DNA of 64,000 nt from Anaerolineae bacterium (GTDB lineage Bacteria > Chloroflexota > Anaerolineae > Aggregatilineales > Phototrophicaceae). The first letter of the stretch is position 1. Each line of letters begins with the position of its first letter. The stretch covers positions 1 through 64,000 of the forward strand of contig JAIOHM010000146.1 in assembly GCA_019912965.1 (NCBI GenBank). Reading direction: 5' to 3'. Below are positions 1 to 64,000 of this stretch, piece by piece. Made by a program: the position numbers and the translations under genes. The notes under the pieces are model-generated. The model was not told the origin of the DNA. It did not search any database and saw only the letters and a program-made list of their open reading frames with translations.

Positions 1-38
1 AAATAATATATTTCCACACATACCCTTAAAACTGTCGT

Positions 39-68
39 CCTCTAAACTGTTTTGAGAGGGCTTTTTTG
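39..68 (+). terminator. Intrinsic terminator of an upstream gene
   Basis: CCTCT (39-43) pairs with AGAGG (55-59), the loop AAA/TTT can extend the stem, and six T follow at 62-67. It would end a plus-strand transcript entering from the left edge. The remaining bases up to 186 hold no gene I can support. Confidence 0.5.
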
Positions 69-186
69 TTGACCGTGACTCTCAATGTACTTTCCCTCAT
101 TCCAAAATCATGTCCTTTCACACTACCGCTTTTTCGGAAACTGCGCTTAGGCTGAGAGCGAACCTGATGTGTTGGTAGGAGATGTG

Positions 187-1191
187 ATGATGAATTCGCA
201 CACCAACGCTGTACTCGATTGGCTACTGGAAAAGAACAACCCCTGCATCCGCTATCTTGCCCTGCGCGATTTGGTGGATGCCCCGCCGGATGATAAAGAA
301 CTTGTCGCGGCTTGTGCAGAAGCTCACACCAAAGAACCGATTGCGACCATCCTCGCTGAAATGGACGAGGCGGGGTATTGGGTCGAACCGGGGCCGGGAT
401 ATTATCCCAAATATCGCGGAACGGTCTGGTCAATCAGCCTGTTAGCGCAGCTTGGAGCATCCACCGCCTACGATGAACGCATTGGACGTGCTTGTGCCTA
501 CATACTCGACCACGCCCTGACGGCAGGCGGACAGTTCACCGCATCCGGTGCGCCATCTGGCACAGCGGATTGTTTGCAGGGTAATCTGTGTGCGTCACTG
601 GTAGCACTGGGCTGCACCGATTCGCGGCTCGAAACCGCCTTTGATTGGATGGCACGCAGTGTGACGGGCGAAGGCGTTGCGCCAGTAGGGGATCGCCACG
701 CTGCGGTGCGCTATTATGCGGGCAAGTGTGGGCCGCGTTTTGCTTGCGGTTCTAACAATAAACAGTCCTGTGCTTGGGGCGCGGTCAAGGTCATGCTGGC
801 TTTCAGCAAATGGCCGCATGAGCGCCACACCCCCGTCATCAGCCGTGCCATTCAGGAAGGAATCGATTTTCTGTTCAGCACCGATCCCGCCTTAGCCGAT
901 TATCCATCCGGTTACAGCGCCAAACCCAGCGGAAACTGGTGGAAATTTGGTTTCCCGGTCTTTTACGTCACCGATCTGCTGCAAAACGTCGAAGCATTGG
1001 CGGCGTTGGGCTGTGGCAGCGATCCGCGTTTGCACAATGCGCTGAAGTTAATCCGCGAAAAACAGGATTTACAAGGCCGCTGGACGCTGGAATACAATTA
1101 TGCCGACAAAACATGGGCAGATTTTGGCGCGAAAAAACAGCCCAACAAGTGGGTAACACTGCGGGCTTTACGCGCTTTAAAAGCTGTTTGA
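187..1191 (+). CDS. Alpha/alpha-toroid (squalene cyclase/prenyltransferase-like) protein
   Basis: 334-residue soluble protein with no signal peptide. The helix-rich pattern with recurring W, G and D motifs (for example GRWTLEYNYADKTWADFG near the C-terminus and SGNWWKFGFPVFY about 70 residues earlier) is that of the alpha/alpha-toroid fold of squalene cyclases and prenyltransferase beta subunits. The squalene-cyclase DXDD acid motif is not evident, so a cyclase role is not claimed. The start is ATG 187 (or 190), which has AGGAG about 7 bases upstream; the in-frame ATG at 169 lacks a ribosome site. It is convergent with a second toroid-like gene at 1259-2089, and a degenerate palindromic repeat lies between the two. 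Substrate unknown. Confidence 0.75.
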   Translation: MMNSHTNAVLDWLLEKNNPCIRYLALRDLVDAPPDDKELVAACAEAHTKEPIATILAEMDEAGYWVEPGPGYYPKYRGTVWSISLLAQLGASTAYDERIGRACAYILDHALTAGGQFTASGAPSGTADCLQGNLCASLVALGCTDSRLETAFDWMARSVTGEGVAPVGDRHAAVRYYAGKCGPRFACGSNNKQSCAWGAVKVMLAFSKWPHERHTPVISRAIQEGIDFLFSTDPALADYPSGYSAKPSGNWWKFGFPVFYVTDLLQNVEALAALGCGSDPRLHNALKLIREKQDLQGRWTLEYNYADKTWADFGAKKQPNKWVTLRALRALKAV

Positions 1192-1202
1192 AAATCTTGT
1201 AT

Positions 1203-1234
1203 GTATGGACGTAACACATGTTACGCCTCTATGT
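1203..1234. repeat. Degenerate copy of the GTAGGGGCG palindrome family
   Basis: ACGTAACA and TGTTACGC arms around a CA centre resemble the perfect palindromes at 29292-29319 and 49896-49923. It lies between two convergent genes, where it could also act as a weak two-way terminator. Confidence 0.55.
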
Positions 1235-1258
1235 ATGGTTTCTAAAGATCGTTGTGGT

Positions 1259-2089
1259 TCACAGCCGTCCATAATTCCGCAGCGCCAGCAGATTGCTGAT
1301 CGTCACCCACGGGAGCCACTGTGAAAGGCCGTGTTCATCGTTCCAGCCGCCGTCGTCCCGCTGCGTATCCATCACATAATCCAGACTGCGGTTAATGAGA
1401 GCTTGCGGCAGCGCCTTGCTCACGACGCTGTTCGGCCACATGGCGAAATGGAACAGCACATAATACTGCTTCTCCGGCATCTTTTCGGCGCAGGCCGTCA
1501 GGTTATCCAATGTCGCCTGCCGGAAAGTTTCGCCGTCCGGGAAATCATTCACCTGCAAAAAATAATCATGGGCATGATACGCCATGAACAGCCATTCGTT
1601 GCCGCGCACCTTATCCAGCGTCAGGTTGGCTCGCACCCAACGGCGCGTGGCTTCGGATAATGCTGGAGTCGCCAAACTCAACCCTGTCAGATTGCCCACA
1701 ATTGAATCCGGCGCGCGCTGTCCACCCCATTCGTTCCACCACGGCGCGCACGGGTATTCGCGCAGACTGGCTGGATTTTTCAGCGAACCATCCGCTTCTT
1801 GATTAGCTTCCAACCATGCGGGTGTGCCATCCAATAATGTGCGAACCGGAACTTGGGTGATTCGCAGCACCGTCAACAAAAATTCCAGCGCTACCGGATT
1901 TGAATCCGGGGTACGCACATCATGTTCCAGCGCATGACCCCAGCCGCAGTCCGGGTTTTTATACGTCAGCCAGCATTGATGTAAATGCGCCAGTGGTCGG
2001 TCTTCAAACAGATACCCAAACAGCGCCCGTTCCCAGAGCGCCCCGTTGGAATACACAAAATCCCGCGCCTTATTGAACGCTACCGCCAT
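1259..2089 (-). CDS. Alpha/alpha-toroid (terpenoid cyclase-like) protein
   Basis: 276-residue soluble protein of the same general fold class as its convergent neighbour. Visible toroid motifs include NPDCGWGHALEHDVRTPDSN near residue 45, ANQEADGSLKNPASL near 100 and QRDDGGWNDEHGLSQWLPW near the C-terminus; the DGGW motif is typical of squalene-cyclase/prenyltransferase repeats. The start is supported by GGAGGAGC immediately upstream. No catalytic set or substrate can be assigned. The pairing of two toroid proteins tail-to-tail suggests ancient duplication, but the two sequences differ strongly by eye. Confidence 0.75.
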   Translation of the reverse strand: MAVAFNKARDFVYSNGALWERALFGYLFEDRPLAHLHQCWLTYKNPDCGWGHALEHDVRTPDSNPVALEFLLTVLRITQVPVRTLLDGTPAWLEANQEADGSLKNPASLREYPCAPWWNEWGGQRAPDSIVGNLTGLSLATPALSEATRRWVRANLTLDKVRGNEWLFMAYHAHDYFLQVNDFPDGETFRQATLDNLTACAEKMPEKQYYVLFHFAMWPNSVVSKALPQALINRSLDYVMDTQRDDGGWNDEHGLSQWLPWVTISNLLALRNYGRL

Positions 2090-2273
2090 GTTCGCTCCTC
2101 CGTTAGCTCATATGTTCGGAGTATACCGTGTAGTGAACATCTCGGCAAATGATCCGTTTATACCTCATGCCCCAGAATGCGGGACTTCGCACCTTCTACA
2201 GTTTACCTACTATCTGCCAACCCGTTTAACAATCTCCCTCCCTCAAAACCGTTGGTAATTTCGTCCCGAAAGA

Positions 2274-2296
2274 GTGACCATTTGGTCACCCTTTTG
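2274..2296. promoter_or_regulatory. Inverted repeat upstream of small HTH gene (operator or hairpin)
   Basis: GTGACCA (2274-2280) and TGGTCAC (2283-2289) flank TT and are followed by CCTTTTG. The spacing suits either a repressor operator or a small hairpin. It is the only structured element I see in the 332-base gap 2090-2421; the rest of that gap has no supported gene. Confidence 0.4.
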
Positions 2297-2421
2297 CATT
2301 CATTTTGCTGTACCATAAGAACATCTGTACCTTGCTGCGGGTTCGTTCTCTTCCCCAATTCCGCCCACCCTCAGTACTTCTACTCATCCCTCGACCCTCA
2401 TACCTCATAATTGGAGACACT

Positions 2422-2601
2422 GTGAAACGCTATTCCCTCGCCCATAAACGCCTCGTGTTCAAAATCCTCAATGACTTCAAAGGGGATGTGATGAAAACAT
2501 CCTTCTATACCGAAGTTCCCGAACGCACCCTGCGCGATTGGATTTATGCAGCCCGTGCAGCGGAAATCCTCCGTAAAGCCGCTGCACAGCGACAAAAGTG
2601 A
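2422..2601 (+). CDS. Small helix-turn-helix protein
   Basis: 59-residue basic protein beginning VKRYSLAHKRLVFKILNDF. The segment SFYTEVPERTLRDWIYAARA reads as a recognition-helix HTH of the transposase/homeodomain-like type (a helix, a turn at VPERT, then LRDWI). The GTG start at 2422 is chosen because GGAGA sits 5 bases upstream; the longer reading from 2305 starts inside non-conserved, low-complexity sequence. It could be a small regulator or a relic of a transposase N-terminal domain; no insertion-sequence ends or transposase catalytic part are visible nearby. An inverted repeat lies about 130 bases upstream. Confidence 0.6.
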   Translation: MKRYSLAHKRLVFKILNDFKGDVMKTSFYTEVPERTLRDWIYAARAAEILRKAAAQRQK

Positions 2602-2697
2602 CGAAGCGGTGGAATCACCTGATGTTCCCGCGTCGTGCAGTGGTGTTTCTCCTGCTTCCCGCCGTTCACTGCAAATTGTGCAGCGGCGCTCCCCGTC

Positions 2698-3282
2698 CTA
2701 CCCGCCGGACAATTCAGCGGAAATATTGCACGATGCGAAATTTGGGAATAACCGCGCCGCGTAATCCTCCATCATCGCATCGTCATCAACCGAAAACGCC
2801 AGATGAATATCGCGCACACGGGTTGCATTCACCGGTTGTATCCAGAACCGCATCATAAACGGCTTGCCTGCGTAATCCAGCGCATATTCCCGAAGCATAA
2901 CTCCGTCCTGCTCACATTGGGCGGTAAGCGTATGCGTGTTGTAGCCACCCAGCATCACGTCCATACCTGCGTCACCATAGAAATTATCGACAACCGTCTG
3001 GGTATAACCGCAGTTGTAAAGCACATATTGGGAGTGGGCAATGCCCTCGCTGACGTAATCAAACCAGCCCACACTGATGAGCGACGGGTGTTCACCGTAT
3101 TTCAGTTCCCATATTTCCGGTTCGAACACCCCCTCGCCAATCGCAATCGCTTCGGCAAAATCCTGCTCCGTAGCTGATGTAACCGGGCATTCCTCTGGTG
3201 GATTAAAAAACCGTATCAGAACGCTGACGATAGCCACCAGCCCTAATCCGCCCACAAGCACCGCCCGCCGTCGCGTAGCCAT
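2698..3282 (-). CDS. Membrane-anchored protein of unknown function
   Basis: 194 residues. Residues 8-25 (VLVGGLGLVAIVSVLIRF) form a single N-terminal membrane anchor preceded by ATRRR, so the bulk should face outside. There is no lipobox. The outer domain has several cysteines that could form disulfides. A strong GGAGGGG ribosome site precedes ATG 3282. I do not recognise the family. It is monocistronic as far as can be seen, with plus-strand HTH and minus-strand moaB as neighbours. Confidence 0.6.
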   Translation of the reverse strand: MATRRRAVLVGGLGLVAIVSVLIRFFNPPEECPVTSATEQDFAEAIAIGEGVFEPEIWELKYGEHPSLISVGWFDYVSEGIAHSQYVLYNCGYTQTVVDNFYGDAGMDVMLGGYNTHTLTAQCEQDGVMLREYALDYAGKPFMMRFWIQPVNATRVRDIHLAFSVDDDAMMEDYAARLFPNFASCNISAELSGG

Positions 3283-3431
3283 AATCCCCTCCGTGTATGA
3301 ACTTTTCCTAATGTTTTACACAGCGGGGCTTGGAATAGCTTACAAGTCATCTTAAAGTAAAATAATCCGTTATACCTACAACAGCGATATCTAAACTTTC
3401 CAACTTAGTAACGTATGTTTCCCAAGCCGGA

Positions 3432-3944
3432 TCATCCCTTCCGTGCAATCTCCCATGCCAGATGGTTGATTTCCGGGATAATCAGTTTTTCCAGCGCCAC
3501 CTGTACCGCATTCGGGCTGCCCGGCATCGAAAACACCAGCGTCTCATGATACACACCCGCTGTCGCCCGGCTGAACATCGCCGCCGCTCCAACTTCTTGA
3601 TAACTGAACATGCGGAACAATTCCCCGAATCCCGGCAGTGTTTTTTCCAGAAAGCGGCTGACCACATCGTAAGTGGTATCGCGCGGGCTGATGCCTGTCC
3701 CGCCGTTAAACAGCACAAGCTGCACACCGGGCATCGCCGTCAGTTCTTCGATAACTGCCCCCACCTGATCGGGTTCGTCTTTGATGAGTCGGTAAGCTGC
3801 CACCCGATGACCGAGTTCCGCCATACGCCGTTCGATGTATTGGCGGTTCTGGTCAGTCTCCGGGGTTCGGCTGTCGCTCACGGTGACGATAGCAATCGTA
3901 ACGGGTTCATGTCCGGCTTTTTCGCGGTGTTCCTGTGCGCCCAC
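3432..3944 (-). CDS. moaB: Molybdenum cofactor biosynthesis protein B (MoaB)
   Basis: 170-residue cytoplasmic MogA/MoaB-family protein. Family motifs are clear: [20 protein letters not shown] near the N-terminus and [18 protein letters not shown] around residue 95, the loop that binds molybdopterin. MoaB/MogA proteins adenylate molybdopterin before molybdenum insertion. The GTG at 3944 is chosen as start because a perfect AGGAGG (3950-3955 read on the minus strand) sits 5 bases upstream; an extension to the TTG at 3977 would place that ribosome site inside the gene. No other moa gene is in the window, so the pathway must be encoded elsewhere. Confidence 0.88.
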
Positions 3945-3995
3945 TTTGGCCTCCTGTTGATTGTTAAAAACAAACAATGATTAAGGGATCGTTGT

Positions 3996-4024
3996 TTGAC
4001 AAACCGTTAAACTTGACTTAAACT
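3996..4024 (+). promoter_or_regulatory. Candidate promoter of the leader/SWIM transcript
   Basis: TTGACA (3996-4001), 17-base spacer, TAAACT (4019-4024, four of six consensus bases). The start point would fall near 4031, just ahead of the leader ORF's ribosome site at 4043-4049. Confidence 0.45.
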
Positions 4025-4059
4025 CATAATAAGTTGGCATAGTAAGGAGTGTATCCTGT

Positions 4060-4101
4060 ATGGATATTTTAAAGCCAACAATTCAGGCTTTCGACGCATA
4101 A
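4060..4101 (+). CDS. Candidate 13-residue leader peptide
   Basis: A short frame reads MDILKPTIQAFDA and ends with TAA at 4099-4101. TAAGGAG at 4043-4049 is a good ribosome site 10 bases before the ATG. The stop codon overlaps the first bases of the terminator stem at 4100-4135. A ribosome at the stop would therefore cover the 5' arm of the stem, which is the geometry of translation-coupled attenuation. No codon is strongly enriched, so no amino-acid signal is proposed. Alternatively the transcript 4031-4140 is a small RNA and the frame is accidental. Confidence 0.4.
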   Translation: MDILKPTIQAFDA

Positions 4102-4141
4102 CGCGCGGATTTGGTTGCGAACCAGACCGCGCGTTTTTTTA
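4100..4141 (+). terminator. Strong intrinsic terminator in the SWIM-gene leader
   Basis: AACGCGCGG (4100-4108) pairs perfectly with CCGCGCGTT (4127-4135), and inside it TGGTT pairs AACCA around GCG. A run of T begins at 4134. It stands 32 bases before the ATG of the SWIM gene, so it must be read through for that gene to be expressed from the promoter at 3996. Confidence 0.75.
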
Positions 4142-4172
4142 TCACAAAATGTGTAAAGAGGAGTGAACCAAC

Positions 4173-4667
4173 ATGGACTATGGGATGATCGGCAAGATCG
4201 AGAAGGCCCGGCGCTATGCCCAGGAACCGGAACGGATCACTTTGCTGTCGCTCAAAGTCGACTTTCGGGGCGATAACAACACCTACCAGATGAGCATGGA
4301 GGAAAGCGGTTGGCACTGCACATGCCCCGGTTTCCAGACTCATCATATCTGCCCGCATATTATGGCGATGGAAAAGCTGCTCCGTCCAATGTTAAAACGC
4401 CAGCCGCTCCCGTATGCACCGGGTCAGAATGTGGTCAGCGATGTTGAAAAAGCCAAGCGCTATGCCGGCGAACACGACCGTATTCAATTCACAGCCTTTC
4501 ATGCCGACTTCCAGGGGACGAACGATACCCATCACTTCAGCTTTAGCGATGGTGCATGGAGTTGTAACTGTGACTTCTTCAAAAGTCGCGGGGTCTGCTG
4601 CCACACAATGGCGATGGAGCGCATCCTCAGTGGGATGATTGCTGTATCCACTGTGGTAACGCAGTAG
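4173..4667 (+). CDS. Protein with two tandem SWIM-type zinc fingers
   Basis: 164-residue cytoplasmic protein made of two homologous halves. The first (about 7-70) carries WHCTCPGFQTHHICPHIMAM and the second (about 91-152) WSCNCDFFKSRGVCCHTMAM: each is CxC-x8-CxH, the SWIM zinc-finger pattern, followed by the same AMEK/AMER helix. The segments before the fingers also align (EKARRYAQEPERITLLS with EKAKRYAGEHDRIQFTA). SWIM fingers bind DNA or partner proteins in Rad51-paralogue complexes, SWI2/SNF2 ATPases and transposases. Here the fingers stand alone, so the partner is unknown. AGAGGAG precedes the ATG. The gene lies behind a leader ORF and a terminator and is followed by its own terminator. 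Confidence 0.75.
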   Translation: MDYGMIGKIEKARRYAQEPERITLLSLKVDFRGDNNTYQMSMEESGWHCTCPGFQTHHICPHIMAMEKLLRPMLKRQPLPYAPGQNVVSDVEKAKRYAGEHDRIQFTAFHADFQGTNDTHHFSFSDGAWSCNCDFFKSRGVCCHTMAMERILSGMIAVSTVVTQ

Positions 4668-4686
4668 AAAGAATTTGAAATCAGGC

Positions 4687-4721
4687 ACAGGGCGCGGAAA
4701 TCCTCGCCCTGTTTGTTATTT
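4687..4721 (+). terminator. Terminator after the SWIM gene
   Basis: CAGGGCG (4688-4694) pairs CGCCCTG (4705-4711), then TTTGTTATTTATT. It overlaps the 3' end of the convergent gene that stops at 4716. Confidence 0.7.
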
Positions 4722-5003
4722 ATTGTTGAGCGCCTGCACCGCCCGCAGTAAAAGCTGTTGGCAGCAGCTATCCACATGATAGCCCAGTTCCATCTGGTCA
4801 ACATCCGTCGCATATTGAGCAGTAACCGTCACGCGCGGCGCACTGCCGTGTTCCGGGCAGCGCACAGCATCCAGTTTGGCATGAACCTGCTGCCGGATTT
4901 GTTCGCCTGTATATTCCAGCATTTCTGCCAGATATTCATCCTGCACATCAGTGGGCAGTACTTCCACCCCATCCACCTGAAATTTTATGTTGACTTCAAT
5001 CAT
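4716..5003 (-). CDS. Small protein of unknown function coupled to a DUF4058 gene
   Basis: 95-residue soluble protein beginning MIEVNIKFQVDGVEVL and containing a CPEH motif near residue 50 and a Cys-Cys pair near residue 80. The start at 5003 is supported by an ATGA overlap with the stop of the upstream DUF4058 gene (5000-5003), which implies translational coupling; the frame stays open to 5042 but that region lies inside the neighbour. Family not recognised. It is the last gene of a two-gene operon. Confidence 0.6.
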   Translation of the reverse strand: MIEVNIKFQVDGVEVLPTDVQDEYLAEMLEYTGEQIRQQVHAKLDAVRCPEHGSAPRVTVTAQYATDVDQMELGYHVDSCCQQLLLRAVQALNNK

Positions 5004-5836
5004 TGGGATTCCATTCTGAGTCGGGCTAAGTGTTCCTGCCACTTTCGCACACTTTCAAGGGCTTGCTGCCGCTGTGCATCAGTTAGCAAAGAGGGAAATG
5101 GGAGTTTCGCTTCTGCATAATCGTTCCGCTGATGAATCTGTGCGGCAATGGTGAACTGCCTATAAGCGTGGTCATAAGCCGATTGCAGTTTAAGTGGGAA
5201 TATTTCACCGCGCAGGGGCAGCGCAAACGGCTTTAGTGGCATTCCATAATCCATAATAATGAGGCGCGGATTGTCATCTGGAAGATAGACAGCCACATGG
5301 TAGGCATGGGCATGAACGTTTAACAGCCTTTTGACCGACAGTGTAAGATCAATTTCGACGACATTCACGCCCTGCTCAACCACCAAACGTTCCCGCCGCC
5401 GTTTGTAATCAGCGACTAATTCAGGTCGATCTTTGTTGGATGGCGAGATGATCTCTAAAACCGTTACCAGTTCACCGGAAGCATGACGACGAACGTGTAA
5501 AGCATCGAGTTCGACATCGGCTTCCAGCACAATTCCCGGTTCTAACAATGCCTCAGAAGCCGCTAGTTCATAATCCCAACGTAGATGAGGCAGTGGGGCA
5601 TTCATCGCGCGTTGGATAAAAATATCGGGTTCGCGTCCTTCGGCAATTTGTAGGCTGGCCTCGCGCCCAATAATGTACCCCATCTCAAGAAGGGTGGGAG
5701 TCGCCTGTGCCGCGAAGTTATCCATCATACTGCTGTGTATCTGATGGAAGTAGCGACCGATTTCCGCCCAGGGGTCTGTGCGCCCCGGAAATGGCCCAGC
5801 GCTAAGATGCTGTACATAGGCATCTGAGTAGACCAT
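5000..5836 (-). CDS. DUF4058 family protein
   Basis: 278-residue cytoplasmic protein. PFPGRTDPWAEIGRYFHQIH near the N-terminus is the family's usual opening (PFPGMDPyLE...W.FH), and VTVLEIISPSNK around residue 127 matches the family's conserved core, which resembles the ExK arm of PD-(D/E)XK nucleases. DUF4058 proteins are frequent in Chloroflexota, Cyanobacteria and Planctomycetes and have no settled function. The gene overlaps the following small gene by four bases. Confidence 0.75.
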   Translation of the reverse strand: MVYSDAYVQHLSAGPFPGRTDPWAEIGRYFHQIHSSMMDNFAAQATPTLLEMGYIIGREASLQIAEGREPDIFIQRAMNAPLPHLRWDYELAASEALLEPGIVLEADVELDALHVRRHASGELVTVLEIISPSNKDRPELVADYKRRRERLVVEQGVNVVEIDLTLSVKRLLNVHAHAYHVAVYLPDDNPRLIIMDYGMPLKPFALPLRGEIFPLKLQSAYDHAYRQFTIAAQIHQRNDYAEAKLPFPSLLTDAQRQQALESVRKWQEHLARLRMESQ

Positions 5837-5869
5837 GCTCGTTACCTTCCCTTTTGCCCGATTATAGCA

Positions 5870-7114
5870 TCACTCGCTGGTCATCCCCTCGAAAATCGGA
5901 TGTGCTGCTTCTAACAGTTCGTCGCGGCGATCTTCAGGGATTTCCTTACTGATGAGATAGCGTTCGAGTAGCTCAATGTGTGTCAGCCCTTCTGGATTTG
6001 CACCAAGTCGGGCACGGGTTGGACTCTCAACCTGCTTGCGTACCCCGGCAATCTGATACACCCCCACGCGCTTGAGTTCATCCCGTAAAATATTCTCATT
6101 CAATCGGGCTTCAGTTTCGGGCGAAAGCTCAAGCAGCAGGCGCACCACTGCATCCTTCAGATCATGCCGCGCAATCAGTTTGACGACTTTATCAGTAGGA
6201 TTAGCCACTGTCCGCAAATCGGCGGTGAGCGTCACGAATGGGCGGGCGTGAAGTTCAACGAACTGCCAGCGGGTCTCATGCCGCGCCAGCTCCACCCAAC
6301 AGAATCCTTTCGGATCGCCTTCTTCGCCAAAGTCGATGCGCTCCATACTGCCGGTGTACACAACGGGCGGCAGACCGGGTTTGCCATCGGTCAAATTCTG
6401 GTGCTTATGGATATGCCCCAGCGCCACATAATCCCAGCGCGAATCCGCCAGCGCGGAAAGCAGCACCGCAATATCCCGCCCCAGCATAATACTGCGTTCG
6501 CTGCCCACCACCGCACCGCTGACCGTGAAATGTCCGGTCAATAGACGCGGCATATCCAGCGCATCCGCCTTCACAGCCAGTTCGTCCAGAATGTCGGTCA
6601 GCTTTTCTTGCAGCAGCGCATCCGTTTCACCAATCGTCAGTCCAGCCGTGCGCTGATCTTCCAGCAAACGAGAGCGAATCGGATACGGCGCACAGCCAAC
6701 CGCCACCGGGCCGCGCTTGGTCATCACCTCGTGCAGTTCATAATCCGCCGCCACCAGCACATTTGGCACCCGCAGTGTTTCATAAATCTCAATGCTGGAT
6801 GCCTTGAGCAGAGTCGGCGGTAAATCATGATTGCCGACCAGCATCACCACCGGGGCCAGTTCGGATAAATCACGAATGCGGTGGGCAAATTCGCGTTGAT
6901 AAGTGGGGTTGGGCTGGCGGGTTTTGAAGGCATCCCCGGCGAAGATGACCAGATCAACATCGTTCTCGCGGGCATAGTCGATCATCTCATCCATACGCCG
7001 CAGGAAATCCACTACCCGGCTGCTGAGTCCGGTATGCGGATCGGTCTTGCCATAATTTTCCATGCCGATGTGAATATCAGCAAAGTGCAGAACGCGAATC
7101 GCTTGGCTCATCAT
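5870..7114 (-). CDS. sbcD: SbcD/Mre11-type DNA repair exonuclease
   Basis: 414-residue calcineurin-like phosphoesterase. The five metal motifs are in order: HFADIHIGMENYG (about 10), FAGDAFKTRQPNP (about 60), MLVGNHDLPP (about 95), LTGHFTVSG (about 190) and ALGHIHKHQ (about 230). The C-terminal third fits the capping/DNA-binding region of the family. Partners in the SbcCD complex process hairpins and double-strand ends. No SbcC/Rad50 ATPase gene is in this window, which is unusual because sbcC normally adjoins. A Smr-domain gene follows nine bases downstream, so the two may work together on nucleic acids. Confidence 0.87.
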   Translation of the reverse strand: MMSQAIRVLHFADIHIGMENYGKTDPHTGLSSRVVDFLRRMDEMIDYARENDVDLVIFAGDAFKTRQPNPTYQREFAHRIRDLSELAPVVMLVGNHDLPPTLLKASSIEIYETLRVPNVLVAADYELHEVMTKRGPVAVGCAPYPIRSRLLEDQRTAGLTIGETDALLQEKLTDILDELAVKADALDMPRLLTGHFTVSGAVVGSERSIMLGRDIAVLLSALADSRWDYVALGHIHKHQNLTDGKPGLPPVVYTGSMERIDFGEEGDPKGFCWVELARHETRWQFVELHARPFVTLTADLRTVANPTDKVVKLIARHDLKDAVVRLLLELSPETEARLNENILRDELKRVGVYQIAGVRKQVESPTRARLGANPEGLTHIELLERYLISKEIPEDRRDELLEAAHPIFEGMTSE

Positions 7115-7123
7115 TTGACCTGT

Positions 7124-7378
7124 TTAGTGCTTGAAATGCACAAAGATACGCCCGAAGTTTTTATCGTCTTTTTCGACTCGGTGATACAGCGCACGGATAT
7201 GTTTTTGATCGAGGAAACGCAGCACCTTCTTTTTAAGCTGCCCGCTGCCCTTGCCGGGGATGATCTCCACCAGCGCGATTTTCTTCTCGATAGCCTCGTC
7301 TACAATTCGCTGCAATTCCGCGTCGATCTTATAGCCCTTGTTGTAAATCTCGTGCAAATCCAGCTTGAGTTTTGCCAT
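7124..7378 (-). CDS. Smr-domain protein
   Basis: 84-residue minimal Smr domain, as found at the C-terminus of MutS2 and alone in YdaL/SmrA-type proteins. It begins with LDLHEIYNKG (the LDLHG-like motif) and has EIIPGKGSGQLKKKVLRFL around residues 38-56, the conserved (H/P)GxGxG loop. Smr domains cut branched DNA or structured RNA, or rescue collided ribosomes. It follows the sbcD-like gene by nine bases and precedes the SbcD stop side of the same transcript group, suggesting shared expression. Confidence 0.82.
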   Translation of the reverse strand: MAKLKLDLHEIYNKGYKIDAELQRIVDEAIEKKIALVEIIPGKGSGQLKKKVLRFLDQKHIRALYHRVEKDDKNFGRIFVHFKH

Positions 7379-7389
7379 GTGCTTCGCTT

Positions 7390-8247
7390 TCAGCTAAACA
7401 TCAATTCCAGCGAGGCCGAATGTTCAATCAGGGCTTCTTGTTCCGCCGCGTCCATCGGCTGAAGATTTTCAACCGCTTTTAGCACCATCGGGAACAGGCG
7501 CATATCCGCCGCGCTGGGGATGCCCGCCACGCCCGGTTGCGATAGGGCAAAACGCACCCCTTCGGTAATCCGTTCCTGCTCGTCATACGGCTGATACCAT
7601 GTGCCATAATTTTTCGGCTGGTCGCCCCATGCCCCGCGTGTGATCGACTTGATAACTTGCACACCGACATCGCGCTTGAGGCACATATCCAGCAGCTTTT
7701 CCGTATCCCGGCGATATTTCGCGTCGGCAAACAGACGTGGATGAATCGGGAACATCACCGTGTCAAAGTCGAATTGTTCCAGCGCCGCCGCGTGAACCGC
7801 TGGTGCTTCCATCCCATGTCCGGTGATTCCCAGAAAGCGCGTTAGCCCTTCCGCCTTCGCCCGTTTGAGGGTTTCAATCGCGCCATTGGGACGCATCGCC
7901 TGTTCCAAATCTTCAAAGGTGCCAACCGCGTGGAGTTGATACAGATCAAACTGGCTTGTCCGCAGTTTTCGCAGCGACTCCTGAAGCTGTAACCACGACG
8001 CCTCAGCATCCCGTTCTTGCGTTTTGCAGCCGAGGAAGAATTGACTCCGCCGCGATTCCAGCCACGGGCCAACCCGTTCTTCGGCCTGACGGTATCCCGG
8101 CGCGACATCAATATGGTTAATGTTGTTCGCCAGCGCCAGATCAAGCCCCGCGTTGGCTTCCTCTTGTCCAATTTCCCAGAACGCCGCCGATCCAAAAATC
8201 ACGACGCTGGTCATATGTTCTGTTCGGCCTAACCGTCGCTGTTCCAT
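7390..8247 (-). CDS. Aldo/keto reductase family oxidoreductase
   Basis: 285 residues. The opening MEQRRLGRTEHMTSVVIFGS and the line NNINHIDVAPGYRQAEERVG carry the conserved Asp (DVAPGY) and Tyr of AKR enzymes; FFLGCKTQERDAEASW supplies the catalytic Lys in place, and LYQLHAVGTFEDLEQA fits the usual LxQLH motif. C-terminal GVRFALSQPGVAGIPSAAD is the NADPH-adenosine binding part. Such proteins reduce aldehydes or ketones; the substrate cannot be told. AAGGAG precedes the ATG. Its upstream neighbour, a WD40 protein, ends 12 bases before the start. Confidence 0.85.
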   Translation of the reverse strand: MEQRRLGRTEHMTSVVIFGSAAFWEIGQEEANAGLDLALANNINHIDVAPGYRQAEERVGPWLESRRSQFFLGCKTQERDAEASWLQLQESLRKLRTSQFDLYQLHAVGTFEDLEQAMRPNGAIETLKRAKAEGLTRFLGITGHGMEAPAVHAAALEQFDFDTVMFPIHPRLFADAKYRRDTEKLLDMCLKRDVGVQVIKSITRGAWGDQPKNYGTWYQPYDEQERITEGVRFALSQPGVAGIPSAADMRLFPMVLKAVENLQPMDAAEQEALIEHSASLELMFS

Positions 8248-8259
8248 AGCTAAACTCCT

Positions 8260-9357
8260 TTAATTGAAAGGCACACCCCACAATCGAACTGTCCCATCAT
8301 AACTCGCAGATGCGATCATCCGTTCATCGGCACTGAAATCCATACTCGCAACAAGATTTGTATGCCCAAATACAGTGCTTAATAAATCTCCGGTTTGGGG
8401 ATCGCAAAAAAGAATAGCATTTGCCATATCATTAAATACTAAGAGCGATCCACTAGGGCTGAAAAACAATACATTTGAAAAACTGATTTCATAATGATCG
8501 TGTGTTCTATAAATTATGTGCCTATGTTCCGTATTTGTCGCAATATCCCACCAAATGATGAGATGTTCTATCACCTTATCAGTATTTAGACTGTATCCGC
8601 CAATTAGCAACTCTTTATTATCAGGGCTAAAAACAAGCGATGTCGCAATATCAATCTCTGGACGAAAAGATATTCTTTCTTCCAGTCCAGCAATCGAAAA
8701 CTGACCATTTCCTAATGGGCCACCTAATATTTCGGCACGAAGTTGCCCGTCGAGACTAAATCTTACACCAGTTATAGTTAAATCTCCTGCTGGATCGGAT
8801 AGTCGATCCCCCTCTTTCAAAATATTGCCAGTATTCATATCCCAAGACATGGTGCCAAATACTGTGCCAAAAGCTACGACGAGTTGAAATCCATCTGCAC
8901 TAAAAAACATATCGCCGATGAAATCATACGGATGCTTTTCAATGTGAAGTTCAAAAGGTCGTGTTCCAGTTTCTACATCCCACACAGTTGGATTCATCCA
9001 ATGAAATCCACCACCATTTAAGACTAATAACCTACCATCAGGACTAAACTCGAGCTGCCGGATGTACTCAGCAAACTCTCCCAAATATGTTCGCCATTCT
9101 ATAGTCCAACTTTCGAGATTCCATAATATTAATTGTTCATCACTAACCACAGCTAGTTGCTTACTATCAGGACTGAAAGCAACTGCACTGAAGAATTCAC
9201 TATCCTCTGGCAGCAAAGCAATCTGGGTAATTTGTGTGACATTTTCTGGGGTGATTGCTTGGAGTTCGGGAATTGCCGAATTCGTATCCTGAGATGCTGG
9301 ATAAGTCAGAAATAAGCATAGAATGCCAACACCGACCAACTTGCTCAAGTTTATCAT
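8260..9357 (-). CDS. Secreted WD40-repeat protein
   Basis: 365 residues. An N-terminal signal segment (VGVGILCLFLTYPASQ) leads into WD40/beta-propeller repeats with recurrent FSPDSKQLAV, FSPDGRLLVL, FSADGFQLVV, FSPDNKELLI, FFSPSGSLLV and FSADERMIASASYDGTVRLW blades. That gives roughly six to seven blades, enough for one propeller. It overlaps the CysQ-type gene by ATGA (9354-9357), so it is translationally coupled although the two functions are not obviously linked. AT content is noticeably higher than in its neighbours, hinting at separate acquisition. Role unknown; propellers usually bind proteins. Confidence 0.8.
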   Translation of the reverse strand: MINLSKLVGVGILCLFLTYPASQDTNSAIPELQAITPENVTQITQIALLPEDSEFFSAVAFSPDSKQLAVVSDEQLILWNLESWTIEWRTYLGEFAEYIRQLEFSPDGRLLVLNGGGFHWMNPTVWDVETGTRPFELHIEKHPYDFIGDMFFSADGFQLVVAFGTVFGTMSWDMNTGNILKEGDRLSDPAGDLTITGVRFSLDGQLRAEILGGPLGNGQFSIAGLEERISFRPEIDIATSLVFSPDNKELLIGGYSLNTDKVIEHLIIWWDIATNTEHRHIIYRTHDHYEISFSNVLFFSPSGSLLVFNDMANAILFCDPQTGDLLSTVFGHTNLVASMDFSADERMIASASYDGTVRLWGVPFN

Positions 9358-10319
9358 CCCTCTGCCAGCACGCGACCGATGGCATCAAGAATCTGAGCGT
9401 GGATATGCCCATTGCTGACGATAATGCCCTTGTTCGGCAGCGTTCGCCCATATGAAAAATCCAGCGCCGAACCGTCCAAATCCGTCACCATGCCGCCTGC
9501 TGCCTGCACTAGTGCCGCCCCGGCTGCATGATCCCAAATCATGAATGGGCGGGTGCTGTTCAAACGGGGTAACCGCAGATACAGTTCTGCATCCCCGGCA
9601 GCAATCCGCGCATATTTTTCCATGCTGTCGATGTGCTGCAAGGATGACCCGCCCAATCCGGCCACCTCCCGCACCCGTTCCATACGCTCGTGGTTCGCAT
9701 GGCTTTTTTCGACGCTTTCCAATGCCCGAATAGTCGATGCCGTATTATTTTCTGAAACGCGAATGCGCTTGACCGCCCCACCGTCCAATGGCTGACGGAA
9801 AGCCGCGCCGCCCTGTGCATGAAACAACAGACCACCACCGGGATAGGCGGGTGAGCCAATCACCCCACCTGCGGGCTTTTTGTCGATCAACAACCCCGCG
9901 GCGATGACATAATTCCGCAGCGCCAGAAAACCTTTTGTGCCATCAATCGGGTCGATCACCCATGTGCGTTTACTTTCCTGTTTATGCCCATGATCGAGCC
10001 AGCGCACCACATCGACCTGCGTTACCGGAATTTCCAGAATCATATTGAGCAAACGCACCACTTCAGCCCGTTCGGCATCCGGCACCAGTTCCATAAACTG
10101 ACCGCCGTTTTCTTCGGCAATCACCGCATCATCGGGGAACGAGATGCTGATCGCCCGCCCCAGAATCGCCTGTGAACCATAATCCGCAATCGTGACCGGT
10201 TCATGGCCGCCCTTCTCACTGCTCACCAGATGATGCTCCTGCACAATCTGGCACAAACGCGCGGCCTGCCGCACAGCCTGAAAAATCGGTTGGAAGTCAA
10301 TCGGGTTATTTAGCGCCAT
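9354..10319 (-). CDS. cysQ: 3'(2'),5'-bisphosphate nucleotidase (CysQ/inositol monophosphatase family)
   Basis: 321 residues. Metal-binding motifs of the inositol-monophosphatase superfamily are present: AVIAEENGG near residue 68, WVIDPIDGTKGFLAL near 125 (DPxDGT), and IWDHAAGAALVQAAGG near 268 (WDxAAG). The long acidic insertion before DPIDGT and the GTKGF sequence match the 3'-phosphoadenosine-5'-phosphate phosphatase branch rather than inositol phosphatase. It would recycle PAP from sulfate assimilation or lipoate/CoA transfer. It overlaps the preceding methyltransferase gene by 10 bases and the WD40 gene by four. Confidence 0.83.
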   Translation of the reverse strand: MALNNPIDFQPIFQAVRQAARLCQIVQEHHLVSSEKGGHEPVTIADYGSQAILGRAISISFPDDAVIAEENGGQFMELVPDAERAEVVRLLNMILEIPVTQVDVVRWLDHGHKQESKRTWVIDPIDGTKGFLALRNYVIAAGLLIDKKPAGGVIGSPAYPGGGLLFHAQGGAAFRQPLDGGAVKRIRVSENNTASTIRALESVEKSHANHERMERVREVAGLGGSSLQHIDSMEKYARIAAGDAELYLRLPRLNSTRPFMIWDHAAGAALVQAAGGMVTDLDGSALDFSYGRTLPNKGIIVSNGHIHAQILDAIGRVLAEG

Positions 10320-11014
10320 CGAAGCAGTTTCGCCCCTTTTTCCGTGTCAAAAATGTCGACCAGCTCAACCGGGAATTCCTTAAGCCATGCCTCCACCATC
10401 CACTGCTCATCTTCACGGTCAGCGTCGTCAATCAGAATGAGGGCGCGGTTGGCGAGGCGTTCGTGAAGGATGGGCAGCGCCGGATAACGCACGCGCCGCC
10501 GGGGATTATCCCACTGAGTCGGGCCGTCGATAATCAATAAATCAATCGCATCCATGTGCGATGCCATGCTTACATCATACCACTCAAAAGCCTCTCCATG
10601 CAGTTCAAATGTCTTCAATGGAGTGTGTATCACTTCGGCAACATTTTCCAGCTTATGCCGCGCCACGTTCGCCCGCGTTTTGCCGGAAAATATTTCGGTG
10701 TGGTCAATCGAAATCAGCTTGCCGCTGCCCTGTTTTTCCAGGCAATAACCACCAATCAACGTGGAGACTCCGCCACCAACTTCAAAGATATGCTGCGGCT
10801 GATAGGTTTCGATTACATCCACGATGATGTTGGCGAAATCCGGCGAAATCGCAAAGCCGCGCATCGACGGCAGCGGAGCGCGCAGTCTTAGCCGATTTTG
10901 GAGCGTCAAAAGCGCCTCGACCTGCTTGTAGACCATCCGCTGTTCCCGTTCTAACGATTGCTGTTGCTGTTGAATAGCTTTCAGGAGTTCAAAGATTTCG
11001 GTGAGGTTTGTCAT
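10310..11014 (-). CDS. Class I SAM-dependent methyltransferase
   Basis: 234 residues from ATG 11014. A glutamine-rich N-terminal helix (LLKAIQQQQQSLEREQRM) precedes a Rossmann domain with HIFEVGGGVSTLIGGYCLE (motif I), KLISIDHTEIF (motif II) and LLIIDGPTQW (motif IV). That pattern resembles class I (FkbM/caffeoyl-type) small-molecule methyltransferases, substrate unknown. A GTG 33 bases further upstream is possible, but ATG 11014 has GAGA upstream. First gene of the run methyltransferase-cysQ-WD40, with overlapping ends. Confidence 0.72.
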   Translation of the reverse strand: MTNLTEIFELLKAIQQQQQSLEREQRMVYKQVEALLTLQNRLRLRAPLPSMRGFAISPDFANIIVDVIETYQPQHIFEVGGGVSTLIGGYCLEKQGSGKLISIDHTEIFSGKTRANVARHKLENVAEVIHTPLKTFELHGEAFEWYDVSMASHMDAIDLLIIDGPTQWDNPRRRVRYPALPILHERLANRALILIDDADREDEQWMVEAWLKEFPVELVDIFDTEKGAKLLRWR

Positions 11015-11059
11015 GCTGGTTCTCGATATTTCCCAAAACTGTATCACAAATCAGCGCGG

Positions 11060-11683
11060 CTAACCTACCAGCCGTTCGCACACCTCACCAAGCAGCGCGG
11101 TCATAAACCCTTCCGCCGGACACGCCAACGATGGATCATAAACCGCGTAGGTTGTATCCGGTGTATGGATCAACAAACCCATACGCCCATAAGCATGAGC
11201 CACAACCTGAATCCGCCAATCGGGTGGATAAATATACACCTCGGAAAATAACCGAATCGTGCTGTTCAGCCAATCCCGGTAAACCGTCGGGAAATCGGGC
11301 AGTTCTGCTTTCGACGCCCGCGCCCGCAGCAGCGCATAAACCCACGCCTGACACACATCGCTGAAGCCCGCCACCGCGAACCCGATTTCCGCCTCGCGCA
11401 AGCCGACCTGCGGGTTAATCGTCATAAGCTGATTTTCAAATATGCGCGTCAAGTCATCCACTGTACTCAAAAGATTTTGCATCGAGATACGCTCAGGAAT
11501 CGCCCCAAGCACCCCTGACCGTACCGCGTTGAGTTCAGCCCCTGCCCGGTCAATCCGCCCTAATCCGGCGTAATCCTTCGGCTGAAACTGCGCGATGCCG
11601 AATTCCGGTGGCAGATGATGCGCTGCGCGGAAATCTTTAATCGGACTAAATGTGTAAAGGATTCCATCAAGACTGAATATCAT
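11060..11683 (-). CDS. Protein of unknown function
   Basis: 207-residue, mainly helical, soluble protein with no signal peptide, membrane segment or motif I recognise. The C-terminal part (VVAHAYGRMGLLIHTPDTTY) has the alternation of a small beta domain. It is divergent from the ECF41 sigma factor: its start lies 16 bases left of the ECF41 -35 element, so binding of that sigma could also affect this gene. No clear ribosome site. Confidence 0.55.
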   Translation of the reverse strand: MIFSLDGILYTFSPIKDFRAAHHLPPEFGIAQFQPKDYAGLGRIDRAGAELNAVRSGVLGAIPERISMQNLLSTVDDLTRIFENQLMTINPQVGLREAEIGFAVAGFSDVCQAWVYALLRARASKAELPDFPTVYRDWLNSTIRLFSEVYIYPPDWRIQVVAHAYGRMGLLIHTPDTTYAVYDPSLACPAEGFMTALLGEVCERLVG

Positions 11684-11698
11684 GGAATTAAACTTTCA

Positions 11699-11725
11699 TG
11701 TCACAAATCGCAGATCACACTTGTC
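11699..11725 (+). promoter_or_regulatory. Autoregulatory ECF41-type promoter
   Basis: TGTCACA (11699-11705), 16-base spacer, TGTC (11722-11725). The published ECF41 promoter, as I recall it, is TGTCACA-N16-CGTC, so this matches in all but one base and in exact spacing. Transcription would start near 11733, 26 bases before the sigma-factor ATG. Confidence 0.75.
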
Positions 11726-11758
11726 TTATTTTACAGACAAGCAAATGAGGATTGGCAT

Positions 11759-12619
11759 ATGGCCGATTTTGAAACCTATCGCCCGCTGTTGTTCTCCATC
11801 GCCTACCGGATGTTGGGCAGCGCGATGGATGCCGAAGACATTGTGCAGGAAACCTTTATCCGGTATCAGGAAGCCAACCCGGAACAGGTCGAGCATCCCA
11901 AAGCATTCCTCTCGACCATCGTCACGCGCCTGTGCCTGAATCAACTGCAATCGGCACGGGTGCAGCGGGAACAGTATATCGGCCCGTGGCTTCCCGAACC
12001 GGTCATCACAGGCGGCGATGGCGCATCCTTATTCAGCCCTGCCAGCGAACTCGGCAAGCTCGATACCATTTCGATGGCTTTTCTGGTGCTGCTGGAAAGC
12101 CTGTCCCCGGCGGAACGAGCCGTATTTTTACTGCGCGAAGTGTTCGATTACGACTACGCCGAAATCGCGCGGATTCTGGATAAAGACGAAGCCGCCTGCC
12201 GTCAGTTATTCAGCCGCGCCAAAAAGCACGTGACCGAAAATCGCCCGCGCTTCAAAGCCACACCGGAAGAACATAACCAGTTACTCGGTCAATTCCTGCT
12301 GGCCTGCAATGTGGGCGATGTTGAAGGGCTGACCAAACTGCTGGCTGAGAATGTCACCTCATGGTCAGACGGGGGTGGCAAGGCGCAGGCTGCGACCCGC
12401 CCGATTCATGGCGCGGATAGTGTTGCCCGCTTCTTTATCGGCCTGACCAAAAAGATGCCCGCCGATGCAGGCGTTGAACTGGCCGACATCAACGGCAAAT
12501 TGGGCGTCCTCGTTCGCTTGAGCGGCAAACCATTTGTGGTCATCACGCTGGAAGTTGGCGACGGAATCATCCGCGAATTCCGCGTGGTCGCCAATCCCGA
12601 AAAACTCGCCCGACTGTAG
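11759..12619 (+). CDS. ECF41-group sigma factor with fused C-terminal regulatory domain
   Basis: 286 residues from ATG 11759 (GAGG 8 bases upstream). Sigma region 2 (about 3-75) holds AYRMLGSAMDAEDIVQETF, region 4 (about 105-160) holds LVLLESLSPAERAVFLLREV and YAEIARILDKDEAACRQLFS. A SnoaL-like C-terminal domain (about 175-286) follows. Three group hallmarks are visible: WLPEPV in the linker, DGGGK near residue 205 and NPEKL at the end. In this group the C-terminal domain replaces an anti-sigma factor and controls activity. The stop codon TAG lies inside a dispersed palindrome (12616-12641). The next gene is the typical oxidoreductase/epimerase partner. Confidence 0.9.
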   Translation: MADFETYRPLLFSIAYRMLGSAMDAEDIVQETFIRYQEANPEQVEHPKAFLSTIVTRLCLNQLQSARVQREQYIGPWLPEPVITGGDGASLFSPASELGKLDTISMAFLVLLESLSPAERAVFLLREVFDYDYAEIARILDKDEAACRQLFSRAKKHVTENRPRFKATPEEHNQLLGQFLLACNVGDVEGLTKLLAENVTSWSDGGGKAQAATRPIHGADSVARFFIGLTKKMPADAGVELADINGKLGVLVRLSGKPFVVITLEVGDGIIREFRVVANPEKLARL

Positions 12620-12641
12620 GGGCATGATGCATCATGCCCAA
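12616..12641. repeat. Dispersed palindrome overlapping the ECF41 stop codon
   Basis: GGGGCATGATG and CATCATGCCC arms form a near-perfect palindrome headed by GTAGGGG. The TAG of that heading is the sigma-factor stop codon (12617-12619). It may form a hairpin between the sigma gene and its target. Confidence 0.65.
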
Positions 12642-12667
12642 CTAAAAACAACGACTGGAGAAAAACC

Positions 12668-13477
12668 ATGACACGTATTCTGATTACCGGGGGCGCTGGC
12701 GTTTTGGGGAGCGAAATCGCCGCCCGCGCCAAACTTGCAGGCCATACCGTCCGCGTGATGAGCCGCAAACCCCGCCCCGCCAACGCCGATACCGAATGGG
12801 CGCAGGCCGATATGGGGACGGGGGAAGGGGTTGAAGAAGCCCTGCGCGGTGTCGATGTGATCGTCAACGCGGCCAGCAACCCGTTCAACACCAAGAAAGT
12901 CGATATTGAAGGCACAAAGCATTTAGCCGAATTGGGACGCAAAGCGGGCGTGGAGCATCTTTTCCATATTTCCATCGTCGGCATTGACCGCATTCCCTAT
13001 TCGTACTATCAGGTGAAACTCGCTGCCGAACAGGTCGTCAAGCAGTCCGGTTTGCCCTATTCCATCCTGCGCGCTACCCAGTTTCATACCCTTCCCGGCC
13101 TATTCTTCGATTTTCTGAAGCGGTTTTACTGGTCACCCGCGCTGTTCCTGACGCCGGATGCCCAATTCCAATTGATCGACCCCGGCGAGGTGGCGGAATA
13201 TGCTATGCCGTTGATTACCGCACAGCCCGCCGGATTGCTGCCGGATGTGGGCGGGCCGGAAATTTTGCGAATGGATGAAATCGCCAAATCGTTGATGGTT
13301 GCCGAAGGGGTTCGCCGCCCGCTGATTTATCTGCCCATGTCGCGGGCGATTGCCGAGGGATTCCGCAAAGGTTACAACACCTGCCCAAATAACCGCTATG
13401 GAAAAATCACATGGGCGGATTGGCTGGCGCGGCGTTACGGCACAGCTAAAGCCGCCCGCCAACCATCAATCGCTTAA
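12668..13477 (+). CDS. NAD(P)H-binding epimerase/reductase (ECF41 target class)
   Basis: 269-residue atypical short-chain dehydrogenase of the NmrA/NAD(P)H-binding type. ILITGGAGVLGSEIAARA at the N-terminus is the GxxGxxG nucleotide site; DVIVNAASNPFN, HISIVGIDRIPYSYYQVKLA (Tyr-x3-Lys) and ILRATQFH follow in family order. It should use NADPH on an unknown small substrate. ECF41 sigma factors are usually linked to genes of the carboxymuconolactone-decarboxylase, oxidoreductase or epimerase kind, and this fits. A good GGAG site at 12657-12660 precedes the ATG. Confidence 0.85.
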   Translation: MTRILITGGAGVLGSEIAARAKLAGHTVRVMSRKPRPANADTEWAQADMGTGEGVEEALRGVDVIVNAASNPFNTKKVDIEGTKHLAELGRKAGVEHLFHISIVGIDRIPYSYYQVKLAAEQVVKQSGLPYSILRATQFHTLPGLFFDFLKRFYWSPALFLTPDAQFQLIDPGEVAEYAMPLITAQPAGLLPDVGGPEILRMDEIAKSLMVAEGVRRPLIYLPMSRAIAEGFRKGYNTCPNNRYGKITWADWLARRYGTAKAARQPSIA

Positions 13478-13520
13478 AACCCTTCCATTGGAGATTGTAA
13501 CCCGACAGGATTTTGTTTTG

Positions 13521-13566
13521 CTCCCTTCCCTCGTTTACGGGGGAAGGGCTGGGGTTAGGGGTACAC
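13521..13566. repeat. Dispersed CCCTC...GGGG repeat
   Basis: Inverted CTCCCTTCCC and GGGGAAGGG arms around TCGTTTAC, followed by CTGGGGTTAGGGG. Related copies are at 19871-19913, 26148-26188, 44160-44199, 44448-44490, 45971-46013 and 46116-46140. Confidence 0.6.
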
Positions 13567-13579
13567 TAAGGAGACACAC

Positions 13580-14023
13580 ATGAAAAACGGAAAACTGGCC
13601 GGGGCGGTACGCGCCTCATTGATCGCGGGCGGACTGCTTTACCTCTTAACCGGGGTAGCGCTGCTGTTCGCGCCAGAATGGTTCTTTCAGAATATCGGCT
13701 ACTTCCCACCCTTCAACCGCCACTACGAAGGCGATTTGGGTGCATTCCTGCTGCCATTGGGGGCGGCGATGCTTTGGGCGGCACGAGAACCTGCCAAACA
13801 TGGGCTGCTGGTGGGCATGGCTGCGGCTGGGAGCATTTTGCACGCGGTCAACCATATTGTGGATGATCTGAACGCCGGGTTGACGCTGACACAGTGGCTC
13901 ACTTCGCAGACATTCCTGCTGCTAATCTTCGGCATCATTCTCGCGGCGGGCTACTGGCAGATTCACCAGTCAGGGAAAACATCAGCAGCGAAGACCGCTT
14001 CGCCCGGATCAATCACAGGCTGA
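13580..14023 (+). CDS. Four-helix integral membrane protein (DoxX-like size)
   Basis: 147 residues with four hydrophobic segments at about 10-30, 52-70, 76-95 and 105-126. AAGGAG precedes the ATG. Size and helix number resemble DoxX/DUF4345-like small membrane proteins, but no diagnostic motif was seen, so this is only a resemblance. It follows the ECF41-associated epimerase by about 100 bases in the same orientation and may share its regulation; a dispersed repeat lies between them. Confidence 0.65.
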   Translation: MKNGKLAGAVRASLIAGGLLYLLTGVALLFAPEWFFQNIGYFPPFNRHYEGDLGAFLLPLGAAMLWAAREPAKHGLLVGMAAAGSILHAVNHIVDDLNAGLTLTQWLTSQTFLLLIFGIILAAGYWQIHQSGKTSAAKTASPGSITG

Positions 14024-14045
14024 ATCCCTCACAGCCTTTCTGTCG

Positions 14046-14066
14046 GGGAGGGTGCTTTACCCTCCC
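14046..14066 (+). terminator. Hairpin after the four-helix membrane gene
   Basis: GGGAGGGT (14046-14053) pairs ACCCTCCC (14059-14066) across GCTTT. No long T-run follows, so it may be a weak or Rho-assisted terminator. Confidence 0.5.
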
Positions 14067-14075
14067 ACTGTGCAT

Positions 14076-14300
14076 TTAAATCAGTCCCAATTCTCGACCG
14101 CGTGGCAAGACCCGCTCGAAGGCAATCGCTGCCTCGATCAGCACGATGATGAGAATCATCAGTCGGACGACCATCCGCATGGCTGTTTCGCCTATCCACT
14201 TTGCTGACGGACAGATAGCGGAAACCGGACGGCTAAAAGCCTGCCAACCGTTGGTTTTGCGTAGGGTATCCACAATGGAGACTTTTGACAAATCCGTCAT
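14076..14300 (-). CDS. Possible small single-span membrane protein
   Basis: A 74-residue frame ends MRMVVRLMILIIVLIEAAIA plus a basic tail. The hydrophobic segment is convincing, but there is no ribosome site and the proposed start overlaps the promoter of the plus-strand L,D-transpeptidase. It could be chance. It is listed because it is the only coding candidate in the 323-base gap 14024-14346. Confidence 0.22.
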   Translation of the reverse strand: MTDLSKVSIVDTLRKTNGWQAFSRPVSAICPSAKWIGETAMRMVVRLMILIIVLIEAAIAFERVLPRGRELGLI

Positions 14301-14314
14301 ACTGGTAATATAAG
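14285..14314 (+). promoter_or_regulatory. Sigma-70-type promoter of the L,D-transpeptidase gene
   Basis: TTGACA (14285-14290), 18-base spacer, TATAAG (14309-14314). Transcription would start near 14321, 26 bases before the ATG. Confidence 0.65.
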
Positions 14315-14346
14315 TATCGACAAGTATGGACAACGGAATCGAACCC

Positions 14347-15396
14347 ATGAAACACCTGCTCAGACTGGCATTATTGCTCCTATTCGCCCTACCCATGACC
14401 GCTGTCTTCGCTCAGCAACCCTGCGGCGAAATTGAAGGCTGCACAGTTGGCATCGGCCTCACGCCGGAAGCGCTTGCCGCTTATCCAGAACCCAACGTCA
14501 ACCCGCTGGTGATTGACGACTCAGTCCTCTATGATCGCCTGTATCGCCGTCTCAATGGCGGTGTGACAATCCACGATGCCCCCGGTGGCAACGTTATCAA
14601 TACCCTGGGGCCGGGCTTCAGCTTCATTACTGTCAACAGCACACAGGGCGATTGGACGGAAATTGATCGAGGCCAGTGGGTGCCGACCAGCACGCTCACC
14701 GAAGATGTGCTGATTTCGCGCTTTGCGGGCGTCCAACTGCCGGATGAACCGCTGCCCTACCCGATGGCTTGGACGATGCGCCACCTCCGCCCTTCCAGTG
14801 TCCCCGGTGGTGAGGAAGACCAGAGCAATCCCTTCCTGTATCGTTATACCCGCGTCAACCTCTACACCTTTGTTGTAGCAGATGATGGCACACGCTGGTA
14901 TCAGATTGCCGAAAATCAATGGGTGCATCAGTTCGATGTTGCCAAAATCACCCCGATTGAACGTCCCGCCGATGTGGACACCAACAAATGGGTGAGTGTT
15001 GACCTGTACGAACAGACCCTGATTGCCTACGAAGGTGAAGAACCCGTTTTTGCGACGTTGATTTCTTCCGGCCTGAAGGAATGGTCAACCAACGAAGGAA
15101 TGTTCCACGTTTACCTGCGCTTCCCCCGCACCACCATGAGCGGTGCAGCCCAGCAGTCGGATTTCTACTTCCTGCAAGAAGTCCCGTGGACAATGTACTT
15201 CGATGGCGACATCGCCCTGCACGGCACTTACTGGCATGACGGCTTCGGCTACCGTCACAGTCACGGCTGCGTCAACATGTCGATCACCGATTCTAAATGG
15301 GTCTATGATTGGAGCGCCGACGAATTCGACTACACCATTCCTGAAGACACTGGCATGGCGGTCTACGTCTATAGCAGCGGCACCTACGACAGCTAA
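14347..15396 (+). CDS. Secreted L,D-transpeptidase (YkuD domain) with SH3-like region
   Basis: 349 residues. Signal peptide LLRLALLLLFALPMTAVFAQ is cleaved after about residue 22. A central region with GGVTIHDAPGGNVINTLGPG resembles an SH3b domain; the C-terminal YkuD domain starts near residue 215 (VSVDLYEQTLIAYEGEEPVF) and ends with HGTYWHDGFGYRHSHGCVNM, the catalytic HxxxH...SHGCxN signature with the nucleophilic Cys. Such enzymes make 3-3 cross-links in peptidoglycan or attach proteins to it. A sigma-70-like promoter and a rho-independent terminator bracket it as a single-gene unit. Confidence 0.9.
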   Translation: MKHLLRLALLLLFALPMTAVFAQQPCGEIEGCTVGIGLTPEALAAYPEPNVNPLVIDDSVLYDRLYRRLNGGVTIHDAPGGNVINTLGPGFSFITVNSTQGDWTEIDRGQWVPTSTLTEDVLISRFAGVQLPDEPLPYPMAWTMRHLRPSSVPGGEEDQSNPFLYRYTRVNLYTFVVADDGTRWYQIAENQWVHQFDVAKITPIERPADVDTNKWVSVDLYEQTLIAYEGEEPVFATLISSGLKEWSTNEGMFHVYLRFPRTTMSGAAQQSDFYFLQEVPWTMYFDGDIALHGTYWHDGFGYRHSHGCVNMSITDSKWVYDWSADEFDYTIPEDTGMAVYVYSSGTYDS

Positions 15397-15415
15397 ATTC
15401 TGACATAAATGCATA

Positions 15416-15443
15416 GGGGCGGATCACTGTATCCGCCCCTTTT
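15416..15443 (+). terminator. Terminator after L,D-transpeptidase gene
   Basis: GGGGCGGAT (15416-15424) pairs ATCCGCCCC (15431-15439), loop CACTGT, then TTTT. The arms belong to the same (G)TAGGGGC palindrome family found elsewhere, so a dispersed repeat seems to serve as terminator here. It also stands 11 bases past the end of the convergent rpsU gene. Confidence 0.7.
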
Positions 15444-15454
15444 GATTCTACATT

Positions 15455-15712
15455 TTATTCCCCTACAGCATTCCGGCCAGTACGCCGAAATTGTTTGTCT
15501 AGCCCAATCGGACAAATAACGCGCGTGTAAATATTGTGCCGCCAGTTGCGGCGCTGCATTTTACGCCGTTTCCGCTTCAGGGCGCTCGGCTTTTCATAAT
15601 AACCGTAGCGCCGTTTATACCATGGACGTTTAGTGTTGTGTCTGACTTTGCGATTAAATCGACGGAGCGCTGAATCAAAATTTTCAGTTGGGCGAACTGC
15701 GACACGAGTCAC
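15455..15712 (-). CDS. rpsU: Small ribosomal subunit protein bS21
   Basis: About 85 residues. VAVRPTENFDSALRRFNRKV, then YYEKPSALKRKRRKMQRRN, match the bS21 pattern (VRxxExFexALrRFkR...REhYEKPSxkRkrk). A tract rich in Arg, Lys and Tyr replaces the usual helix between them, and the C-terminus is some 20 residues longer than the common 58-70. The start is uncertain: GTG 15712 gives MTRVAVRP; an ATG at 15760 would add 16 residues. No strong ribosome site is seen for either. bS21 helps the 30S subunit start translation. Confidence 0.72.
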   Translation of the reverse strand: MTRVAVRPTENFDSALRRFNRKVRHNTKRPWYKRRYGYYEKPSALKRKRRKMQRRNWRHNIYTRVICPIGLDKQFRRTGRNAVGE

Positions 15713-15753
15713 AAAAGAGCATCGGGGTACGGCTGATGCGCTGCCAGTCACAA

Positions 15754-15783
15754 AGGACATATAGCGATAATGTGAAGTATAAT
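15754..15783 (+). promoter_or_regulatory. Promoter of the toxin-antitoxin operon
   Basis: AGGACA (15754-15759), 18-base spacer, perfect TATAAT (15778-15783). Transcription would begin near 15790, just before the GGAGG ribosome site. It lies between the divergent rpsU and antitoxin genes. Confidence 0.5.
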
Positions 15784-15809
15784 CCAATGATGGTTTGGAG
15801 GAAACAGGT

Positions 15810-16028
15810 ATGATGCAATTGATGGAAAAAGCGCTGGCAGAAATCCAAAAACTGCCAGAAACTGAGCAGGAATCGTTGGCCGCCTGGATATTAGATGAAC
15901 TGGCTTCTGAGCGTCGTTGGAGCGAATCTTTTGCTGCTTCAGAAGACCTCCTCGCCCAACTTGCCGCCGAAGCCCTGATTGAGCATCGTGCTGGAAAAAC
16001 ACAACCGCTTAACCCTGATGAATTATGA
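15810..16028 (+). CDS. Antitoxin of a type II toxin-antitoxin pair (putative)
   Basis: 72-residue acidic protein beginning MMQLMEKALAEIQKLPETEQ. The sequence LPETEQESLAAWILDELASE is typical of small antitoxins paired with RelE/ParE toxins, and the C-terminal EHRAGKTQPLNPDEL resembles the toxin-binding tail found in many such partners. GGAGG at 15797-15801 fixes the start. Its stop overlaps the toxin start by four bases (ATGA, 16025-16028), the usual order antitoxin-toxin with coupling. It is probably also the autorepressor of the pair, though no DNA-binding fold can be confirmed by eye. Confidence 0.72.
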   Translation: MMQLMEKALAEIQKLPETEQESLAAWILDELASERRWSESFAASEDLLAQLAAEALIEHRAGKTQPLNPDEL

Positions 16029-16294
16029 AATCGTTCACGACTGAACGCTTCCGCAAACTCTATCGTGAACTACCTGAACCTGTCCGCCGTCAGGCGCGAG
16101 AAGCCTATCGTCATTTCAGTGCTGATCCATATCATCCCGGTCTTCAGTTTAAGAAAGTTCACCCGTCAAAACCGATTTACTCGGCGCGGGTGAACCTTGA
16201 TTATCGCGTTTTAGGCACGCTTGATGATGACGAGATCGTCTGGTTTTGGATTGGCTCGCACACCGATTATGACAAACTATTGGCGCGCATCTAG
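16025..16294 (+). CDS. RelE/ParE-superfamily toxin
   Basis: 89-residue basic protein. KSFTTERFRKLYRELPEPVR, PGLQFKKVHPSKPIYSARVN and YRVLGTLDDDEIVWFWIGSH follow the ParE/RelE/HigB fold order (two helices, then a four-strand sheet ending in W-x-x-x-G-x-H). WIGSHTDYDKLL is the common C-terminal signature of the YoeB/ParE-like family. It would be either an mRNA interferase or a gyrase inhibitor; the sequence does not separate the two. It ends 4 bases inside the end of the convergent aminotransferase gene. Confidence 0.8.
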   Translation: MKSFTTERFRKLYRELPEPVRRQAREAYRHFSADPYHPGLQFKKVHPSKPIYSARVNLDYRVLGTLDDDEIVWFWIGSHTDYDKLLARI

Positions 16295-17625
16295 CTTCCC
16301 AGACTATCCAGCACACTCCCCAGAATCCGCACGATTTCGTCCACTTCATCCGAGTTGATCGTCAGCGGTGGCGAGAACGCCAGCGTGCTGCCCACATTCC
16401 GCGTCCGCAAACCGCGATCCTGACACAGCTTCGTAATCCGCGCCGTCAGCGCCAGATCAGCCGTTTTCGCCTCACGGTCAGACACGATTTCCACGCCATA
16501 AATCAACCCGATGCCGCGCACCTCCCCGACGACCGCGAATTCCTTCAGCGATTCCAGACCCAACCGCAAACGTGCGCCCATCTGCCAGCCATTTTCGACC
16601 AGCTTTTCGCGCTCGATAATCTCCACATTTTTCAACGCCACCGCGCAGGCCGTCGCATGACCCGAATAGGTGAAGCCGTGCATCCACACATCCGTATCTG
16701 GCGCGGTCTGGATAGCATCATAAATCGCTTCGCTGATCTGCACGCCGCCCAACGGTTGGTAGCCGCTGGTGATGCCCTTCGCGAACGATAGCATATCTGG
16801 CTCGATTCCATAGCGGTTCAGCGCGAACATCTCGCCCGTCCGCCCGAACCCGGTAATCACCTCGTCCGCGATCAACAGCACCTCATATTGGTCGCAAATC
16901 TGCCGTAAACGCGGGAAATAATCATCCGGCGGGACGATCACGCCGCCCACGCCCTGCACCGGTTCAGCGATCACCGCCGACACTGTTTCCGGCCCTTCGC
17001 GCAAAATCGCTTCTTCCACCAGACGCGCCGCCGCTAACCCAATCGTCTCGCCCTCGCGCACATCCCCCTCAAATCGGTATGGATACGGCGCGGGCACATG
17101 CACAAATCCGGGCATCGCCGGGCCAAACATTTTGTGATACCGTTCAATCCCGGTAGCAAACGTCGTCGCCATCGTAATGCCGTGATACGCCTGCTTGCGG
17201 GCAATAATTTTGAACTTATCCGGCTTGCCCACCCGCTTCCAGTAATACCGTGCCGTCTTGAACGCGCTGTCGTTGGATTCCGACCCGCCGGATGTGAAAA
17301 AGGTGGTTTTTAAGCCATCATACGCATAACCCGATAATTTATGCGCCAACTGTGTCGCCGGAACATTCGTCATCCCGGTGAAGTTGGAGGTAAACGCCAG
17401 CTTTTTCATCTGGTCATAAGCCGCCTGTGCCAATTCCTCCCGCCCATAGCCGACGTTCACATTCCACAACCCGGCCATACCGTCCAGAATTTTGCGCCCA
17501 TCAGCCGTGTATAGATACACCCCCTCCCCGCGTTCGATCACCAGCGGATCGGCGTGCGTCTTCGGGTGTTGCAGCGGATGAAGCTGCCGTTTATCCTGTT
17601 CTTGCAGCGTCGCGTTATCAACCAC
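16291..17625 (-). CDS. Class III PLP-dependent aminotransferase
   Basis: 444 residues. GMAGLWNVNVGYGREELAQA, FFTSGGSESNDSAFKTARYY (PLP phosphate loop), VLLIADEVITGFGRTGEMFA (the D that contacts the pyridine nitrogen) and MLSFAKGITSGYQPLGGVQI (Schiff-base Lys) are all intact. The sequence resembles omega-amino acid:pyruvate or putrescine-type transaminases. It might feed on the polyamines taken up by the transporter at 46-53 kb, but nothing links them directly. GTG start with GAGGAG 8 bases upstream. It is convergent with and overlaps the toxin gene by four bases. Confidence 0.88.
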   Translation of the reverse strand: MVDNATLQEQDKRQLHPLQHPKTHADPLVIERGEGVYLYTADGRKILDGMAGLWNVNVGYGREELAQAAYDQMKKLAFTSNFTGMTNVPATQLAHKLSGYAYDGLKTTFFTSGGSESNDSAFKTARYYWKRVGKPDKFKIIARKQAYHGITMATTFATGIERYHKMFGPAMPGFVHVPAPYPYRFEGDVREGETIGLAAARLVEEAILREGPETVSAVIAEPVQGVGGVIVPPDDYFPRLRQICDQYEVLLIADEVITGFGRTGEMFALNRYGIEPDMLSFAKGITSGYQPLGGVQISEAIYDAIQTAPDTDVWMHGFTYSGHATACAVALKNVEIIEREKLVENGWQMGARLRLGLESLKEFAVVGEVRGIGLIYGVEIVSDREAKTADLALTARITKLCQDRGLRTRNVGSTLAFSPPLTINSDEVDEIVRILGSVLDSLGS

Positions 17626-17765
17626 TTTTTTCGCTCCTCAAATAGTGAATTTGGGAATGAAGATACCAGCGATCACTACCGCCTTCAACTACCAATAAAC
17701 CCGCCGATTTTGAGATATAATCTGCACATATCATATGCACATAACCCGATCCACAGGCTTGCCCC

Positions 17766-19076
17766 ATGCGCGTCGAAAAAACCGTCTTCATCAGCTACCG
17801 CCGCACCAACTACTACCACACCCGCGCTATTGAGCGCGAATTGACCAGTCACGGCTTTGATGTCTTTCTGGATTACGACTCGATTGACTCCGGTTCATTC
17901 CCTCAAATCATCATGAACCAGATTGCCGCCCGCGCCCACTTCCTGATCGTCCTAACCCCTAGCGCCCTTGAACGCTGCATCAACCCCGAAGATTGGATGC
18001 GGAAGGAAATTGAAGCTGCTATCGACCTCCAACGGAACATCATTCCTTTAATGTTCGAGAACTTCAATTTTGGTGATGCGGCTCAATACGTTACAGGTGA
18101 TAAGCTCCCTTTACTGCCGAATTACAATGGCCTCGATGTGCCGAGAAGCTATTTTGTAGAGGCAATGGAACGGTTGCGAACCCGTTTTCTCAACAAACCG
18201 CTGGAACTCATTTTGCATCCCGCGCCGCTGCCTGAGCAAAAACAAATCGCTGCTCAACAGCAAATCGCGCAGTCGAAACCCGCCCCCACCCCGGAACAAA
18301 TCCGCGCGGAGTATTATTTTGAAAGTGGTTTTAGACACTACAACAACGGAAACACCGATCTAGCCATTGAGGAGTTCAACCGGGCGATTTTGCTCAACCC
18401 AGAATTTGTGCAAGCCTACTACCGTCGTGGAAATGCTTATAGTATGAAAAAGGACTCAAATCGTGCCATTGCAGATTGGCAGGAAGCCCTTCGCCTCACT
18501 TCTGACAGCACCCATGCCAGCCTGTTTCGCAGCAATATCTATCGGTTGCAAAAGGATTTTAGCAGTGCCTTAGCTGAAGCGGATGCAGCCATAACAAGTA
18601 ATCCGAAAGACCCAGAAATGTACAACAACCGGGGCATCGCACGCAGCGACAAAGGCGACAACGACGGTGCAATGGCCGACTACGCCGAAGCCATCCGCCT
18701 CAATCCCCAATTTGCCACTGCCTACAACAACCGGGGCATCGCACGCAAAGCTAAAGGCGACAAGGACGGGGCGATTGCTGACTACACCGAAGCCATCCGC
18801 CTCAATCCCCAAGATGCTGATGCCTATAACAACCGGGGCATCGCACGCAGCGACAAAGGCGACAACGACGGTGCAATGGCCGACTACACCGAAGCCATCC
18901 GCCTCAATCCCCAATATACCAATGCCTACAACAATCGGGGATATACATACTCCAAACAAGGCAAATTAGATGCTGCGATTGCCGACTACGAGGCTGCACT
19001 CCGCATTGATCCCAATCACAGTCTCGCAAAAAAGAATCTGCAAATTGCCCGTAATAAAAAACAGCAGGGGAAATAA
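17766..19076 (+). CDS. TIR-domain protein with TPR repeats
   Basis: 436 residues. Residues 4-130 form a TIR domain: KTVFISYRRTNYYHTRAIER, GFDVFLDYDSIDSGSF, AHFLIVLTPSALERC, then WMRKEIEAAI. Glu 81 in that last motif is at the place of the catalytic NADase glutamate. A Gln/Pro linker (about 155-178) leads to seven or so TPR units (about 180-430), several nearly identical at DNA level. TIR-TPR proteins act in bacterial immunity or signalling, with TPRs sensing or binding a partner. No second effector gene is adjacent. TATAAT at 17716-17721 could be its -10 element; no ribosome site is visible. Confidence 0.82.
   Translation: MRVEKTVFISYRRTNYYHTRAIERELTSHGFDVFLDYDSIDSGSFPQIIMNQIAARAHFLIVLTPSALERCINPEDWMRKEIEAAIDLQRNIIPLMFENFNFGDAAQYVTGDKLPLLPNYNGLDVPRSYFVEAMERLRTRFLNKPLELILHPAPLPEQKQIAAQQQIAQSKPAPTPEQIRAEYYFESGFRHYNNGNTDLAIEEFNRAILLNPEFVQAYYRRGNAYSMKKDSNRAIADWQEALRLTSDSTHASLFRSNIYRLQKDFSSALAEADAAITSNPKDPEMYNNRGIARSDKGDNDGAMADYAEAIRLNPQFATAYNNRGIARKAKGDKDGAIADYTEAIRLNPQDADAYNNRGIARSDKGDNDGAMADYTEAIRLNPQYTNAYNNRGYTYSKQGKLDAAIADYEAALRIDPNHSLAKKNLQIARNKKQQGK
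18621..18955 (+). repeat. Tandem 102-bp repeats inside the TPR region
   Basis: Units start at 18621, 18723, 18825 and 18927, exactly 102 bases (34 codons) apart, and share runs such as AACAACCGGGGCATCGCACG and GAAGCCATCCGCCTCAATCC. Near identity at silent sites points to recent duplication or gene conversion. Unit number is expected to vary between strains. Confidence 0.85.
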
Positions 19077-19090
19077 CACCGCCTCAACCA

Positions 19091-19152
19091 GTCTTTTGAG
19101 CGCCTTCAGTGCGCTTTCATCAATGTAGCCGACGGGTTTTAACCCTCGGCGG
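19091..19152 (-). repeat. Dispersed GCCGAGGG palindrome element, copy 1
   Basis: Read on the minus strand: CCGCCGAGGGTTAAAACCC, then GTCGGCTACAT and CAAAAGACTGG. The same order occurs on the plus strand at 49747-49812, and a shorter part at 19492-19527. The arms GCCGAGGG and CCCGTCGGC form a hairpin. The GAGGGTTAA part encodes the end and stop of the gene at 19139. Confidence 0.7.
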
Positions 19153-19414
19153 GGAACAGCGAAGGTTTACGCAGTTTTTGCAGCATCTCGGCATTATCCA
19201 TCGGTGTTTGCTGAAGGCGTAAATAACGCTCCCGCAAAACAGGGTCAGATGAATCACTCAATACAGCGGCATAACGCTCAAGGGCTTCATCCAGTGATAT
19301 CTCGCCAAAAACCGCCCGGAAATCAGCGGATTCGGTCATCTCCAGTACAGCATCAATCAATTCATGCCGTGCCAATAAAAAGGTGATCTGGCTTTCGGTC
19401 AGTTCGGCGTCCAT
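19139..19414 (-). CDS. Small acidic protein of unknown function
   Basis: 91 residues from ATG 19414 (AAGG five bases upstream); mostly helical, no motif recognised (starts MDAELTESQITFLLARHELI). The last codons and stop (Ala-Glu-Gly-stop) come from a dispersed repeat. It lies between TIR-TPR and an XRE regulator, in an accessory stretch. Confidence 0.5.
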   Translation of the reverse strand: MDAELTESQITFLLARHELIDAVLEMTESADFRAVFGEISLDEALERYAAVLSDSSDPVLRERYLRLQQTPMDNAEMLQKLRKPSLFPAEG

Positions 19415-19491
19415 AACCTTGCCTTTCACTCCCATGAATTATAACACTGCTGACCAGTAGTTATCTTCAATGGGATTGGAAAGATGATACC

Positions 19492-19527
19492 GAGTCTTTT
19501 GAGCGTCTTCAGTTTTAACCCTCGGCG
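19492..19527 (-). repeat. Dispersed GCCGAGGG element, truncated copy
   Basis: GAGTCTTTTGAGCGTCTTCAG followed by TTTTAACCCTCGGCG repeats the left part of the element at 19091-19152. Here too it encodes Ala-Glu-Gly-stop, the end of the XRE gene. Confidence 0.6.
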
Positions 19528-19757
19528 TTTTCACGCTCAATATACAACAAATCCCCCACCTCGCACGCAAAATAATCGCAAAACGCTTCCAGTACAGGCA
19601 GCTCAACCTTATCCACTTCATTCTTCAGCCAACGCGCAACCGTATGCTGGGTTACACCAACCACTTGAGCGATTTCTTTATTACGAATGCGCCGCCCTTC
19701 ACGCTTCTCTTTCTCTGCCAGTAAGATCAAAAAGCGGTTACGTATTCTACTTGTCAA
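19515..19757 (-). CDS. XRE-family transcriptional regulator
   Basis: 80-residue Cro/CI-type helix-turn-helix protein: RRIRNKEIAQVVGVTQHTVA (about 22-41) is the HTH with recognition helix TQHTVARWL, followed by PVLEAFCDYFACEVGDLLYI, the usual last helices of the fold. The start is TTG 19757, with a weak TAGGTAG site. It has no effector domain, so it is a compact repressor. It is divergent from a Bro-N protein, like phage repressor/antirepressor pairs. Its C-terminus is supplied by a dispersed repeat. Confidence 0.8.
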   Translation of the reverse strand: MTSRIRNRFLILLAEKEKREGRRIRNKEIAQVVGVTQHTVARWLKNEVDKVELPVLEAFCDYFACEVGDLLYIERENAEG

Positions 19758-19779
19758 TTGATTTCTACCTACTCAATTG
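19754..19779. promoter_or_regulatory. Candidate operator: paired TCAATTG sites
   Basis: TCAATTG occurs at 19754-19760 and 19773-19779, each containing the palindrome CAATTG, spaced about two helical turns apart. They overlap the XRE start and lie just ahead of the Bro-N promoter, as expected for a shared operator. Confidence 0.4.
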
Positions 19780-19789
19780 TGATTACTAG

Positions 19790-19818
19790 TTGACATTTTT
19801 TGATTTTTGGCTTATCGT
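19790..19818 (+). promoter_or_regulatory. Candidate promoter of the Bro-N gene
   Basis: TTGACA (19790-19795), 17-base spacer, TATCGT (19813-19818). The leader to the ATG at 19955 is about 130 bases and contains a dispersed repeat. Confidence 0.45.
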
Positions 19819-19870
19819 CTAAATACGCACAATTTAGCGTCCGCCACCCATGTCCCATATTCCGGCATCT

Positions 19871-19913
19871 TGCTCCCCTCTCCGTACCGGAGAGGGGCTG
19901 GGGGTGGGGTAAA
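19871..19913 (+). repeat. Dispersed CCCCTCTCCG...GAGAGGGG repeat
   Basis: CTCCCCTCTCCG pairs CGGAGAGGGG around TAC and continues CTGGGGGTGGGGT. It sits in the leader of the Bro-N gene. The copy at 44160-44199 is in opposite orientation. Confidence 0.65.
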
Positions 19914-19954
19914 CAACCGAACCAACAACCCATTCAATTCAAGGAGCGCATATC

Positions 19955-20863
19955 ATGTCGAATGCAGTGCTATTCACCTTGCCCGTTTCCGGTGACGATG
20001 ATCGCCCATTACCCCTTATTGTAGCCACGAAATGGAATTTTCCGCTTGCCCATCTTGAAGTGGACGGTCAGCTTTTTTATGCAGTGCAGGATTGGCTGCG
20101 TGGGCTGACAGGTACGGAAGAAGTTTTTCGCATTTGGAATGATATTCAACGCAAAGGTGATTTAGCTCAACTCTCCGATTCAATCCGAAGGTTGCCCTAT
20201 TTGGCAGCAAACGGCAAAACCTATCAGATGGATTTTGCTACTGATAAAGGACTGTATCTGATTACCCAACATTTGCGATCAATTAAATCCCGCCCAACCA
20301 TTGCGATCATCAAGAAATTTCTGGCTGAATCCGGCGCGTTTGTCGATCAAATCCGCCGTGAACCGGAAACGGTTGTAACCTCCGGCGCGATCAATCCCGA
20401 TAAAGCCATCGACGCCGCCATCAATGCCTACCGCGCACAGGGCAAGGATGACCGTTGGATACAAGCCCGCGTCGAAGGCAAAATCAAGCGCCACCTGTTC
20501 ACCGCCGCCCTGAACGCCGCCGTAGCCGAAGTCCTCAACCGCCGTCATTATGCCATCGCCACCGACGATATTTACAAAGGCCTATGGAAGCGCACCGCCG
20601 CCTGTCTTAAACAAGAACTCGAACTGCCCAAAACCGCCAACCTGCGCGACCATCAACCCATGCTGGCGCTGCATTATCAGGGGATTGCCGAAGAAGTCGC
20701 CGCCAAAAAACTCGGTGATCGCTCGGAACTCCTGTGGGAAGAAGCCCGCCTCATCGTCAAAAACGTCGCCGCCTTCATTGGCGAACAGGCACAGGCCACC
20801 AGCCGCCTGTTGAACATGGACATCGCCACCGGGAAACCCCTGCTGGAAGACGGCACTTTCTAA
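19955..20863 (+). CDS. Bro-N/antirepressor-like protein (DinD-like)
   Basis: 302 residues, cytoplasmic. The N-terminal 130 residues carry the Bro-N pattern: KWNFPLAHLEVDGQLFYAVQDWL, KRKGD-like NDIQRKGDLAQLSD, LPYLAANGKTYQMDFAT and GLYLITQHLRSIKSRP. The central and C-terminal parts (KAIDAAINAYRAQGKDDRWI and LKQELELPKTANLRDHQPML) resemble bacterial DinD-type proteins rather than phage KilAC. Bro-N domains bind DNA and phage antirepressors of this class lift CI-type repression. AAGGAG precedes the ATG. The divergent XRE gene makes a plausible repressor/antirepressor switch, but no prophage structural gene is present. Confidence 0.72.
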   Translation: MSNAVLFTLPVSGDDDRPLPLIVATKWNFPLAHLEVDGQLFYAVQDWLRGLTGTEEVFRIWNDIQRKGDLAQLSDSIRRLPYLAANGKTYQMDFATDKGLYLITQHLRSIKSRPTIAIIKKFLAESGAFVDQIRREPETVVTSGAINPDKAIDAAINAYRAQGKDDRWIQARVEGKIKRHLFTAALNAAVAEVLNRRHYAIATDDIYKGLWKRTAACLKQELELPKTANLRDHQPMLALHYQGIAEEVAAKKLGDRSELLWEEARLIVKNVAAFIGEQAQATSRLLNMDIATGKPLLEDGTF

Positions 20864-20929
20864 CCCAATTCCAATTGACTGATAAGGATATTTGTTCTAA
20901 AATGAGTTCAACTGGAAATGAATCTGCGT

Positions 20930-21275
20930 CGGGAAACCTGCCGATTCCCAAGATTCAAAATCAGTGGTGCGAATCATTGCGCGCAAACCCTGTTCCGCAA
21001 TCGCAATCGCCGCAATCGCCGCAAACCATCGCTTATGAATTTGCTGAAGGCTGATGGCTAAAGGCTGATTGGCGGCGAAACCCTTTTTCGCCACGCCGCC
21101 ATCGCCGCCGCCGCCACTAACCCCACCCAAAGATTCGTAGGATTCACAAAAATCATCTGCGAATCTTGCGAATTTGAAGAATCTTGCGAAATTTGTGAAT
21201 CTTTCCCATCTTTTCTGGAAACTGGAAACCCGTAACTGGCAACCAAAAACCAATCACTAAAAACTGACAACTATA
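20930..21275 (-). repeat. Complex repeat-rich noncoding block
   Basis: Fills most of the 415-base gap 20864-21278. It contains GCAATCGCCGCAATCGCCGC, GCCGCCATCGCCGCCGCCGC, three GAATCTTGCGAA-type words (21170-21210) and AACTGG/AACCAAAAACCAATCACT words. The block at 44090-44412 has the same word types in inverted order and orientation. No gene or RNA is recognised in it. Confidence 0.6.
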
Positions 21276-21278
21276 AAC

Positions 21279-21935
21279 TTAAAGCGCGGCAATCGTGCGG
21301 AGCAAATCTTCGCGGGTGATGATGATGCGGTGACGGTCAAACCGGATGGCCTCGGCCTCTTCCAGCGTTCGCAGTGCGCGGCTCACCGTTTCCGGCTTGG
21401 TTGCCAGATGTGCCGCAATCGTCGCGCGGGTGACGCCGCTCAACGCCGGATCATCCATCTGCTTGAGCAAAAACCGCGCCAGCCGGATCGTAACCGAATA
21501 CAGCGCCAGGTCTTCAATCTGCCCGACCAGATTCCGTACCCGTGCCGCCAGCATTTTGATGACCCGTCGCGCCAATAACGGATCGCTGGTCACAAGGCGC
21601 GCCAGAGCTTCCGAAGGCAGCAGCCAGGCCGTAACATGGGTGAGCGCTCCCGCGTTCGCCGGATTATTACCCCCGTCCAGCGCTGCGATGTCATTGAACG
21701 TGTTCCCCGGCCCCAGCAAATGCATGATGTGTTCTTCGCCTTCCGGGTTGATCTTATAGACCTTAACCCGACCCTGCTCCACCATCCACATGCCAGCCGC
21801 CGGGTCACCTTCCAGAAAGATAATTTCATCTGGGGCAAAGGTGCGCCGCTGCATCTCGTCTTGGAGTGCCGTCAGCCGCGATGCATCCAACCCCTCGAAA
21901 TACGGCAGCGCCCGCAGATATTCAATCAACGGCAT
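21279..21935 (-). CDS. Crp/Fnr-family transcriptional regulator
   Basis: 218 residues. The cyclic-nucleotide-binding fold spans about 5-120 (EIIFLEGDPAAGMWMVEQGR, GEEHIMHLLGPGNTFNDIAA) and the Crp-type winged helix about 150-218 (VTRATIAAHLATKPETVSRA). No cysteines suited to an Fnr iron-sulfur cluster are seen, and the ligand is unknown. ATG 21935 is preferred: GGGTG lies in the end of the upstream gene, which stops four bases before. Cotranscribed with a DUF423 gene. Confidence 0.85.
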   Translation of the reverse strand: MPLIEYLRALPYFEGLDASRLTALQDEMQRRTFAPDEIIFLEGDPAAGMWMVEQGRVKVYKINPEGEEHIMHLLGPGNTFNDIAALDGGNNPANAGALTHVTAWLLPSEALARLVTSDPLLARRVIKMLAARVRNLVGQIEDLALYSVTIRLARFLLKQMDDPALSGVTRATIAAHLATKPETVSRALRTLEEAEAIRFDRHRIIITREDLLRTIAAL

Positions 21936-21939
21936 CTTT

Positions 21940-22314
21940 TCACCCGCCCAGCACACCCAGAGCCAGACACGCCCATCCCGCTAGAAATGCCAATCCACCC
22001 AGCGGTGTAATCGCCCCTAATTTGCGGTTTCCTGTCAGGCTCAGGGCATACAAACTGCCGGAAAACAAAACCGTCCCCAGCACGAACAACCAGCCGCCCA
22101 GCGGAATAAGACCCGACGCCCATTTATCCGATGCCCACGCCACACCCAGCAGCGCCAGTCCGTGATAAAAGTGATACTGTACGCCCGTTTTATAACTGGC
22201 TTCCAAATTCGGCTTATCCTTGAAACGTGCAGCCAGCGCATGTGCCCCAAAAGCCCCCAGCGCCACGCCCAAAAATCCGCTCACTGCTGCCAGCAGCACA
22301 AATGTCGATGCCAT
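21940..22314 (-). CDS. DUF423 family membrane protein
   Basis: 124 residues, four membrane helices. GFLGVALGAFGAHALAARF at the N-terminus and YKTGVQYHFYHGLALLGVAW are the family signature (G-AFGAHGL and YHxxHAlAL). Homologous to E. coli YgdD, function unknown. GGAGA precedes ATG 22314. The Crp-type gene follows closely. Confidence 0.83.
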   Translation of the reverse strand: MASTFVLLAAVSGFLGVALGAFGAHALAARFKDKPNLEASYKTGVQYHFYHGLALLGVAWASDKWASGLIPLGGWLFVLGTVLFSGSLYALSLTGNRKLGAITPLGGLAFLAGWACLALGVLGG

Positions 22315-22412
22315 ATGATTCTCCGTTGGCATATCGTCGAAAGTGAGTAGAGTATAGCCTAAACGTCTGTGCTATGGTGGTTGAATAAACACCGAAACTA
22401 TCGAGGTTGAAC

Positions 22413-23312
22413 ATGAAAATTCCGGCCTTCCTACTGCTGCTTTTGATCGCCCTGATAAGCGTTTTCCCCACAACCGCCCAGGATGCCTGCGCCTTACCGC
22501 CCCGCCTTTCGGCTGATATGTGGGGGCGGGTGCTTTCCGGCGAACCCAATAATTTGCGCGAAACCCCAACCCGAAGCGCGGCACTCATCGGGCAAATCCC
22601 GGCGGGCGACATTTTCCGCGTGATCGACGGCCCAACTTGCGTCGAGGGTTACAACTGGTGGCAGGTGAATTATGCCGGAACACTGGCATGGACAGCCGAA
22701 GGCCGCGATGACTACTGGCTCGAATCGATTGGCGAAATCCCTTTACCCAATCCCGATGACCCCGAAGGCTGCCAGCTTCCGCCGGCTTCCTACGAGCAGT
22801 TAGTCGTCGGTTATGGCATCCTGAATTTACGCACACTGGCGATGCTCGACCACGCGCAGGAACTTTACGGTGGCGTTCTCAACTTTCGGCAGAATGTGAT
22901 GCAGGGCGGTTACAATCCCGGCGGTGTTGCAGCCAGCTTCGGCACACACGATGGCGGTGGTGCGATTGATCTGGCCGTCCGTGACCCCATCACCCGCAAT
23001 GTTTTAGCCGATGAAATCGCTCCAATGCTGCTGGCGCTCCGTACAGCCGGATTCGCCGCATGGCTGCGCGATACCGACGAACTCTATCCCGGTTCACCCA
23101 TCCACATTCACGCCATCGCGGTTGGTGATGCCGAACTGTCTGAAGCGGCGCGCGGACAAATTGATGGCGACTTTGGTTATCTGCGCGGCTTCAACGGCCT
23201 CCCGCAAGACAGCGGCATCCCGTTACCGGATACCTCTGGCGAAATGGTCATCTGCTCATGGATGGTCAATCTCGGATTCGATGATCTGCGACCAGCCGAA
23301 GCAGGGCTATAA
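22413..23312 (+). CDS. Secreted SH3b/M15-like peptidase domain protein
   Basis: 299 residues. Signal peptide IPAFLLLLLIALISVFPTTA, then an SH3b-like domain (about 30-108: NLRETPTRSAALIGQIPAGD, NWWQVNYAGTLAWTAEG). The C-terminal domain (about 140-260) contains SFGTHDGGGAIDL and IHIHAI. The spacing H-x6-D ... H resembles the zinc ligands of M15 D,D-carboxypeptidases (SxHxxGxAxD ... HxH). The usual ExWH is not present, so catalysis is unproved. It may bind or trim peptidoglycan. GAGG precedes ATG 22413. Confidence 0.68.
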   Translation: MKIPAFLLLLLIALISVFPTTAQDACALPPRLSADMWGRVLSGEPNNLRETPTRSAALIGQIPAGDIFRVIDGPTCVEGYNWWQVNYAGTLAWTAEGRDDYWLESIGEIPLPNPDDPEGCQLPPASYEQLVVGYGILNLRTLAMLDHAQELYGGVLNFRQNVMQGGYNPGGVAASFGTHDGGGAIDLAVRDPITRNVLADEIAPMLLALRTAGFAAWLRDTDELYPGSPIHIHAIAVGDAELSEAARGQIDGDFGYLRGFNGLPQDSGIPLPDTSGEMVICSWMVNLGFDDLRPAEAGL

Positions 23313-23346
23313 TCAAAAGAGTGCCTCACAATCCCATAGGGTTTAC

Positions 23347-24531
23347 ATGCTCGACACACTCGACCTCGCTGCCATTCAGGCTGATCTGACACGCCGGATC
23401 AGCCTTTTCCGACGTACCTCACGAATTTTCATCTATTCGATCTTGGGCTTAGCCATTTTTCATTTCTTTGTGAATGGTTTTTGGTGGGTTACGCCAGTTT
23501 TGGTACTGGTCTATTTTGCCGGACGCTATCTCTATTTTTTCATTACCGAGCAGCAGCGTTTGAAAGCTGTCCGCCAGATTGCGCGCAGTGTCTTGCCGCA
23601 GTTACCGCCAGCCTTGCCATCGTTGGGGTTGCCTTGGAACGCACTTGTTCTGATTGTGCTAACGGTTGCGGTGTATGAAATTCTAGGCCGGAATACGGAT
23701 CTCGGTGAGGATATTTTCACACAAATCCGCTTAATTGCCGCCGTTTTTCTGGCTGTAGGATTGCATACTACATGGGTGTATCTCTATCCCTTGCTCACAT
23801 TCCGTTGGTTGTTTCACGGCCCTTTCTGGCGTGCGGATTATGAAGGTGCGATGCGGCGCGCAAAGCAGCTCAAACGGTTGATGCCGTGGGACATGCGGAT
23901 AGAATCGGTACGCGGGAATTTTTTGCTGGGTGCTGGCCGGGATGCAGAAGCCGCGGGATTGTACTACTCCGTTTTGCCTTTCTTCCAGAATGATCGTTTT
24001 TCCCTCGGCGCGGCGCTGTGCAATTTAGGTTATGCCAATTTGCGTCAAGGGCGTGGAGATACAGCGTTTACCTATATTCAAGCTGCGGCTCAGATCATGC
24101 CCGAAAATCCCGATCTGCTGAACGGATTGGCCTTCTACTATCTCGACCAATCGGTGCATCTGGAACGTGGTCTGGAAATTATGGAATACATCATGAGCAC
24201 TCACCCGCGCCCGAAACATAATCGTTTTATGCAGCTCAATCAGTGGCGGGAATGGAAGGGCACCGAGGCGCGTTTGTTAGCCTTGCTCGGTAAAAATGCC
24301 CGCGCGGATGCTGCCGTTGATGAGATGTTCGGTGCGGCAGATCCAGCCTTTATCCCCGGCTTGGCAGATGCCAATCTCGATGCCGGATTTGTTCGCAAAA
24401 CACAGGGTGATCTGGCCGCTGCCCGTGAACATTTCCAGCGAGCTATTGATCTTGATCCAAATGGGTACAACGGGCGTGTGGCGACCACGGAATTGAACGC
24501 CTTAGATCACCAACCAGATTTGTCCGACTGA
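23347..24531 (+). CDS. Membrane-anchored TPR protein
   Basis: 394 residues. Four hydrophobic segments (about 25-45, 48-66, 95-115, 122-142) are followed by a cytoplasmic-looking TPR region (about 160-390) with ALCNLGYANLRQGRGDTAFT, PENPDLLNGLAFYYLD and RKTQGDLAAAREHFQRAIDL. ATG 23347 is preceded by AGGG. The function is not recognisable; TPR tails of this kind gather protein partners at the membrane. It follows the M15-like gene by 34 bases and may be cotranscribed. Confidence 0.72.
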   Translation: MLDTLDLAAIQADLTRRISLFRRTSRIFIYSILGLAIFHFFVNGFWWVTPVLVLVYFAGRYLYFFITEQQRLKAVRQIARSVLPQLPPALPSLGLPWNALVLIVLTVAVYEILGRNTDLGEDIFTQIRLIAAVFLAVGLHTTWVYLYPLLTFRWLFHGPFWRADYEGAMRRAKQLKRLMPWDMRIESVRGNFLLGAGRDAEAAGLYYSVLPFFQNDRFSLGAALCNLGYANLRQGRGDTAFTYIQAAAQIMPENPDLLNGLAFYYLDQSVHLERGLEIMEYIMSTHPRPKHNRFMQLNQWREWKGTEARLLALLGKNARADAAVDEMFGAADPAFIPGLADANLDAGFVRKTQGDLAAAREHFQRAIDLDPNGYNGRVATTELNALDHQPDLSD

Positions 24532-24629
24532 TCTTGTCTTTTGTCACGGTGCAGGGAAGTGACATTCGACACTTGCTACTTCTTCTCTTTGGGAAGTAAA
24601 TAGAGAAAAGGGTGATATGGAGGTGCGTC

Positions 24630-24932
24630 ATGCGCGTCAAGATCAACCGGAACGTTTGCCCGGCACATTTGGCTTTCTGTGAGCGATGTTTAGGGCAATT
24701 TCTGAAGTATCCAATGGGCTATGAACGGCGCTGCTTTGAGGAGTTAGAAGACGACGGCCAGGAAACCTTGACCATCGAACTCCACAGCGGCGACCACGAT
24801 GTAGTGCTGACTCTCGATCAGACTCAGCGGAATTTACTGGCGGGCGAGGGTTGGGCACAGTTTGTCAACTTCGATGTGCCAATGTATCGCAACGACGTTG
24901 AACGGAAGCACAGTGCTTTGGTCACAGCGTAA
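24630..24932 (+). CDS. Small Cys-containing protein of unknown function
   Basis: 100 residues from ATG 24630 (perfect GGAGG 6 bases upstream). NVCPAHLAFCERCLGQF near the N-terminus supplies CxxHxxxCxxC, a likely zinc knuckle; a further Cys lies near 36. The rest is acidic. It is followed by a strong terminator, so it forms a single-gene unit. Confidence 0.6.
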   Translation: MRVKINRNVCPAHLAFCERCLGQFLKYPMGYERRCFEELEDDGQETLTIELHSGDHDVVLTLDQTQRNLLAGEGWAQFVNFDVPMYRNDVERKHSALVTA

Positions 24933-24940
24933 GTGACGGT

Positions 24941-24968
24941 GGGCGGGGGTGTGTACCCGCCCTTTTTA
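24941..24968 (+). terminator. Strong intrinsic terminator
   Basis: GGGCGGG (24941-24947) pairs CCCGCCC (24956-24962), then TTTTT. It ends the small Cys-protein transcript. Confidence 0.8.
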
Positions 24969-25007
24969 TTTACAAGCACAAACCTGTCATTTCGCAGCGG
25001 TTCACTT

Positions 25008-26114
25008 TCACCGTGCGAGGATTTGTTCGGCTGTTTGCCGCCCGATGTTGGTAAGCTGCAAATGCCCATTCTGCCGTTCGATCAAGCCCTGCTGATCGGC
25101 GCGGCGCACGGTGGTCTGCGCGAAATCGGCTTTCCAGTTGAGTTCACCGGTCAGGTGATTCAGGCTATTTTCCAGTTGTTCGCGGGCTGAACCTTCGTGA
25201 CGGCTCAGATGCACCAGCAGCATTTCGACCGCGAACCGCTGACGACGGCGAATGCGCTCCAGACGTTTTGCCAGCAAACCGCGTTCCGGCGCGAAGATCA
25301 ACGCTGCTAGGAAGAACACCCCCGTCATAGTCGCCATCGCCCCGGCGATATTCACGTTACCAATCCAACTGGCAACCCAGTAGCCGGAAAGCGCCGCCCC
25401 CACGCCGATGACCACACTCAGAATCAGCATACGGCTGAGTCGATCCGTCAGCAGATAAGCCGTCGCAGGCGGGGCAATCATCAGCGCCACCACCAAAATC
25501 GCGCCGACATGATCGAACGCGCCGACGACTGTAACCGAAACGGTGGTCATCAATCCATAGTGGATGACCGCAGGCGCGAAGCCCAATGCCGCCGCTAACC
25601 CTGCATCGAAGGTCGCCAGTTTGAGTTCTTTGTAAAACACGGCGATCAGCACGACATTGAGCAGCAGCACCGCGCCCATGACCCAAATCCCTTTAGGGAG
25701 ATCGAGTCCCAACACGGTTGAACGGTTGAAGGGCGCGAAGGCCAATTCGCCCAGCAGCACCGCGTCGGTATCAATATGCACACCGCTGAAATCCCGGCTA
25801 ATCATGATGACCGCGATGCTGAACAACGCCGGGAACACCAAACCAATCGCCGCATCTGCCTTGACCAACCGCGTCCGTAACAGCACTTCGGAAAGGGATA
25901 CCGTAAGCACGCCGGAAAGCACCGCGCCAATGAACAGAAGCGGGCTATCCAGATCACCGACGATGGCGAAACTGATAATAATGCCGAACAAAACCGTGTG
26001 GCTGATGGCATCGCTCACCAGCGACATCCGCCGCAGGACGAGGAACACCCCCGGTAAAGCACAGGCCGCCGCTACCAATGCGGCTACCAGTTGAATTTCC
26101 AATTGATAGGACAT
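25008..26114 (-). CDS. Metal ABC transporter permease with C-terminal winged helix
   Basis: 368 residues. Residues 1-280 are a ZnuB/MntB/TroC-type class III permease with about eight to nine helices (start LEIQLVAALVAAACALPGVF; SDAISHTVLFGIIISFAIVG is the family's cytoplasmic H/D loop; GAILVVALMIAPPATAYLLT follows). Residues about 290-368 form a soluble helical domain ending TTVRRADQQGLIERQNGHLQ and LTNIGRQTAEQIL, which reads as a winged helix like the DtxR N-terminal half. The fusion could let the permease sense metal or DNA, or may only serve for regulation of assembly. Last gene of the operon, 59 bases after the M20 gene. Confidence 0.85.
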   Translation of the reverse strand: MSYQLEIQLVAALVAAACALPGVFLVLRRMSLVSDAISHTVLFGIIISFAIVGDLDSPLLFIGAVLSGVLTVSLSEVLLRTRLVKADAAIGLVFPALFSIAVIMISRDFSGVHIDTDAVLLGELAFAPFNRSTVLGLDLPKGIWVMGAVLLLNVVLIAVFYKELKLATFDAGLAAALGFAPAVIHYGLMTTVSVTVVGAFDHVGAILVVALMIAPPATAYLLTDRLSRMLILSVVIGVGAALSGYWVASWIGNVNIAGAMATMTGVFFLAALIFAPERGLLAKRLERIRRRQRFAVEMLLVHLSRHEGSAREQLENSLNHLTGELNWKADFAQTTVRRADQQGLIERQNGHLQLTNIGRQTAEQILAR

Positions 26115-26147
26115 GATTCATTCTTTCTCGTATCACACTCGCTTAAA

Positions 26148-26188
26148 GTCCCTCCTCGTTTACGGGGAAGGATTTAGGGTGGGGTAAT
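26148..26188 (-). repeat. Dispersed CCCTC...GGGG repeat within the metal operon
   Basis: CCCTCCTCGTTTACGGGGAAG followed by GATTTAGGGTGGGGTAA is a copy of the element at 13521. Its left part provides the last codons (Thr-Pro-Pro) and TAA stop of the M20 gene on the minus strand. Confidence 0.6.
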
Positions 26189-27343
26189 GCTTAACCAATT
26201 CACCGCTGCTTCAGCGATCACAGCCGCGCAGCGAAACACTTCATCCAGATTCACATACTCAACCGCCGCGTGTGCGCCTTCGCCACCCGGCCCTAAAATC
26301 ACCGTCGGAATGCCTGCCCGCCCTAAAATCGCCGAGTCCAGCCACGCATACATGCCCATCGTCACCGGCTCACCACCTGTGACGGTTTGATAGGCCGTCC
26401 GCAGCGTTTGTACAATCGGCGCATCGGGCGCGATTTCGTAACCGGGGCGTTCAAAATCCAGCTTGATGGTCGCCTGAAAACGCGGGTCGCTGGTTCGCAG
26501 GCGTATAATCGCCGCTTCCCATAAACCCATTACATCCGCTGGGGTTTCATCCGGCAGCAAACGATGTTCGACTTGCAAGGTGCAAGCGTCGGGATAGGTG
26601 CTGAGGCCGAGACCACCTTTAATCAGGCTGGCATGAGCAGAAGGCCGCCCCAATAAAGGATGCTGCCGCGCCGGGAACACTTCGGTTTCCAGCCGTTCGA
26701 GTTCTTTCAACAACCGCCCCATATGCAGCACCGCATCGACGCCCACTTCATATAGGCTGCCATGCGCGGCGCGTCCTAAGGTGGTCAGCGTCATCCAAGC
26801 GAAGCCTTTATGCGCGATGCACAGTTGTGCGTCAGTCGGCTCGGTCAGGATAGCGGCATCGGCTTTGATTTCCCGCACCAGTGCATCTGTGCCGATGCTC
26901 AAATATTCTTCATCGACCACGAAGCCCAACCACAAATCACCCGCAGGTTGAAAACCGTCCGCTTTCAATGCCGCGACTGCGCCGAGGATAGACGCCAATC
27001 CGCCTTTCATATCCAGCGAACCACGCCCATATAAGCATCCATCTTCAATCCGCGCATCGAACGGATCATCCAGCATATTTTCCACGCCAACCACATCGGT
27101 GTGTCCGGTGAGCAGCAGGCTTTTACCACCACCACTACCCGGCCAACGGGCGATCACATTGGGGCGTCCCGGTTCAACTTCCTGTAAACGGGTTTCCAAG
27201 CCGAGCGATTGACAGGTTTTGACGAGCCAATCCGCCATTTTACTTTCGCCTGTGCCACCTTCGACCAAACCGGGATTCACCGAGTCGATTTTCACCATCT
27301 GGCGTAGATAATCAGTCGTTAATTGAGTGTCAATGTTGAGCAT
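26174..27343 (-). CDS. M20-family metallopeptidase (ArgE/DapE-type)
   Basis: 389 residues. LLLTGHTDVVGVENM (first metal His and Asp), LYGRGSLDMKGGLASILG (second Asp), VDEEYLSIGT (catalytic and metal Glu pair) and AILTEPTDAQLCIAHKG are in family order, and the lid domain has the Gly/His HGSLYEVGVDAV. Two zinc or cobalt ions are expected. It is placed between two ABC permease genes, 3 bases after the first. Its peptide substrate is unknown; a metal-chelating peptide link is only speculation. The C-terminus is encoded by a dispersed repeat. Confidence 0.87.
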   Translation of the reverse strand: MLNIDTQLTTDYLRQMVKIDSVNPGLVEGGTGESKMADWLVKTCQSLGLETRLQEVEPGRPNVIARWPGSGGGKSLLLTGHTDVVGVENMLDDPFDARIEDGCLYGRGSLDMKGGLASILGAVAALKADGFQPAGDLWLGFVVDEEYLSIGTDALVREIKADAAILTEPTDAQLCIAHKGFAWMTLTTLGRAAHGSLYEVGVDAVLHMGRLLKELERLETEVFPARQHPLLGRPSAHASLIKGGLGLSTYPDACTLQVEHRLLPDETPADVMGLWEAAIIRLRTSDPRFQATIKLDFERPGYEIAPDAPIVQTLRTAYQTVTGGEPVTMGMYAWLDSAILGRAGIPTVILGPGGEGAHAAVEYVNLDEVFRCAAVIAEAAVNWLSITPP

Positions 27344-27346
27344 GAT

Positions 27347-28510
27347 TTATGCCGTCGCCATTCCCGGTTCACCCGTTCCTGTGCCTTCAACGCGGGCATT
27401 CCGCAGCATCGCTTGCACCTGTTCCACTCCGGCGGGCGTCAATGCCCATGCGCCGGAAACTTCGCGCACCAAGCCCTCGTTCGCCAGCTTGCGTAACACA
27501 TAAGTGACATTGCTCTCCGGCAGCGCGGCGCGTATCGTTCCCAATGCGTGAGGATGCAGCGGGTCGCCATGATGCACAGCCATGTCGTACAAGGTTTCCA
27601 GCACGGCAGTAGCGCGCAGTTGACGGCGGTTGCGGCGGGCACGGATGCGTTCCCAGATGACTCCGCGATTGGGCGCGAACAACAGCGAACCCAATGTCAA
27701 AACGCTGATTGCCAGCACGATCACCGGGCCAGTCGGCAAGCCGCGTTCGAGGCTGCTGATGAGTGCGCCAGATACCCCGGCCAGCGCCCCGAATACACCG
27801 GATACCACCACCATCACGCCCAAACGATCTGTCCATTGGCGGGCGGCTACTCCCGGCGCGACGATCATGGCGCTCATCAATACTACGCCGACGGTTTCTA
27901 GGCCGATCACCACCGCCACCACAATCAGCGTCGTCAGCACAATATCCAGCAAACGCACGTTGTAACCGATAGTCGCGGCATATTCGCGGTCGAAAACCAG
28001 CAGCTTGAATTCTTTCCAGAACAGCATCACCAGCGCCAACACCACCAGTCCGAGGACGGCCATCAGCACAACCTCATCCTGCACCAGCGCAGCGGCACGA
28101 CCGAAAATAAACTTATCCAGGCCAGATTGGTTGGCGTTACCCTGTCGCTGTACCCATGACAGTAGCGCTACGCCCAAGCCGAAGAACACCGCCAGCACAA
28201 TGCCCATCGCGCTGTCTTCCTTGATGCGAGTCTGCGTCGTGATGGTCATCATTAGCAATGTGCCGAGCCAACCCGCCACCGCCGCACCGATCATCAAGGG
28301 CAGTGGGGCTTTGACGCCGATTAAGATGAACGCAATTACGACACCGGGCAGCGCCGCATGGCTCATCACATCACCCATCAGGCTTTGCTTTCGCAGCACC
28401 GCATAGGCGCTCAATACACCGCTCACCAAGCCAATCACCGCTGCGCCCAATGCCACCGTGCGAATGGTATAGTCCGTGAAAATGAGATTCAGGAGTTCAG
28501 AGATATTCAT
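27347..28510 (-). CDS. Metal ABC transporter permease with C-terminal winged helix
   Basis: 387 residues. Class III metal permease in the first 285: AYAVLRKQSLMGDVMSHAAL is the family's conserved loop, VLMSAMIVAPGVAARQWTDR the second. Residues about 300-375 (LETLYDMAVHHGDPLHPHAL; YVLRKLANEGLVREVSGAWA; LTPAGVEQVQAM) form a winged-helix-like domain with the strand-turn wing LVREVSGAWALT. This is the partner of the permease at 25008; the two probably make a heterodimer. It begins five bases after the ATPase gene. Confidence 0.85.
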   Translation of the reverse strand: MNISELLNLIFTDYTIRTVALGAAVIGLVSGVLSAYAVLRKQSLMGDVMSHAALPGVVIAFILIGVKAPLPLMIGAAVAGWLGTLLMMTITTQTRIKEDSAMGIVLAVFFGLGVALLSWVQRQGNANQSGLDKFIFGRAAALVQDEVVLMAVLGLVVLALVMLFWKEFKLLVFDREYAATIGYNVRLLDIVLTTLIVVAVVIGLETVGVVLMSAMIVAPGVAARQWTDRLGVMVVVSGVFGALAGVSGALISSLERGLPTGPVIVLAISVLTLGSLLFAPNRGVIWERIRARRNRRQLRATAVLETLYDMAVHHGDPLHPHALGTIRAALPESNVTYVLRKLANEGLVREVSGAWALTPAGVEQVQAMLRNARVEGTGTGEPGMATA

Positions 28511-28515
28511 AGTGG

Positions 28516-29268
<753 letters not shown>

Positions 29269-29291
29269 AGCTCGTGATTCCTTGTTCTCGC

Positions 29292-29319
29292 GTAGGGGCG
29301 TAACATGTTACGCCCCTAC
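29292..29319. repeat. Perfect 28-base dispersed palindrome
   Basis: GTAGGGGCGTAACA and its exact reverse complement; an identical copy stands at 49896-49923. It lies between the binding-protein and ATPase genes of the metal operon, where a hairpin may protect the upstream mRNA and give more binding protein than ATPase. Confidence 0.9.
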
Positions 29320-29355
29320 CATGATTTGCGTAGATGATTCTTGAGGGATGATTTC

Positions 29356-30300
29356 TTACTCGGCTGGTAAACCCAGCAGCGCGCTGACAATCGTATCGAC
29401 GTTATGCCGGATCATGCCGCTGTAGGTGCCTTCCGGCGTGCCGGAATTGCCCATCGCATCCGAGAACAGCGATCCGCCGATCGCGACGGTTCGCCCCTGC
29501 GCTTCTACCCCAGCGACGATGGCTTCCACAATATCTGGTGGGACGCTGCTTTCCACGAAAATCGCCGGAACCTGGCGGTCAACAATCACCTGTATGGTGC
29601 GGCGGATGTCTTCAACACCAGCTTCAGCGGCGGTGGTGATGCCCTGCGGCGCAAATACATCAATACCATAGGCCGCGCCGAAGTAATGGAAAGCATCGTG
29701 CGCCGTCACCAGCACCCGTTGTTCAGCAGGCACGCGGTTGATCTGATCCTGCGCGTATTTATCCAGTTCGGCTAACTGCGCTTGATAAGCCTCGGCGTTG
29801 GCGGTGTAGGTGGCGGCGTTCGGCGGGTCAAACTTACCTAGTTCTTCCGTGATTTTTTCCGTCACCAGTGCCCACAATTCGACATCCATCCAGATATGTG
29901 GGTCGGGGAATTCGCTGCCAGCCGCGCTCAGGACGCGATCTTCCGGCACGGCTTCACCGACTGCAATCACGGGTCTGCTCTTGCCGATTTGCTCGAAAAT
30001 ATCAGTCATCCGGGCTTCGAGGTGCAGACCACCATAGAAAATGATTTGTGCGTTGGTCAGGGTAGCGACATCATTTTCAGTCGCGGTGTATAGATGGGGA
30101 TCAACACCCGGTCCCATCAATTGGGTCACGTTCACCCATTCGCCGCCCACATTTTTGACCACATCCGCGATCATACCAATGGTCGTGACCACGTTAATCG
30201 CGTTAGTAGATTCAGTCTGTGGTGCGGAGGCAGCAGGCGAACAGGCCACCAGCGCAGCGATCAACATACTCAACAGCAGGGGAATAATGCGTAAACGCAT
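29356..30300 (-). CDS. Metal ABC transporter substrate-binding lipoprotein
   Basis: 314 residues from ATG 30300 (GGAGA upstream). Signal LRIIPLLLSMLIAALVACS has a lipobox LVAC, so the protein is a lipoprotein. Cluster A-I fold with metal-binding residues: the first in DPHLYTATENDVA (His), another in PDPHIWMDVELWA (His), the third in HDAFHYFGAAYGID, and the last near VESSVPPDI. It lacks the long His-rich loop of ZnuA, so manganese or iron is as likely as zinc. First gene of the operon, under a DtxR-type operator. Confidence 0.9.
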   Translation of the reverse strand: MRLRIIPLLLSMLIAALVACSPAASAPQTESTNAINVVTTIGMIADVVKNVGGEWVNVTQLMGPGVDPHLYTATENDVATLTNAQIIFYGGLHLEARMTDIFEQIGKSRPVIAVGEAVPEDRVLSAAGSEFPDPHIWMDVELWALVTEKITEELGKFDPPNAATYTANAEAYQAQLAELDKYAQDQINRVPAEQRVLVTAHDAFHYFGAAYGIDVFAPQGITTAAEAGVEDIRRTIQVIVDRQVPAIFVESSVPPDIVEAIVAGVEAQGRTVAIGGSLFSDAMGNSGTPEGTYSGMIRHNVDTIVSALLGLPAE

Positions 30301-30364
30301 GATGCAGCTTTCTCCTCGTGGATGATTGCGCCATAAGTTGATATTTAGCGCAGTCAACTCATAA

Positions 30365-30382
30365 ATTTAGACATGTCTAAAT
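30365..30382. promoter_or_regulatory. DtxR/MntR-type operator palindrome
   Basis: ATTTAGACA and its exact complement TGTCTAAAT form a perfect 18-bp palindrome that overlaps the end of the -10 and the transcription start. TTTAG...CTAAA is typical of DtxR-family sites. A metal-bound repressor here would shut the uptake operon when metal is plentiful. No separate DtxR gene is in the window. Confidence 0.72.
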
Positions 30383-30409
30383 ATTAGAGAAAACATCATG
30401 ATTTGTCAA
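30381..30409 (-). promoter_or_regulatory. Promoter of the metal ABC operon
   Basis: On the minus strand: TTGACA (30409-30404), 17-base spacer, TAATAT (30386-30381). A near-consensus sigma-70 promoter, start near 30374, inside the operator. Confidence 0.8.
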
Positions 30410-30478
30410 GAGGAATTGGCACTATCTATATGCAGGAAAGTAGAGGAATTGTGAATTCAGGGTAAATCGTCACTTTCC

Positions 30479-30820
30479 TTACGATGCTCTCAGCACATCC
30501 CCAATTGGTTCTGGCAGATATGTTTCTCCGAATTCGCGCATCGCCTCGATGATCGCATGAAGCGCCTGACCTTTTTCCGTCAAGGTATATTCCACGCGCG
30601 GCGGGATTTCGGCGAAGGCTTCGCGCGTGAGGATGTCGGCTGCTTCTAGGGTCTTCAACCGTTGGGAAAGGGTCTTGGGGCTGACGCCTTGCAATGATTC
30701 CTGAAGTTGACCAAAGCGTTTCGAACCGCCGATCAAATCGCGCACGATCAAAATAGTGTAGGTATCCCCAACCAATTCGGCAGTGCGGGCAATCGGACAC
30801 GACTGATGAACATGATTCAT
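30479..30820 (-). CDS. HxlR-family transcriptional regulator
   Basis: 113 residues from ATG 30820. SCPIARTAELVGDTYTILIV contains the single N-terminal Cys typical of redox-sensing HxlR members, followed by RFGQLQESLQGVSPKTLSQR and LKTLEAADILTRE (winged helix) and YTLTEKGQALHAIIEAMREF (wing and last helix). Members such as YodB, CatR and HypR sense quinones or aldehydes through this Cys and control divergent detoxification genes. The divergent VOC dioxygenase at 31000 and the inverted repeat at 30920-30942 fit that pattern. Confidence 0.87.
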   Translation of the reverse strand: MNHVHQSCPIARTAELVGDTYTILIVRDLIGGSKRFGQLQESLQGVSPKTLSQRLKTLEAADILTREAFAEIPPRVEYTLTEKGQALHAIIEAMREFGETYLPEPIGDVLRAS

Positions 30821-30884
30821 AGCGGGACTTCCATGTCTAGGAATATATGACCTCATTGTAGCACTGATGGCTTACCCAGCGCAC

Positions 30885-30914
30885 TTGACATTTGTCACCT
30901 GTTGATTCTATTAT
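30885..30914 (+). promoter_or_regulatory. Promoter of the VOC dioxygenase gene
   Basis: TTGACA (30885-30890), 18-base spacer, TATTAT (30909-30914). Transcription would start near 30921, within the HxlR operator. Confidence 0.7.
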
Positions 30915-30919
30915 GCCTG

Positions 30920-30942
30920 ATTACTTCCAAAAAGGAAGTAAT
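30920..30942. promoter_or_regulatory. HxlR-type operator
   Basis: Perfect inverted repeat: ATTACTTCC (30920-30928), AAAAA spacer, GGAAGTAAT (30934-30942). It contains the TACTT/AAGTA half-sites common to the HxlR family and covers the start point of the divergent dioxygenase gene, consistent with repression. Confidence 0.72.
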
Positions 30943-30999
30943 GAAATCGGGCATGATCCCATCTAATCCACATAACCCAAAAATTCAGGACACTCTGCT

Positions 31000-31893
31000 A
31001 TGATGAATCCACAACCGAAAACAACGGAATTGAATACCATGAGTCCACGCTTGCCCACCAATACCCATATCGGCAGCGCACACCTCTATACCGCTGATCT
31101 CAGCCGTTCGCTGAAATTTTATGGCGATACGCTCGGCTTCCGCGAAATTGACCGGAACGATGAACAGATCACGCTCTCGGCGGATGGCACAACGCCTCAC
31201 ATCCTGCTGACCGAACGTCCCGGCGCGCGCCCCAAACCCCGCCGCACAACAGGCTTGTATCATGTGGCTATCCGTTATGCTGACCGCAACCAGCTTGCCC
31301 GCGCCTTTCGCCGCGTCATTATGAATCGCTATCCGTTGGGTGGCGCATCCGATCACGGTGTTAGCGAAGCCCTGTATTTGGATGACCCCGATGGCAACGG
31401 CTTGGAAATGTACACCGACCGTTCGCGCGATCATTGGCCGATGATCGGTGATCGGGTGGATATGGTGACACAGCCGCTTGATCTGGAAGACCTGCTGCGC
31501 GCGGCAGATGACAGCGATTGGATGGGCCCACATCCCGGCACGGATATTGGGCATGTGCATTTACATGTCTCTGATCTGAACCGCGCCAAACATTTTTATG
31601 TCGATCTGATCGGCCTCGATCTGATGCAGGATATGAGTGCTTACGGGGCGTTGTTCGTGGCGGCAGGCGGTTATCATCATCATCTGGGGCTGAACACATG
31701 GGCGGGCAGTGCGCCGCAGCCGCCGGGAACGCTTGGACTGCGCGTTTTTGAACTGGTCATCCCGGAAGTCGCCGCATGGGAAGCCGTTCAGGAACGTTTA
31801 CAAACAGCCGGTATTGCCGTAGAACGAATCGGGGACACACGCGCCCGCGTTCATGACTACGACAATAATGCTCTCGAACTTGTCACCCCTTAA
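31000..31893 (+). CDS. VOC-family protein, catechol 2,3-dioxygenase-like
   Basis: 297 residues in two halves, each built of glyoxalase/VOC modules. First half IGSAHLYTADLSRSLKFYGD and GLYHVAIRYADRNQ; DDPDGNGLEMYTDR carries the Glu ligand. Second half DIGHVHLHVSDLNRAKHFYV, HHHLGLNTWAG and YDNNALELVTP. His of GHVHLHV, His of HHLGLNTW and Glu of ALELV are the 2-His-1-Glu iron site of extradiol dioxygenases such as Bacillus CatE. That supports quinone/catechol detoxification under the divergent HxlR. An internal ATG at 31039 is possible, but the first ATG is kept. Confidence 0.85.
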   Translation: MMNPQPKTTELNTMSPRLPTNTHIGSAHLYTADLSRSLKFYGDTLGFREIDRNDEQITLSADGTTPHILLTERPGARPKPRRTTGLYHVAIRYADRNQLARAFRRVIMNRYPLGGASDHGVSEALYLDDPDGNGLEMYTDRSRDHWPMIGDRVDMVTQPLDLEDLLRAADDSDWMGPHPGTDIGHVHLHVSDLNRAKHFYVDLIGLDLMQDMSAYGALFVAAGGYHHHLGLNTWAGSAPQPPGTLGLRVFELVIPEVAAWEAVQERLQTAGIAVERIGDTRARVHDYDNNALELVTP

Positions 31894-31927
31894 ATCAAAC
31901 GGGCAGTTTCCCATCGACCGTAAAGAA

Positions 31928-31952
31928 GGGGAGAGGGTTTCAAACTCTCCCC
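31928..31952. terminator. Hairpin between convergent genes
   Basis: GGGGAGAG (31928-31935) pairs CTCTCCCC (31945-31952). No T-run on either side; plausible bidirectional stop between the dioxygenase and pncC. Confidence 0.5.
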
Positions 31953-31964
31953 AACGATTGAATA

Positions 31965-32450
31965 TCATTTCCCAACCAACACATCGTACAGCAGTCGCAA
32001 TGCTGCTTCCGCACTGGCCGTTTTGTTCCCCTCGCGGTCGCTGTTCCAAATGTGCCGCCGTACCACCAGCAGATTGTTTGGGCCTGCCAGCCCAACATAA
32101 GTCAGCCCAACTGGTTTTTCCGCTGTGCCGCCCCCCGGCCCGGCAATCCCGGTAACGCTCACTGCTACATCGACATTTAGCAGCGTTCGCGCTCCGGTTG
32201 CCATTTCCGCTGCGACAGCTTCACTTACTGCTCCATAGGCGATCAGTGTTCCCTGCCGAACCCGCAGCAGTGATTGTTTAACTGCATTGGAATAGGCTAC
32301 CACCCCGCCCAGAACATAAGCTGAACTACCCGCTACATTAGTTAGCAGGTGCATGATCAGACCACCTGTACACGACTCAGCAGTGCCCACTGTCCATCCT
32401 CTAGCACGCAGCAGGTCGCCTATTTTGGCTTCGAGACGTTCATCATTCAT
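31965..32450 (-). CDS. pncC: Nicotinamide-nucleotide amidohydrolase (PncC/CinA C-terminal type)
   Basis: 161 residues. GWTVGTAESCTGGLIMHLLT carries the catalytic Ser/Cys region (AESCTGG), GGVVAYSNAVKQSLL and AVSVTGIAGPGGGTAEKPVG complete the family signature. It turns NMN into nicotinate mononucleotide, recycling NAD by-products. Single-domain form, without the CinA N-terminal half. GGGGGAAG precedes the ATG. Confidence 0.9.
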   Translation of the reverse strand: MNDERLEAKIGDLLRARGWTVGTAESCTGGLIMHLLTNVAGSSAYVLGGVVAYSNAVKQSLLRVRQGTLIAYGAVSEAVAAEMATGARTLLNVDVAVSVTGIAGPGGGTAEKPVGLTYVGLAGPNNLLVVRRHIWNSDREGNKTASAEAALRLLYDVLVGK

Positions 32451-32590
32451 GGCTTCCCCCCATCGACAGTACCGTTATCCTAGCGAAACACGCCAGATTT
32501 GCCATAAATTGCATAGGCGTCTAAAGCAACTAGGGGTATACTGTGGGATAACAATGCCCGCATGTTGGATAACGAGGGATATTTGAATCA

Positions 32591-33556
32591 ATGGGTCATT
32601 GGGGCTGGCGGTGCATATTAACCGCCTTTATCAGTGTTTGGGTGGTCGGATGCAGCATCACTCATGACTCTGCCCCTACTGCTGCCCCCACTTTGTCACC
32701 CTCGCGCACCCTAACCCCTTACCTAGCGCAAACGCAAACACCACCTGCTGTTGCCTATCTCCCACCTGTTGCGCCTCAGATTACACCCACCTCCGCTATC
32801 TACACCATTCAGCCCGGTGATACCTTGCTTGGTATTGCCATTCAATTTGGCGTCGATATAAACTCACTTCGCCAGATCAACGGCGAACTCAATCCCCTGA
32901 CGCTTCCCATCGGCGCGAATATCATCATCCCCAACCCAATTTTTAATGCTGAAGGAATCCCTATCCTCCCCACCAGCACTCCACTTGCTCTCCTGCTAAC
33001 TGCTCCCACTTGCTACCCTACGCCCACTGACCAGATTTTGTGCCTCGGATTGGTGACCAATCATCTGGAAATTCCGATGCAACGGGTAACGCTGAACGTC
33101 CAGTTACTCCGGTTTGATGGCGCGCTGCTGGCCGAAAGTGAAACCAGCATTGAACAGGGAAACATTCCGGCAGGTGGTGCAGCACCATACCGTGCCTTGT
33201 TTCAGACACATTGGCAGGAATATGGTGGTGTGGCGGTGATGCTCCGCAACGCCGAAATTGCGGTGAATTCCCGGTTTATCGGGCTTGATGTACGCGACCA
33301 ACAGGCAGCGCAGCATGACGAGGAATACCGCATCGCTGCCGTCTTGCATAACGCGGCAGAACAACCTGTACGTTTAGGGCGAGCGGTCATTACTCTGCAA
33401 GATGTGCTGGGGCGGGTGGTTGGTTTCCGGGTCGTGCAGTTGCACGGCGATTTGCAACCGGGGGCGGATTATCCCCTGTTGGTCAGCACCAGCATTCAGG
33501 GCGAGCAATCCGTCACTCATCAGTTGTATGTTGAGGCGGAAAAATTCCTGCCCTGA
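32591..33556 (+). CDS. LysM-domain lipoprotein
   Basis: 321 residues. CILTAFISVWVVGCS is a lipoprotein signal with lipobox VVGC; a Thr/Pro-rich linker follows (about 27-70). One LysM domain spans about 72-117: IYTIQPGDTLLGIAIQFGVD and INGELNPLTLPIGANIIIPN. The remaining 200 residues make a beta-rich domain of unknown function (repeated NxxIxx and LxGRAVITL strands). LysM suggests binding to peptidoglycan on the outside. It is transcribed toward the polytopic protein at 33642, with 85 bases between. Confidence 0.8.
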   Translation: MGHWGWRCILTAFISVWVVGCSITHDSAPTAAPTLSPSRTLTPYLAQTQTPPAVAYLPPVAPQITPTSAIYTIQPGDTLLGIAIQFGVDINSLRQINGELNPLTLPIGANIIIPNPIFNAEGIPILPTSTPLALLLTAPTCYPTPTDQILCLGLVTNHLEIPMQRVTLNVQLLRFDGALLAESETSIEQGNIPAGGAAPYRALFQTHWQEYGGVAVMLRNAEIAVNSRFIGLDVRDQQAAQHDEEYRIAAVLHNAAEQPVRLGRAVITLQDVLGRVVGFRVVQLHGDLQPGADYPLLVSTSIQGEQSVTHQLYVEAEKFLP

Positions 33557-33641
33557 AATTGTGACATTTTTGTGAGGCCAGCAGGTAGCAAAATGGTTGC
33601 ATTCCCACTCAGTGACGATATTATTTCAAACATCGTCAGTA

Positions 33642-35045
33642 ATGGAAAGGCCGCAACCTATGGAAGGCAATGCAAGAGCACCGCAAACAGTAGGAGTATT
33701 TGCACCCATAATGGGTGCCATTATCGTCGTCTTTGTAGCGTTAACGCTGCTCGCAGGTCTGCCACCTGCCGAAAAAATAGCTGGTTTTACGCTGGGCATG
33801 ATTGTCTTGGGATTAATTACAATCGGGATAGGTCTGCTCGGCTGGCATTTACTGCTTCGCCCTCTGCCAGCCAACGTCAAAGTCAGCCCACCACTGCTTT
33901 TGACTGCTCGAACCCGCAATATTATTGCCTTATTTTTGACAATGGGAACACTTGGCATTGGGATCGCAGGTGTTTGGGATGAAATCTGGCACTCCAAATA
34001 CGGCATCCCTTTTGGTGAGGATTTCTTCTGGCGACCACACTTGATGCTTTATTTTAGCTTCCTCACGCTGATCGTTCTGGGTGGGTGGAGCTGGTGGGTA
34101 TTTATGAATCGGGGTAAGGGTACATTGCAACAGCGGTTCCGCTCCAACCCGTTACTCGGTGTCAGTTTTCTGGCAGGGGTGTACACCATTTATGCGGTGG
34201 GGGCTGATCCTATCTGGCACAGCCTGTATGGCACAGACATTGCCCCCTGGTCAGTGCCGCATTTGCTGATTTTAATCATGATTCTGGTTATGGGATCGCT
34301 GGCAGTTGCCTTCCATAATTCGCTGCTGCCACAGCGCGAATGGCGATACAGCTTCAAGTTTGCATGGCGTGATGTTTTGATTGCCTTTGTCTGGGTCGGT
34401 GCATTGGTTGATTTCACCCTGATTTTCACCGTCCAGTGGTATGCCGCCGCCGCTGGAGCAAGACAAATAACCCAAGTGCTGGGATACCCGGATTGGCTGC
34501 TGGCCGCTTTCATTACCTTTTTAGCGATCCTTTTTGGCATCATCGCTCTGCACAGCACCCGCCAGATTGGCAGTGCTACACTGGTTGGTGTACTGGCCTT
34601 CGCTGTGCGCTTCTTGCTCAATGCGGGTTTTGGTAGCGTGCGCGATGGTACACTGCCTATCTTGCTGATCCTCCCCCTGTTGGTTTCAATGGATGTCTGG
34701 TATGCGATTTCCATTCGCCGAACCCGGCAACCACCCGCATTCTGGAAGACCGCACTTATTGTTGCGGTGGTCTTTGGCATCATCGAATATCCGCTGATTG
34801 CTACCGTTTTTCCCTATTTGCCTGTAGCGCTTACGCTTATCCCCGCCCGCCTTATTGCCAGCGCAGTAACAGCGGTTGGCACCATCTGGATTGCCCAAAA
34901 ACTGGGGGAACTGGGACGCTATCGGTATGAACAATCTGCGCCTGAAGTGGCTGCCAAATCCACAACCCAGACCAGTAATCTACTCTACATCGGTTATGCT
35001 GTTTTTCTGCTGGTGTTCATCGTGACCGCCACTCCACCTGTTTGA
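33642..35045 (+). CDS. Polytopic membrane protein with duplicated WHSxYG motif
   Basis: 467 residues, about twelve hydrophobic segments. Start is ATG 33642 or 33660 (GGAAAGG upstream of the latter). Two similar outside-or-inside loops stand out: VWDEIWHSKYGIPFGEDFFW near residue 115 and ADPIWHSLYGTDIAPWSVPH near 190. Each has D-x-I-W-H-S-x-Y-G followed by a Pro-His-Leu before the next helix, so it looks like an internal duplication with paired Trp-His that could bind metal or heme. I do not recognise the family. It follows the LysM lipoprotein. Confidence 0.65.
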   Translation: MERPQPMEGNARAPQTVGVFAPIMGAIIVVFVALTLLAGLPPAEKIAGFTLGMIVLGLITIGIGLLGWHLLLRPLPANVKVSPPLLLTARTRNIIALFLTMGTLGIGIAGVWDEIWHSKYGIPFGEDFFWRPHLMLYFSFLTLIVLGGWSWWVFMNRGKGTLQQRFRSNPLLGVSFLAGVYTIYAVGADPIWHSLYGTDIAPWSVPHLLILIMILVMGSLAVAFHNSLLPQREWRYSFKFAWRDVLIAFVWVGALVDFTLIFTVQWYAAAAGARQITQVLGYPDWLLAAFITFLAILFGIIALHSTRQIGSATLVGVLAFAVRFLLNAGFGSVRDGTLPILLILPLLVSMDVWYAISIRRTRQPPAFWKTALIVAVVFGIIEYPLIATVFPYLPVALTLIPARLIASAVTAVGTIWIAQKLGELGRYRYEQSAPEVAAKSTTQTSNLLYIGYAVFLLVFIVTATPPV

Positions 35046-35061
35046 CATACGCTTTGGATGA

Positions 35062-35083
35062 AGGGGCGTGTCCTTGCGCCCCT
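35062..35083. repeat. Dispersed AGGGGCG palindrome copy
   Basis: AGGGGCG and CGCCCCT arms around TGTCCTTG; 17 bases after the polytopic gene, where it may act as a terminator. Confidence 0.55.
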
Positions 35084-35236
35084 GATAAACAGGTCGTAAC
35101 AGACATCCATTGACCTGACCATTATCTGCTCCAGCATTTTCCAAACTCAGAATCTGCCGCTATCATTATGGGAGTTTTATTTTCTGGTAAATAAGTGCCT
35201 GTTCGTGCCTCATCACTATTCCGAGGAGTCCTGATT

Positions 35237-36310
35237 GTGCTAGATGTGAAAGCCCATCTGAAAACTCTGGTCGAAGCGCATGCTCCTTCTGGCTACGAAG
35301 GTCCAATCCGCGATATTTTGCGCGAAGCCTGGGAACCGCTGACCGACAGCCTTGAACAGGACAAACTCGGCAGTTTGATCGGCATTAAAAAAGGCAGCCT
35401 GAAACCAGCGCGCAAAATCATGCTGGCTGCCCATATGGACGAAATCGGCTTGATGGTGCGCGATGTGGTTGATGGCTTTATCTTCGTTCATCGCATCAGC
35501 GGCGTGGATAACCGGGTAATGATGGCGCAGCCTGTCCGGGTGCATGGTCGCCAATCGCTGTCCGGCATCGTCGCCAGCATCCCGCCGCATTTGCTTTCCG
35601 CCAGCGCCCGCCGCAAATACCCGACGTTTGATGAACTTATCGTTGATGTTGGTCTGCCTGCCGCTGAAGTCAACGATCTGGTGCGGATCGGCGATTTGAT
35701 TACAGCGGATGTGCCACTGTTGGAGCTACAGGGCAAAAAAGTTGCGGGCAAAGCAATGGATGACCGCGCCTCGGTTGCCGCTGTCACAGTCTGTCTGGAT
35801 ATGCTACGAGACATGAGCCATCAGTGGGATGTGTATGCAGCAGCGACAGTACAGGAAGAAACGGGCTTGTATGGTGCGGCTACCGCGGCTTATCACATCC
35901 AACCGGACATCGCCATCGCGCTCGATGTAACTTTTGCCCCACAGCCCGGTATTGATGGCGACGAGGCCAAAGCAATGGGCGATGGCCCGACGCTGGGCAT
36001 CGGCCCGAATTTCCACGCCAAACTCGGCGAAAAAATCCGTGAGATCGCCAAAACCCACGAAATTAAATTGCAGGACGAGATTATCCCCGGCGCAAGCGGC
36101 ACGGATGCCTGGGCCATTCAGGTTGCCAATGAAGGCGTTCCAACTGCGCTTTTCGGCATCCCGATTCGCAATATGCACTCGCCCGTCGAAACTGTTGATC
36201 TGCGCGACATCGAACGGGCAGGGCGTCTGATGGCGCATTTCATCGCCAGCCTCGATGCTGACTTTTTAGCAGCGATTGAATGGGACGAGCTGAAAAAGAG
36301 TGAGTCGTAA
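35237..36310 (+). CDS. M42-family aminopeptidase
   Basis: 357 residues. The GTG at 35237 is chosen because GAGGAG is 9 bases upstream. AHAPSGYEGPIRDIL, IMLAAHMDEIGLMVRDV (metal His and Asp), AGKAMDDRASVAAVTVCLDM (bridging Asp), ATVQEETGLYGA (catalytic Glu pair), IALDVTFAPQPG, and IPIRNMHSPVETVDLRDIE (last His) are intact. These are dodecameric cobalt/zinc aminopeptidases that trim peptides in the cytoplasm. Single-gene unit. Confidence 0.88.
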   Translation: MLDVKAHLKTLVEAHAPSGYEGPIRDILREAWEPLTDSLEQDKLGSLIGIKKGSLKPARKIMLAAHMDEIGLMVRDVVDGFIFVHRISGVDNRVMMAQPVRVHGRQSLSGIVASIPPHLLSASARRKYPTFDELIVDVGLPAAEVNDLVRIGDLITADVPLLELQGKKVAGKAMDDRASVAAVTVCLDMLRDMSHQWDVYAAATVQEETGLYGAATAAYHIQPDIAIALDVTFAPQPGIDGDEAKAMGDGPTLGIGPNFHAKLGEKIREIAKTHEIKLQDEIIPGASGTDAWAIQVANEGVPTALFGIPIRNMHSPVETVDLRDIERAGRLMAHFIASLDADFLAAIEWDELKKSES

Positions 36311-36316
36311 CGTAGA

Positions 36317-36343
36317 CGCTGCCCAACAGGTGTTTGGGCAGCG
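36317..36343. terminator. Hairpin between convergent genes
   Basis: CGCTGCCCAA (36317-36326) pairs TTGGGCAGCG (36334-36343). No T-run; it lies between the M42 peptidase and the histidine kinase. Confidence 0.5.
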
Positions 36344-36370
36344 CGAAACAATCAAGGCGGTCATCTACTT

Positions 36371-38680
36371 TTAGTTTTGCACAGACACGCTATTTATTTT
36401 TAAATCTTCCCGCGCCACAGGAAGGGTGAACACGACTTTTGTCCCCGGCATATCCATATCGCCAATCCAGATATTTCCACCCTGCGCTTCTACCAGCCGT
36501 TTGCAAATCGCCAGTCCTAAACCTGCGCCTTTACCGGGATGCGCGAACTTGCTTTCCAACTGGCGAAAGGCTTCAAAAACCACCCCGCGCTTTTCAGCCG
36601 GAATACCCGGCCCCTGATCGGTAATTTCCACCTGAACCCAACTATCGATATGGCTGGCAACGATGCTGATCTGTGTGCCAGATGGCGCATACTTGGCGGC
36701 ATTATCCACCAGATTGACCAATATCTGTCCGGTACGCATCCGGTCAGCCCAGACGGTTGGGAGATCAGGCGGAAAATCGAGACTCAATTCATGTTCTTCA
36801 GCTAGCACATGAAGCTGACCAATAATAGAGGTTAAACAATCACTTAACTGGAAAAGTCCCGGTTCAATGCTGAAGCGTCCGGCTTCCAAGCGCGAAAGAT
36901 CAAGCAGTTGCTCGATCAGATCGGTCAAACGGTCGGAGTCCTCGCTGATGATGGACAGAAATTCGTGCTGGGCGGCTGTGTCCCAAGTCACATCATCCGC
37001 CAGCAGGGTGGTGGCGAAACCTTTGATAGCCGTCAGCGGGGTACGGAGTTCATGCGAAATCATTGCCAGAAAGTCAATTTTCAGGCGGTCAGCTTCTTCA
37101 GCTTTGGCGCGGGCAATGCGCTCGTGTTCCATCAACTCAGTCTGTTGCCTCATCAACTCGGCCTGCTGATGCTCGACCTGTTTACGTTCGGTAATATCCA
37201 GCGAAGCCAATGTTAGCCCGATAATAACTCCGTTGTCGTCAAAGATCGGTTCGGCTGTGATGTCATAGGCCATATAGGTGGACTCGCCCCTAAACTCGAC
37301 TTCGCGGCGACCTCCTTTACCCGTTCGCAGAACTTCTTCTTTGAAGTTAATGAAATTGATCATCGACTCGTAGGGCCAGACATCCTCGTCACGTTTACCG
37401 ATCAAATCTCCGGTTGTGATACCCAATGGAGGATTGTAGATCCAGGTGTAACGCTGGTCAGTATCGATGTGCGAGACAACGATGGGCGAATTTTTCAAGG
37501 CAACGCTGAAATTGGCTTCTGTCTGGCGCAGTGCATCTTCAATTAACCGCCGTTCGGTTACATCGACACCAACTGCCCAATCCACCCAATCAGAAATCGG
37601 GTACTGTTTGGAGACATTCGACCACAGGATATAACGTATTGAACCATCCTTGCAGGTGGTTTCCAGTTCCCAATCCCGGAAGTTGCCCCGGTTTGCTTCC
37701 TGATAAGCCATCATGCTGGCACGATATTCGGGGTTGGGGTAAAGCAGTTCCAATTGGTTGGGGTTATAGCAGATTTCTTCGGCGGTATATCCGGTTACAC
37801 GCTCACATTCCTTGTTCCAGACAATACGCTGGCCTTCTGCATTGTATACACTGAGCATGACGGGCATGTGTGTCAGCACGGCCTGAAGGCGACTTTCTTG
37901 CTCTTTGCGTTCCGTTATATCGGTGCAAGTGCCCACGTATCCCATAAATTGACCGTTGGGCGCGCGCAGGGGAACACCTTCATCCAACACCCAACGGTAT
38001 ATTCCATCTGCACGCCGCAAACGAAATTCCAGAGCAAACTTACCGATTTCAACAAAAGCCTGATTATAGATTGCCTTGCACTTCTGTAAATCTTCAGGGT
38101 GGATGCGGTCTACCCAACCAAACCCTAATTCCTGCTTCATATCCCGCCCTGTAAAATCCGTCCAGGCACGGTTGAAGTAGGTGCAGTGTTTATTCGGGTC
38201 ACATATCCAGACGAACACGGGCATGGCATCGGTTACGGCGCGCAGAATATCCAACCGTTCCAGCAGCCTGTCGTTATAACCGTTGACCACTGCCAGTTCG
38301 GCTTTGCGCTGGCGAACGATAAGCTCGTTGATGAAAGCGAAGGTAGCGAAGAATACCACTGCCTGTAAAACTTCGGCGTTACCGAACCCGAAGCGCTGGT
38401 CATTGACCACAAAATATTGTGTCAACACGATGCCCAGCACGCCGGAAATATACCCCGGCAGGGTTCTGAACATCAGGAAATTCAAGGCTGTGGTGATCCA
38501 TACCAGCAGGAAAGGGGTTTTGCTAAAACTTTCTTCAAACACCGCTGTGACCAGCAGCCCAATCAGCGTGAACCCGATTGCCAGCCCGCAACGTACAATC
38601 AGCGGATATGTACGCGGCGGCGGTGTGGTGACCTGTTGAGGCTGACTTAACAGATTGTGCCAGTTGTTCAGGGCTTCCAT
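36371..38680 (-). CDS. Membrane PAS-domain sensor histidine kinase
   Basis: 769 residues from ATG 38680 (GAGGAA upstream). About four N-terminal helices (25-125, KdpD/DUF4118-like layout) are followed by three PAS/PAC units: about 145-260 (AMPVFVWICDPNKHCTYFNR), 265-385 (MLSVYNAEGQRIVWNKECER) and 385-510 (NSPIVVSHIDTDQRYTWIYN). A coiled linker leads to HisKA with MISHELRTPLTAIKGFATTL (phospho-His) and a HATPase domain with LVDNAAKYAPSGT (N box), ITDQGPGIPAEK (G1) and HPGKGAGLGLAICKR (G2). No response regulator gene adjoins, so the partner is elsewhere. Confidence 0.9.
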   Translation of the reverse strand: MEALNNWHNLLSQPQQVTTPPPRTYPLIVRCGLAIGFTLIGLLVTAVFEESFSKTPFLLVWITTALNFLMFRTLPGYISGVLGIVLTQYFVVNDQRFGFGNAEVLQAVVFFATFAFINELIVRQRKAELAVVNGYNDRLLERLDILRAVTDAMPVFVWICDPNKHCTYFNRAWTDFTGRDMKQELGFGWVDRIHPEDLQKCKAIYNQAFVEIGKFALEFRLRRADGIYRWVLDEGVPLRAPNGQFMGYVGTCTDITERKEQESRLQAVLTHMPVMLSVYNAEGQRIVWNKECERVTGYTAEEICYNPNQLELLYPNPEYRASMMAYQEANRGNFRDWELETTCKDGSIRYILWSNVSKQYPISDWVDWAVGVDVTERRLIEDALRQTEANFSVALKNSPIVVSHIDTDQRYTWIYNPPLGITTGDLIGKRDEDVWPYESMINFINFKEEVLRTGKGGRREVEFRGESTYMAYDITAEPIFDDNGVIIGLTLASLDITERKQVEHQQAELMRQQTELMEHERIARAKAEEADRLKIDFLAMISHELRTPLTAIKGFATTLLADDVTWDTAAQHEFLSIISEDSDRLTDLIEQLLDLSRLEAGRFSIEPGLFQLSDCLTSIIGQLHVLAEEHELSLDFPPDLPTVWADRMRTGQILVNLVDNAAKYAPSGTQISIVASHIDSWVQVEITDQGPGIPAEKRGVVFEAFRQLESKFAHPGKGAGLGLAICKRLVEAQGGNIWIGDMDMPGTKVVFTLPVAREDLKINSVSVQN

Positions 38681-38865
38681 AACGCCCAATTCCTCGATAA
38701 CCCAATTTTGTATTTTTCACATTGTACCCAATTCGGCTGCAAAATTCGTGGCCGATAGGATTGGCTCTAGGCCACCGTGCGCGTTACAGTACTATTGTCC
38801 TAAAAATAATCGTCATTTGAGTGCAGTTCACAATCGGGTTTATTTGCCCGTCGAGCGAGGATTTT

Positions 38866-39912
38866 ATGACTACCCTTTTACAACGCGCACAACAGGAAGG
38901 TACGCCGTTAATTGATGGCGAAACCGTAACATTCGTCTGGGCAGGGGAAAATCCGCCACAGTTAATTGGCGATTTCACCTATTGGGAATGGGGCGATGGG
39001 CCGCGCAACCTCACCGAAGCTGAATCGGGTGTGTGGACATATTCACTGTCGCTGCCGCCCGATGCCTACATCGAATATATTTATGTGCGGGGTGAAGACC
39101 GTCTGCCTGATCCTTTCAATAAACGTCGTATCACTAATGGCATGGGCAAAATGAATGCTCACTTCGCCATGCCGGATTGTAAGCACACTGATCTGGTGAA
39201 ACATGCACCGGGTGTGCCCGCCGGGACGGTGACACAGCACCAGATCAAGGGTGCATTCACCATCGCTAATGGCTCACGCCCGGTCTATCTCTATAAACCG
39301 CCGACGGACGAACCCGTTCCGCTATTGTTTGTGCTGGACGGCAAGGATTATTTCGCGCGGGCCAAGCTGCCGATCATCGTCGATAATCTGATCGCGCAGG
39401 GGCGTATTCCACCCATCGCTTTGGCAGGCCCACAACACGGCGGACGCGCGCGGTTTATAGAGTATTTATGCAGCGATGCGACCATTGCTTTTCTGGGGCG
39501 CGAGGTGTTGAAGGTGGCCCAGGAAAATCTGAACCTGATCGACATTGAGAAAAATCCCGGCGCATATGGAATCCTGGGCGCGTCGATGGGCGGATTGATG
39601 GCGCTGTATACGGGGCTGCGTGTGCCAGAAATTTTCGGGCGGGTTATCAGCCAATCCGGGGCGTTCGGCTTCGATCTTTCCGGCAAGGATACGGTGATTT
39701 ACGATCTGGTACGGAATGCACCGCCGCGCCCGATCAAGCTGTGGATGGATGTTGGGCGTTATGAATGGCTCATCACCGCCAACCGCAAGATGCGCCATAC
39801 GCTCACCGAAAAAGGCTATGATTTCACTTACCGCGAATACAATGGCGGTCACAATTACACCTTCTGGCGGGATGAAGTGGCACACGGTCTGGAGACGGTT
39901 TTTCAGAAATAA
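38866..39912 (+). CDS. Esterase of the enterochelin-esterase (esterase D) type with N-terminal E-set domain
   Basis: 348 residues. An N-terminal CBM48-like E-set domain (about 20-110: VTFVWAGENPPQLIGDFTYW) precedes an alpha/beta hydrolase (about 130-348): PLLFVLDGKDYFARAKLPII, GILGASMGGLMALYTGLRVP (nucleophile Ser), VGRYEWLITANRKMRHTL (Asp region) and YNGGHNYTFWRDEVAHGLE (His). This is the architecture of Fes/IroE and glycosyl-ester hydrolases, but the substrate (siderophore, feruloyl or other) is unknown. No signal peptide. GCGAGG precedes the ATG. Confidence 0.82.
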   Translation: MTTLLQRAQQEGTPLIDGETVTFVWAGENPPQLIGDFTYWEWGDGPRNLTEAESGVWTYSLSLPPDAYIEYIYVRGEDRLPDPFNKRRITNGMGKMNAHFAMPDCKHTDLVKHAPGVPAGTVTQHQIKGAFTIANGSRPVYLYKPPTDEPVPLLFVLDGKDYFARAKLPIIVDNLIAQGRIPPIALAGPQHGGRARFIEYLCSDATIAFLGREVLKVAQENLNLIDIEKNPGAYGILGASMGGLMALYTGLRVPEIFGRVISQSGAFGFDLSGKDTVIYDLVRNAPPRPIKLWMDVGRYEWLITANRKMRHTLTEKGYDFTYREYNGGHNYTFWRDEVAHGLETVFQK

Positions 39913-40052
39913 GGAACGAAGGATGAGTATTAGATGATGGCTGAAAGCTAACGGCTTCATCGGTTTAGCCTTGTGCAAGGCTTGTGCTCCTAACATCAGC
40001 ACAATAACCGCGCTGCATCGGGCAGCAGCAGTACCTGTGAGTACCAAGAATT

Positions 40053-40958
40053 ATGGAACCCCTTGTTAGCATCATCGTTCTGAATTACAACGGTCGGGAA
40101 GATACGTTGGCCTGTTTGCGGTCGCTGGAGCACCTGACATACCGCAACGCCAATGTGATTGTGGTGGATAACGCCTCGTCGGATGGCTCTGAAGCTGCCA
40201 TTCGTGCTGCTCATCCGGCTCTCACGTTTATTCAGACGGGTGCGAATCTGGGTTTTACAGGCGGGAATAATGTTGGAATCCGTCACGCCCTGGAAAATGG
40301 GGCAGATTATGTGCTGCTGTTGAATAACGATACCATCGTCGCGCCGGATTTCATCAGCGTGATGGTCGAGGTGATGGAGCAGAACCCGGATATCGGCGTA
40401 GTTGGCCCGATGATTTATTACTTCAGCGCACCGGAAACGATCTGGTCGGCAGGCGGGAAAATCGACTGGACGCGCGGCCTGACCAGCATGGTCGGCGTGA
40501 ATGAGGAAGATAAATCGCAGTATGGCCTCAGTCCCCGGCAAACGGATTTTGTGACGGGCTGTGCCTTGATGGCAAAGCGGGCGGTCTGGGAAAAAGCCGG
40601 ATTGCTGGACGATAAGTTCTTCATGTACTACGAAGAAACTGAATGGTGCGTCCGTGCCACCCGTGCCGGATACAAAATCATGCTGATTCCGGCTGCGATG
40701 ATCTGGCATAAAATTTCGCTGGAAGCCCGTGCCACATCGCCGCGCACCTATTACTACATGACGCGCAACCGTTTGCTGTTTCTGCACCGTACCCGCGCTG
40801 GATACGGTAGCTGGTTCTATACTTTGAGCGAATATGCCCGCACCTTTTTAAGCTGGTCAGTGCGTCCCAAGTGGGCGGAAAAACGCCCGTTACGCCGCAT
40901 CATGTGGCAGGCCATCCGCGATTATTGGGATGGGCGCTTCGGGCAAGTGGCTGTTTAG
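40053..40958 (+). CDS. Family 2 glycosyltransferase
   Basis: 301 residues. LVSIIVLNYNGREDTLACLR (nucleotide-sugar loop), VIVVDNASSDGS, YVLLLNNDTIVAPDF (DxD-like NND), MYYEETEWCVRATRAGYKIM (ED/QxxRW-like) are those of GT2 rhamnosyltransferases of surface glycans. The C-terminal 50 residues are basic and amphipathic, suggesting membrane contact. It is the first of three consecutive surface-glycan genes. No ribosome site is visible. Confidence 0.87.
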   Translation: MEPLVSIIVLNYNGREDTLACLRSLEHLTYRNANVIVVDNASSDGSEAAIRAAHPALTFIQTGANLGFTGGNNVGIRHALENGADYVLLLNNDTIVAPDFISVMVEVMEQNPDIGVVGPMIYYFSAPETIWSAGGKIDWTRGLTSMVGVNEEDKSQYGLSPRQTDFVTGCALMAKRAVWEKAGLLDDKFFMYYEETEWCVRATRAGYKIMLIPAAMIWHKISLEARATSPRTYYYMTRNRLLFLHRTRAGYGSWFYTLSEYARTFLSWSVRPKWAEKRPLRRIMWQAIRDYWDGRFGQVAV

Positions 40959-40965
40959 TTTTCAG

Positions 40966-41035
40966 TTGCCAGTTACCAGAGTCGATAATCATTGACCACT
41001 CTGTGTTCTCAGTGTCCTCTGTGGTGAAAACAAAA
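40966..41035 (+). repeat. Word-repeat DNA directly before the GT4 gene
   Basis: AGTTGCCAGTTACCAGA and CTCTGTGTTCTCAGTGTCCTC are low-complexity repeats related to words at 21220-21275 and 42350-42385. It lacks a ribosome site and abuts the GT4 start. Confidence 0.45.
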
Positions 41036-42229
41036 ATGCATATCGTCTTTATCTCGTGGTGGTGGCCTTACCCGGCCAATAACGGCTCTAAAATCCGTAT
41101 TTATAACCTGCTGCGTCATCTGGCAAAGAACCATCAGGTGACGCTGCTTTCATTTGCTGAACCGGACGAAGCCACGCCGGAACAGATTGCCCATTTACGG
41201 GAATTCTGCGCCCGCGTGGAGGCTGTGCCCAAGCCGACCTATAATCCGACGGCGACCAAAGCGGTGCTGGGTTATCTCTCCCGCTGGCCGCGTTCGCTGG
41301 TGGATGTCTACAGCCTGACGATGGCGAGTCTGTTGGAAAAGATCGTTGATGAAGAAACGGTTGACCTCATTATCGCTTCGGAATTCCAGACCATCCGGTA
41401 TCTGGAAATCGCGCCAGAAATTCCGGCTATCCTCGACCAGATCGAAATCACCAGTTTTTATGATCGGGTGAAGGCTGCTTCGGGGACATCTGGACGGTTG
41501 CGGGCACAACTCACTGTCACCAAACTGGAAAGTGCGCTCAAAAATCTGCTGGTGCGCGGCGTGGCTTTCAGCGTGGTTTCGGAGCATGAACAGGCGTTGA
41601 TGCGCCGCTTCAGCCCGCCGAACGGACGCATTGAAGTGGTGCCGAACGGGGTGGATACAGTTGCTAACCAGCCGAATCCAGCTATTCAACCGCAGCCGGA
41701 TACGATTATCTACAGCGGCGCGGTCACCTATTTTGCTAATCTGGACGCGGCGCAGTTTTTCATCCGCGAAGTGTTCCCGCTGATTCGTCAGCAAAAACCG
41801 GGGGCCACTTTCACGGTCACAGGCGGAACGGGCAATGTGGATGTCAGCGATTTGAAAGCCCAGCCCGGCGTGGTTTTCAGCGGCTATCTGCCTTTGGTTG
41901 CCCCAGCGATTCAGGCCAGTTGGGTGAACGTTGTGCCATTACGGTTGGGCAGTGGGACGCGCCTGAAAATTCTGGAAAGCATGGCACTGGGTGTTCCTCT
42001 CGTCAGCACGACCAAAGGTGCGGAAGGTTTGCACGTCCACCCCGGCGAAGATATTCTCATTGCGGATACCCCGCAGGCGATGGCTGACACGATTTTGAGC
42101 CTGTTTAGCGATGCTGATTTACGCGCGCGCCTCGTCCGCAACGGACGTACAATGGTGGAACAGTCCTATGATTGGGGCGTGATCGCCGCCCAACTGATGA
42201 CTCTGATTGACGAATTGGCGAAGCAGTGA
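41036..42229 (+). CDS. Family 4 glycosyltransferase
   Basis: 397 residues from ATG 41036. N-terminal acceptor domain: ISWWWPYPANNGSKIRIYNL (GG/NG loop) and LLRHLAKNHQVTLLSF. C-terminal GT-B domain with IEVVPNGVDT, TIIYSGAVTYFANLDAAQFF and SGTRLKILESMALGVPLVST (the E-x7-E motif with K/R), KGAEGLHVHPGEDI. Typical of sugar transferases for exopolysaccharide or glycolipid. It is between a GT2 and a GT-C-like gene, separated from the GT2 by repeat DNA. Confidence 0.87.
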   Translation: MHIVFISWWWPYPANNGSKIRIYNLLRHLAKNHQVTLLSFAEPDEATPEQIAHLREFCARVEAVPKPTYNPTATKAVLGYLSRWPRSLVDVYSLTMASLLEKIVDEETVDLIIASEFQTIRYLEIAPEIPAILDQIEITSFYDRVKAASGTSGRLRAQLTVTKLESALKNLLVRGVAFSVVSEHEQALMRRFSPPNGRIEVVPNGVDTVANQPNPAIQPQPDTIIYSGAVTYFANLDAAQFFIREVFPLIRQQKPGATFTVTGGTGNVDVSDLKAQPGVVFSGYLPLVAPAIQASWVNVVPLRLGSGTRLKILESMALGVPLVSTTKGAEGLHVHPGEDILIADTPQAMADTILSLFSDADLRARLVRNGRTMVEQSYDWGVIAAQLMTLIDELAKQ

Positions 42230-42288
42230 CCGAAGGCTCAAGAACTCGTAAATGGGTTATTGGTAAATGCCAATCGGGACTCTCTGCC

Positions 42289-42315
42289 AGGGCTGACACA
42301 CGGGTCAGCCCCTAC
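42289..42315. repeat. Dispersed AGGGCTGAC palindrome variant
   Basis: AGGGCTGAC and GTCAGCCCCT arms, ending CTAC as in the other copies. Confidence 0.5.
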
Positions 42316-42390
42316 AAAAGAAAAACTGTATCCAGATTTATTTGCTTGACGCAATACTAATCACTAAAAACCAAGAACCAATAACTTTCT

Positions 42391-44073
42391 ATGACTACAA
42401 ACACCTCTTCTACTCCGATGTTCACCCGCCGCGAATGGCTGTATGTGGGGCTGGTGATTCTGGCGACGCTGCTCATCACCGGGATACCGTATCTATATGC
42501 GTATTTCGCCGCGCCGGATGACCAGCATTTTATGGGCGTGGCACTCAATATTCCTGACCATTTTCAATATTTTTCATGGCTGCGGGAATCGCAGGATAAA
42601 ATCCTTGTTCCAAATCAGCTCACGCCGGAATACAGCACCCCTTTGCTGTTCAATTTCCTGTGGTGGATGTTGGGCAGAATTCAGGCCATCACCGGGCTGG
42701 ACTACCGCGCGCTGTACCAGATCACACGGATTCTGGCGAGTGCGTTCGTGATGATCGCCACCTACTTTTTCTGCGGTGTGGTGTTCACCAACCGGACGAA
42801 ACGCTGGACGGCGTTTCTGGTCGCAACGTTTATGTCCGGGCTGGGCTGGATTCTGGTGGTGGAAAAGACGCTGCGCCGCCTGCCGGACATCAACAGCCCG
42901 TTTGCGATTTATACGTCTGAGCCGAACACTTTCCTGAACATGATCGGATTTCCGCATTTTGCGATTGCGGCGGGCTTGATCGCGCTGATTTTCGGCGTGA
43001 TTTTGTTGGGGCAAAGGTCGAAAAATATCCGTTACGCGTGGTTAGCAGCGGCGCTTAGCTTATTTCTCAGTGTGCAGCATGCCTACGATATGTTCATCAT
43101 TTATCCGGTGATTGGGTTGTATGCCCTGTTCATCTGGATACGTGACCGCAAATTCCCGATGTACCTGTTCAAACTCGGCGTGATTGTGGTGCTGATTTCG
43201 ATGTGGCCGGCGCTGCAAGCCTTTTACATCACCAACGCCGACCCGGTGTGGAAGGGTGTGTTAGCGCAATTTGATAATGCAGGGGCGTGGAGTCCTGCGC
43301 CGTATCTGCTGCCGATTTTGATGGGCATCGCCTGGATTCTGGCGATCTGGGCGCTGGATATTCGGACGCCGTGGCGCGACCGGGATGATACCCATCTGTT
43401 CATCATGGCGTGGTTTCTCTCGCATTTTATCCTGATCTACATTCCGCTGAACTTCCAGATTCACCTGTTTAGCGGCTGGCAGGTCATCATCGGTGTTTTG
43501 GCGACCATCGGCCTGTACACGCGGGTTTTGCCGTTTTTACAGAAGCGATTCCCCAATCGTTCCCGCGCCAGCCTGATTCGATGGGCGACGGTGGGTTTGT
43601 TGGTGCTGATTATCCCGACGAATTTGTATCTGCTGGCGTGGCGTTTTCTGGATATGCGGAATGCCTGGCAGGAATCGGATACGCGCACGGCGGAAATCCG
43701 CTACTTTATCCCGACCAGTGAGTATGATGCGCTGAAATTTTTGGAAACACAGGTGCAGGGCGATGATGTGGTGCTGGCCTCGCTGGATTTGGGGCAGTTC
43801 GTCCCGGCGCTGACCGGGGCGCGGACGTTCATCGGACATTGGGCGCAGACGCTGGATTTTTACGGCAAGCGTGATCTGGTGAGTGCGTTCTTTAACAGCG
43901 CCTTGAGCGATGAAGACCGCCAGAAAATCCTCGACACTTACAACGTGACCTACGTGATCTACAGCCCTCAGGAAGCCAAGCAGGGGGATTATGATCCGGC
44001 AAGTGCTTCGTATTTAGAGATGGCGTATGACGCGGGCGGGGTGAGGGTTTTTAAAGTAACGAGTAACGAGTGA
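42391..44073 (+). CDS. Polytopic GT-C-like membrane protein
   Basis: 560 residues, about eleven to twelve membrane helices and a C-terminal soluble domain (about 440-560: YDALKFLETQVQGDDVVLAS, LTGARTFIGHWAQTLDFYGK). The first large loop contains DDQHFMGVALNIPDHFQYFS and LRESQDKILVPNQLTPEYST, with acidic residues where GT-C enzymes keep their catalytic Asp/Glu. It probably moves polyprenyl-linked sugars, but family assignment is only by topology. Third gene of the surface-glycan group. Repeat words sit right before the ATG, with no ribosome site. Confidence 0.6.
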   Translation: MTTNTSSTPMFTRREWLYVGLVILATLLITGIPYLYAYFAAPDDQHFMGVALNIPDHFQYFSWLRESQDKILVPNQLTPEYSTPLLFNFLWWMLGRIQAITGLDYRALYQITRILASAFVMIATYFFCGVVFTNRTKRWTAFLVATFMSGLGWILVVEKTLRRLPDINSPFAIYTSEPNTFLNMIGFPHFAIAAGLIALIFGVILLGQRSKNIRYAWLAAALSLFLSVQHAYDMFIIYPVIGLYALFIWIRDRKFPMYLFKLGVIVVLISMWPALQAFYITNADPVWKGVLAQFDNAGAWSPAPYLLPILMGIAWILAIWALDIRTPWRDRDDTHLFIMAWFLSHFILIYIPLNFQIHLFSGWQVIIGVLATIGLYTRVLPFLQKRFPNRSRASLIRWATVGLLVLIIPTNLYLLAWRFLDMRNAWQESDTRTAEIRYFIPTSEYDALKFLETQVQGDDVVLASLDLGQFVPALTGARTFIGHWAQTLDFYGKRDLVSAFFNSALSDEDRQKILDTYNVTYVIYSPQEAKQGDYDPASASYLEMAYDAGGVRVFKVTSNE

Positions 44074-44089
44074 AAATTACAGAAAGTTA

Positions 44090-44412
44090 CAGGATTGTCG
44101 TCTTTGTCGGGTTGTCGGTTGTGTCGTTGATTGGTTTTTAGTTCTTGGTTAAATTTACCTCATCCCCAGCCCCTCTCCGTTCCAGAGAGGGGAGCAAATA
44201 TCTTTGCGGCGATTGCGATTGCGGCGGCGTGTTTTGTCGCAAATGACAATGGGCTGAGGGGAAAATGGCGGCGATGGCGGCGGCGGCGGCGATGACGATG
44301 AGCGTTTTGATGGCGACTGTTACGGGTTGGTAATTTTCGTAAAATTCTGCAATTTCTGCAAATTCGTCAATTTCGCACAGGGGTTTTGTGAATCTTGCGA
44401 ATCAACCTCACT
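44090..44412 (+). repeat. Complex repeat-rich noncoding block
   Basis: Left half of the 641-base gap 44074-44714. It holds GGTTGTCGGTTGTGTCGTTG, a CCCCTCTCCG/GAGAGGGG copy (44160-44199), GGCGATTGCGATTGCGGCGG, (GGC)n words at 44270-44295 and GTGAATCTTGCGAATC at 44389. These mirror the block 20930-21275 on the opposite strand. No gene is recognised. Confidence 0.6.
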
Positions 44413-44572
44413 GGTAGGACTGCATTAAGTGGTGGAGGCGAATTTCACCCTCATCCCCCAGCCCCTTCTCCCTCAGGGCGAAGGGGCGCAATTCTCGTGT
44501 TGAGCGAGAAAACACTCTTTTGTAGGTGAGAATCTGATCTCCACCGTTTAGTGTGGTGCTACATGGATACCA
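44413..44572 (-). repeat. Left direct repeat flanking the Imm-5-like cassette
   Basis: Shares with 45937-46079, in the same orientation, GGTAGG(A/G)CTGCATTAAGTGG, then CCCCCAGCCCCTTCTCCCTC, then TCCACCGTTTAG. The two copies bracket the genes at 44715-45353 and 45449-45922. Confidence 0.65.
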
Positions 44573-44654
44573 TCTACAGCTAATTGTAGAACATTTGTCC
44601 TTATGTGTCAATTTGAAACCCGTTAGAATTCTGACAAAAATGAGTTGTGCAAAA

Positions 44655-44688
44655 AGAGGATGTGCGTTGGCTTTCCGCACATCCCCTT
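44655..44688 (-). terminator. Intrinsic terminator of the cassette operon
   Basis: On the minus strand GGATGTGCG (44684-44676) pairs CGCACATCC (44666-44658), then TCTTTTTG. It ends the transcript from the genes at 45922 and 45353. The span 44573-44654 shows nothing else. Confidence 0.7.
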
Positions 44689-44714
44689 GTAGATTGTCTT
44701 TGCGTATTGGGACT

Positions 44715-45353
44715 CTACCTAGCGGTTGAAGCCTCTTCATCCTCGGCCAGCGCTTCGTCAATCTGCTGGCGCAGGCGGTCGCTGTAGTCGTTCTTGAGTT
44801 TTGCCCCAACGAACAGCGGTTCTTCATCAGTTTTGCGCTTGGCGCTGGAACGGCTCGCCAGCATGAACAGGCCACCACCGATCAACAGCAGCGGAACGGT
44901 CAGCCCACCGAGGATGCCGCCACCACCGAACAGCACCAGTTCAAACAAGAGGGCGGATATGATGAAGGCTGCTCCGCCGAACTTGACGAAACCCTGCCCG
45001 GTTTTATAGGTGTTGTTATCGCCCATGCGCTGCCCTATGTACGAGAGCGCCATGCCGAGGAATACCGGGTAGAGCGTCCACGCATAGGCCCAGCTTGCCC
45101 AATGCCCGGTGAGGCTTTGTACCATAAGGATCAGCCCTGTACCCGTGATGAGCGAACCGGGGACGGCCAGACCGGATTGTTTCTTGCCGCCCGTCGCGGC
45201 GAAGTACAGGAACGCCAGACCGGGTACGATGATGAACAGCGGCCAGAGCGCGCCGAATAGATTGATGTTGAAAATCTGCGCGGCCATAAAGAGAATGCCC
45301 GCACCAATGAGTCCGACGGCGGTTAGTGACCGTCCATTCGCTGCCTGTGCCAT
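44715..45353 (-). CDS. Membrane protein of unknown function
   Basis: 212 residues with six hydrophobic segments in the first 165 (LTAVGLIGAGILFMAAQIF; LFGALWPLFIIVPGLAFLYF; VPGSLITGTGLILMVQSLTG; AYAWTLYPVFLGMALSYIG; AAFIISALLFELVLFGGGGI; LTVPLLLIGGGLFMLAS) and a charged cytoplasmic tail. GGGGAGA precedes the ATG. It lies inside the cassette bounded by direct repeats and downstream of an Imm-5-like gene. No family recognised. Confidence 0.65.
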   Translation of the reverse strand: MAQAANGRSLTAVGLIGAGILFMAAQIFNINLFGALWPLFIIVPGLAFLYFAATGGKKQSGLAVPGSLITGTGLILMVQSLTGHWASWAYAWTLYPVFLGMALSYIGQRMGDNNTYKTGQGFVKFGGAAFIISALLFELVLFGGGGILGGLTVPLLLIGGGLFMLASRSSAKRKTDEEPLFVGAKLKNDYSDRLRQQIDEALAEDEEASTAR

Positions 45354-45448
45354 GAGGTTTGTCTCCCCTTATCGATTGGTTTCTGTATTGCTGTACGTAG
45401 TTGGGGTTCGGGGAGTTGCAGGCAGGGGGTTTTATTCTTCGGAAATTG

Positions 45449-45922
45449 TCAACGCGATTTCGTTTCTCCCAATTCAAGCAAGTGTTGGTACTGCCAATCG
45501 CGTTCTTTGGCTACGGCAGCATCGGCATCGGCGGCGCTGGTGGCTCTGTGGATGGCCTGTTGGGCGTAAATTGGCGCGCCAATGGCATGGGTGGAAACAT
45601 GGGCAGTTGCCACCGCCTGACCGCAAGCACGGGCGGCAGAACGCGCTGCATTATCCTCTCCGACTTCACGGGCAGCAGCATGAGAATCAAGCGAAGCCTT
45701 ACGAATAACTGCCATTTTAAATACGCCTGTATTGATCCACGTTCGGAGTGTTTCCAGCGCTTGTCGGGGGCGATGATCTTCCGGGTATTTTTCCTCAAAA
45801 TAGGGCAGAACACGCTCGGCACAATCAATTGCCCAGACGGCTAACGTTTTATGATCCGTTTCTCGCGCCAGCGCTTCCATTGGCTTATCTTTGTGAGCAA
45901 TCGAGAATTTGGATTTTTTCAT
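45449..45922 (-). CDS. Imm-5-like putative immunity protein
   Basis: 157 residues from ATG 45922 (GAGGAG upstream). The sequence TLAVWAIDCAERVLPYFEEK, then YPEDHRPRQALETLRTWINT, and the Ala/His-rich AAREVGEDNAARSAARACGQ and AVATAHVSTHAIGAPIYAQQ, are those of the Imm-5-like proteins that occur near polymorphic toxins. No toxin gene adjoins. Either the toxin is elsewhere, or the gene is an orphan immunity gene, or the family does something else. An ORF extension to 46039 reads through the flanking repeat and is not used. Confidence 0.7.
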   Translation of the reverse strand: MKKSKFSIAHKDKPMEALARETDHKTLAVWAIDCAERVLPYFEEKYPEDHRPRQALETLRTWINTGVFKMAVIRKASLDSHAAAREVGEDNAARSAARACGQAVATAHVSTHAIGAPIYAQQAIHRATSAADADAAVAKERDWQYQHLLELGETKSR

Positions 45923-45936
45923 TTGATTACTCCTCG

Positions 45937-46079
45937 GGTAGGGCTGCATTAAGTGGTGGGGAGGATTTTTACCCTTATCCCCCAGCCCCTTCTCCCTCAG
46001 AACGAAGGGGAGCAAATGCAATTTTGGCGCTATTTTCACCTAAAATGGACTATCCACCGTTTAGGGTGATTCTATCAAT
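45937..46079 (-). repeat. Right direct repeat flanking the Imm-5-like cassette
   Basis: Same order of words as 44413-44572: GGTAGGGCTGCATTAAGTGG, CCCCCAGCCCCTTCTCCCTC, TCCACCGTTTAG. It starts 14 bases before the Imm-5-like ATG on the minus strand, so this copy lies in that gene's promoter region. Confidence 0.65.
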
Positions 46080-46115
46080 CGTTTGAAAAACGCTGTGTGT
46101 AAGCTGAAACTCAAT

Positions 46116-46140
46116 CCCCTCTCCGTGCCAGAGAGGGGCG
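46116..46140. repeat. Dispersed CCCCTCTCCG/GAGAGGGG repeat
   Basis: CCCCTCTCCG and AGAGGGGCG around TGCC. It ends just past the potA gene, where it could terminate that operon. Confidence 0.6.
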
Positions 46141-46157
46141 TTGAGCCATGGGGTTTA

Positions 46158-47339
46158 TTAGCTTGAGAGGACGCGGGCGTTTTCGCTGTCCCAGAAGACG
46201 TTGATGAGCTGACCTTTGTTGAAGACCGAGTCGGTTCGCAGCCCGTAGTTTTGTACCCGCACGATCATTTCGATATTTTTCTCCGCACCAATGCCAATGA
46301 CATAGCGCGTGTCGGTGCCGATGTAGATGGTCTGCCGAATTTGCCCGACGGTGATCTGAATATCCGGGTCTTTGAGCAGCGAGGTTTTGTAACCTTCTGC
46401 CGAATCGGCACTGCCATCCTGATATTTCACCTGCCCCTCGACCGGGAAAAGGTTGATCTTTTCGGGACGGAGCGCCACCGTGACTTCGCTGTTCATGGGA
46501 GCGGGCGGGTCACCACAGACGGCGCGGATGGTGGTTTCCTCATCCAACTTGATGAAGGCGTACTGCCCCTGCTTGTCCACCATCGTTCCCTTGACAAAGT
46601 TGGTTTCGCCGATGAAATCCGCCACAAATTTGGTCGCCGGGGTTTCATAAATTTCTTCCGGCGCACCGACCTGAAGCACCTTGCCACGATCCATCACGGC
46701 GATACGGTCGGCCATCGTCATGGCTTCTTCCTGATCGTGGGTGACGAAGATGAAGGTCATGCCCAAACTTTTCTGCATGGCTTTCAGTTCGTAGCGCATG
46801 GCCTCGCGCAGTTTGAGGTCGAGCGCGGAAAGCGGTTCATCCAGCAGCAGCACAGCGGGTTTCTTGACCAGCGCACGAGCCAACGCCACACGCTGCTGCA
46901 TCCCGCCGGAAAGCTGCCGGGGTTTGCGTTCGGCGGCCTGTGGCAAACGCACCAGTTCCAGCGCTTCCATCGCACGATGACGCGCCTCGCTGCGGGATAC
47001 ACCTTCCATCTCCAGCCCGAACATCACATTTTGCAGGGCGCTCATGTGCGGGAACAGGGCGTAATCCTGAAAGACGGTGTTCACGGGACGGTGGAACGGC
47101 GGCACATCCTGTACGGCCTTACCGCGAATGAGGATTTGGCCGGAAGAGGTATCTTCAAATCCGGCAATCATCCGCAGCGTGGTCGTCTTGCCGCAGCCGC
47201 TTGGCCCCAGCAACGCGAAAAATTCGCCGTCGTCGATTTGCAGCGACACATCATCCACCGCCCGCACCGCACCATCTTTACGCGGGGCAGCGAATTCCTT
47301 GACTACATTTATCAGTTCAACATCATATTGGTGGCTCAT
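46158..47339 (-). CDS. potA: Spermidine/putrescine ABC transporter ATP-binding protein
   Basis: 393 residues from ATG 47339. Walker A ALLGPSGCGKTTTLRMIAG, Q-loop VNTVFQDYALFPHMS, signature RQLSGGMQQRVALARALVKK, Walker B AVLLLDEPLSALD and H-switch FIFVTHDQEEAMTMA are intact; an OB-like TOBE domain follows (about 290-390), as in PotA/MalK. It powers polyamine uptake. Last gene of the operon, behind a hairpin at 47357-47386 that may lower its expression relative to the binding proteins. Confidence 0.92.
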   Translation of the reverse strand: MSHQYDVELINVVKEFAAPRKDGAVRAVDDVSLQIDDGEFFALLGPSGCGKTTTLRMIAGFEDTSSGQILIRGKAVQDVPPFHRPVNTVFQDYALFPHMSALQNVMFGLEMEGVSRSEARHRAMEALELVRLPQAAERKPRQLSGGMQQRVALARALVKKPAVLLLDEPLSALDLKLREAMRYELKAMQKSLGMTFIFVTHDQEEAMTMADRIAVMDRGKVLQVGAPEEIYETPATKFVADFIGETNFVKGTMVDKQGQYAFIKLDEETTIRAVCGDPPAPMNSEVTVALRPEKINLFPVEGQVKYQDGSADSAEGYKTSLLKDPDIQITVGQIRQTIYIGTDTRYVIGIGAEKNIEMIVRVQNYGLRTDSVFNKGQLINVFWDSENARVLSS

Positions 47340-47356
47340 CACGCACACATCCACTT

Positions 47357-47386
47357 AAAAAAGGGGTATCCCGACGGGACACCCCG
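47357..47386 (-). terminator. Attenuating hairpin before potA
   Basis: On the minus strand GGGGTGTCCC pairs GGGATACCCC with one mismatch, followed by TTTTTT (47362-47357). It stands between the third binding-protein gene and potA and should reduce readthrough. Confidence 0.6.
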
Positions 47387-47391
47387 ACCGA

Positions 47392-48510
47392 TTATTGACC
47401 AATAGCGATTTTAAGTTCGTCCCATGCTTCGTTGTAGAGCGTCTCGGCATCCAGCGAAACCGGGCGCGTTTGCCACAAATTGGCGCGAACCTCATCCCCC
47501 GGATACAGTGCCGGATTTTCCAGCAGTTCGGGGAGAATTAAACCCAGTTCCAGCGATTTCCGGTTGGGCGTTCCGTAGGTAACGTAATTGCTGATGTCCG
47601 CGCTCACCTGTGGGTCGAGGATGTAATCCAAAAACACTTCGGCCAGCGGAATGTTCTGTGCGCCCACCGGGATTGCCAGATTATCCGTCCAGCGAATTGT
47701 ACCTTCCGCCGGGATGACATAGGCATATTCGGTGGTACAGTTGGCATCCGCCGCGCATTCGGCTATCAGGCCAAACACGTTGCCGTTGTAGTCGATGGCA
47801 ATATCGACCTCACCCTGCGACAGCAACTGCTTGGAGTTGCCCGCGACAATCGCCGCGACGTTATCCGAATGATCCAGCAAATACTGTTTGGCGGCTTCGA
47901 TTTCTTCAGCATCTTCGCTGTTGGGATCCAAGCCGAGCATCCGCAGACCGATGCCGAGCATCGTTCGTAAATCTTCCAGCCAAGCGACCCGTCCCTCATA
48001 GCCGAACAGATCATCCCATGAAGTCAGATCACGCCCGACAGCCGTCTTGTTGTAAGCCAGCCCGGTTGTACCCCACTGGTAAGGCACGGTGTACAGGTTG
48101 CCCTCGTCGTATGAAGGATTCAGCAAATCCTCACTGATGTTCGCCATATTGGGAATGTTGTCGTGATTGATGGGTTCGAGCAGGCCTTCCTCAATCATAA
48201 TGGCGATCATATAATCGCTAGGCACGATCACATCATAACCGGGGTTGCCCTGCTGCAATTTCGCCAGTAGTTCCTCGTTGGTGTAGTAGTTATCGTAGAC
48301 GACATCCACATCGCACAAGGCTTCAAAATTGGGAATGGTGTCCTCGGCAATATAGATCGTCCAGTTGTAGACGTTCAGCGATTGTCCGGCGAAGCCTTCC
48401 GGGCAGACCCAGGGTTCGTAGGCTTCCACTTCTGGCGTAACATCCTGCGCCAGCGCGGGTACGCCAAAGACCAGTAACAGTGTGAGAATCAGCAGCATTT
48501 TCCGCAGCAT
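47392..48510 (-). CDS. potD: PotD-type polyamine-binding protein, third copy
   Basis: 372 residues. Signal LLILTLLLVFGVPALAQD, no lipobox. The family line CPEGFAGQSLNVYNWTIYIA, GNPGYDVIVPSDYMIAIMIE, YTVPYQWGTTGLAYNKTAVG and LNYT-equivalent SADISNYVTYGTPNRKSLEL are in order. Cluster D fold; the substrate pocket Trp and Asp positions are not the same in all three paralogues. Thirty-one bases separate it from the second copy. Being secreted without a lipid anchor is unusual in a single-membrane cell and would need another means of retention. Confidence 0.85.
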   Translation of the reverse strand: MLRKMLLILTLLLVFGVPALAQDVTPEVEAYEPWVCPEGFAGQSLNVYNWTIYIAEDTIPNFEALCDVDVVYDNYYTNEELLAKLQQGNPGYDVIVPSDYMIAIMIEEGLLEPINHDNIPNMANISEDLLNPSYDEGNLYTVPYQWGTTGLAYNKTAVGRDLTSWDDLFGYEGRVAWLEDLRTMLGIGLRMLGLDPNSEDAEEIEAAKQYLLDHSDNVAAIVAGNSKQLLSQGEVDIAIDYNGNVFGLIAECAADANCTTEYAYVIPAEGTIRWTDNLAIPVGAQNIPLAEVFLDYILDPQVSADISNYVTYGTPNRKSLELGLILPELLENPALYPGDEVRANLWQTRPVSLDAETLYNEAWDELKIAIGQ

Positions 48511-48541
48511 AGGGTATCCCCTCTTTCATTTCGTGCTTATT

Positions 48542-49627
48542 CTACCGACTCAGTGCGATTTTGACCTCATCCCAAGCAAAGCTGTAAAGCTGCTCGGCGT
48601 CCGACGGGGTGGTGATGTAAAACAGACGCTCCAATGTGAGTTCATCCGGGTAAATGCCGGGGTTGTTCGCCATCGTTTCGTCAATCAGTCCCAGATCAAA
48701 GGCGGCTTGATTGGGCGATGGGTAGGCGGTGTAATTGGCGATGTCTGCGCCGACCTGTGGATCGAGAATGTAATCAAGGAAAATGTGCGCCAGCGGAACA
48801 TTCTGTGCGCCAGCCGGAATGGCGAGGAACCCCGCCGAGAAAGCTGTGCCCTCGACCGGGAGCGAATAGCCGAATTTATCGCATTCGCAGTCCAGACCAA
48901 GCTGGAAAATATCGCCGTTGTACTCAATCGCCATATCGACTTCACCGCGATTCAGCAGTTCTTGCCCATCGTCCGCCGCGAAGGCTGCTACATTCTCGCC
49001 GTGTTCAATCAGCCAGTCGCGGGCAGTTTCGATTTCGGTGGGGTCGCCGGAGTTGGGGTCGAAGCCCGCCATCAGCAGGCCAATCGGAATCATGGCGCGG
49101 GTATCATCCACCCACGCAACCAAGCCATCATAATTGAAAAATTGTTCCCAACTGGTGATTTCTCCGCCCACTGCTTCGCGGTTATAGCCAATGCCAAATG
49201 TGCCGGAAAGGTAGGGGATGGAATATTCATTTTCGGGGTCGAATACGGTGTTTTTGTAGCCATCAGCAATGTTGGCGTAATTGGGGATGAGCGTCAGGTC
49301 GATGGGTTCGAGCAATTCTTCGCGGATCATGATGGGAATGCTGGCATCACCGGGAACGATAATGTCGTAGCCGGGGTTGCCCTGCCGCAGACGCGAGAGC
49401 AGCGAGTCGTCACTTTCGTACACATCATAAATAACCGTCACGCCGCAAGCGGCCTCGAAATCCTGAATGGTGTTTTCGCCGATATAGGTGCTCCAATTGA
49501 AGACGTTTAACTGCTGCCCTTCGTAACCCTCCGGGCACTGCCAAGACTCAATTGTGGCGTCTTTAGCTGCAATCGGGATGCCCACCAGAAGCAGGCTAAC
49601 CAGCACGAACAGGGTCAATTTACGCAT
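48542..49627 (-). CDS. potD: PotD-type polyamine-binding protein, second copy
   Basis: 361 residues from ATG 49627 (GGAGG upstream). Signal LTLFVLVSLLLVGIPIAAKD, CPEGYEGQQLNVFNWSTYIG, GNPGYDIIVPGDASIPIMIR, YSIPYLSGTFGIGYNREAVG. SGTF here replaces QWGT of its two neighbours, a change beside the ligand pocket. Same length and order of motifs as the others. A 326-base gap with two dispersed repeats lies on its upstream side (toward 49954). Confidence 0.85.
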   Translation of the reverse strand: MRKLTLFVLVSLLLVGIPIAAKDATIESWQCPEGYEGQQLNVFNWSTYIGENTIQDFEAACGVTVIYDVYESDDSLLSRLRQGNPGYDIIVPGDASIPIMIREELLEPIDLTLIPNYANIADGYKNTVFDPENEYSIPYLSGTFGIGYNREAVGGEITSWEQFFNYDGLVAWVDDTRAMIPIGLLMAGFDPNSGDPTEIETARDWLIEHGENVAAFAADDGQELLNRGEVDMAIEYNGDIFQLGLDCECDKFGYSLPVEGTAFSAGFLAIPAGAQNVPLAHIFLDYILDPQVGADIANYTAYPSPNQAAFDLGLIDETMANNPGIYPDELTLERLFYITTPSDAEQLYSFAWDEVKIALSR

Positions 49628-49746
49628 TATCCATGCCTCCATGTAATGCACAAGCCAACCGATGTTTTGCGGCCCAGATGTACGGGTTTCTGCGTACTGG
49701 TGAGGAGCTTTCCCCTTTTCGGCTACCGTCCTGCTGCCTGAAAAAG

Positions 49747-49812
49747 TCCGCCGAGGGTTTAAACCCCTCGGCTACATGGAAGAAAACCCACTAAAGGGGT
49801 TCAAAAGACTGT
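49747..49812 (+). repeat. Dispersed GCCGAGGG palindrome element, copy 2
   Basis: CCGCCGAGGGTTTAAACCCC, CTCGGCTACATGGAAGAAAA, then TTCAAAAGACTG. It matches the minus-strand copy at 19091-19152. Together with 49896-49923 it fills much of the 326-base gap 49628-49953. A further AGGGGCGTAC/GTACACCCT palindrome is at 49821-49849. Confidence 0.7.
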
Positions 49813-49895
49813 CCCTTGTGCAGGGGCGTACACACGGGTACACCCTACAAGAAAATCCTTAGAAACTATTTGAAAATTCAGGTTATATCGGTTAT

Positions 49896-49923
49896 GTAGG
49901 GGCGTAACATGTTACGCCCCTAC
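49896..49923. repeat. Perfect 28-base dispersed palindrome, second identical copy
   Basis: Identical to 29292-29319: GTAGGGGCGTAACA and its reverse complement. It lies between the first and second binding-protein genes of the polyamine operon. Confidence 0.9.
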
Positions 49924-49953
49924 GCGAGAAATTCTGAATAGTCAAACGACCTT

Positions 49954-51075
49954 TTAGCCACCGAGGCTGATTTTTACCTCGTCCCAAGCGTCGCTGTACA
50001 GGAATTCAAAGTCCAGATTCGGCGCAATCGAGAACAGATTGGTCATGCTCTCCGCCGGAGGATAAATCGCCGGGCTGGTGAGCAGGACTTCGTCGATCAG
50101 ACCGCCATCAATCGCCGCCTGATTGGGGGAAGCAAAAGCGGTGTAGTTGCTGATGCTGGCGCCGACATTCGGGTCAAGGATGTAGTCGATGAAGGCATGT
50201 GCCAGTTCGATGTCTTCTGCGCCAACCGGAATGGTCAGGTTGTCGATCCAGATGTTGGCGCCTTCTTCGGGCAGCACATACTGAATGTCTTTCTCGCAGG
50301 CCGAGTCTTCTTCACACTGGCTGATGACCTGGAACACATCACCCATGAACTCAACTGTAATATCGACATCGCCGCGAATCAGTTGTTCCTGACCATCGTC
50401 ACCCGCAATCGAAACCACGTTCGCGCCTTTTTCGATCAGGTAATTTTTGGCTTCTTCGATCTGGGCTTCGTCAGTGGAGTTCGGGTCATAGCCCAGCATA
50501 ATCAGCGCGACGCCCATCATGGGACGCTTGTCTTCCAGCCATGCGACCGGGCCAGCATAATCCCACACATCGTTCCATGAAACGATGTCCTTGCCAACCT
50601 TGTTCCGGTCATAGCCAATGCCAATGGTGCCCCACTGATAGGGAATCGAGTATTGATTGCCCGGATCAAAAGACCGGTCGATCAATTCTGGAGAGAGATT
50701 GGCAAAGTTTGGAATCAGGCTCAAATCCAGCGGTTCGATCAAGCCTTCCAGCACCATGAGTTCGATACTCTGATCGGGCGGGACGACAATATCATAACCG
50801 GGATTGCCCTGCCGCAGACGCGAGAGCAGTTCGTCACCGCTGCCGTAGATGTCATAAGTGATTTCCACACCGCAGGCGGCCTGGAAGTTAGAAATCGTAT
50901 CCGGCGCAACGTAGGTTGACCAGTTATAGATATTGAGGGTCTTGCCTGCGAAGCCTTCCGGGCACGTCCATTCAAACTCGGTTGGAACGAAACCGGGTTC
51001 CGGGGTGACATCCTGTGCCAGTGCAGTGGTACACAATGCCAGCATGAGCATCCCCAACAATACAATCTTACGCAT
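49954..51075 (-). CDS. potD: PotD-type polyamine-binding protein, first copy
   Basis: 373 residues. Signal IVLLGMLMLALCTTALAQD; there is a Cys in the signal but not in a normal lipobox. CPEGFAGKTLNIYNWSTYVA, GNPGYDIVVPPDQSIELMVL, YSIPYQWGTIGIGYDRNKVG, ISNYTAFASPNQAAID. AAGGAG precedes the ATG. It follows potC by 57 bases. This copy is the closest to the common PotD in the QWGTIG motif. Confidence 0.87.
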   Translation of the reverse strand: MRKIVLLGMLMLALCTTALAQDVTPEPGFVPTEFEWTCPEGFAGKTLNIYNWSTYVAPDTISNFQAACGVEITYDIYGSGDELLSRLRQGNPGYDIVVPPDQSIELMVLEGLIEPLDLSLIPNFANLSPELIDRSFDPGNQYSIPYQWGTIGIGYDRNKVGKDIVSWNDVWDYAGPVAWLEDKRPMMGVALIMLGYDPNSTDEAQIEEAKNYLIEKGANVVSIAGDDGQEQLIRGDVDITVEFMGDVFQVISQCEEDSACEKDIQYVLPEEGANIWIDNLTIPVGAEDIELAHAFIDYILDPNVGASISNYTAFASPNQAAIDGGLIDEVLLTSPAIYPPAESMTNLFSIAPNLDFEFLYSDAWDEVKISLGG

Positions 51076-51132
51076 TTCAACTCCTTATATTTGAATAGGT
51101 CTACAAACGACTGTTACAGATGCGTGTAACCC

Positions 51133-52062
51133 TTAACGCTGCGATGCGCTCCGCCCCTGCATCACCAGCGAGACACCAACGAGGGCGGTGGAAGCAAACA
51201 GCATCAGGGTCGAGATCGCGTTGATTTCCGGCGGCACACGGGTTTTTAACAATCCGTAAACAAAGATAGGCAGGGTGGTTGTGCCAATGCCGGAGACAAA
51301 AAATGTAACGATGAAATCGTCCAGTGAAATCGTAAAAGCCAGCAAACCGCCGGCGATGACACCGGGCAAAATCAGCGGGAAGGTTACGCGCCAGAAGGTG
51401 CGCCATTCGTTCGCGCCCAAATCCCGCGCGGCTTCTTCAAAACGCGGATTCATATCGGCAAAGCGGGCGCGTACCACAATGGCTACATAAGAGATGCAGA
51501 AAGCCACATGACCGATGATGATCGTGCCGAAACCGGGTGCGGCGCGCAGACCATCATTCAGCGAATTGGCGTAATCAAACAGGATGCGGAAGAACACCGC
51601 CAGCGAAATGGCCTGTGTAATTTCGGGGATGACGATGGGCAGGTACAGCAGGGCATCCAGCACGGCTTTGCCGGGAAAGCGTCCCCGAACCAGACTCATG
51701 GCGACCAGTGTCCCGATCACAGTTGAAATCATGGTGGTCACTGCGCCCACCAGCAGACTATTTTTGACCGAATTCAACATCAATTCGGTCGAGAAACGGG
51801 CGCTTTCCGTGCCAGCACTAATGGCATTGGCGAAGATGTTTTCATACCACTGGGTGGTAAAACCGCGCCATACCGATACGGTTTCGGCGTTGTTGAACGA
51901 GAATACAATCAGGATGACGATTGGCACCCACAGGAAGAAGTAGGCAAAAACAGGGTCAGCAATCATCAGGATTTTACCCGCGCGACGGATGAGCATGTCG
52001 CGGCGGATTTTGGAACGGTCGAATTCGATTTCGCCAGCTTGTACAACCGCCTGATTGGTCAT
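51133..52062 (-). CDS. potC: Polyamine ABC transporter permease PotC
   Basis: 309 residues. Six helices, of which the first follows a cytoplasmic N-terminus of about 35 residues longer than in E. coli PotC. The EAA loop EEAARDLGANEWRTFWRVTF PLIL is present. Start overlaps the potB stop by one base (TGATG). FNNAETVSVWRGFTTQWYEN is the first outer loop, typical of PotC. Confidence 0.9.
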   Translation of the reverse strand: MTNQAVVQAGEIEFDRSKIRRDMLIRRAGKILMIADPVFAYFFLWVPIVILIVFSFNNAETVSVWRGFTTQWYENIFANAISAGTESARFSTELMLNSVKNSLLVGAVTTMISTVIGTLVAMSLVRGRFPGKAVLDALLYLPIVIPEITQAISLAVFFRILFDYANSLNDGLRAAPGFGTIIIGHVAFCISYVAIVVRARFADMNPRFEEAARDLGANEWRTFWRVTFPLILPGVIAGGLLAFTISLDDFIVTFFVSGIGTTTLPIFVYGLLKTRVPPEINAISTLMLFASTALVGVSLVMQGRSASQR

Positions 52063-52931
52063 CAGAGCAATCCTCCCTGGCGGTCGCCAAAGCGGACGTA
52101 GACCAGCAGCGCGATCATAACCATCGCCATCATGACGACTGACAGCGCCGAACCGAGGGGTTGGTTACCCTGTCCCTTGAACTGCTGGTTAATCAGGTTG
52201 CCGATCATGATGCCCTGCGTTCCACCGAGCAAATCGGGTGTGACGAACGCGCCAATCGTCGGGATAAACACCAGAATAAATCCGGCGATGACCCCCGGCA
52301 GCGTCATCGGGAACACAATTTTCCAGAAGGCCGACCAATCATTTGCGCCCAAATCGTGGGCGGCTTCCACAAAGCGGAAGTCAAATCGCTCGACCGATGA
52401 GTAGATGGGCAGCACCATGAACGGCAGGTAGCCATACACCAGACCGACCAGCACCGCGCCGGGTGTGTTCAGGATTTGCAGCGGTTCAGAGATAAGGCCT
52501 AACGTCTGCATGAGGGAATTAAATGTGCCTTCGCGCCCCATAATGGTCTGGAGGGCATAGGTACGCACCAGAAAATTCGTCCAGAATGGCAGAATAATCA
52601 GGAACAAGGCCAGCGACCGCACCCAGGCCTTCTTGCGGGTGCTGATGAAAAACGCCAGCGGATAGCCAACCAGCAGGCAGATCACCGTCGTCTGAAAGGC
52701 AATCCACACCGAGTCGGTCAGCACGCCGCTGAATACATCAAAGACGCGCTCGTAATTCGCCAGCGTAAAAGGCATGATGCCTTGTCCGCCGCGTCCGCGC
52801 GTCAGAAAGCTGACGACGAGGACAATCAATACAGGTAACAGGAAAAAAAGACCCAACCAGATAATGGCGGGCAGGGCGAGTAAGAAACCTTTAGATTTTT
52901 CTCTCGTCCGAAGCTGGGCATTTTCTGCCAT
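52062..52931 (-). CDS. potB: Polyamine ABC transporter permease PotB
   Basis: 289 residues from ATG 52931 (GGAGG upstream). Six helices; FFLLPVLIVLVVSFLTRGRG starts the family line, and the EAA loop VEAAHDLGANDWSAFWKIVF is intact. TNFLVRTYALQTIMGREGTF matches PotB. First gene of the operon potB-potC-three potD-potA, on the minus strand. The intergenic region up to the divergent aldolase at 53148 must hold its promoter. Confidence 0.9.
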   Translation of the reverse strand: MAENAQLRTREKSKGFLLALPAIIWLGLFFLLPVLIVLVVSFLTRGRGGQGIMPFTLANYERVFDVFSGVLTDSVWIAFQTTVICLLVGYPLAFFISTRKKAWVRSLALFLIILPFWTNFLVRTYALQTIMGREGTFNSLMQTLGLISEPLQILNTPGAVLVGLVYGYLPFMVLPIYSSVERFDFRFVEAAHDLGANDWSAFWKIVFPMTLPGVIAGFILVFIPTIGAFVTPDLLGGTQGIMIGNLINQQFKGQGNQPLGSALSVVMMAMVMIALLVYVRFGDRQGGLL

Positions 52932-53147
52932 CCGAAGCCTCCCCGAACGACCCCAATTGCGACACAGCGCAAATAATAAATCGGGATACCCGTTTGGGCA
53001 AATACAATAATTAAACGAATTTTCCACGATGGGATGGGGTGATTATGACCAAATATTTCAAGGGATGCAAGTGCAGAAATCAATCTCAATCGTGGTATGA
53101 TTGAAGGCATGTGTATCAGGTTATTTGGATTTGAAAGGACTAATCTC

Positions 53148-54251
53148 ATGGTGATTGCCGCACCTCCTGAAAAAACACTCAGTATTGACCGGATTGCTGA
53201 ACTGCTGGGGAGCGATGCAGACAACCTGCTGAACCATACCAGCCAAACGATTAGCAAAGACGTGCTGTACCTACCGGGTTCAGATTTCGTCAACCGCGTC
53301 TGGACGAATTCTGATCGTTCGCCGCAGGTGCTTCGCAGTTTGCAGCAGATGTTCGATCATGGCCGTCTGGGCGGAACGGGCTATCTCTCAATCCTGCCAG
53401 TCGATCAAGGGATTGAACATTCGGCGGGCGCTTCGTTCGCCAAAAACCCGGCCTATTTTGACCCGGATAATATCGTCAAACTGGCAATTGAAGGCGGCTG
53501 TAACGCGGTCGCTTCCACATTCGGCGTGCTGGGCGCAGTCGCCCGCAAATATGCCCACCGGATTCCGTTCATGGTCAAGATCAACCATAACGAACTGCTG
53601 ACCTTCCCCAACAAATTCGATCAGATTATGTTCGGGACGATCAAAGAAGCCTGGAACATGGGCGCAGTTTCGGTCGGTGCGACGGTTTATTTCGGCTCTG
53701 ACGAAAGCACCCGTCAACTGGTGAGCGTGGCAGAAGCCTTCGCCTATGCTCATGAACTGGGGATGGCGACGGTGCTGTGGTGCTACACCCGCAATCCGGG
53801 CTTCAAGGTCAACGGCACAAATCACGAAACCTCAGCCGATCTGACCGGACAGGCTAACCATCTCGGCGTGACGATTCAGGCCGATATTGTGAAGCAAAAA
53901 CTGCCGACTCAAAATGGCGGTTTCAAGGCGCTGAACACGGGCGGTTCGTCCTATGGCAAGCTGGACGAACGCATTTACACCAAGCTCACCAGCGATCATC
54001 CAATTGATCTGACACGCTATCAGGTTGCCAATGGTTACATGGGGCGGGCGGGGTTGATTAACTCCGGCGGCGCTTCGGGTGGCGAAAGCGATCTGGCAGA
54101 GGCCGTGACCACCGCCGTCATTAACAAACGCGCGGGCGGCATGGGTCTGATCAGCGGGCGCAAGGCGTTCCAACGTCCGATGGGCGAAGGCGCGGCGCTG
54201 CTGCGGGCGATTCAGGATGTGTATCTGTGCGATGATGTGACGATTGCGTAA
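53148..54251 (+). CDS. fbaB: Class I fructose-bisphosphate aldolase (DhnA type)
   Basis: 367 residues from ATG 53148 (GAAAGGA upstream). [20 protein letters not shown] (the Asp), [37 protein letters not shown] (Lys region), [31 protein letters not shown] and the C-terminal phosphate site [19 protein letters not shown] fit archaeal/E. coli FbaB-type aldolases. Cuts fructose-1,6-bisphosphate through a lysine Schiff base. A strong terminator follows. Confidence 0.9.
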
Positions 54252-54265
54252 GCAGATTTTCAAAC

Positions 54266-54298
54266 CGGGGCAGGCAAACACACCTGCCCCGATTGTTT
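54266..54298 (+). terminator. Terminator after fbaB
   Basis: CGGGGCAGG (54266-54274) pairs CCTGCCCCG (54283-54291), then ATTGTTTAA. Confidence 0.72.
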
Positions 54299-55127
54299 AA
54301 TCGTCATCGTCGCTGTTGCCGCGTCCGTTCCCTTGTCCTTGACCGGGATTATTGCCACCGGGATTGTTGCTATTTCCCCCACCCTGCTCACAGCGGCGGC
54401 GCCAGCCGTTGGCAGGTGCCCAATCGGGCGGCGGGTTGCTGCATGAGCCGTCATCAGTCCAAACTTCACCGGTATTCGGGTTCACATCCACATCAATATT
54501 GACCACAATCACCGTGATAGCGATGATAACGTTGGTGCTATCGCCCGGTATCCCCTCAACATGCAGCACATCATCAATCTGAATGACGCCCAGAATCGGG
54601 TCGGTGGGGTTGATGATGATTTCGATGCCATAGATGACGATCACATTATCGCGGATTTCATCAACTGGGCCTTCGATGATGATGATCGAATCGAGCGTCG
54701 GTTCGAGGGTCGTTTCTGGCGTGATTTCCGGAGTCGGTTCGGTGGTTGCCTCGGCTGTTAAGGTGGCCGTCGGCTCAAGTGTTGCCGTTAGCGATGGAAC
54801 GATTTCGGGTGTTACTTCGACAGTGGCGATTTCAGCAGGCAGCGTCGCACTGGGTGCTGTAGTCAGAACCGGAGTGGGCGTCGTCGATTTTTGCTGTCCA
54901 ACGCCGCCGATCACAACGATGCCTATGACCACGATCACCACGACCAATGCACCGACAATGGCGGGAAGGCTTACAAGCGGTGTAGGGGCAGGCATGGGTG
55001 GCAGATTCATCGCGTTCAGCATTTGAGCGCGAATAGCCTCGAAGGCATCCGGGCGGAGTTCTGGCTGTGGCGCGTTTTGCAGCCGCGCAATCAGGTTTTG
55101 TTCTTCCGGGGTAAGTTGTTCAGCCAT
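54297..55127 (-). CDS. Anti-sigma factor-like protein with secreted WAPANGWRRRCE module
   Basis: 276 residues. A short cytoplasmic part (about 1-46: LTPEEQNLIARLQNAPQPEL; FEAIRAQMLNAM) where an anti-sigma domain is expected, one membrane helix (about 54-76: IVGALVVVIVVIGIVVIGGV), a Thr/Pro/Glu-rich stalk (80-145), then an outer beta domain (about 146-225: IIIIEGPVDEIRDNVIVIYG; IDDVLHVEGIPGD) and DWAPANGWRRRCEQGGG with a Gly/Asn/Asp tail. The outer module is repeated in the secreted protein at 55908. It starts one base after the ECF sigma gene, the usual sigma/anti-sigma order. Confidence 0.72.
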   Translation of the reverse strand: MAEQLTPEEQNLIARLQNAPQPELRPDAFEAIRAQMLNAMNLPPMPAPTPLVSLPAIVGALVVVIVVIGIVVIGGVGQQKSTTPTPVLTTAPSATLPAEIATVEVTPEIVPSLTATLEPTATLTAEATTEPTPEITPETTLEPTLDSIIIIEGPVDEIRDNVIVIYGIEIIINPTDPILGVIQIDDVLHVEGIPGDSTNVIIAITVIVVNIDVDVNPNTGEVWTDDGSCSNPPPDWAPANGWRRRCEQGGGNSNNPGGNNPGQGQGNGRGNSDDDD

Positions 55128-55128
55128 G

Positions 55129-55704
55129 TTAGTCTTCCCCGCGTAGATAGCTGCGCGCTTTGCCGCGTTCGCCCAATGCTTCCGCCAGCGCCTTCAACGC
55201 CCGGTGCTGCATGACGCGGATCGAACCCTCTGATTTGTTCAGCACTTTGGCAACTTCATCATGCGGAAGCTGCTGCATAAAACGCAAGATCAACAGGGTT
55301 TGGTAATCCTCGGATAAGGTTGCCAATGCCTGCCGCAGCCGTTCCCGTTCTTCGGCTTTCGCGGTTTTGCCGAATGGATCGGTGTCATCGCTGGGATGGG
55401 AATCTGAAATCGGTTCGGCAGATGCGCGACGTTTGCTGCGGTAATGGTCTGCAATCTGGGTGGCAGCGATGCGGAACAACCATGCGCCGAAGGGGATACC
55501 CGAATCGGTATAAGACGGTAAACCCTGCACCATCCGCAGAAAAACTTCCGCCGTCAGGTCTTCCGCCAGCATATCCGACTCAACGCGATAACTTACATAG
55601 CGAAAGACTGCCTGTGCGTAACCTTCATAAAGCGCGCTCACGGCGTCTCGGTCTCCGGCCTTCGCGCTGGCAATAAGTTCACGTTCATTTGGTAAGGGTT
55701 GCAT
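55129..55704 (-). CDS. ECF-type RNA polymerase sigma factor
   Basis: 191 residues. Region 2 (about 10-85): ALYEGYAQAVFRYVSYRVES, AEDLTAEVFLRMVQGLP and GAWLFRIAATQIADHYRSK. Region 4 (about 125-180): LATLSEDYQTLLILRFMQQL and VAKVLNKSEGSIRVMQHRAL. No C-terminal extension. AGGGG precedes the ATG. Its gene is followed by the membrane anti-sigma-like gene, and it is divergent from the gene for a secreted protein with the same outer module. Confidence 0.9.
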   Translation of the reverse strand: MQPLPNERELIASAKAGDRDAVSALYEGYAQAVFRYVSYRVESDMLAEDLTAEVFLRMVQGLPSYTDSGIPFGAWLFRIAATQIADHYRSKRRASAEPISDSHPSDDTDPFGKTAKAEERERLRQALATLSEDYQTLLILRFMQQLPHDEVAKVLNKSEGSIRVMQHRALKALAEALGERGKARSYLRGED

Positions 55705-55797
55705 CCCCTGATTATGCCCTTTATCCCCGTTTCATGCACCATAAGACTGCCTGTTTTAATCTGTTCTTCACCTCCTAAAACGCGCTCATAACTGAAA

Positions 55798-55856
55798 TGT
55801 TACAAAAGACAATGTTCATATTTCTTGACACAATGTTCATTGCCGGACTTGTAACA
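55798..55856. promoter_or_regulatory. Regulatory region with direct and inverted repeats
   Basis: Two exact copies of CAATGTTCAT (55810-55819 and 55831-55840) are 21 bases apart, two helical turns, with TTGACA (55825-55830) between. TGTTACAA (55798-55805) and TTGTAACA (55849-55856) form an outer inverted repeat. The block sits in the intergenic region between the ECF gene and the secreted protein gene. Confidence 0.5.
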
Positions 55857-55907
55857 TCTCCAAAGGATGTGTCGTTATAGGGGGTGACAAGTATAGGAGG
55901 CGATTTT

Positions 55908-56936
55908 ATGTATAAGCGATTACGTTTTGGTTTATCGTCCGCACTCATTCTAACGATGCTGCTGATGGCAGTGGTTATGGTTGGGAATACGGTTGCCGAC
56001 GATGATGACAACTGTCCAGTGGGTCAGGGTTATTGGAAGAACACCGCCCAATGGCCGGTCGTCGAAATCATTATCGGCGGCCAGGTTTATACCCAAGTCG
56101 AACTGCTCAATATCCTCAATACCCCATCCGAAGGCGATGCCAGCCTCATTCTGGCAAGGCAGATCATCGCTGCCAAACTGAATATCGCCAACGGGCAAGA
56201 CCCGACGATTGTTCAGGGGGTCATTGACCAGGCCGACACGCTGCTGGCAACCTACGCCAGCGCGGGCAAACTACCCTACAACATCCCGCCGTCATCAACA
56301 GATGGGCAGACATTGGTGAACGTGGCGACTGTTGCGGATGCCTATAACAATGGTTCGCTAACGCTCAACTGTGCCACCCCAACCCCGGAGGCCACCAGTG
56401 AAGCGACGCCGGAACTGACTCCGACGCCGGAAGCGACACTGGAAGTCACACCTGAAGTTACGCCAGAGGCTACCCCGGAATCCACACCTAATCCCGATGA
56501 TGATGACGACGGTGACATTATCATCGTGATTGAAGGCCCGGTGGAGGCCATCAACATCAACATCATTGTCATTTATGGCATCGAGATTGAAATCAATATT
56601 GATAATCCTGTGCTGACGATTATCCAGATTGGCGACATTGTGCGTGTCGAGGGTGCTGTTAGCGACGACGATGGTGATGACGACGATGACGACAATGGTG
56701 GAAACAAAATCGTCATCATTGCGATAACGATTATTATCATTAATGTGGACATCAACATCGACACGGGCGAAGCGTGGCGTGACAGCGGGGATTGCAGCAA
56801 TCCGCCGCCGCCCTGGGCACCGGCTAACGGCTGGCGTCGCCGCTGCGAACAAGGTGGCGGTGGCAACCCCGGTGGTGGCAATCCCGGCGGTGGCAACGGT
56901 CGCGGTAATGACGATGATGACGATGACGACGATTAG
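55908..56936 (+). CDS. Secreted protein sharing the outer module of the anti-sigma factor
   Basis: 342 residues from ATG 55908 (TAGGAGG upstream). Signal SALILTMLLMAVVMVGNTVA; N-terminal domain (about 30-155: CPVGQGYWKNTAQWPVVEII; LLNILNTPSEGDASLILARQ) of a kind seen in secreted choice-of-anchor proteins; Thr/Pro/Glu linker (160-200); beta module (about 205-295: IIIVIEGPVEAININIIVIYG with an acidic insertion) and PWAPANGWRRRCEQGGG, a Gly-rich stretch and an Asp tail. The beta module and WRRRCE motif align with those of the anti-sigma-like protein. Could be its ligand, rival or target. Confidence 0.75.
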   Translation: MYKRLRFGLSSALILTMLLMAVVMVGNTVADDDDNCPVGQGYWKNTAQWPVVEIIIGGQVYTQVELLNILNTPSEGDASLILARQIIAAKLNIANGQDPTIVQGVIDQADTLLATYASAGKLPYNIPPSSTDGQTLVNVATVADAYNNGSLTLNCATPTPEATSEATPELTPTPEATLEVTPEVTPEATPESTPNPDDDDDGDIIIVIEGPVEAININIIVIYGIEIEINIDNPVLTIIQIGDIVRVEGAVSDDDGDDDDDDNGGNKIVIIAITIIIINVDINIDTGEAWRDSGDCSNPPPPWAPANGWRRRCEQGGGGNPGGGNPGGGNGRGNDDDDDDDD

Positions 56937-56951
56937 GTAGTCCATTTAATC

Positions 56952-56985
56952 GGGGGCGGGAAACATCCTGCCCCTGCATTTTATT
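56952..56985 (+). terminator. Terminator after the secreted-protein gene
   Basis: GGGGGCGGG pairs CCTGCCCC around AAACAT, then TGCATTTTATT. Confidence 0.6.
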
Positions 56986-56988
56986 GTG

Positions 56989-58347
56989 ATGAACATGACA
57001 CACCATTTTAAGAGATTGTTTGCCCCGGTTGACATCGCCGGGCTGGTGTATTTCCGGCTGTTATTCGGCGCGATTATGCTGTGGGAAGTCTGGCGTTTTC
57101 TCGGTCAGGGGCGGATCGAGGACTACTATCTGCGTCCGGTTTTCCAGTTTAAATATTATGGCTTCGAGTGGGTGCAAACGCCACCGGGAATCGGGTTGTA
57201 CATCCATTTCATCGTGCTGGGCGTGGCAGCAATCTGCATCATCCTCGGTCTGTGGTATCGCCTGAGCGCGGCGGTATTTTTCGTCGGCTTTAGCTATGTT
57301 TATCTGCTCGACCAGACCTACTATCTGAATCACCATTATCTGGTGTGCCTCATCAGCTTTTTGATGATTTTCATCCCGGCGCACCGTGCTTTTTCGCTGG
57401 ATGCGTGGCGCAAACCGTCGCTGCGGACGGATAGCATTCCGGCGTGGTCGCTGTGGCTGCTGCGCGGGCAGATCGGTCTGGTGTATTTTTTCGCAGGTAT
57501 CGCCAAACTGAACGGCGACTGGCTGGCGGGGCAGCCGATGAGTATGTGGCTGGCTGATCGAACCGATTTCCCGGTCATCGGCCATCTGTTCACTGAAAGC
57601 TGGATGGTTTTGGCTTTTTCTTACGGCGGACTGCTGTTCGATCTTTCGGCGTTTCCGCTGCTGCTGTGGCGGCGAACCCGCTGGATGGGGCTGGGCATTG
57701 GCCTTGCCTTTCACCTGACCAATTATCAACTCTTCAACATTGGCATTTTCCCGTGGTTCATGCTGGCGGCGAACCTGCTGTTCCTCGACTCCGATTGGCC
57801 GCGCCGTATTTTGCACATTGTGAGACTTCCGCCAGAGGCTAAAACTGAACAGGGTAATTCTCCTGTTGGACTCAGTGAACATCGGCAAAGCATGATTATG
57901 GCGGCGTTGGGTATCTATTTCGCGGTTCAGATTTTTCTGCCGCTGCGCCACTTTTTGTATCCGGGGGATGTGAACTGGACGGAACAGGGACACCGTTTTT
58001 CGTGGCATATGAAACTGCGCGATAAAGAATCCAGCGTCCGTTTTTTCATCACTGATCCGGTGACAGGGACAAGTTGGGAGGCCGAACCGGAACGCTATCT
58101 GACGGAACGGCAGCTTGATGAGATGAGCAGCCGCCCGGATATGATTTTGCAATTCGCCCATTATCTGGCTGCGCTGATGCTGGAGGATGATTATGAACGG
58201 GTGGAAGTTCGCACACTGGCGGTGGCCTCGCTGAACGGACGCAAGCCACAACTGCTGATTGATCCGCAGGTTGATCTGGCTGCCCAACCGCGTTTACTGG
58301 GAATCTCCGATTGGATTATGCCGCTGATTGAACCGCTTGTCCGCTAA
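56989..58347 (+). CDS. HTTM-domain membrane protein (vitamin K-dependent carboxylase-like)
   Basis: 452 residues. About eight helices. RLFAPVDIAGLVYFRLLFGA is the family opening, YYLNHHYLVCLISFLMIFIP and AHRAFSLDAW the conserved loops, QIGLVYFFAGIAKLNGDWLA the HTTM signature (YF-AGxAKlN-DWL), followed by FSYGGLLFDLSAFPLLLWRR. The C-terminal 120 residues are soluble (WTEQGHRFSWHMKLRDKESS). Members of the clan include gamma-glutamyl carboxylase, but most bacterial ones are of unknown action. Follows a terminator, so it is a separate transcript. Confidence 0.87.
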   Translation: MNMTHHFKRLFAPVDIAGLVYFRLLFGAIMLWEVWRFLGQGRIEDYYLRPVFQFKYYGFEWVQTPPGIGLYIHFIVLGVAAICIILGLWYRLSAAVFFVGFSYVYLLDQTYYLNHHYLVCLISFLMIFIPAHRAFSLDAWRKPSLRTDSIPAWSLWLLRGQIGLVYFFAGIAKLNGDWLAGQPMSMWLADRTDFPVIGHLFTESWMVLAFSYGGLLFDLSAFPLLLWRRTRWMGLGIGLAFHLTNYQLFNIGIFPWFMLAANLLFLDSDWPRRILHIVRLPPEAKTEQGNSPVGLSEHRQSMIMAALGIYFAVQIFLPLRHFLYPGDVNWTEQGHRFSWHMKLRDKESSVRFFITDPVTGTSWEAEPERYLTERQLDEMSSRPDMILQFAHYLAALMLEDDYERVEVRTLAVASLNGRKPQLLIDPQVDLAAQPRLLGISDWIMPLIEPLVR

Positions 58348-58388
58348 AAGAGATGTTATAATTTTGCTTGAAGCGAAAGAGGCGCGGC

Positions 58389-58946
58389 ATGGCTATACCC
58401 AAACAAAAATCGTATACCGTTGATGAGTTTGAGGCATTTATTGCTCGACCAGAAAATCAGGATCGTTTATTCGAACTTATTGACGGGGAGATTGTCGAAA
58501 AAATGCCCACCGAGCGACACGGCTTTATTGCGGTCAACGTCAGCACCGAACTGCGCGTCGAGGTGAAACGTACCGGAAAAGGACGGGTTGTGGCTGAGGT
58601 GCGGCATCGTACCGCAAATGATGATTACAATGCGCGCCAGCCAGATATTTCCTATTACATGGATGCCGAACGCCCAATTGTTGATCGTGGTGCAGTGCGC
58701 CAGTTGCCGGATTTGGCGGTGGAGATCAAATCCCCTGATGATTCCTACCGCAGAATGCGCGAAAAAGCCGATTATTATCTGGCAAACGGAACCAAAATGG
58801 TTTGGTTGATTTACCCTGAAAAGCGGCTGGTGGAAGTTTTTATACTCGGCGGCGATTCCCAAATTCTCGACGAGAGCGATGCGCTGGATTGTGGCGATAT
58901 TATTCCCGGTTTCAAGCTGGCTGTGCGCGATATTTTCGCGGAATAA
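58389..58946 (+). CDS. Uma2-family putative endonuclease (DUF820)
   Basis: 185 residues from ATG 58389 (GAGG upstream). YTVDEFEAFIARPENQDRLF, ELIDGEIVEKMPTERHG, RQPDISYYMDAERP, LPDLAVEIKSPDDSYRRMRE (PD..ExK) and YLANGTKMVWLIYPEKRLVE are those of the Uma2/DUF820 restriction-fold family, abundant in Cyanobacteria and Chloroflexota. Catalytic Asp, Glu and Lys are kept. Target unknown. Ends two bases before the convergent rsmA gene. Confidence 0.85.
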   Translation: MAIPKQKSYTVDEFEAFIARPENQDRLFELIDGEIVEKMPTERHGFIAVNVSTELRVEVKRTGKGRVVAEVRHRTANDDYNARQPDISYYMDAERPIVDRGAVRQLPDLAVEIKSPDDSYRRMREKADYYLANGTKMVWLIYPEKRLVEVFILGGDSQILDESDALDCGDIIPGFKLAVRDIFAE

Positions 58947-58948
58947 CG

Positions 58949-59773
58949 TTATACCCCCAATTGTCCTGCTGCCCGTGCTAACGCGGCCCATTCGTCCAGC
59001 GTCAGGGTTTCGGCGCGGCGGCGGGAGTCTATGCCCGAAGCTGCAAATAACTGCTCGGCGGCTGCGCTTTCCAGCCGCATTCCGCTGCTGATCGAATTCC
59101 GCAACTGCTTGCGTTTTTGCCCAAAGCCCGCCCGTACCATTCGGAAAAACAGTTTCTCATCCGGCACATCAACAGGCGGTTGAGCATAGGTATCAATCCG
59201 CACAACCGCACTCTCCACATCCGGGCGCGGCCAGAACACGCTGGGATTTAGGCGGGTGATGATGCGCGGCTGACCGAAGAACTGCACACTCACCGTCAGG
59301 ATACCCATATCGTCCGGCTTGGCGACCAGCCGTTCCGCCACTTCAAGCTGCATGGTCAGCAGCAATCGTTTGGGACGATGATTATTTTCCAGCAGATGAC
59401 GCAAAATCGCGCTGGTGATGTAATACGGTACATTTGCGACCACCACATACGGATCAGGCCGCATGATGGTCGCCACATCCACCGTCAGAATATCCTGAAA
59501 AATCACCTGTACATTATCAAACGGCGCAAGCGTTTCTTCGAGGACGGGCTGCAAACGGTCATCCAGTTCAACCGCAACGACCCGATGCGCCATGCGCGCC
59601 AGCCGTTCGGTCATCAAACCTGTTCCCGGCCCAACTTCCAGCACGTTGTCATCCGGCATTAGTTCGGCGCTGGCGACGATTTTTTCCAGCATGTTGGGAT
59701 CGTGCAGAAAGTTTTGCCCCAGACTCTTTTTCGGCTGGATGTCGTGGGCTTCTAATTGGGATTTGGGATTCAT
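58949..59773 (-). CDS. rsmA: 16S rRNA dimethyladenosine transferase RsmA/KsgA
   Basis: 274 residues. KKSLGQNFLHDPNMLEKIVA, VLEVGPGTGLMTERLARMAH (SAM motif), VVANVPYYITSAILRHLLEN (NxPY catalytic motif), PDDMGILTVSVQFFGQPRII, FWPRPDVESAVVRID and FGQKRKQLRNSIS are all present. Methylates A1518/A1519 of 16S rRNA. The G5/3D wall-protein gene precedes it in the same orientation, a linkage known from Bacillus (yabE-rnmV-ksgA). Confidence 0.93.
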   Translation of the reverse strand: MNPKSQLEAHDIQPKKSLGQNFLHDPNMLEKIVASAELMPDDNVLEVGPGTGLMTERLARMAHRVVAVELDDRLQPVLEETLAPFDNVQVIFQDILTVDVATIMRPDPYVVVANVPYYITSAILRHLLENNHRPKRLLLTMQLEVAERLVAKPDDMGILTVSVQFFGQPRIITRLNPSVFWPRPDVESAVVRIDTYAQPPVDVPDEKLFFRMVRAGFGQKRKQLRNSISSGMRLESAAAEQLFAASGIDSRRRAETLTLDEWAALARAAGQLGV

Positions 59774-59799
59774 GGGACAACGATTCCTTAGGGATGCAG

Positions 59800-59830
59800 G
59801 TAGGGACGTTCGCGGGTCGGACGCCCCTAC
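59800..59830. repeat. Dispersed GTAGGGACG palindrome at a stop codon
   Basis: GTAGGGACGT and ACGCCCCTAC arms. On the minus strand its TAG (59829-59827) is the stop codon of the G5/3D-protein gene, as seen for the ECF41 gene at 12616. Confidence 0.6.
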
Positions 59831-61263
59831 TCAGGCAAAATATAATCAATCTCGGCAGGGACGGGTGTCATCAGATAAACATCGGTATATTTCGACCACG
59901 ACACCCAATTGGAGTCGTCGTAGCCCAAGTCAATCCACAGGGCGAAGCGGCGCGGCCCGCCCGTATCCGCCGCCTCACCGATGCCGTAACCGGGTACATA
60001 CAACCGCGAACCGTAGGGAATCACCTTCGGATCAATGCCGACAATTCCTTTGGTCAAAATTTTCCCGGTGGCGGTCACATTATCCCCGCCCAGCGCCGCC
60101 GGATGATAACTGGTGGTATACATCCGCAGCACCCGCCAATATTCAATTGGGCCATCAGGGGTATCCAGTGTGCGAATAACAATCTTTGTGCCGTAAGCAA
60201 TCACCCGATTGATGGGTTCGACGGCGACGGTGGTGCTTTCCGGTGTGCGGCTGACCTCGCTGCCGTTTTCATAGCGCACACGAATGTTGGTCTGCTGGAT
60301 ACCGTTCTGACCTTCCTGAATCACAATCTGCTGGTCAAGTTCCATTTCGGCATCGGCTTGCAGCACGGTCTCAAAGGCAATAGCCGACTGTTCGGCTTCC
60401 ACGATTTCGTTCACACGGATGACGCGAATGCTCATCCCCGGCTGTAACGGGCTGGTTTCTTCCGGGATGCTGTAATCCAATCCCATCAGTGCCACACCCG
60501 CGCTTGCCAATCCGTCGGCTACGGTTGCGCCCTGCGAACGGGTTTCCAGCGTTACGCCATCCGCCACAATCGAAACGGGCTGTGACCGTTCAATGCTGAC
60601 GTTCATATCGGCTGTAACCGGCGTGTTCACATCAGGCATTACATTATCGGCTAAATACAGGGTCACACCCGCCTCGAACAGCGCTTCACCCACCGTTGGC
60701 GCGGTCGTCATAATGCTGATGGGCACACCCTGATCGTCAATATTGACGGTGACCGCCTGCTGCACAGTGATGTTGGTGGCGGGAACAGGCCACAGCAATA
60801 AATCCATCGCGGTTGCTTCGGTTCCATCCACAATAACGCGGTCTTTTTCGCCGGGGATGATGCCCATAACGCTCAAAATATCGCGCGGGCTGGTGAACAG
60901 GGTATCGAATGTTTCGGTTTCGTCGTCGATGGTGACATTCACCGTCCGCGCCCGGTCAAGCCGTATCACTGTGTCAGCGGTCAGCGGTGTGCTGACATCC
61001 AGTGAAAGCGCGTCGCCCGTGTTGAGTGTCAAACCGAGTTCATCCAGCAGATCACCAACGGTTTCGGCGTTGGTTTCCACCACCTGGTTTGTTCCCGAAA
61101 CCACCAGCATAACGGATAGTGGCGGGCTGGTGGGCAGCAGGGTGAGCAGCAGCATACTCCCACAGACAAAGGCGGCCACCAGCATGATGATCACACCCGC
61201 CAGCGCCAAAAGCAGCGGACGGTTTTGGCGTATATGCAGCAGATTTTCAGGCTTAAAGTTCAT
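59827..61263 (-). CDS. Secreted G5/3D-domain cell-wall protein (YabE/RpfB-like)
   Basis: 478 residues from ATG 61263. Membrane anchor LLLALAGVIIMLVAAFVCGS, then three DUF348 ubiquitin-like repeats (about 55-100, 110-165, 185-240: NAETVGDLLDELGLTLNTGD; APTVGEALFEAGVTLYLAD; GATVADGLASAGVALMG), a G5 domain (about 265-340: AFETVLQADAEMELDQQIVI) and a C-terminal 3D domain with VGIDPKVIPYGSRLYVPGYG, EAADTGG and IDLGYDD, its three Asp. 3D domains are lytic transglycosylase-like (MltA fold). Expected to reshape peptidoglycan. Confidence 0.9.
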   Translation of the reverse strand: MNFKPENLLHIRQNRPLLLALAGVIIMLVAAFVCGSMLLLTLLPTSPPLSVMLVVSGTNQVVETNAETVGDLLDELGLTLNTGDALSLDVSTPLTADTVIRLDRARTVNVTIDDETETFDTLFTSPRDILSVMGIIPGEKDRVIVDGTEATAMDLLLWPVPATNITVQQAVTVNIDDQGVPISIMTTAPTVGEALFEAGVTLYLADNVMPDVNTPVTADMNVSIERSQPVSIVADGVTLETRSQGATVADGLASAGVALMGLDYSIPEETSPLQPGMSIRVIRVNEIVEAEQSAIAFETVLQADAEMELDQQIVIQEGQNGIQQTNIRVRYENGSEVSRTPESTTVAVEPINRVIAYGTKIVIRTLDTPDGPIEYWRVLRMYTTSYHPAALGGDNVTATGKILTKGIVGIDPKVIPYGSRLYVPGYGIGEAADTGGPRRFALWIDLGYDDSNWVSWSKYTDVYLMTPVPAEIDYILPE

Positions 61264-61337
61264 AAACCCTAAACGATGAACGGTAAACAGTGAACTCAAT
61301 TGTAGCGCATTGGGGAAGTGGAGGTGGGAAATCAAAA

Positions 61338-61475
61338 GGGTTGTGGTCAGTGCGGCCAGGTCGGATTACCTACAACACCCAGGAGTTACACCTTAGTGCT
61401 GCTACCTTCCGGTCCTGACACGGTTCGGAGGTCCTGCCGTGCAGGACCCGATCTGACCGAACCGACCACAACCCC
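61338..61475 (-). ncRNA. ffs: Signal recognition particle RNA (short bacterial type)
   Basis: About 138 bases. On the minus strand GTCAGGACCGGAAGGTAGCA is the universally conserved helix-8 loop (GGTCAGGxCCGGAAGGxAGCAGC). The ends GGGTTGTGGTC and GACCACAACCC close the long hairpin, and TTTTGATTTCC follows the 3' end. It binds Ffh to target membrane proteins. Confidence 0.93.
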
Positions 61476-61534
61476 GTAAAAAATGTTTTTAATGAACCAA
61501 CGGTATCTATTTACAAAAATTTAATCTTGAGGGT

Positions 61535-61563
61535 ATTGTAGCGAGGTCAAAATAGTTTGTCAA
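61535..61563 (-). promoter_or_regulatory. Promoter of the SRP RNA gene
   Basis: On the minus strand TTGACA (61563-61558), 17-base spacer, TACAAT (61540-61535). The start near 61528 leaves about 53 bases of leader before the SRP hairpin, so 5' processing is expected. Confidence 0.75.
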
Positions 61564-61709
61564 ATCATTTTGGGATGAATCTTGTATATTTTCGCCAGCG
61601 AAATGACCGTTTTGTTTGGATTACATTCACTAACGCGCGTTACTTACATTCCGTTCATTCACCTCAACCGTTATAATCGGGCACATTTATACCCAAGCGG
61701 AGAACGTTG

Positions 61710-62441
61710 ATGGAACTGCTGACTGAAGGGAACGCCGCCAAACTGTACTGTCTGAACTGGATTGACCGCTTTACGGCTACCAAACCTGATTTAACGATTC
61801 TCGATCTGGGCTGCGGGCAGGCACGCAATTTCGTCAAACTGCTGCAAAAGCATCCGCAGATTCGGTATGTGGGCATTGAGCCTTCACCTGCCGACTGCGA
61901 AGCCGCCCGCCGCAATCTGAATGGATTGAACGCGACTATTCACAATGGCTATGCCTACGATGTATTTGGCAAGCTGGTGCAGGAGCCGTTTGATCTGGTG
62001 GTTTCGTTCAGCGTCATGGAGCATGTTTATCAACGGCTGGCTTATTTGCAATCCGTCAAAAACTCCCTGAAGCCAGATGGCTACGCGCTCATCAACTATG
62101 ACGCCGGACATTTCGTGGGTCAACTGGATATGCGCGAACGGCTGAAAAATATCATTGGGCCGCTGCTGGCGCGGTTTGGGCAGGAACGCTACTACCAATC
62201 GTTCGTGCGCGAGACGGATTTTCAGGCGATGGTGCGGCAGGTGGGCTTAAAAGTGGCGGAAGCCCGCAGCTTCAATACTTATCTCAAAGGTGTCTACAAG
62301 CACATCCCGCCTGAACGCCGCGCCGATTTTATGGGACGCTGGCTGGAACTGGAAACCTGGCTCAACGACCTGAATATGCCCTACGATGACAGCAAGGCGC
62401 AGACCTGGTTTACCCGCAACTTTGTCCTGACAAACGCCTGA
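61710..62441 (+). CDS. Class I SAM-dependent methyltransferase
   Basis: 243 residues from ATG 61710 (GGAG upstream). LTILDLGCGQARNFVKLLQK (motif I), IRYVGIEPSPADCEAARRNL (motif II, acidic Glu), PFDLVVSFSVMEHVYQRLAY (motif IV) and NSLKPDGYALINYDAGH (motif V) are those of small-molecule or glycan methyltransferases. The C-terminal half is helical. Ends exactly where the convergent LysE gene ends (62441/62442). Confidence 0.82.
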   Translation: MELLTEGNAAKLYCLNWIDRFTATKPDLTILDLGCGQARNFVKLLQKHPQIRYVGIEPSPADCEAARRNLNGLNATIHNGYAYDVFGKLVQEPFDLVVSFSVMEHVYQRLAYLQSVKNSLKPDGYALINYDAGHFVGQLDMRERLKNIIGPLLARFGQERYYQSFVRETDFQAMVRQVGLKVAEARSFNTYLKGVYKHIPPERRADFMGRWLELETWLNDLNMPYDDSKAQTWFTRNFVLTNA

Positions 62442-63080
62442 TTATTTCCGGTTGCCGCTGGAAAGTGCTGCTGTAATGCCGAGGCCGATGTAAACTGTGC
62501 CTGCGAAATAGCGCTGAAAACGCAGGAATGCCAGATTGCCGCGCAGCCAGCGGCCAGCCGTTCCAGCAGCCAGCGCATACAGACCGTCGGTTACGGTTGC
62601 CATAATCACAAACACGGTGCCAAGCAGCAGCATTTGCGGCGCGGCGGCTCTGGAGCTATCCACAAATTGGGGCAGGAAGGCGAAGAAAAACAGCGCCGTT
62701 TTGGGGTTCAGGATGCTGACGATCACACCCTGCGAGAAAATCTGACGGTGACTTTTTTGCTCAACGGCTTGTGTATTCTCGGCAGAGACTTGTGTCCGTA
62801 GGGTCTTGATTCCCAGATAGATCAGGTAGGCCGCGCCCAGATATTTCACCACATCGAACGCCAGCGCGGAGGATACCAGAATGGCCGATAAGCCCACCGC
62901 CGCCGCCAGTGCATGAAAGAAATTGCCGGATTCGACCGCCAGCACCGAAACGAGTCCTGCTTTACGGCCTTGTTCCACACTGCGGGCGATGATGAACAAC
63001 ACGGCTGGCCCCGGCGTCAGCAGCAGCACCAGCGCGGCAGCCAGAAATAACGAAAAATTGGCTGGAATAATGGCGTCCAT
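62442..63080 (-). CDS. LysE/RhtB-family amino-acid exporter
   Basis: 212 residues from ATG 63080 (AGGAC upstream), six helices. FSLFLAAALVLLLTPGPAVL carries the family's TPGPA motif, RKAGLVSVLAVESGNFFHAL the second, and YLGAAYLIYLGIKTLRTQVS the conserved YLxYLG. FSQGVIVSILNPKTALFFFA follows. Exports basic or neutral amino acids or related metabolites. Eight bases from the penicillin-binding-protein gene upstream, so likely cotranscribed. Confidence 0.9.
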   Translation of the reverse strand: MDAIIPANFSLFLAAALVLLLTPGPAVLFIIARSVEQGRKAGLVSVLAVESGNFFHALAAAVGLSAILVSSALAFDVVKYLGAAYLIYLGIKTLRTQVSAENTQAVEQKSHRQIFSQGVIVSILNPKTALFFFAFLPQFVDSSRAAAPQMLLLGTVFVIMATVTDGLYALAAGTAGRWLRGNLAFLRFQRYFAGTVYIGLGITAALSSGNRK

Positions 63081-63087
63081 TTGTGTC

Positions 63088-64000
63088 CTATCTGAAGAAG
63101 TAGTATTCCATGATGTCGCGGGTGATCGGCGCGGCGACGCCCGACCCTTCGCCCCCGTTTTCGACAATGACTGCGACAGCGATTTCCGGGTCATCTTTGG
63201 GGGCCCACGCTGCGAACCATGCATGAGTGACCGCGCCGGGACGGTTTTGCGCTGTACCGGTTTTGCCGCATACGCCTATGGTTTGCAGTGGCGAATCGCG
63301 GAACTGATATTCCGCCGTGCCTGCGCGTTCGGTCGTTACCGCACATAAACCTTCGTGGATGACGGCCAGCACTTCTGGTCGGACGTTGATATTGGACAGC
63401 AGTTCCGGCGTCATGGTGTAGCTGGGTGCTTCGCCCAGAATGCCCACTTTCCAGACCAACTGCGGCTGATACATATAACCACCGTTCGCCACCGCCGCCA
63501 TCATCCGTGCGACCTGGAGGGGCGTGACCTGTACCTCGCCCTGCCCAATCGAAATGTTCACCGCATCAGAATAGGTCCATTCCAGCCCTAAAACATTGCG
63601 TTTCCATTCCGGGTTGGGGATTAACCCCGGCGATTCGGCGATGTCAGTCAGTCCGGTGGGCACGCCTAACCCCATCTGCATGGCGTAATCCGGCAGGGTA
63701 TCAATGTCATATTGGTTAAGCTGGTAGCCGACTTCGTAAAAATAGGGATTGCAGCTTTGGGTTAATGCGCCCGCCAGATTGAGCGTACCATGTCCCCCTG
63801 CCAGCCAGTCGTAACGGGTGATGTCCCGATTCCAGATGCCGGAACACGAATAGCGCTGGTCGAGCGCATACACACCCGAATCGGCAGCAGCGGTTGCGGA
63901 TACCACTTTCATCACCGAACCCAATGGATAAACACCTTGCGTAGCCCGGTTGAGCAGCGGGCGGCGGGTATCGGCCTGAAGCTGTGCCATCAACTGCGCT
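63088..64000 (-). CDS. Penicillin-binding protein transpeptidase domain (partial, 5' end beyond window)
   Basis: At least 304 residues; the frame stays open to the right edge, so the N-terminal part and true start are missing. Active-site motifs: SxxK in YPLGSVMKVVSA, SxN in TQSCNPYFYEVGY and KTG in IGVCGKTGTAQNRPG. LEWTYSDAVNISIGQGEVQV TPLQ is the usual run before the C-terminal motif. This is the class B (MrdA/FtsI-like) D,D-transpeptidase that cross-links peptidoglycan. It belongs to an elongation or division set beyond the window. Confidence 0.92.
   Translation of the reverse strand, partial: AQLMAQLQADTRRPLLNRATQGVYPLGSVMKVVSATAAADSGVYALDQRYSCSGIWNRDITRYDWLAGGHGTLNLAGALTQSCNPYFYEVGYQLNQYDIDTLPDYAMQMGLGVPTGLTDIAESPGLIPNPEWKRNVLGLEWTYSDAVNISIGQGEVQVTPLQVARMMAAVANGGYMYQPQLVWKVGILGEAPSYTMTPELLSNINVRPEVLAVIHEGLCAVTTERAGTAEYQFRDSPLQTIGVCGKTGTAQNRPGAVTHAWFAAWAPKDDPEIAVAVIVENGGEGSGVAAPITRDIMEYYFFR

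Follow-up and report, generated by a model that had tools for sequence, protein, structure and literature searches.

Two described systems come closest to the locus reported here. In the available part of PMC4255298, BldN of Streptomyces venezuelae is described as an activator of the chaplin and rodlin surface-protein genes, and the corresponding part of PMC2375139 gives the published sigma-BldN motif as CGTAAC-N16-CGTTGA. The second system is SigI/RsgI of Clostridium thermocellum, for which the available part of PMC4711584 describes RsgI anti-sigma factors with CBM3, PA14 or GH10 outer domains, sigma-I6 as driving GH10 xylanase genes, sigI genes as autoregulated and SigI as lacking region 4.

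The window, the 64,000-nucleotide stretch of Anaerolineae (Chloroflexota) DNA that was analysed, holds a sigma/anti-sigma pair whose outer module recurs in a divergently encoded secreted protein. Among the matches listed in a search of PMC, whose coverage leaves out most subscription journals, we found no description of such units.

Gene layout and class of the sigma unit

The sigma and anti-sigma genes lie on the minus strand and the secreted-protein gene, which ends at 56936, on the plus strand (Table 1); this is the arrangement given in the original prediction, and the peptide strings quoted there are present in the translations of both proteins. The start of the secreted-protein ORF as called, GTG 55884, is disfavoured, as AGGAGG precedes ATG 55908, the likely start, which gives a protein of 342 aa. 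A pattern scan assigned the terminator-like pattern at 54266..54291 to the plus strand; the fold listed for it was computed on the minus strand.

Table 1. Features of the locus (window coordinates)
Feature	Coordinates	Strand	Basis or remark
Hairpin just 3' of the sigma operon end	54266..54291	-	fold z -5.9 (minus strand)
Membrane anti-sigma factor with outer module	54297..55127	-	276 aa; one base 3' of sigma gene
Anti-sigma outer module: DUF5666-like barrel plus CSNPPPxWAPANGWRRRCE tail	54384..54686	-	alignments; OB-like model
RsbN-like, presumed sigma-binding region of anti-sigma, residues 1-45	54993..55127	-	profile versus PDB; helices 7-17, 26-40
ECF sigma factor, BldN-like	55129..55704	-	191 aa; Sigma70_r2 3.3e-15, r4_2 1.9e-13
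BldN-type promoter site of sigma operon, TGTAACAT-N14-CGTTTT	55777..55804	-	100 bp 5' of start codon
BldN-type promoter site of secreted gene, TGTAACAT-N15-CGTTAT	55850..55878	+	58 bp 5' of ATG 55908
Secreted protein: Sec-like signal, GYWK domain, Thr/Pro/Glu stalk, module, Gly/Asp tail	55908..56936	+	
GYWK domain of secreted protein, without Pfam family	56010..56372	+	13 ORFs; model
Secreted-protein copy of the anti-sigma module	56520..56852	+	alignments
Terminator-like hairpin between secreted gene and carboxylase homologue	56951..56976	+	fold z -3.8
Vitamin-K-dependent gamma-carboxylase homologue, possible modifying partner	56986..58347	+	HTTM + VKGC_lumenal_dom

In a PDB search the best solved relative of the sigma factor was 6dxo_A (sigma-BldN; E 1.3e-26, runner-up 1.9e-17), and its top family is the BldN family TIGR02952 (3.1e-44), although its 150.9 bits are below the cut-off of 206.45. 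The anti-sigma factor has one predicted helix (residues 54-75), compatible with a single membrane span. A profile of 17 anti-sigma N-termini matched PDB chain 6dxo_D (E 7.5e-4, runner-up 0.27), which is labelled BldN in the structure file and which we infer to be RsbN from its 91-aa length and from its not being matched by the sigma query; what we take to be the content of entry 6dxo also supports this identity. The window anti-sigma factor itself has a weak NCBIfam anti-sigma match (0.011) and an N-terminus shorter than those of 12 of the 17 aligned proteins. Judged from these comparisons, the N-terminus is likely of the RsbN class.

Since the sigma factor is BldN-like, the anti-sigma N-terminus matches the 6dxo partner chain and the promoter motif matches as well (below), the locus appears to be a BldN/RsbN-type unit that would drive secreted proteins. 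It resembles the Streptomyces pair, in which RsbN is a class III anti-sigma factor, in the sigma sequence, the anti-sigma N-terminal segment, the promoter motif, the adjacent membrane anti-sigma gene and a predicted regulon of secreted proteins. It differs in its host, which belongs to the Chloroflexota rather than the Actinomycetota, in having an anti-sigma outer part that mirrors a predicted regulon product, and in its predicted products, which are GYWK/DUF5666-like, HPVA-type and PASTA proteins without chaplins. With SigI/RsgI it has in common an outer anti-sigma domain of a kind found in the secreted proteins of the regulon, and apparent autoregulation, whereas the sigma factor here has region 4 (Sigma70_r4_2, Table 1), which SigI lacks, and a DUF5666-like barrel with a Cys tail takes the place of the carbohydrate modules of RsgI. 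As far as its sequence tells, the unit works like RsgI without being RsgI, its outer domain being shared with predicted products and region 4 being present.

The shared outer module and its pairing in relatives

Aligned over query positions 2-105 (query length 105 aa), the two modules are 67% identical (E 8.9e-32), which rules out chance or low complexity as the origin of their similarity and bears out the original claim of a module shared beyond the low-complexity tails. Whole-protein BLASTP of the anti-sigma factor against the secreted protein gave 47% identity over 166 aa (E 2e-24), with the stalk partly included. These two are the sole close module copies in the organism's own 7.76-Mb genome (search at E<=1). 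A third candidate copy on C182 (E 0.53), inside and in frame of a histidine-kinase-like ORF, was taken as chance. Elsewhere in that genome there are more distant DUF5666 domains: two ORFs at C155 together gave three matches.

The module appears to consist of a DUF5666-like barrel, divergent in sequence, followed by a tail with two cysteines. Neither window protein matched Pfam DUF5666; at E<=0.1 this family was found in 11 of the 18 anti-sigma proteins that were aligned, the one from the window not being among the 11, and of six relatives two scored above the 27-bit cut-off (L078, 33.6; L037, 29.4), three scored lower and one had no match. Several relatives of both proteins match DUF5666, and longer anti-sigma factors match DUF5667; the Cys tail is an extra feature of the module here. 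The model of the anti-sigma module is OB-like, with a best Foldseek E of 6.7e-3 (none <=0.001) and TM by target of up to about 0.6, and its top matches are mostly what we take to be OB-fold proteins. The module of the secreted protein was modelled less confidently (block pLDDT 49-81). The GYWK domain is present in 13 ORFs of the fetched loci and window, is mostly helical in its model (block pLDDT 91-98) and had no domain match in Pfam or NCBIfam.

Of the 38 genomes whose fetched regions contain a module protein that was classified, 23 have both an anti-sigma and a secreted module copy, so the pairing expected in relatives is indeed found there; in these regions 13 of 44 secreted genes lie <=6 kb from a sigma gene. 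In a module tree, the copies from the anti-sigma factor and from the secreted protein group as sisters in genomes G134 and G136 with starred support; the tree is short of columns for the number of its rows, and one of the two G136 rows has an odd letter make-up. The two proteins share 218 aa at 76% in G134 and 154 aa at 58% in G136. These same-genome sisters fit the suggestion that the module is copied by the sensor. Own-genome module pairs are more alike than permuted ones (0.47 versus 0.42, 0 of 5000, a difference confounded by kinship), and in G028 and G045 the own-genome modules are less similar than average.

A strict pairing of modules, on the other hand, does not hold in all units of this type. 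SH3 replaces the module in the anti-sigma factors of G008 and in one of G013 (Pfam) and, judged by eye, also does so in those of G004 and G005; the promoters of SH3-bearing units look alike despite the different outer domain. In the anti-sigma factors of G039 and G111 the barrel is absent and the Cys tail alone is kept, and this tail also terminates other proteins without the barrel (L086, L087). The facing secreted gene of G014 encodes an HPVA-family protein without the module. Domain sharing between sensor and secreted protein extends to another sigma unit of the organism's own genome (C155), which is of a different class: DUF5666 and LysM occur in its anti-sigma factor as well as in a secreted protein, the DUF5666 parts of the two being only 26% alike (E 0.049).

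Promoter sites and the predicted regulon

Both divergent transcription units are preceded by TGTAACAT-N14/15-CGTT, and the 15-base spacer of the secreted gene is one base over the usual 14. Aligned with the published sigma-BldN motif, the sites read TGTAAC-N16-CGTT (sigma gene) and TGTAAC-N17-CGTT (secreted gene) and differ from it in the first and the last two bases. BldN-type control of surface proteins may therefore be older and wider than the formation of aerial hyphae. The facing promoter sites, like the carboxylase homologue below, are additions to what was originally observed.

On both strands of the window and the fetched regions, 785,395 bp in all, the pattern derived from the window had 13 sites, of which 12 are before sigma operons or genes for secreted-looking proteins; the fetched regions had been selected by module presence and are enriched for such genes. 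Outside the window this held for 10 of 10 sites, and swapped and reversed controls gave 0 sites each. A site at window position 21631, within an opposite-strand ORF, was taken as chance. The organism's own genome has 5 such sites in 7.76 Mb, two of which are the facing pair. A broadened pattern, shaped on the same upstream regions as the PWM test, gave 36 sites at a spacing of 14 versus 3, 1, 1, 0 and 0 at 12, 13, 15, 16 and 17, and 0 when reversed. The PWM test gave p 2.7e-13 for 57 genes outside the genus and 9.9e-5 for 10 within it, values that are partly circular because some of the tested genes contributed training sites; cleaner tests are provided by the pattern taken from the window only and by the controls for spacing and reversal. 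A scan of the genus gave 24 strict sites, 9 of which do not precede any sigma or secreted gene, against 11 sites for the pattern run backwards.

TGTAAC-N16/17-CGTT alone was not specific (19 sites versus 46 in the backwards control), and the extended TGTAACAT element is therefore needed. A relaxed pattern gave 8 sites in the own genome versus 7 backwards; only the sigma site was in the expected setting, and the remainder were mostly intragenic, with one 59 bp 5' of an SDR gene. Own-genome homologues of two further candidate targets have TGTAACAT-N14 sites 65 and 73 bp 5' of their starts; the sites of the C65 and C196 genes were missed by the relaxed pattern, and their second boxes, CGATTT and CATTAT, were accepted by inspection. 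The possibility, raised among the original checks, that the ECF sigma factor transcribes the secreted gene gains strong in silico support from the shared promoter pattern and its controls, and predicted sigma control of this gene is at that level well supported. The original interpretation finds support in part; its suggestion of competition between the modules, or of their binding each other, is so far unsupported.

Function of the shared module and the carboxylase neighbour

The above comparisons demonstrate in silico that module and promoter are shared, that the pairing recurs, that modules have been re-matched within some genomes and that the sigma and anti-sigma factors have a likely class. 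What might the shared module do? We are inclined to believe, with some reserve, that this is a BldN/RsbN-type unit whose outer module gives homeostatic control of the surface layer. The ECF sigma factor would be kept at the membrane by the short helical RsbN-like N-terminus of the anti-sigma factor, a putative sigma-binding segment, and once released would transcribe its own operon, the facing surface-protein gene and probably, from versions of this motif whose second box is relaxed, the genes of two more secreted proteins elsewhere in the genome (HPVA-type; PASTA). The stalked outer module would most likely sample a wall or matrix partner, its presumed ligand, that the secreted protein also occupies. 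Occupancy of the surface layer might then set the rate at which the anti-sigma factor is inactivated, with a presumed direction of response and a presumed proteolytic release, and control of the layer would thus be homeostatic. If this is true, the cell gauges its own surface coat through the anti-sigma factor's near-copy of a product domain. We know of no signal that RsbN-type anti-sigma factors sense; because the outer part here resembles a predicted regulon product, that question becomes directly testable with two purified modules.

An RsgI-like unit would instead use its outer module to bind an external ligand and produce secreted proteins for that same ligand, with no competition and no monitoring of its own product. 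The C. thermocellum RsgI outer domains and SigI-driven secreted enzymes are a precedent (available part of PMC4711584), and LysM in the second unit and SH3 in other units suggest wall-binding partners. We nevertheless think this unlikely, as the aligned secreted proteins have no enzyme family above cut-off (regulon candidate L117 had a sub-threshold match to the GH30 C-terminal domain) and, by eye, the tail composition is also mirrored in several genomes, beyond the needs of ligand binding. The sharing of the module could also be incidental, because exported proteins here seem to draw on stalks, tails, SH3, LysM and DUF5666 as standard components; the anti-sigma module would then be a mere anchor among generic export or wall-retention parts, and sensing would be cytoplasmic or at the membrane only. 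Such sharing would agree with the different outer domains of related anti-sigma factors and with the Cys tail at the ends of L086 and L087, but it is rather improbable in view of there being only two close module copies in 7.76 Mb, encoded by divergent neighbours, of the greater likeness of own-genome pairs (subject to the kinship noted above) and of the same-genome sister modules in two genomes.

It is also conceivable, if very doubtful, that the modules of the anti-sigma factor and the secreted protein polymerise together, so that incorporation into the growing layer pulls on the anti-sigma factor or sheds it. The two proteins have similar tails and almost identical strand segments that are very rich in Ile and Val, which would suit such assembly, as would activation of chaplin and rodlin genes by BldN in S. 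venezuelae (available part of PMC4255298), whereas the anti-sigma model appears to resemble a compact OB barrel.

In the preferred reading, homeostatic control of the layer, the neighbouring carboxylase homologue may modify the secreted protein. Co-transcription of this homologue with the secreted gene is possible, with a terminator-like hairpin in between (Table 1). It begins 50 bp downstream of the secreted gene, matches HTTM (1.4e-92) and VKGC_lumenal_dom (1.8e-46), and aligns with PDB vitamin-K-dependent gamma-carboxylase chains over 439 residues (E 6.8e-52); a lysine within the matching stretch, which we take to be the catalytic lysine, is conserved between it and the solved chains. It is like those enzymes in its HTTM and lumenal domains but is shorter, bacterial and beside a gene with an ECF-type promoter. 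No BldN-type site was found in 14 carboxylase loci of ~3.4 kb or less. We know of no natural substrates of bacterial gamma-carboxylase homologues, and the gene order at this locus suggests candidates. In its most far-reaching form, to which we give little credence, a BldN-type switch outside the Actinomycetota would monitor its own layer through the module copy, and the layer protein, matured by a bacterial vitamin-K-dependent gamma-carboxylase acting on its Glu-rich stalk, would give a coat that binds calcium and whose completeness feeds back on transcription. Of the 14 genomes with a carboxylase homologue, 7 have it adjoining a module gene or a PASTA gene.

The shared outer module and its carriers

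The anti-sigma and the divergently encoded secreted protein were predicted to share one extracytoplasmic module, and this was confirmed: their modules are 67% identical over ~105 residues (E 8.9e-32), and both proteins run in the order Thr/Pro/Glu stalk, beta module, CSNPPPxWAPANGWRRRCEQ and Gly/Asn/Asp tail. A search of the same genome at E<=1 gave, beyond the window pair, one match (E 0.53), which lies inside a histidine-kinase-like ORF; more distant DUF5666 domains are carried by contig C155 of that genome.

Features of the window, with a further sigma unit from the rest of the genome
Feature	Location	Strand	Remark
ECF sigma gene	55129-55704	minus	
Single-pass membrane protein gene (anti-sigma)	54297-55127	minus	one base past sigma gene
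Secreted-protein gene	likely ATG 55908 to 56936	plus	divergent from sigma gene
GYWK domain	56010-56372	plus	in 13 ORFs across window and fetched loci
Vitamin-K-dependent gamma-carboxylase homologue	56986-58347	plus	50 bases past secreted gene, same strand
DeoC/LacD-family aldolase gene	53097-54251		neighbour, no evident link
Polyamine-type ABC transporter genes (by eye)	49954-53027		neighbours, no evident link
Second sigma unit with secreted protein	L209 (G000:C155:150000-169000), 7695-12316		

Neither window protein's module matched a Pfam family. Among related proteins DUF5666 was matched at E<=0.1 in 11 of 18 anti-sigmas and 9 of 18 secreted proteins, and DUF5667 in 6 of the 18 anti-sigmas. 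The barrel is confidently modelled in the anti-sigma (block pLDDT 90-97 at residues 151-210, in a whole model of pTM 0.34) and less confidently in the secreted protein (block pLDDT 49-81); structure searches with the module models gave weak E-values (best 6.7e-3 and 4.6e-2), the nearest solved structures being mostly what we take to be OB-fold proteins. Eight columns are invariant in an alignment of 43 modules, both tail cysteines among them. The N-terminal part of the secreted protein holds a mostly helical domain of ~120 aa (GYWK; CPVGQGYWKN...WPV) for which no family was found in Pfam or NCBIfam.

The 151 genomes searched were the own one and others of its genus, family and order, and 41 of them carry the module. 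A scan of a named genome collection gave 27 loci, some on the same contigs, of which 25 bear the title Chloroflexi, Anaerolineae, Anaerolineaceae or Aggregatilineales. Iterated HMMs found the module in 72 ORFs of the window and of 60 fetched regions, of which 59 belong to relatives and one serves as a control from the own genome; the count includes the window's two ORFs. A module protein was classified in 38 genomes: 23 have both kinds, 12 the secreted kind alone and 3 the anti-sigma alone. In 12 genomes a secreted gene has a gene matched by the sigma HMM no more than 6 kb away, which applies to 13 of the 44 secreted genes. A later sigma search of 19 genomes found anti-sigmas with a weaker module match in two genomes counted as secreted-only (G013 and G030), and an anti-sigma bearing SH3 in G008.

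Sigma class, promoter and predicted regulon

The best solved relative of the sigma factor is sigma-BldN (6dxo_A, E 1.3e-26). Searched against the PDB, a profile built from 17 N-termini of anti-sigmas had a single significant match, a partner chain of 91 residues in that entry (E 7.5e-4, against 0.27 for the next match); this chain is taken to be RsbN. Class III anti-sigmas are defined by RsbN (PMC8103513). In one survey 72% of Chloroflexi ECFs adjoin class I anti-sigmas (PMC7406223), so the class III-like arrangement is not the most frequent one in that group.

Both divergent window genes are preceded by TGTAACAT, then 14 or 15 bases, then CGTT, the sites lying 100 and 58 bp ahead of the start codons of the sigma operon and the secreted gene. 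The core is identical to that of the published sigma-BldN motif, CGTAACN16CGTTGA, as quoted from PMC2375139. The genes that BldN activates in Streptomyces venezuelae include those for chaplins and rodlins (PMC4255298). The pattern GTAACAT-N14/15-CGTT, derived from the window alone, has 13 sites on both strands of 785,395 bp (window and fetched DNA), and its swapped and reversed controls have none there. Three belong to the window: the two facing sites, and a third that falls within an ORF on the opposite strand. By manual reading, 4 of the other 10 lie ahead of a sigma operon, in one case with an over-extended ORF, and 6 ahead of genes for proteins with signal-like N-termini. The own genome has 5 such sites, including the facing pair, vs 2 for the backwards pattern.

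Across the genus (17 genomes) the TGTAACAT form has 24 sites vs 11 backwards; read manually, with a few ORFs cut or over-extended, 15 of the 24 precede sigma or secreted-protein genes, 1 precedes a protein kinase gene and 8 lie elsewhere. In genomes beyond the genus its sequence shifts to YGYRACAT-N14-CGGTNT. The broadened form has 36 sites at spacing 14, vs 3, 1, 1, 0 and 0 at 12, 13, 15, 16 and 17, and none in its reversed control; the one spacing-15 site is that of the window's own secreted gene. A script assigned 25 of the 36 to a following sigma or module gene, and manual reading placed the remaining 11 ahead of 4 PASTA secreted proteins, 5 secreted proteins of the HPVA-domain family, 1 sigma operon (L057, an over-extended ORF) and 1 membrane-protein gene.

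The own genome encodes homologues of both families: an HPVA-family gene on C65 (74% identity), with TGTAACAT-N14-CGATTT 65 bp before its start, and a PASTA-family gene on C196 (58%), with TGTAACAT-N14-CATTAT at 73 bp; in both, the second box is a looser match that was accepted on inspection. HPVA-family proteins (L119, L134, L137, L051 and G000:C65), with a BldN-type promoter as in the window, consist of a weakly DUF5666-like N-terminus, a stalk, an HPVAxxIAxTF...YDEVMALHC domain and a Gly/Asn tail; the C-terminal domain of the L119 protein has no name in a Pfam search.

Matching of outer domains and proposed working

Anti-sigma and secreted modules do not fall on separate sides of a tree of 63 modules; the starred branches of this tree, which has few columns for so many rows, force at least 4 label changes. 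Anti-sigma and secreted modules of the same genome are sisters in G136 (100/100), where tandem modules are 58% identical over 154 aa, and in G134 (99/99), where two domains and an end piece are common to both proteins (218 aa, 76%), which are encoded on different contigs. In the two G134 loci (L079, L081) an extra domain (DWDCSSVEVEGTC...) is present in the anti-sigma as well as in the secreted protein; by eye it is also in L117, where the promoter motif is the same. The facing secreted module is, of 40 secreted modules, the most similar to that of the window anti-sigma. The likeness of the window pair is nevertheless older, because each module groups in the tree with the copies of its own kind in other species.

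The second sigma unit, at C155, has a differently classed sigma, and no BldN-type site was seen in the 19 kb around it. The anti-sigma that follows this sigma has DUF5667, DUF5666, a stalk, LysM and an Asn/Asp tail, and a secreted protein 1.7 kb upstream has two DUF5666, LysM and a similar tail; the two proteins are 46% alike in LysM (E 2.8e-16) and only 26% in DUF5666 (E 0.049). Mirroring of outer domains is therefore not limited to the BldN-type unit.

Module sharing, facing promoters, the predicted regulon and the likely sigma/anti-sigma class were all established in silico. In the most likely working of the unit, the outer module of the anti-sigma would sample whatever is occupied by the secreted protein, and in this way set release of the sigma. 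RsgI (PMC4711584) is the known precedent, and the window unit would work like it, though it is not a member. The weightiest result against such sampling is that some related units bear SH3 instead of the module. Taken together with the LysM case at C155, these units may point to a wider rule, by which the anti-sigma wears an outer domain drawn from the cell's own stock of surface proteins.

Genes downstream of the secreted gene

The carboxylase homologue, separated from the window secreted gene by a terminator-like hairpin, was found in 14 of the 151 genomes, and the module is present in 12 of these vs 29 of the 137 others (Fisher 2.5e-6, not corrected for kinship). It adjoins a module gene or (by eye) a PASTA gene in 7 of the 14 (G000, G014, G024, G031, G075, G126, G134) and does not in G007, G018, G028, G052, G056, G063 and G074. 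The G031 order is secreted, carboxylase, sigma, anti-sigma, almost gapless; this anti-sigma gave no match to the RsbN-like HMM. Elsewhere the gene 3' of the secreted gene often encodes a membrane protein, and nine such neighbours tested gave 4 spermidine-synthase domains, 2 carboxylase homologues and 3 without a match, which makes the carboxylase one among several partners. At L055, L043, L058 and L037 the gene directly 3' of the secreted module gene encodes a large membrane protein containing a spermine/spermidine synthase domain.
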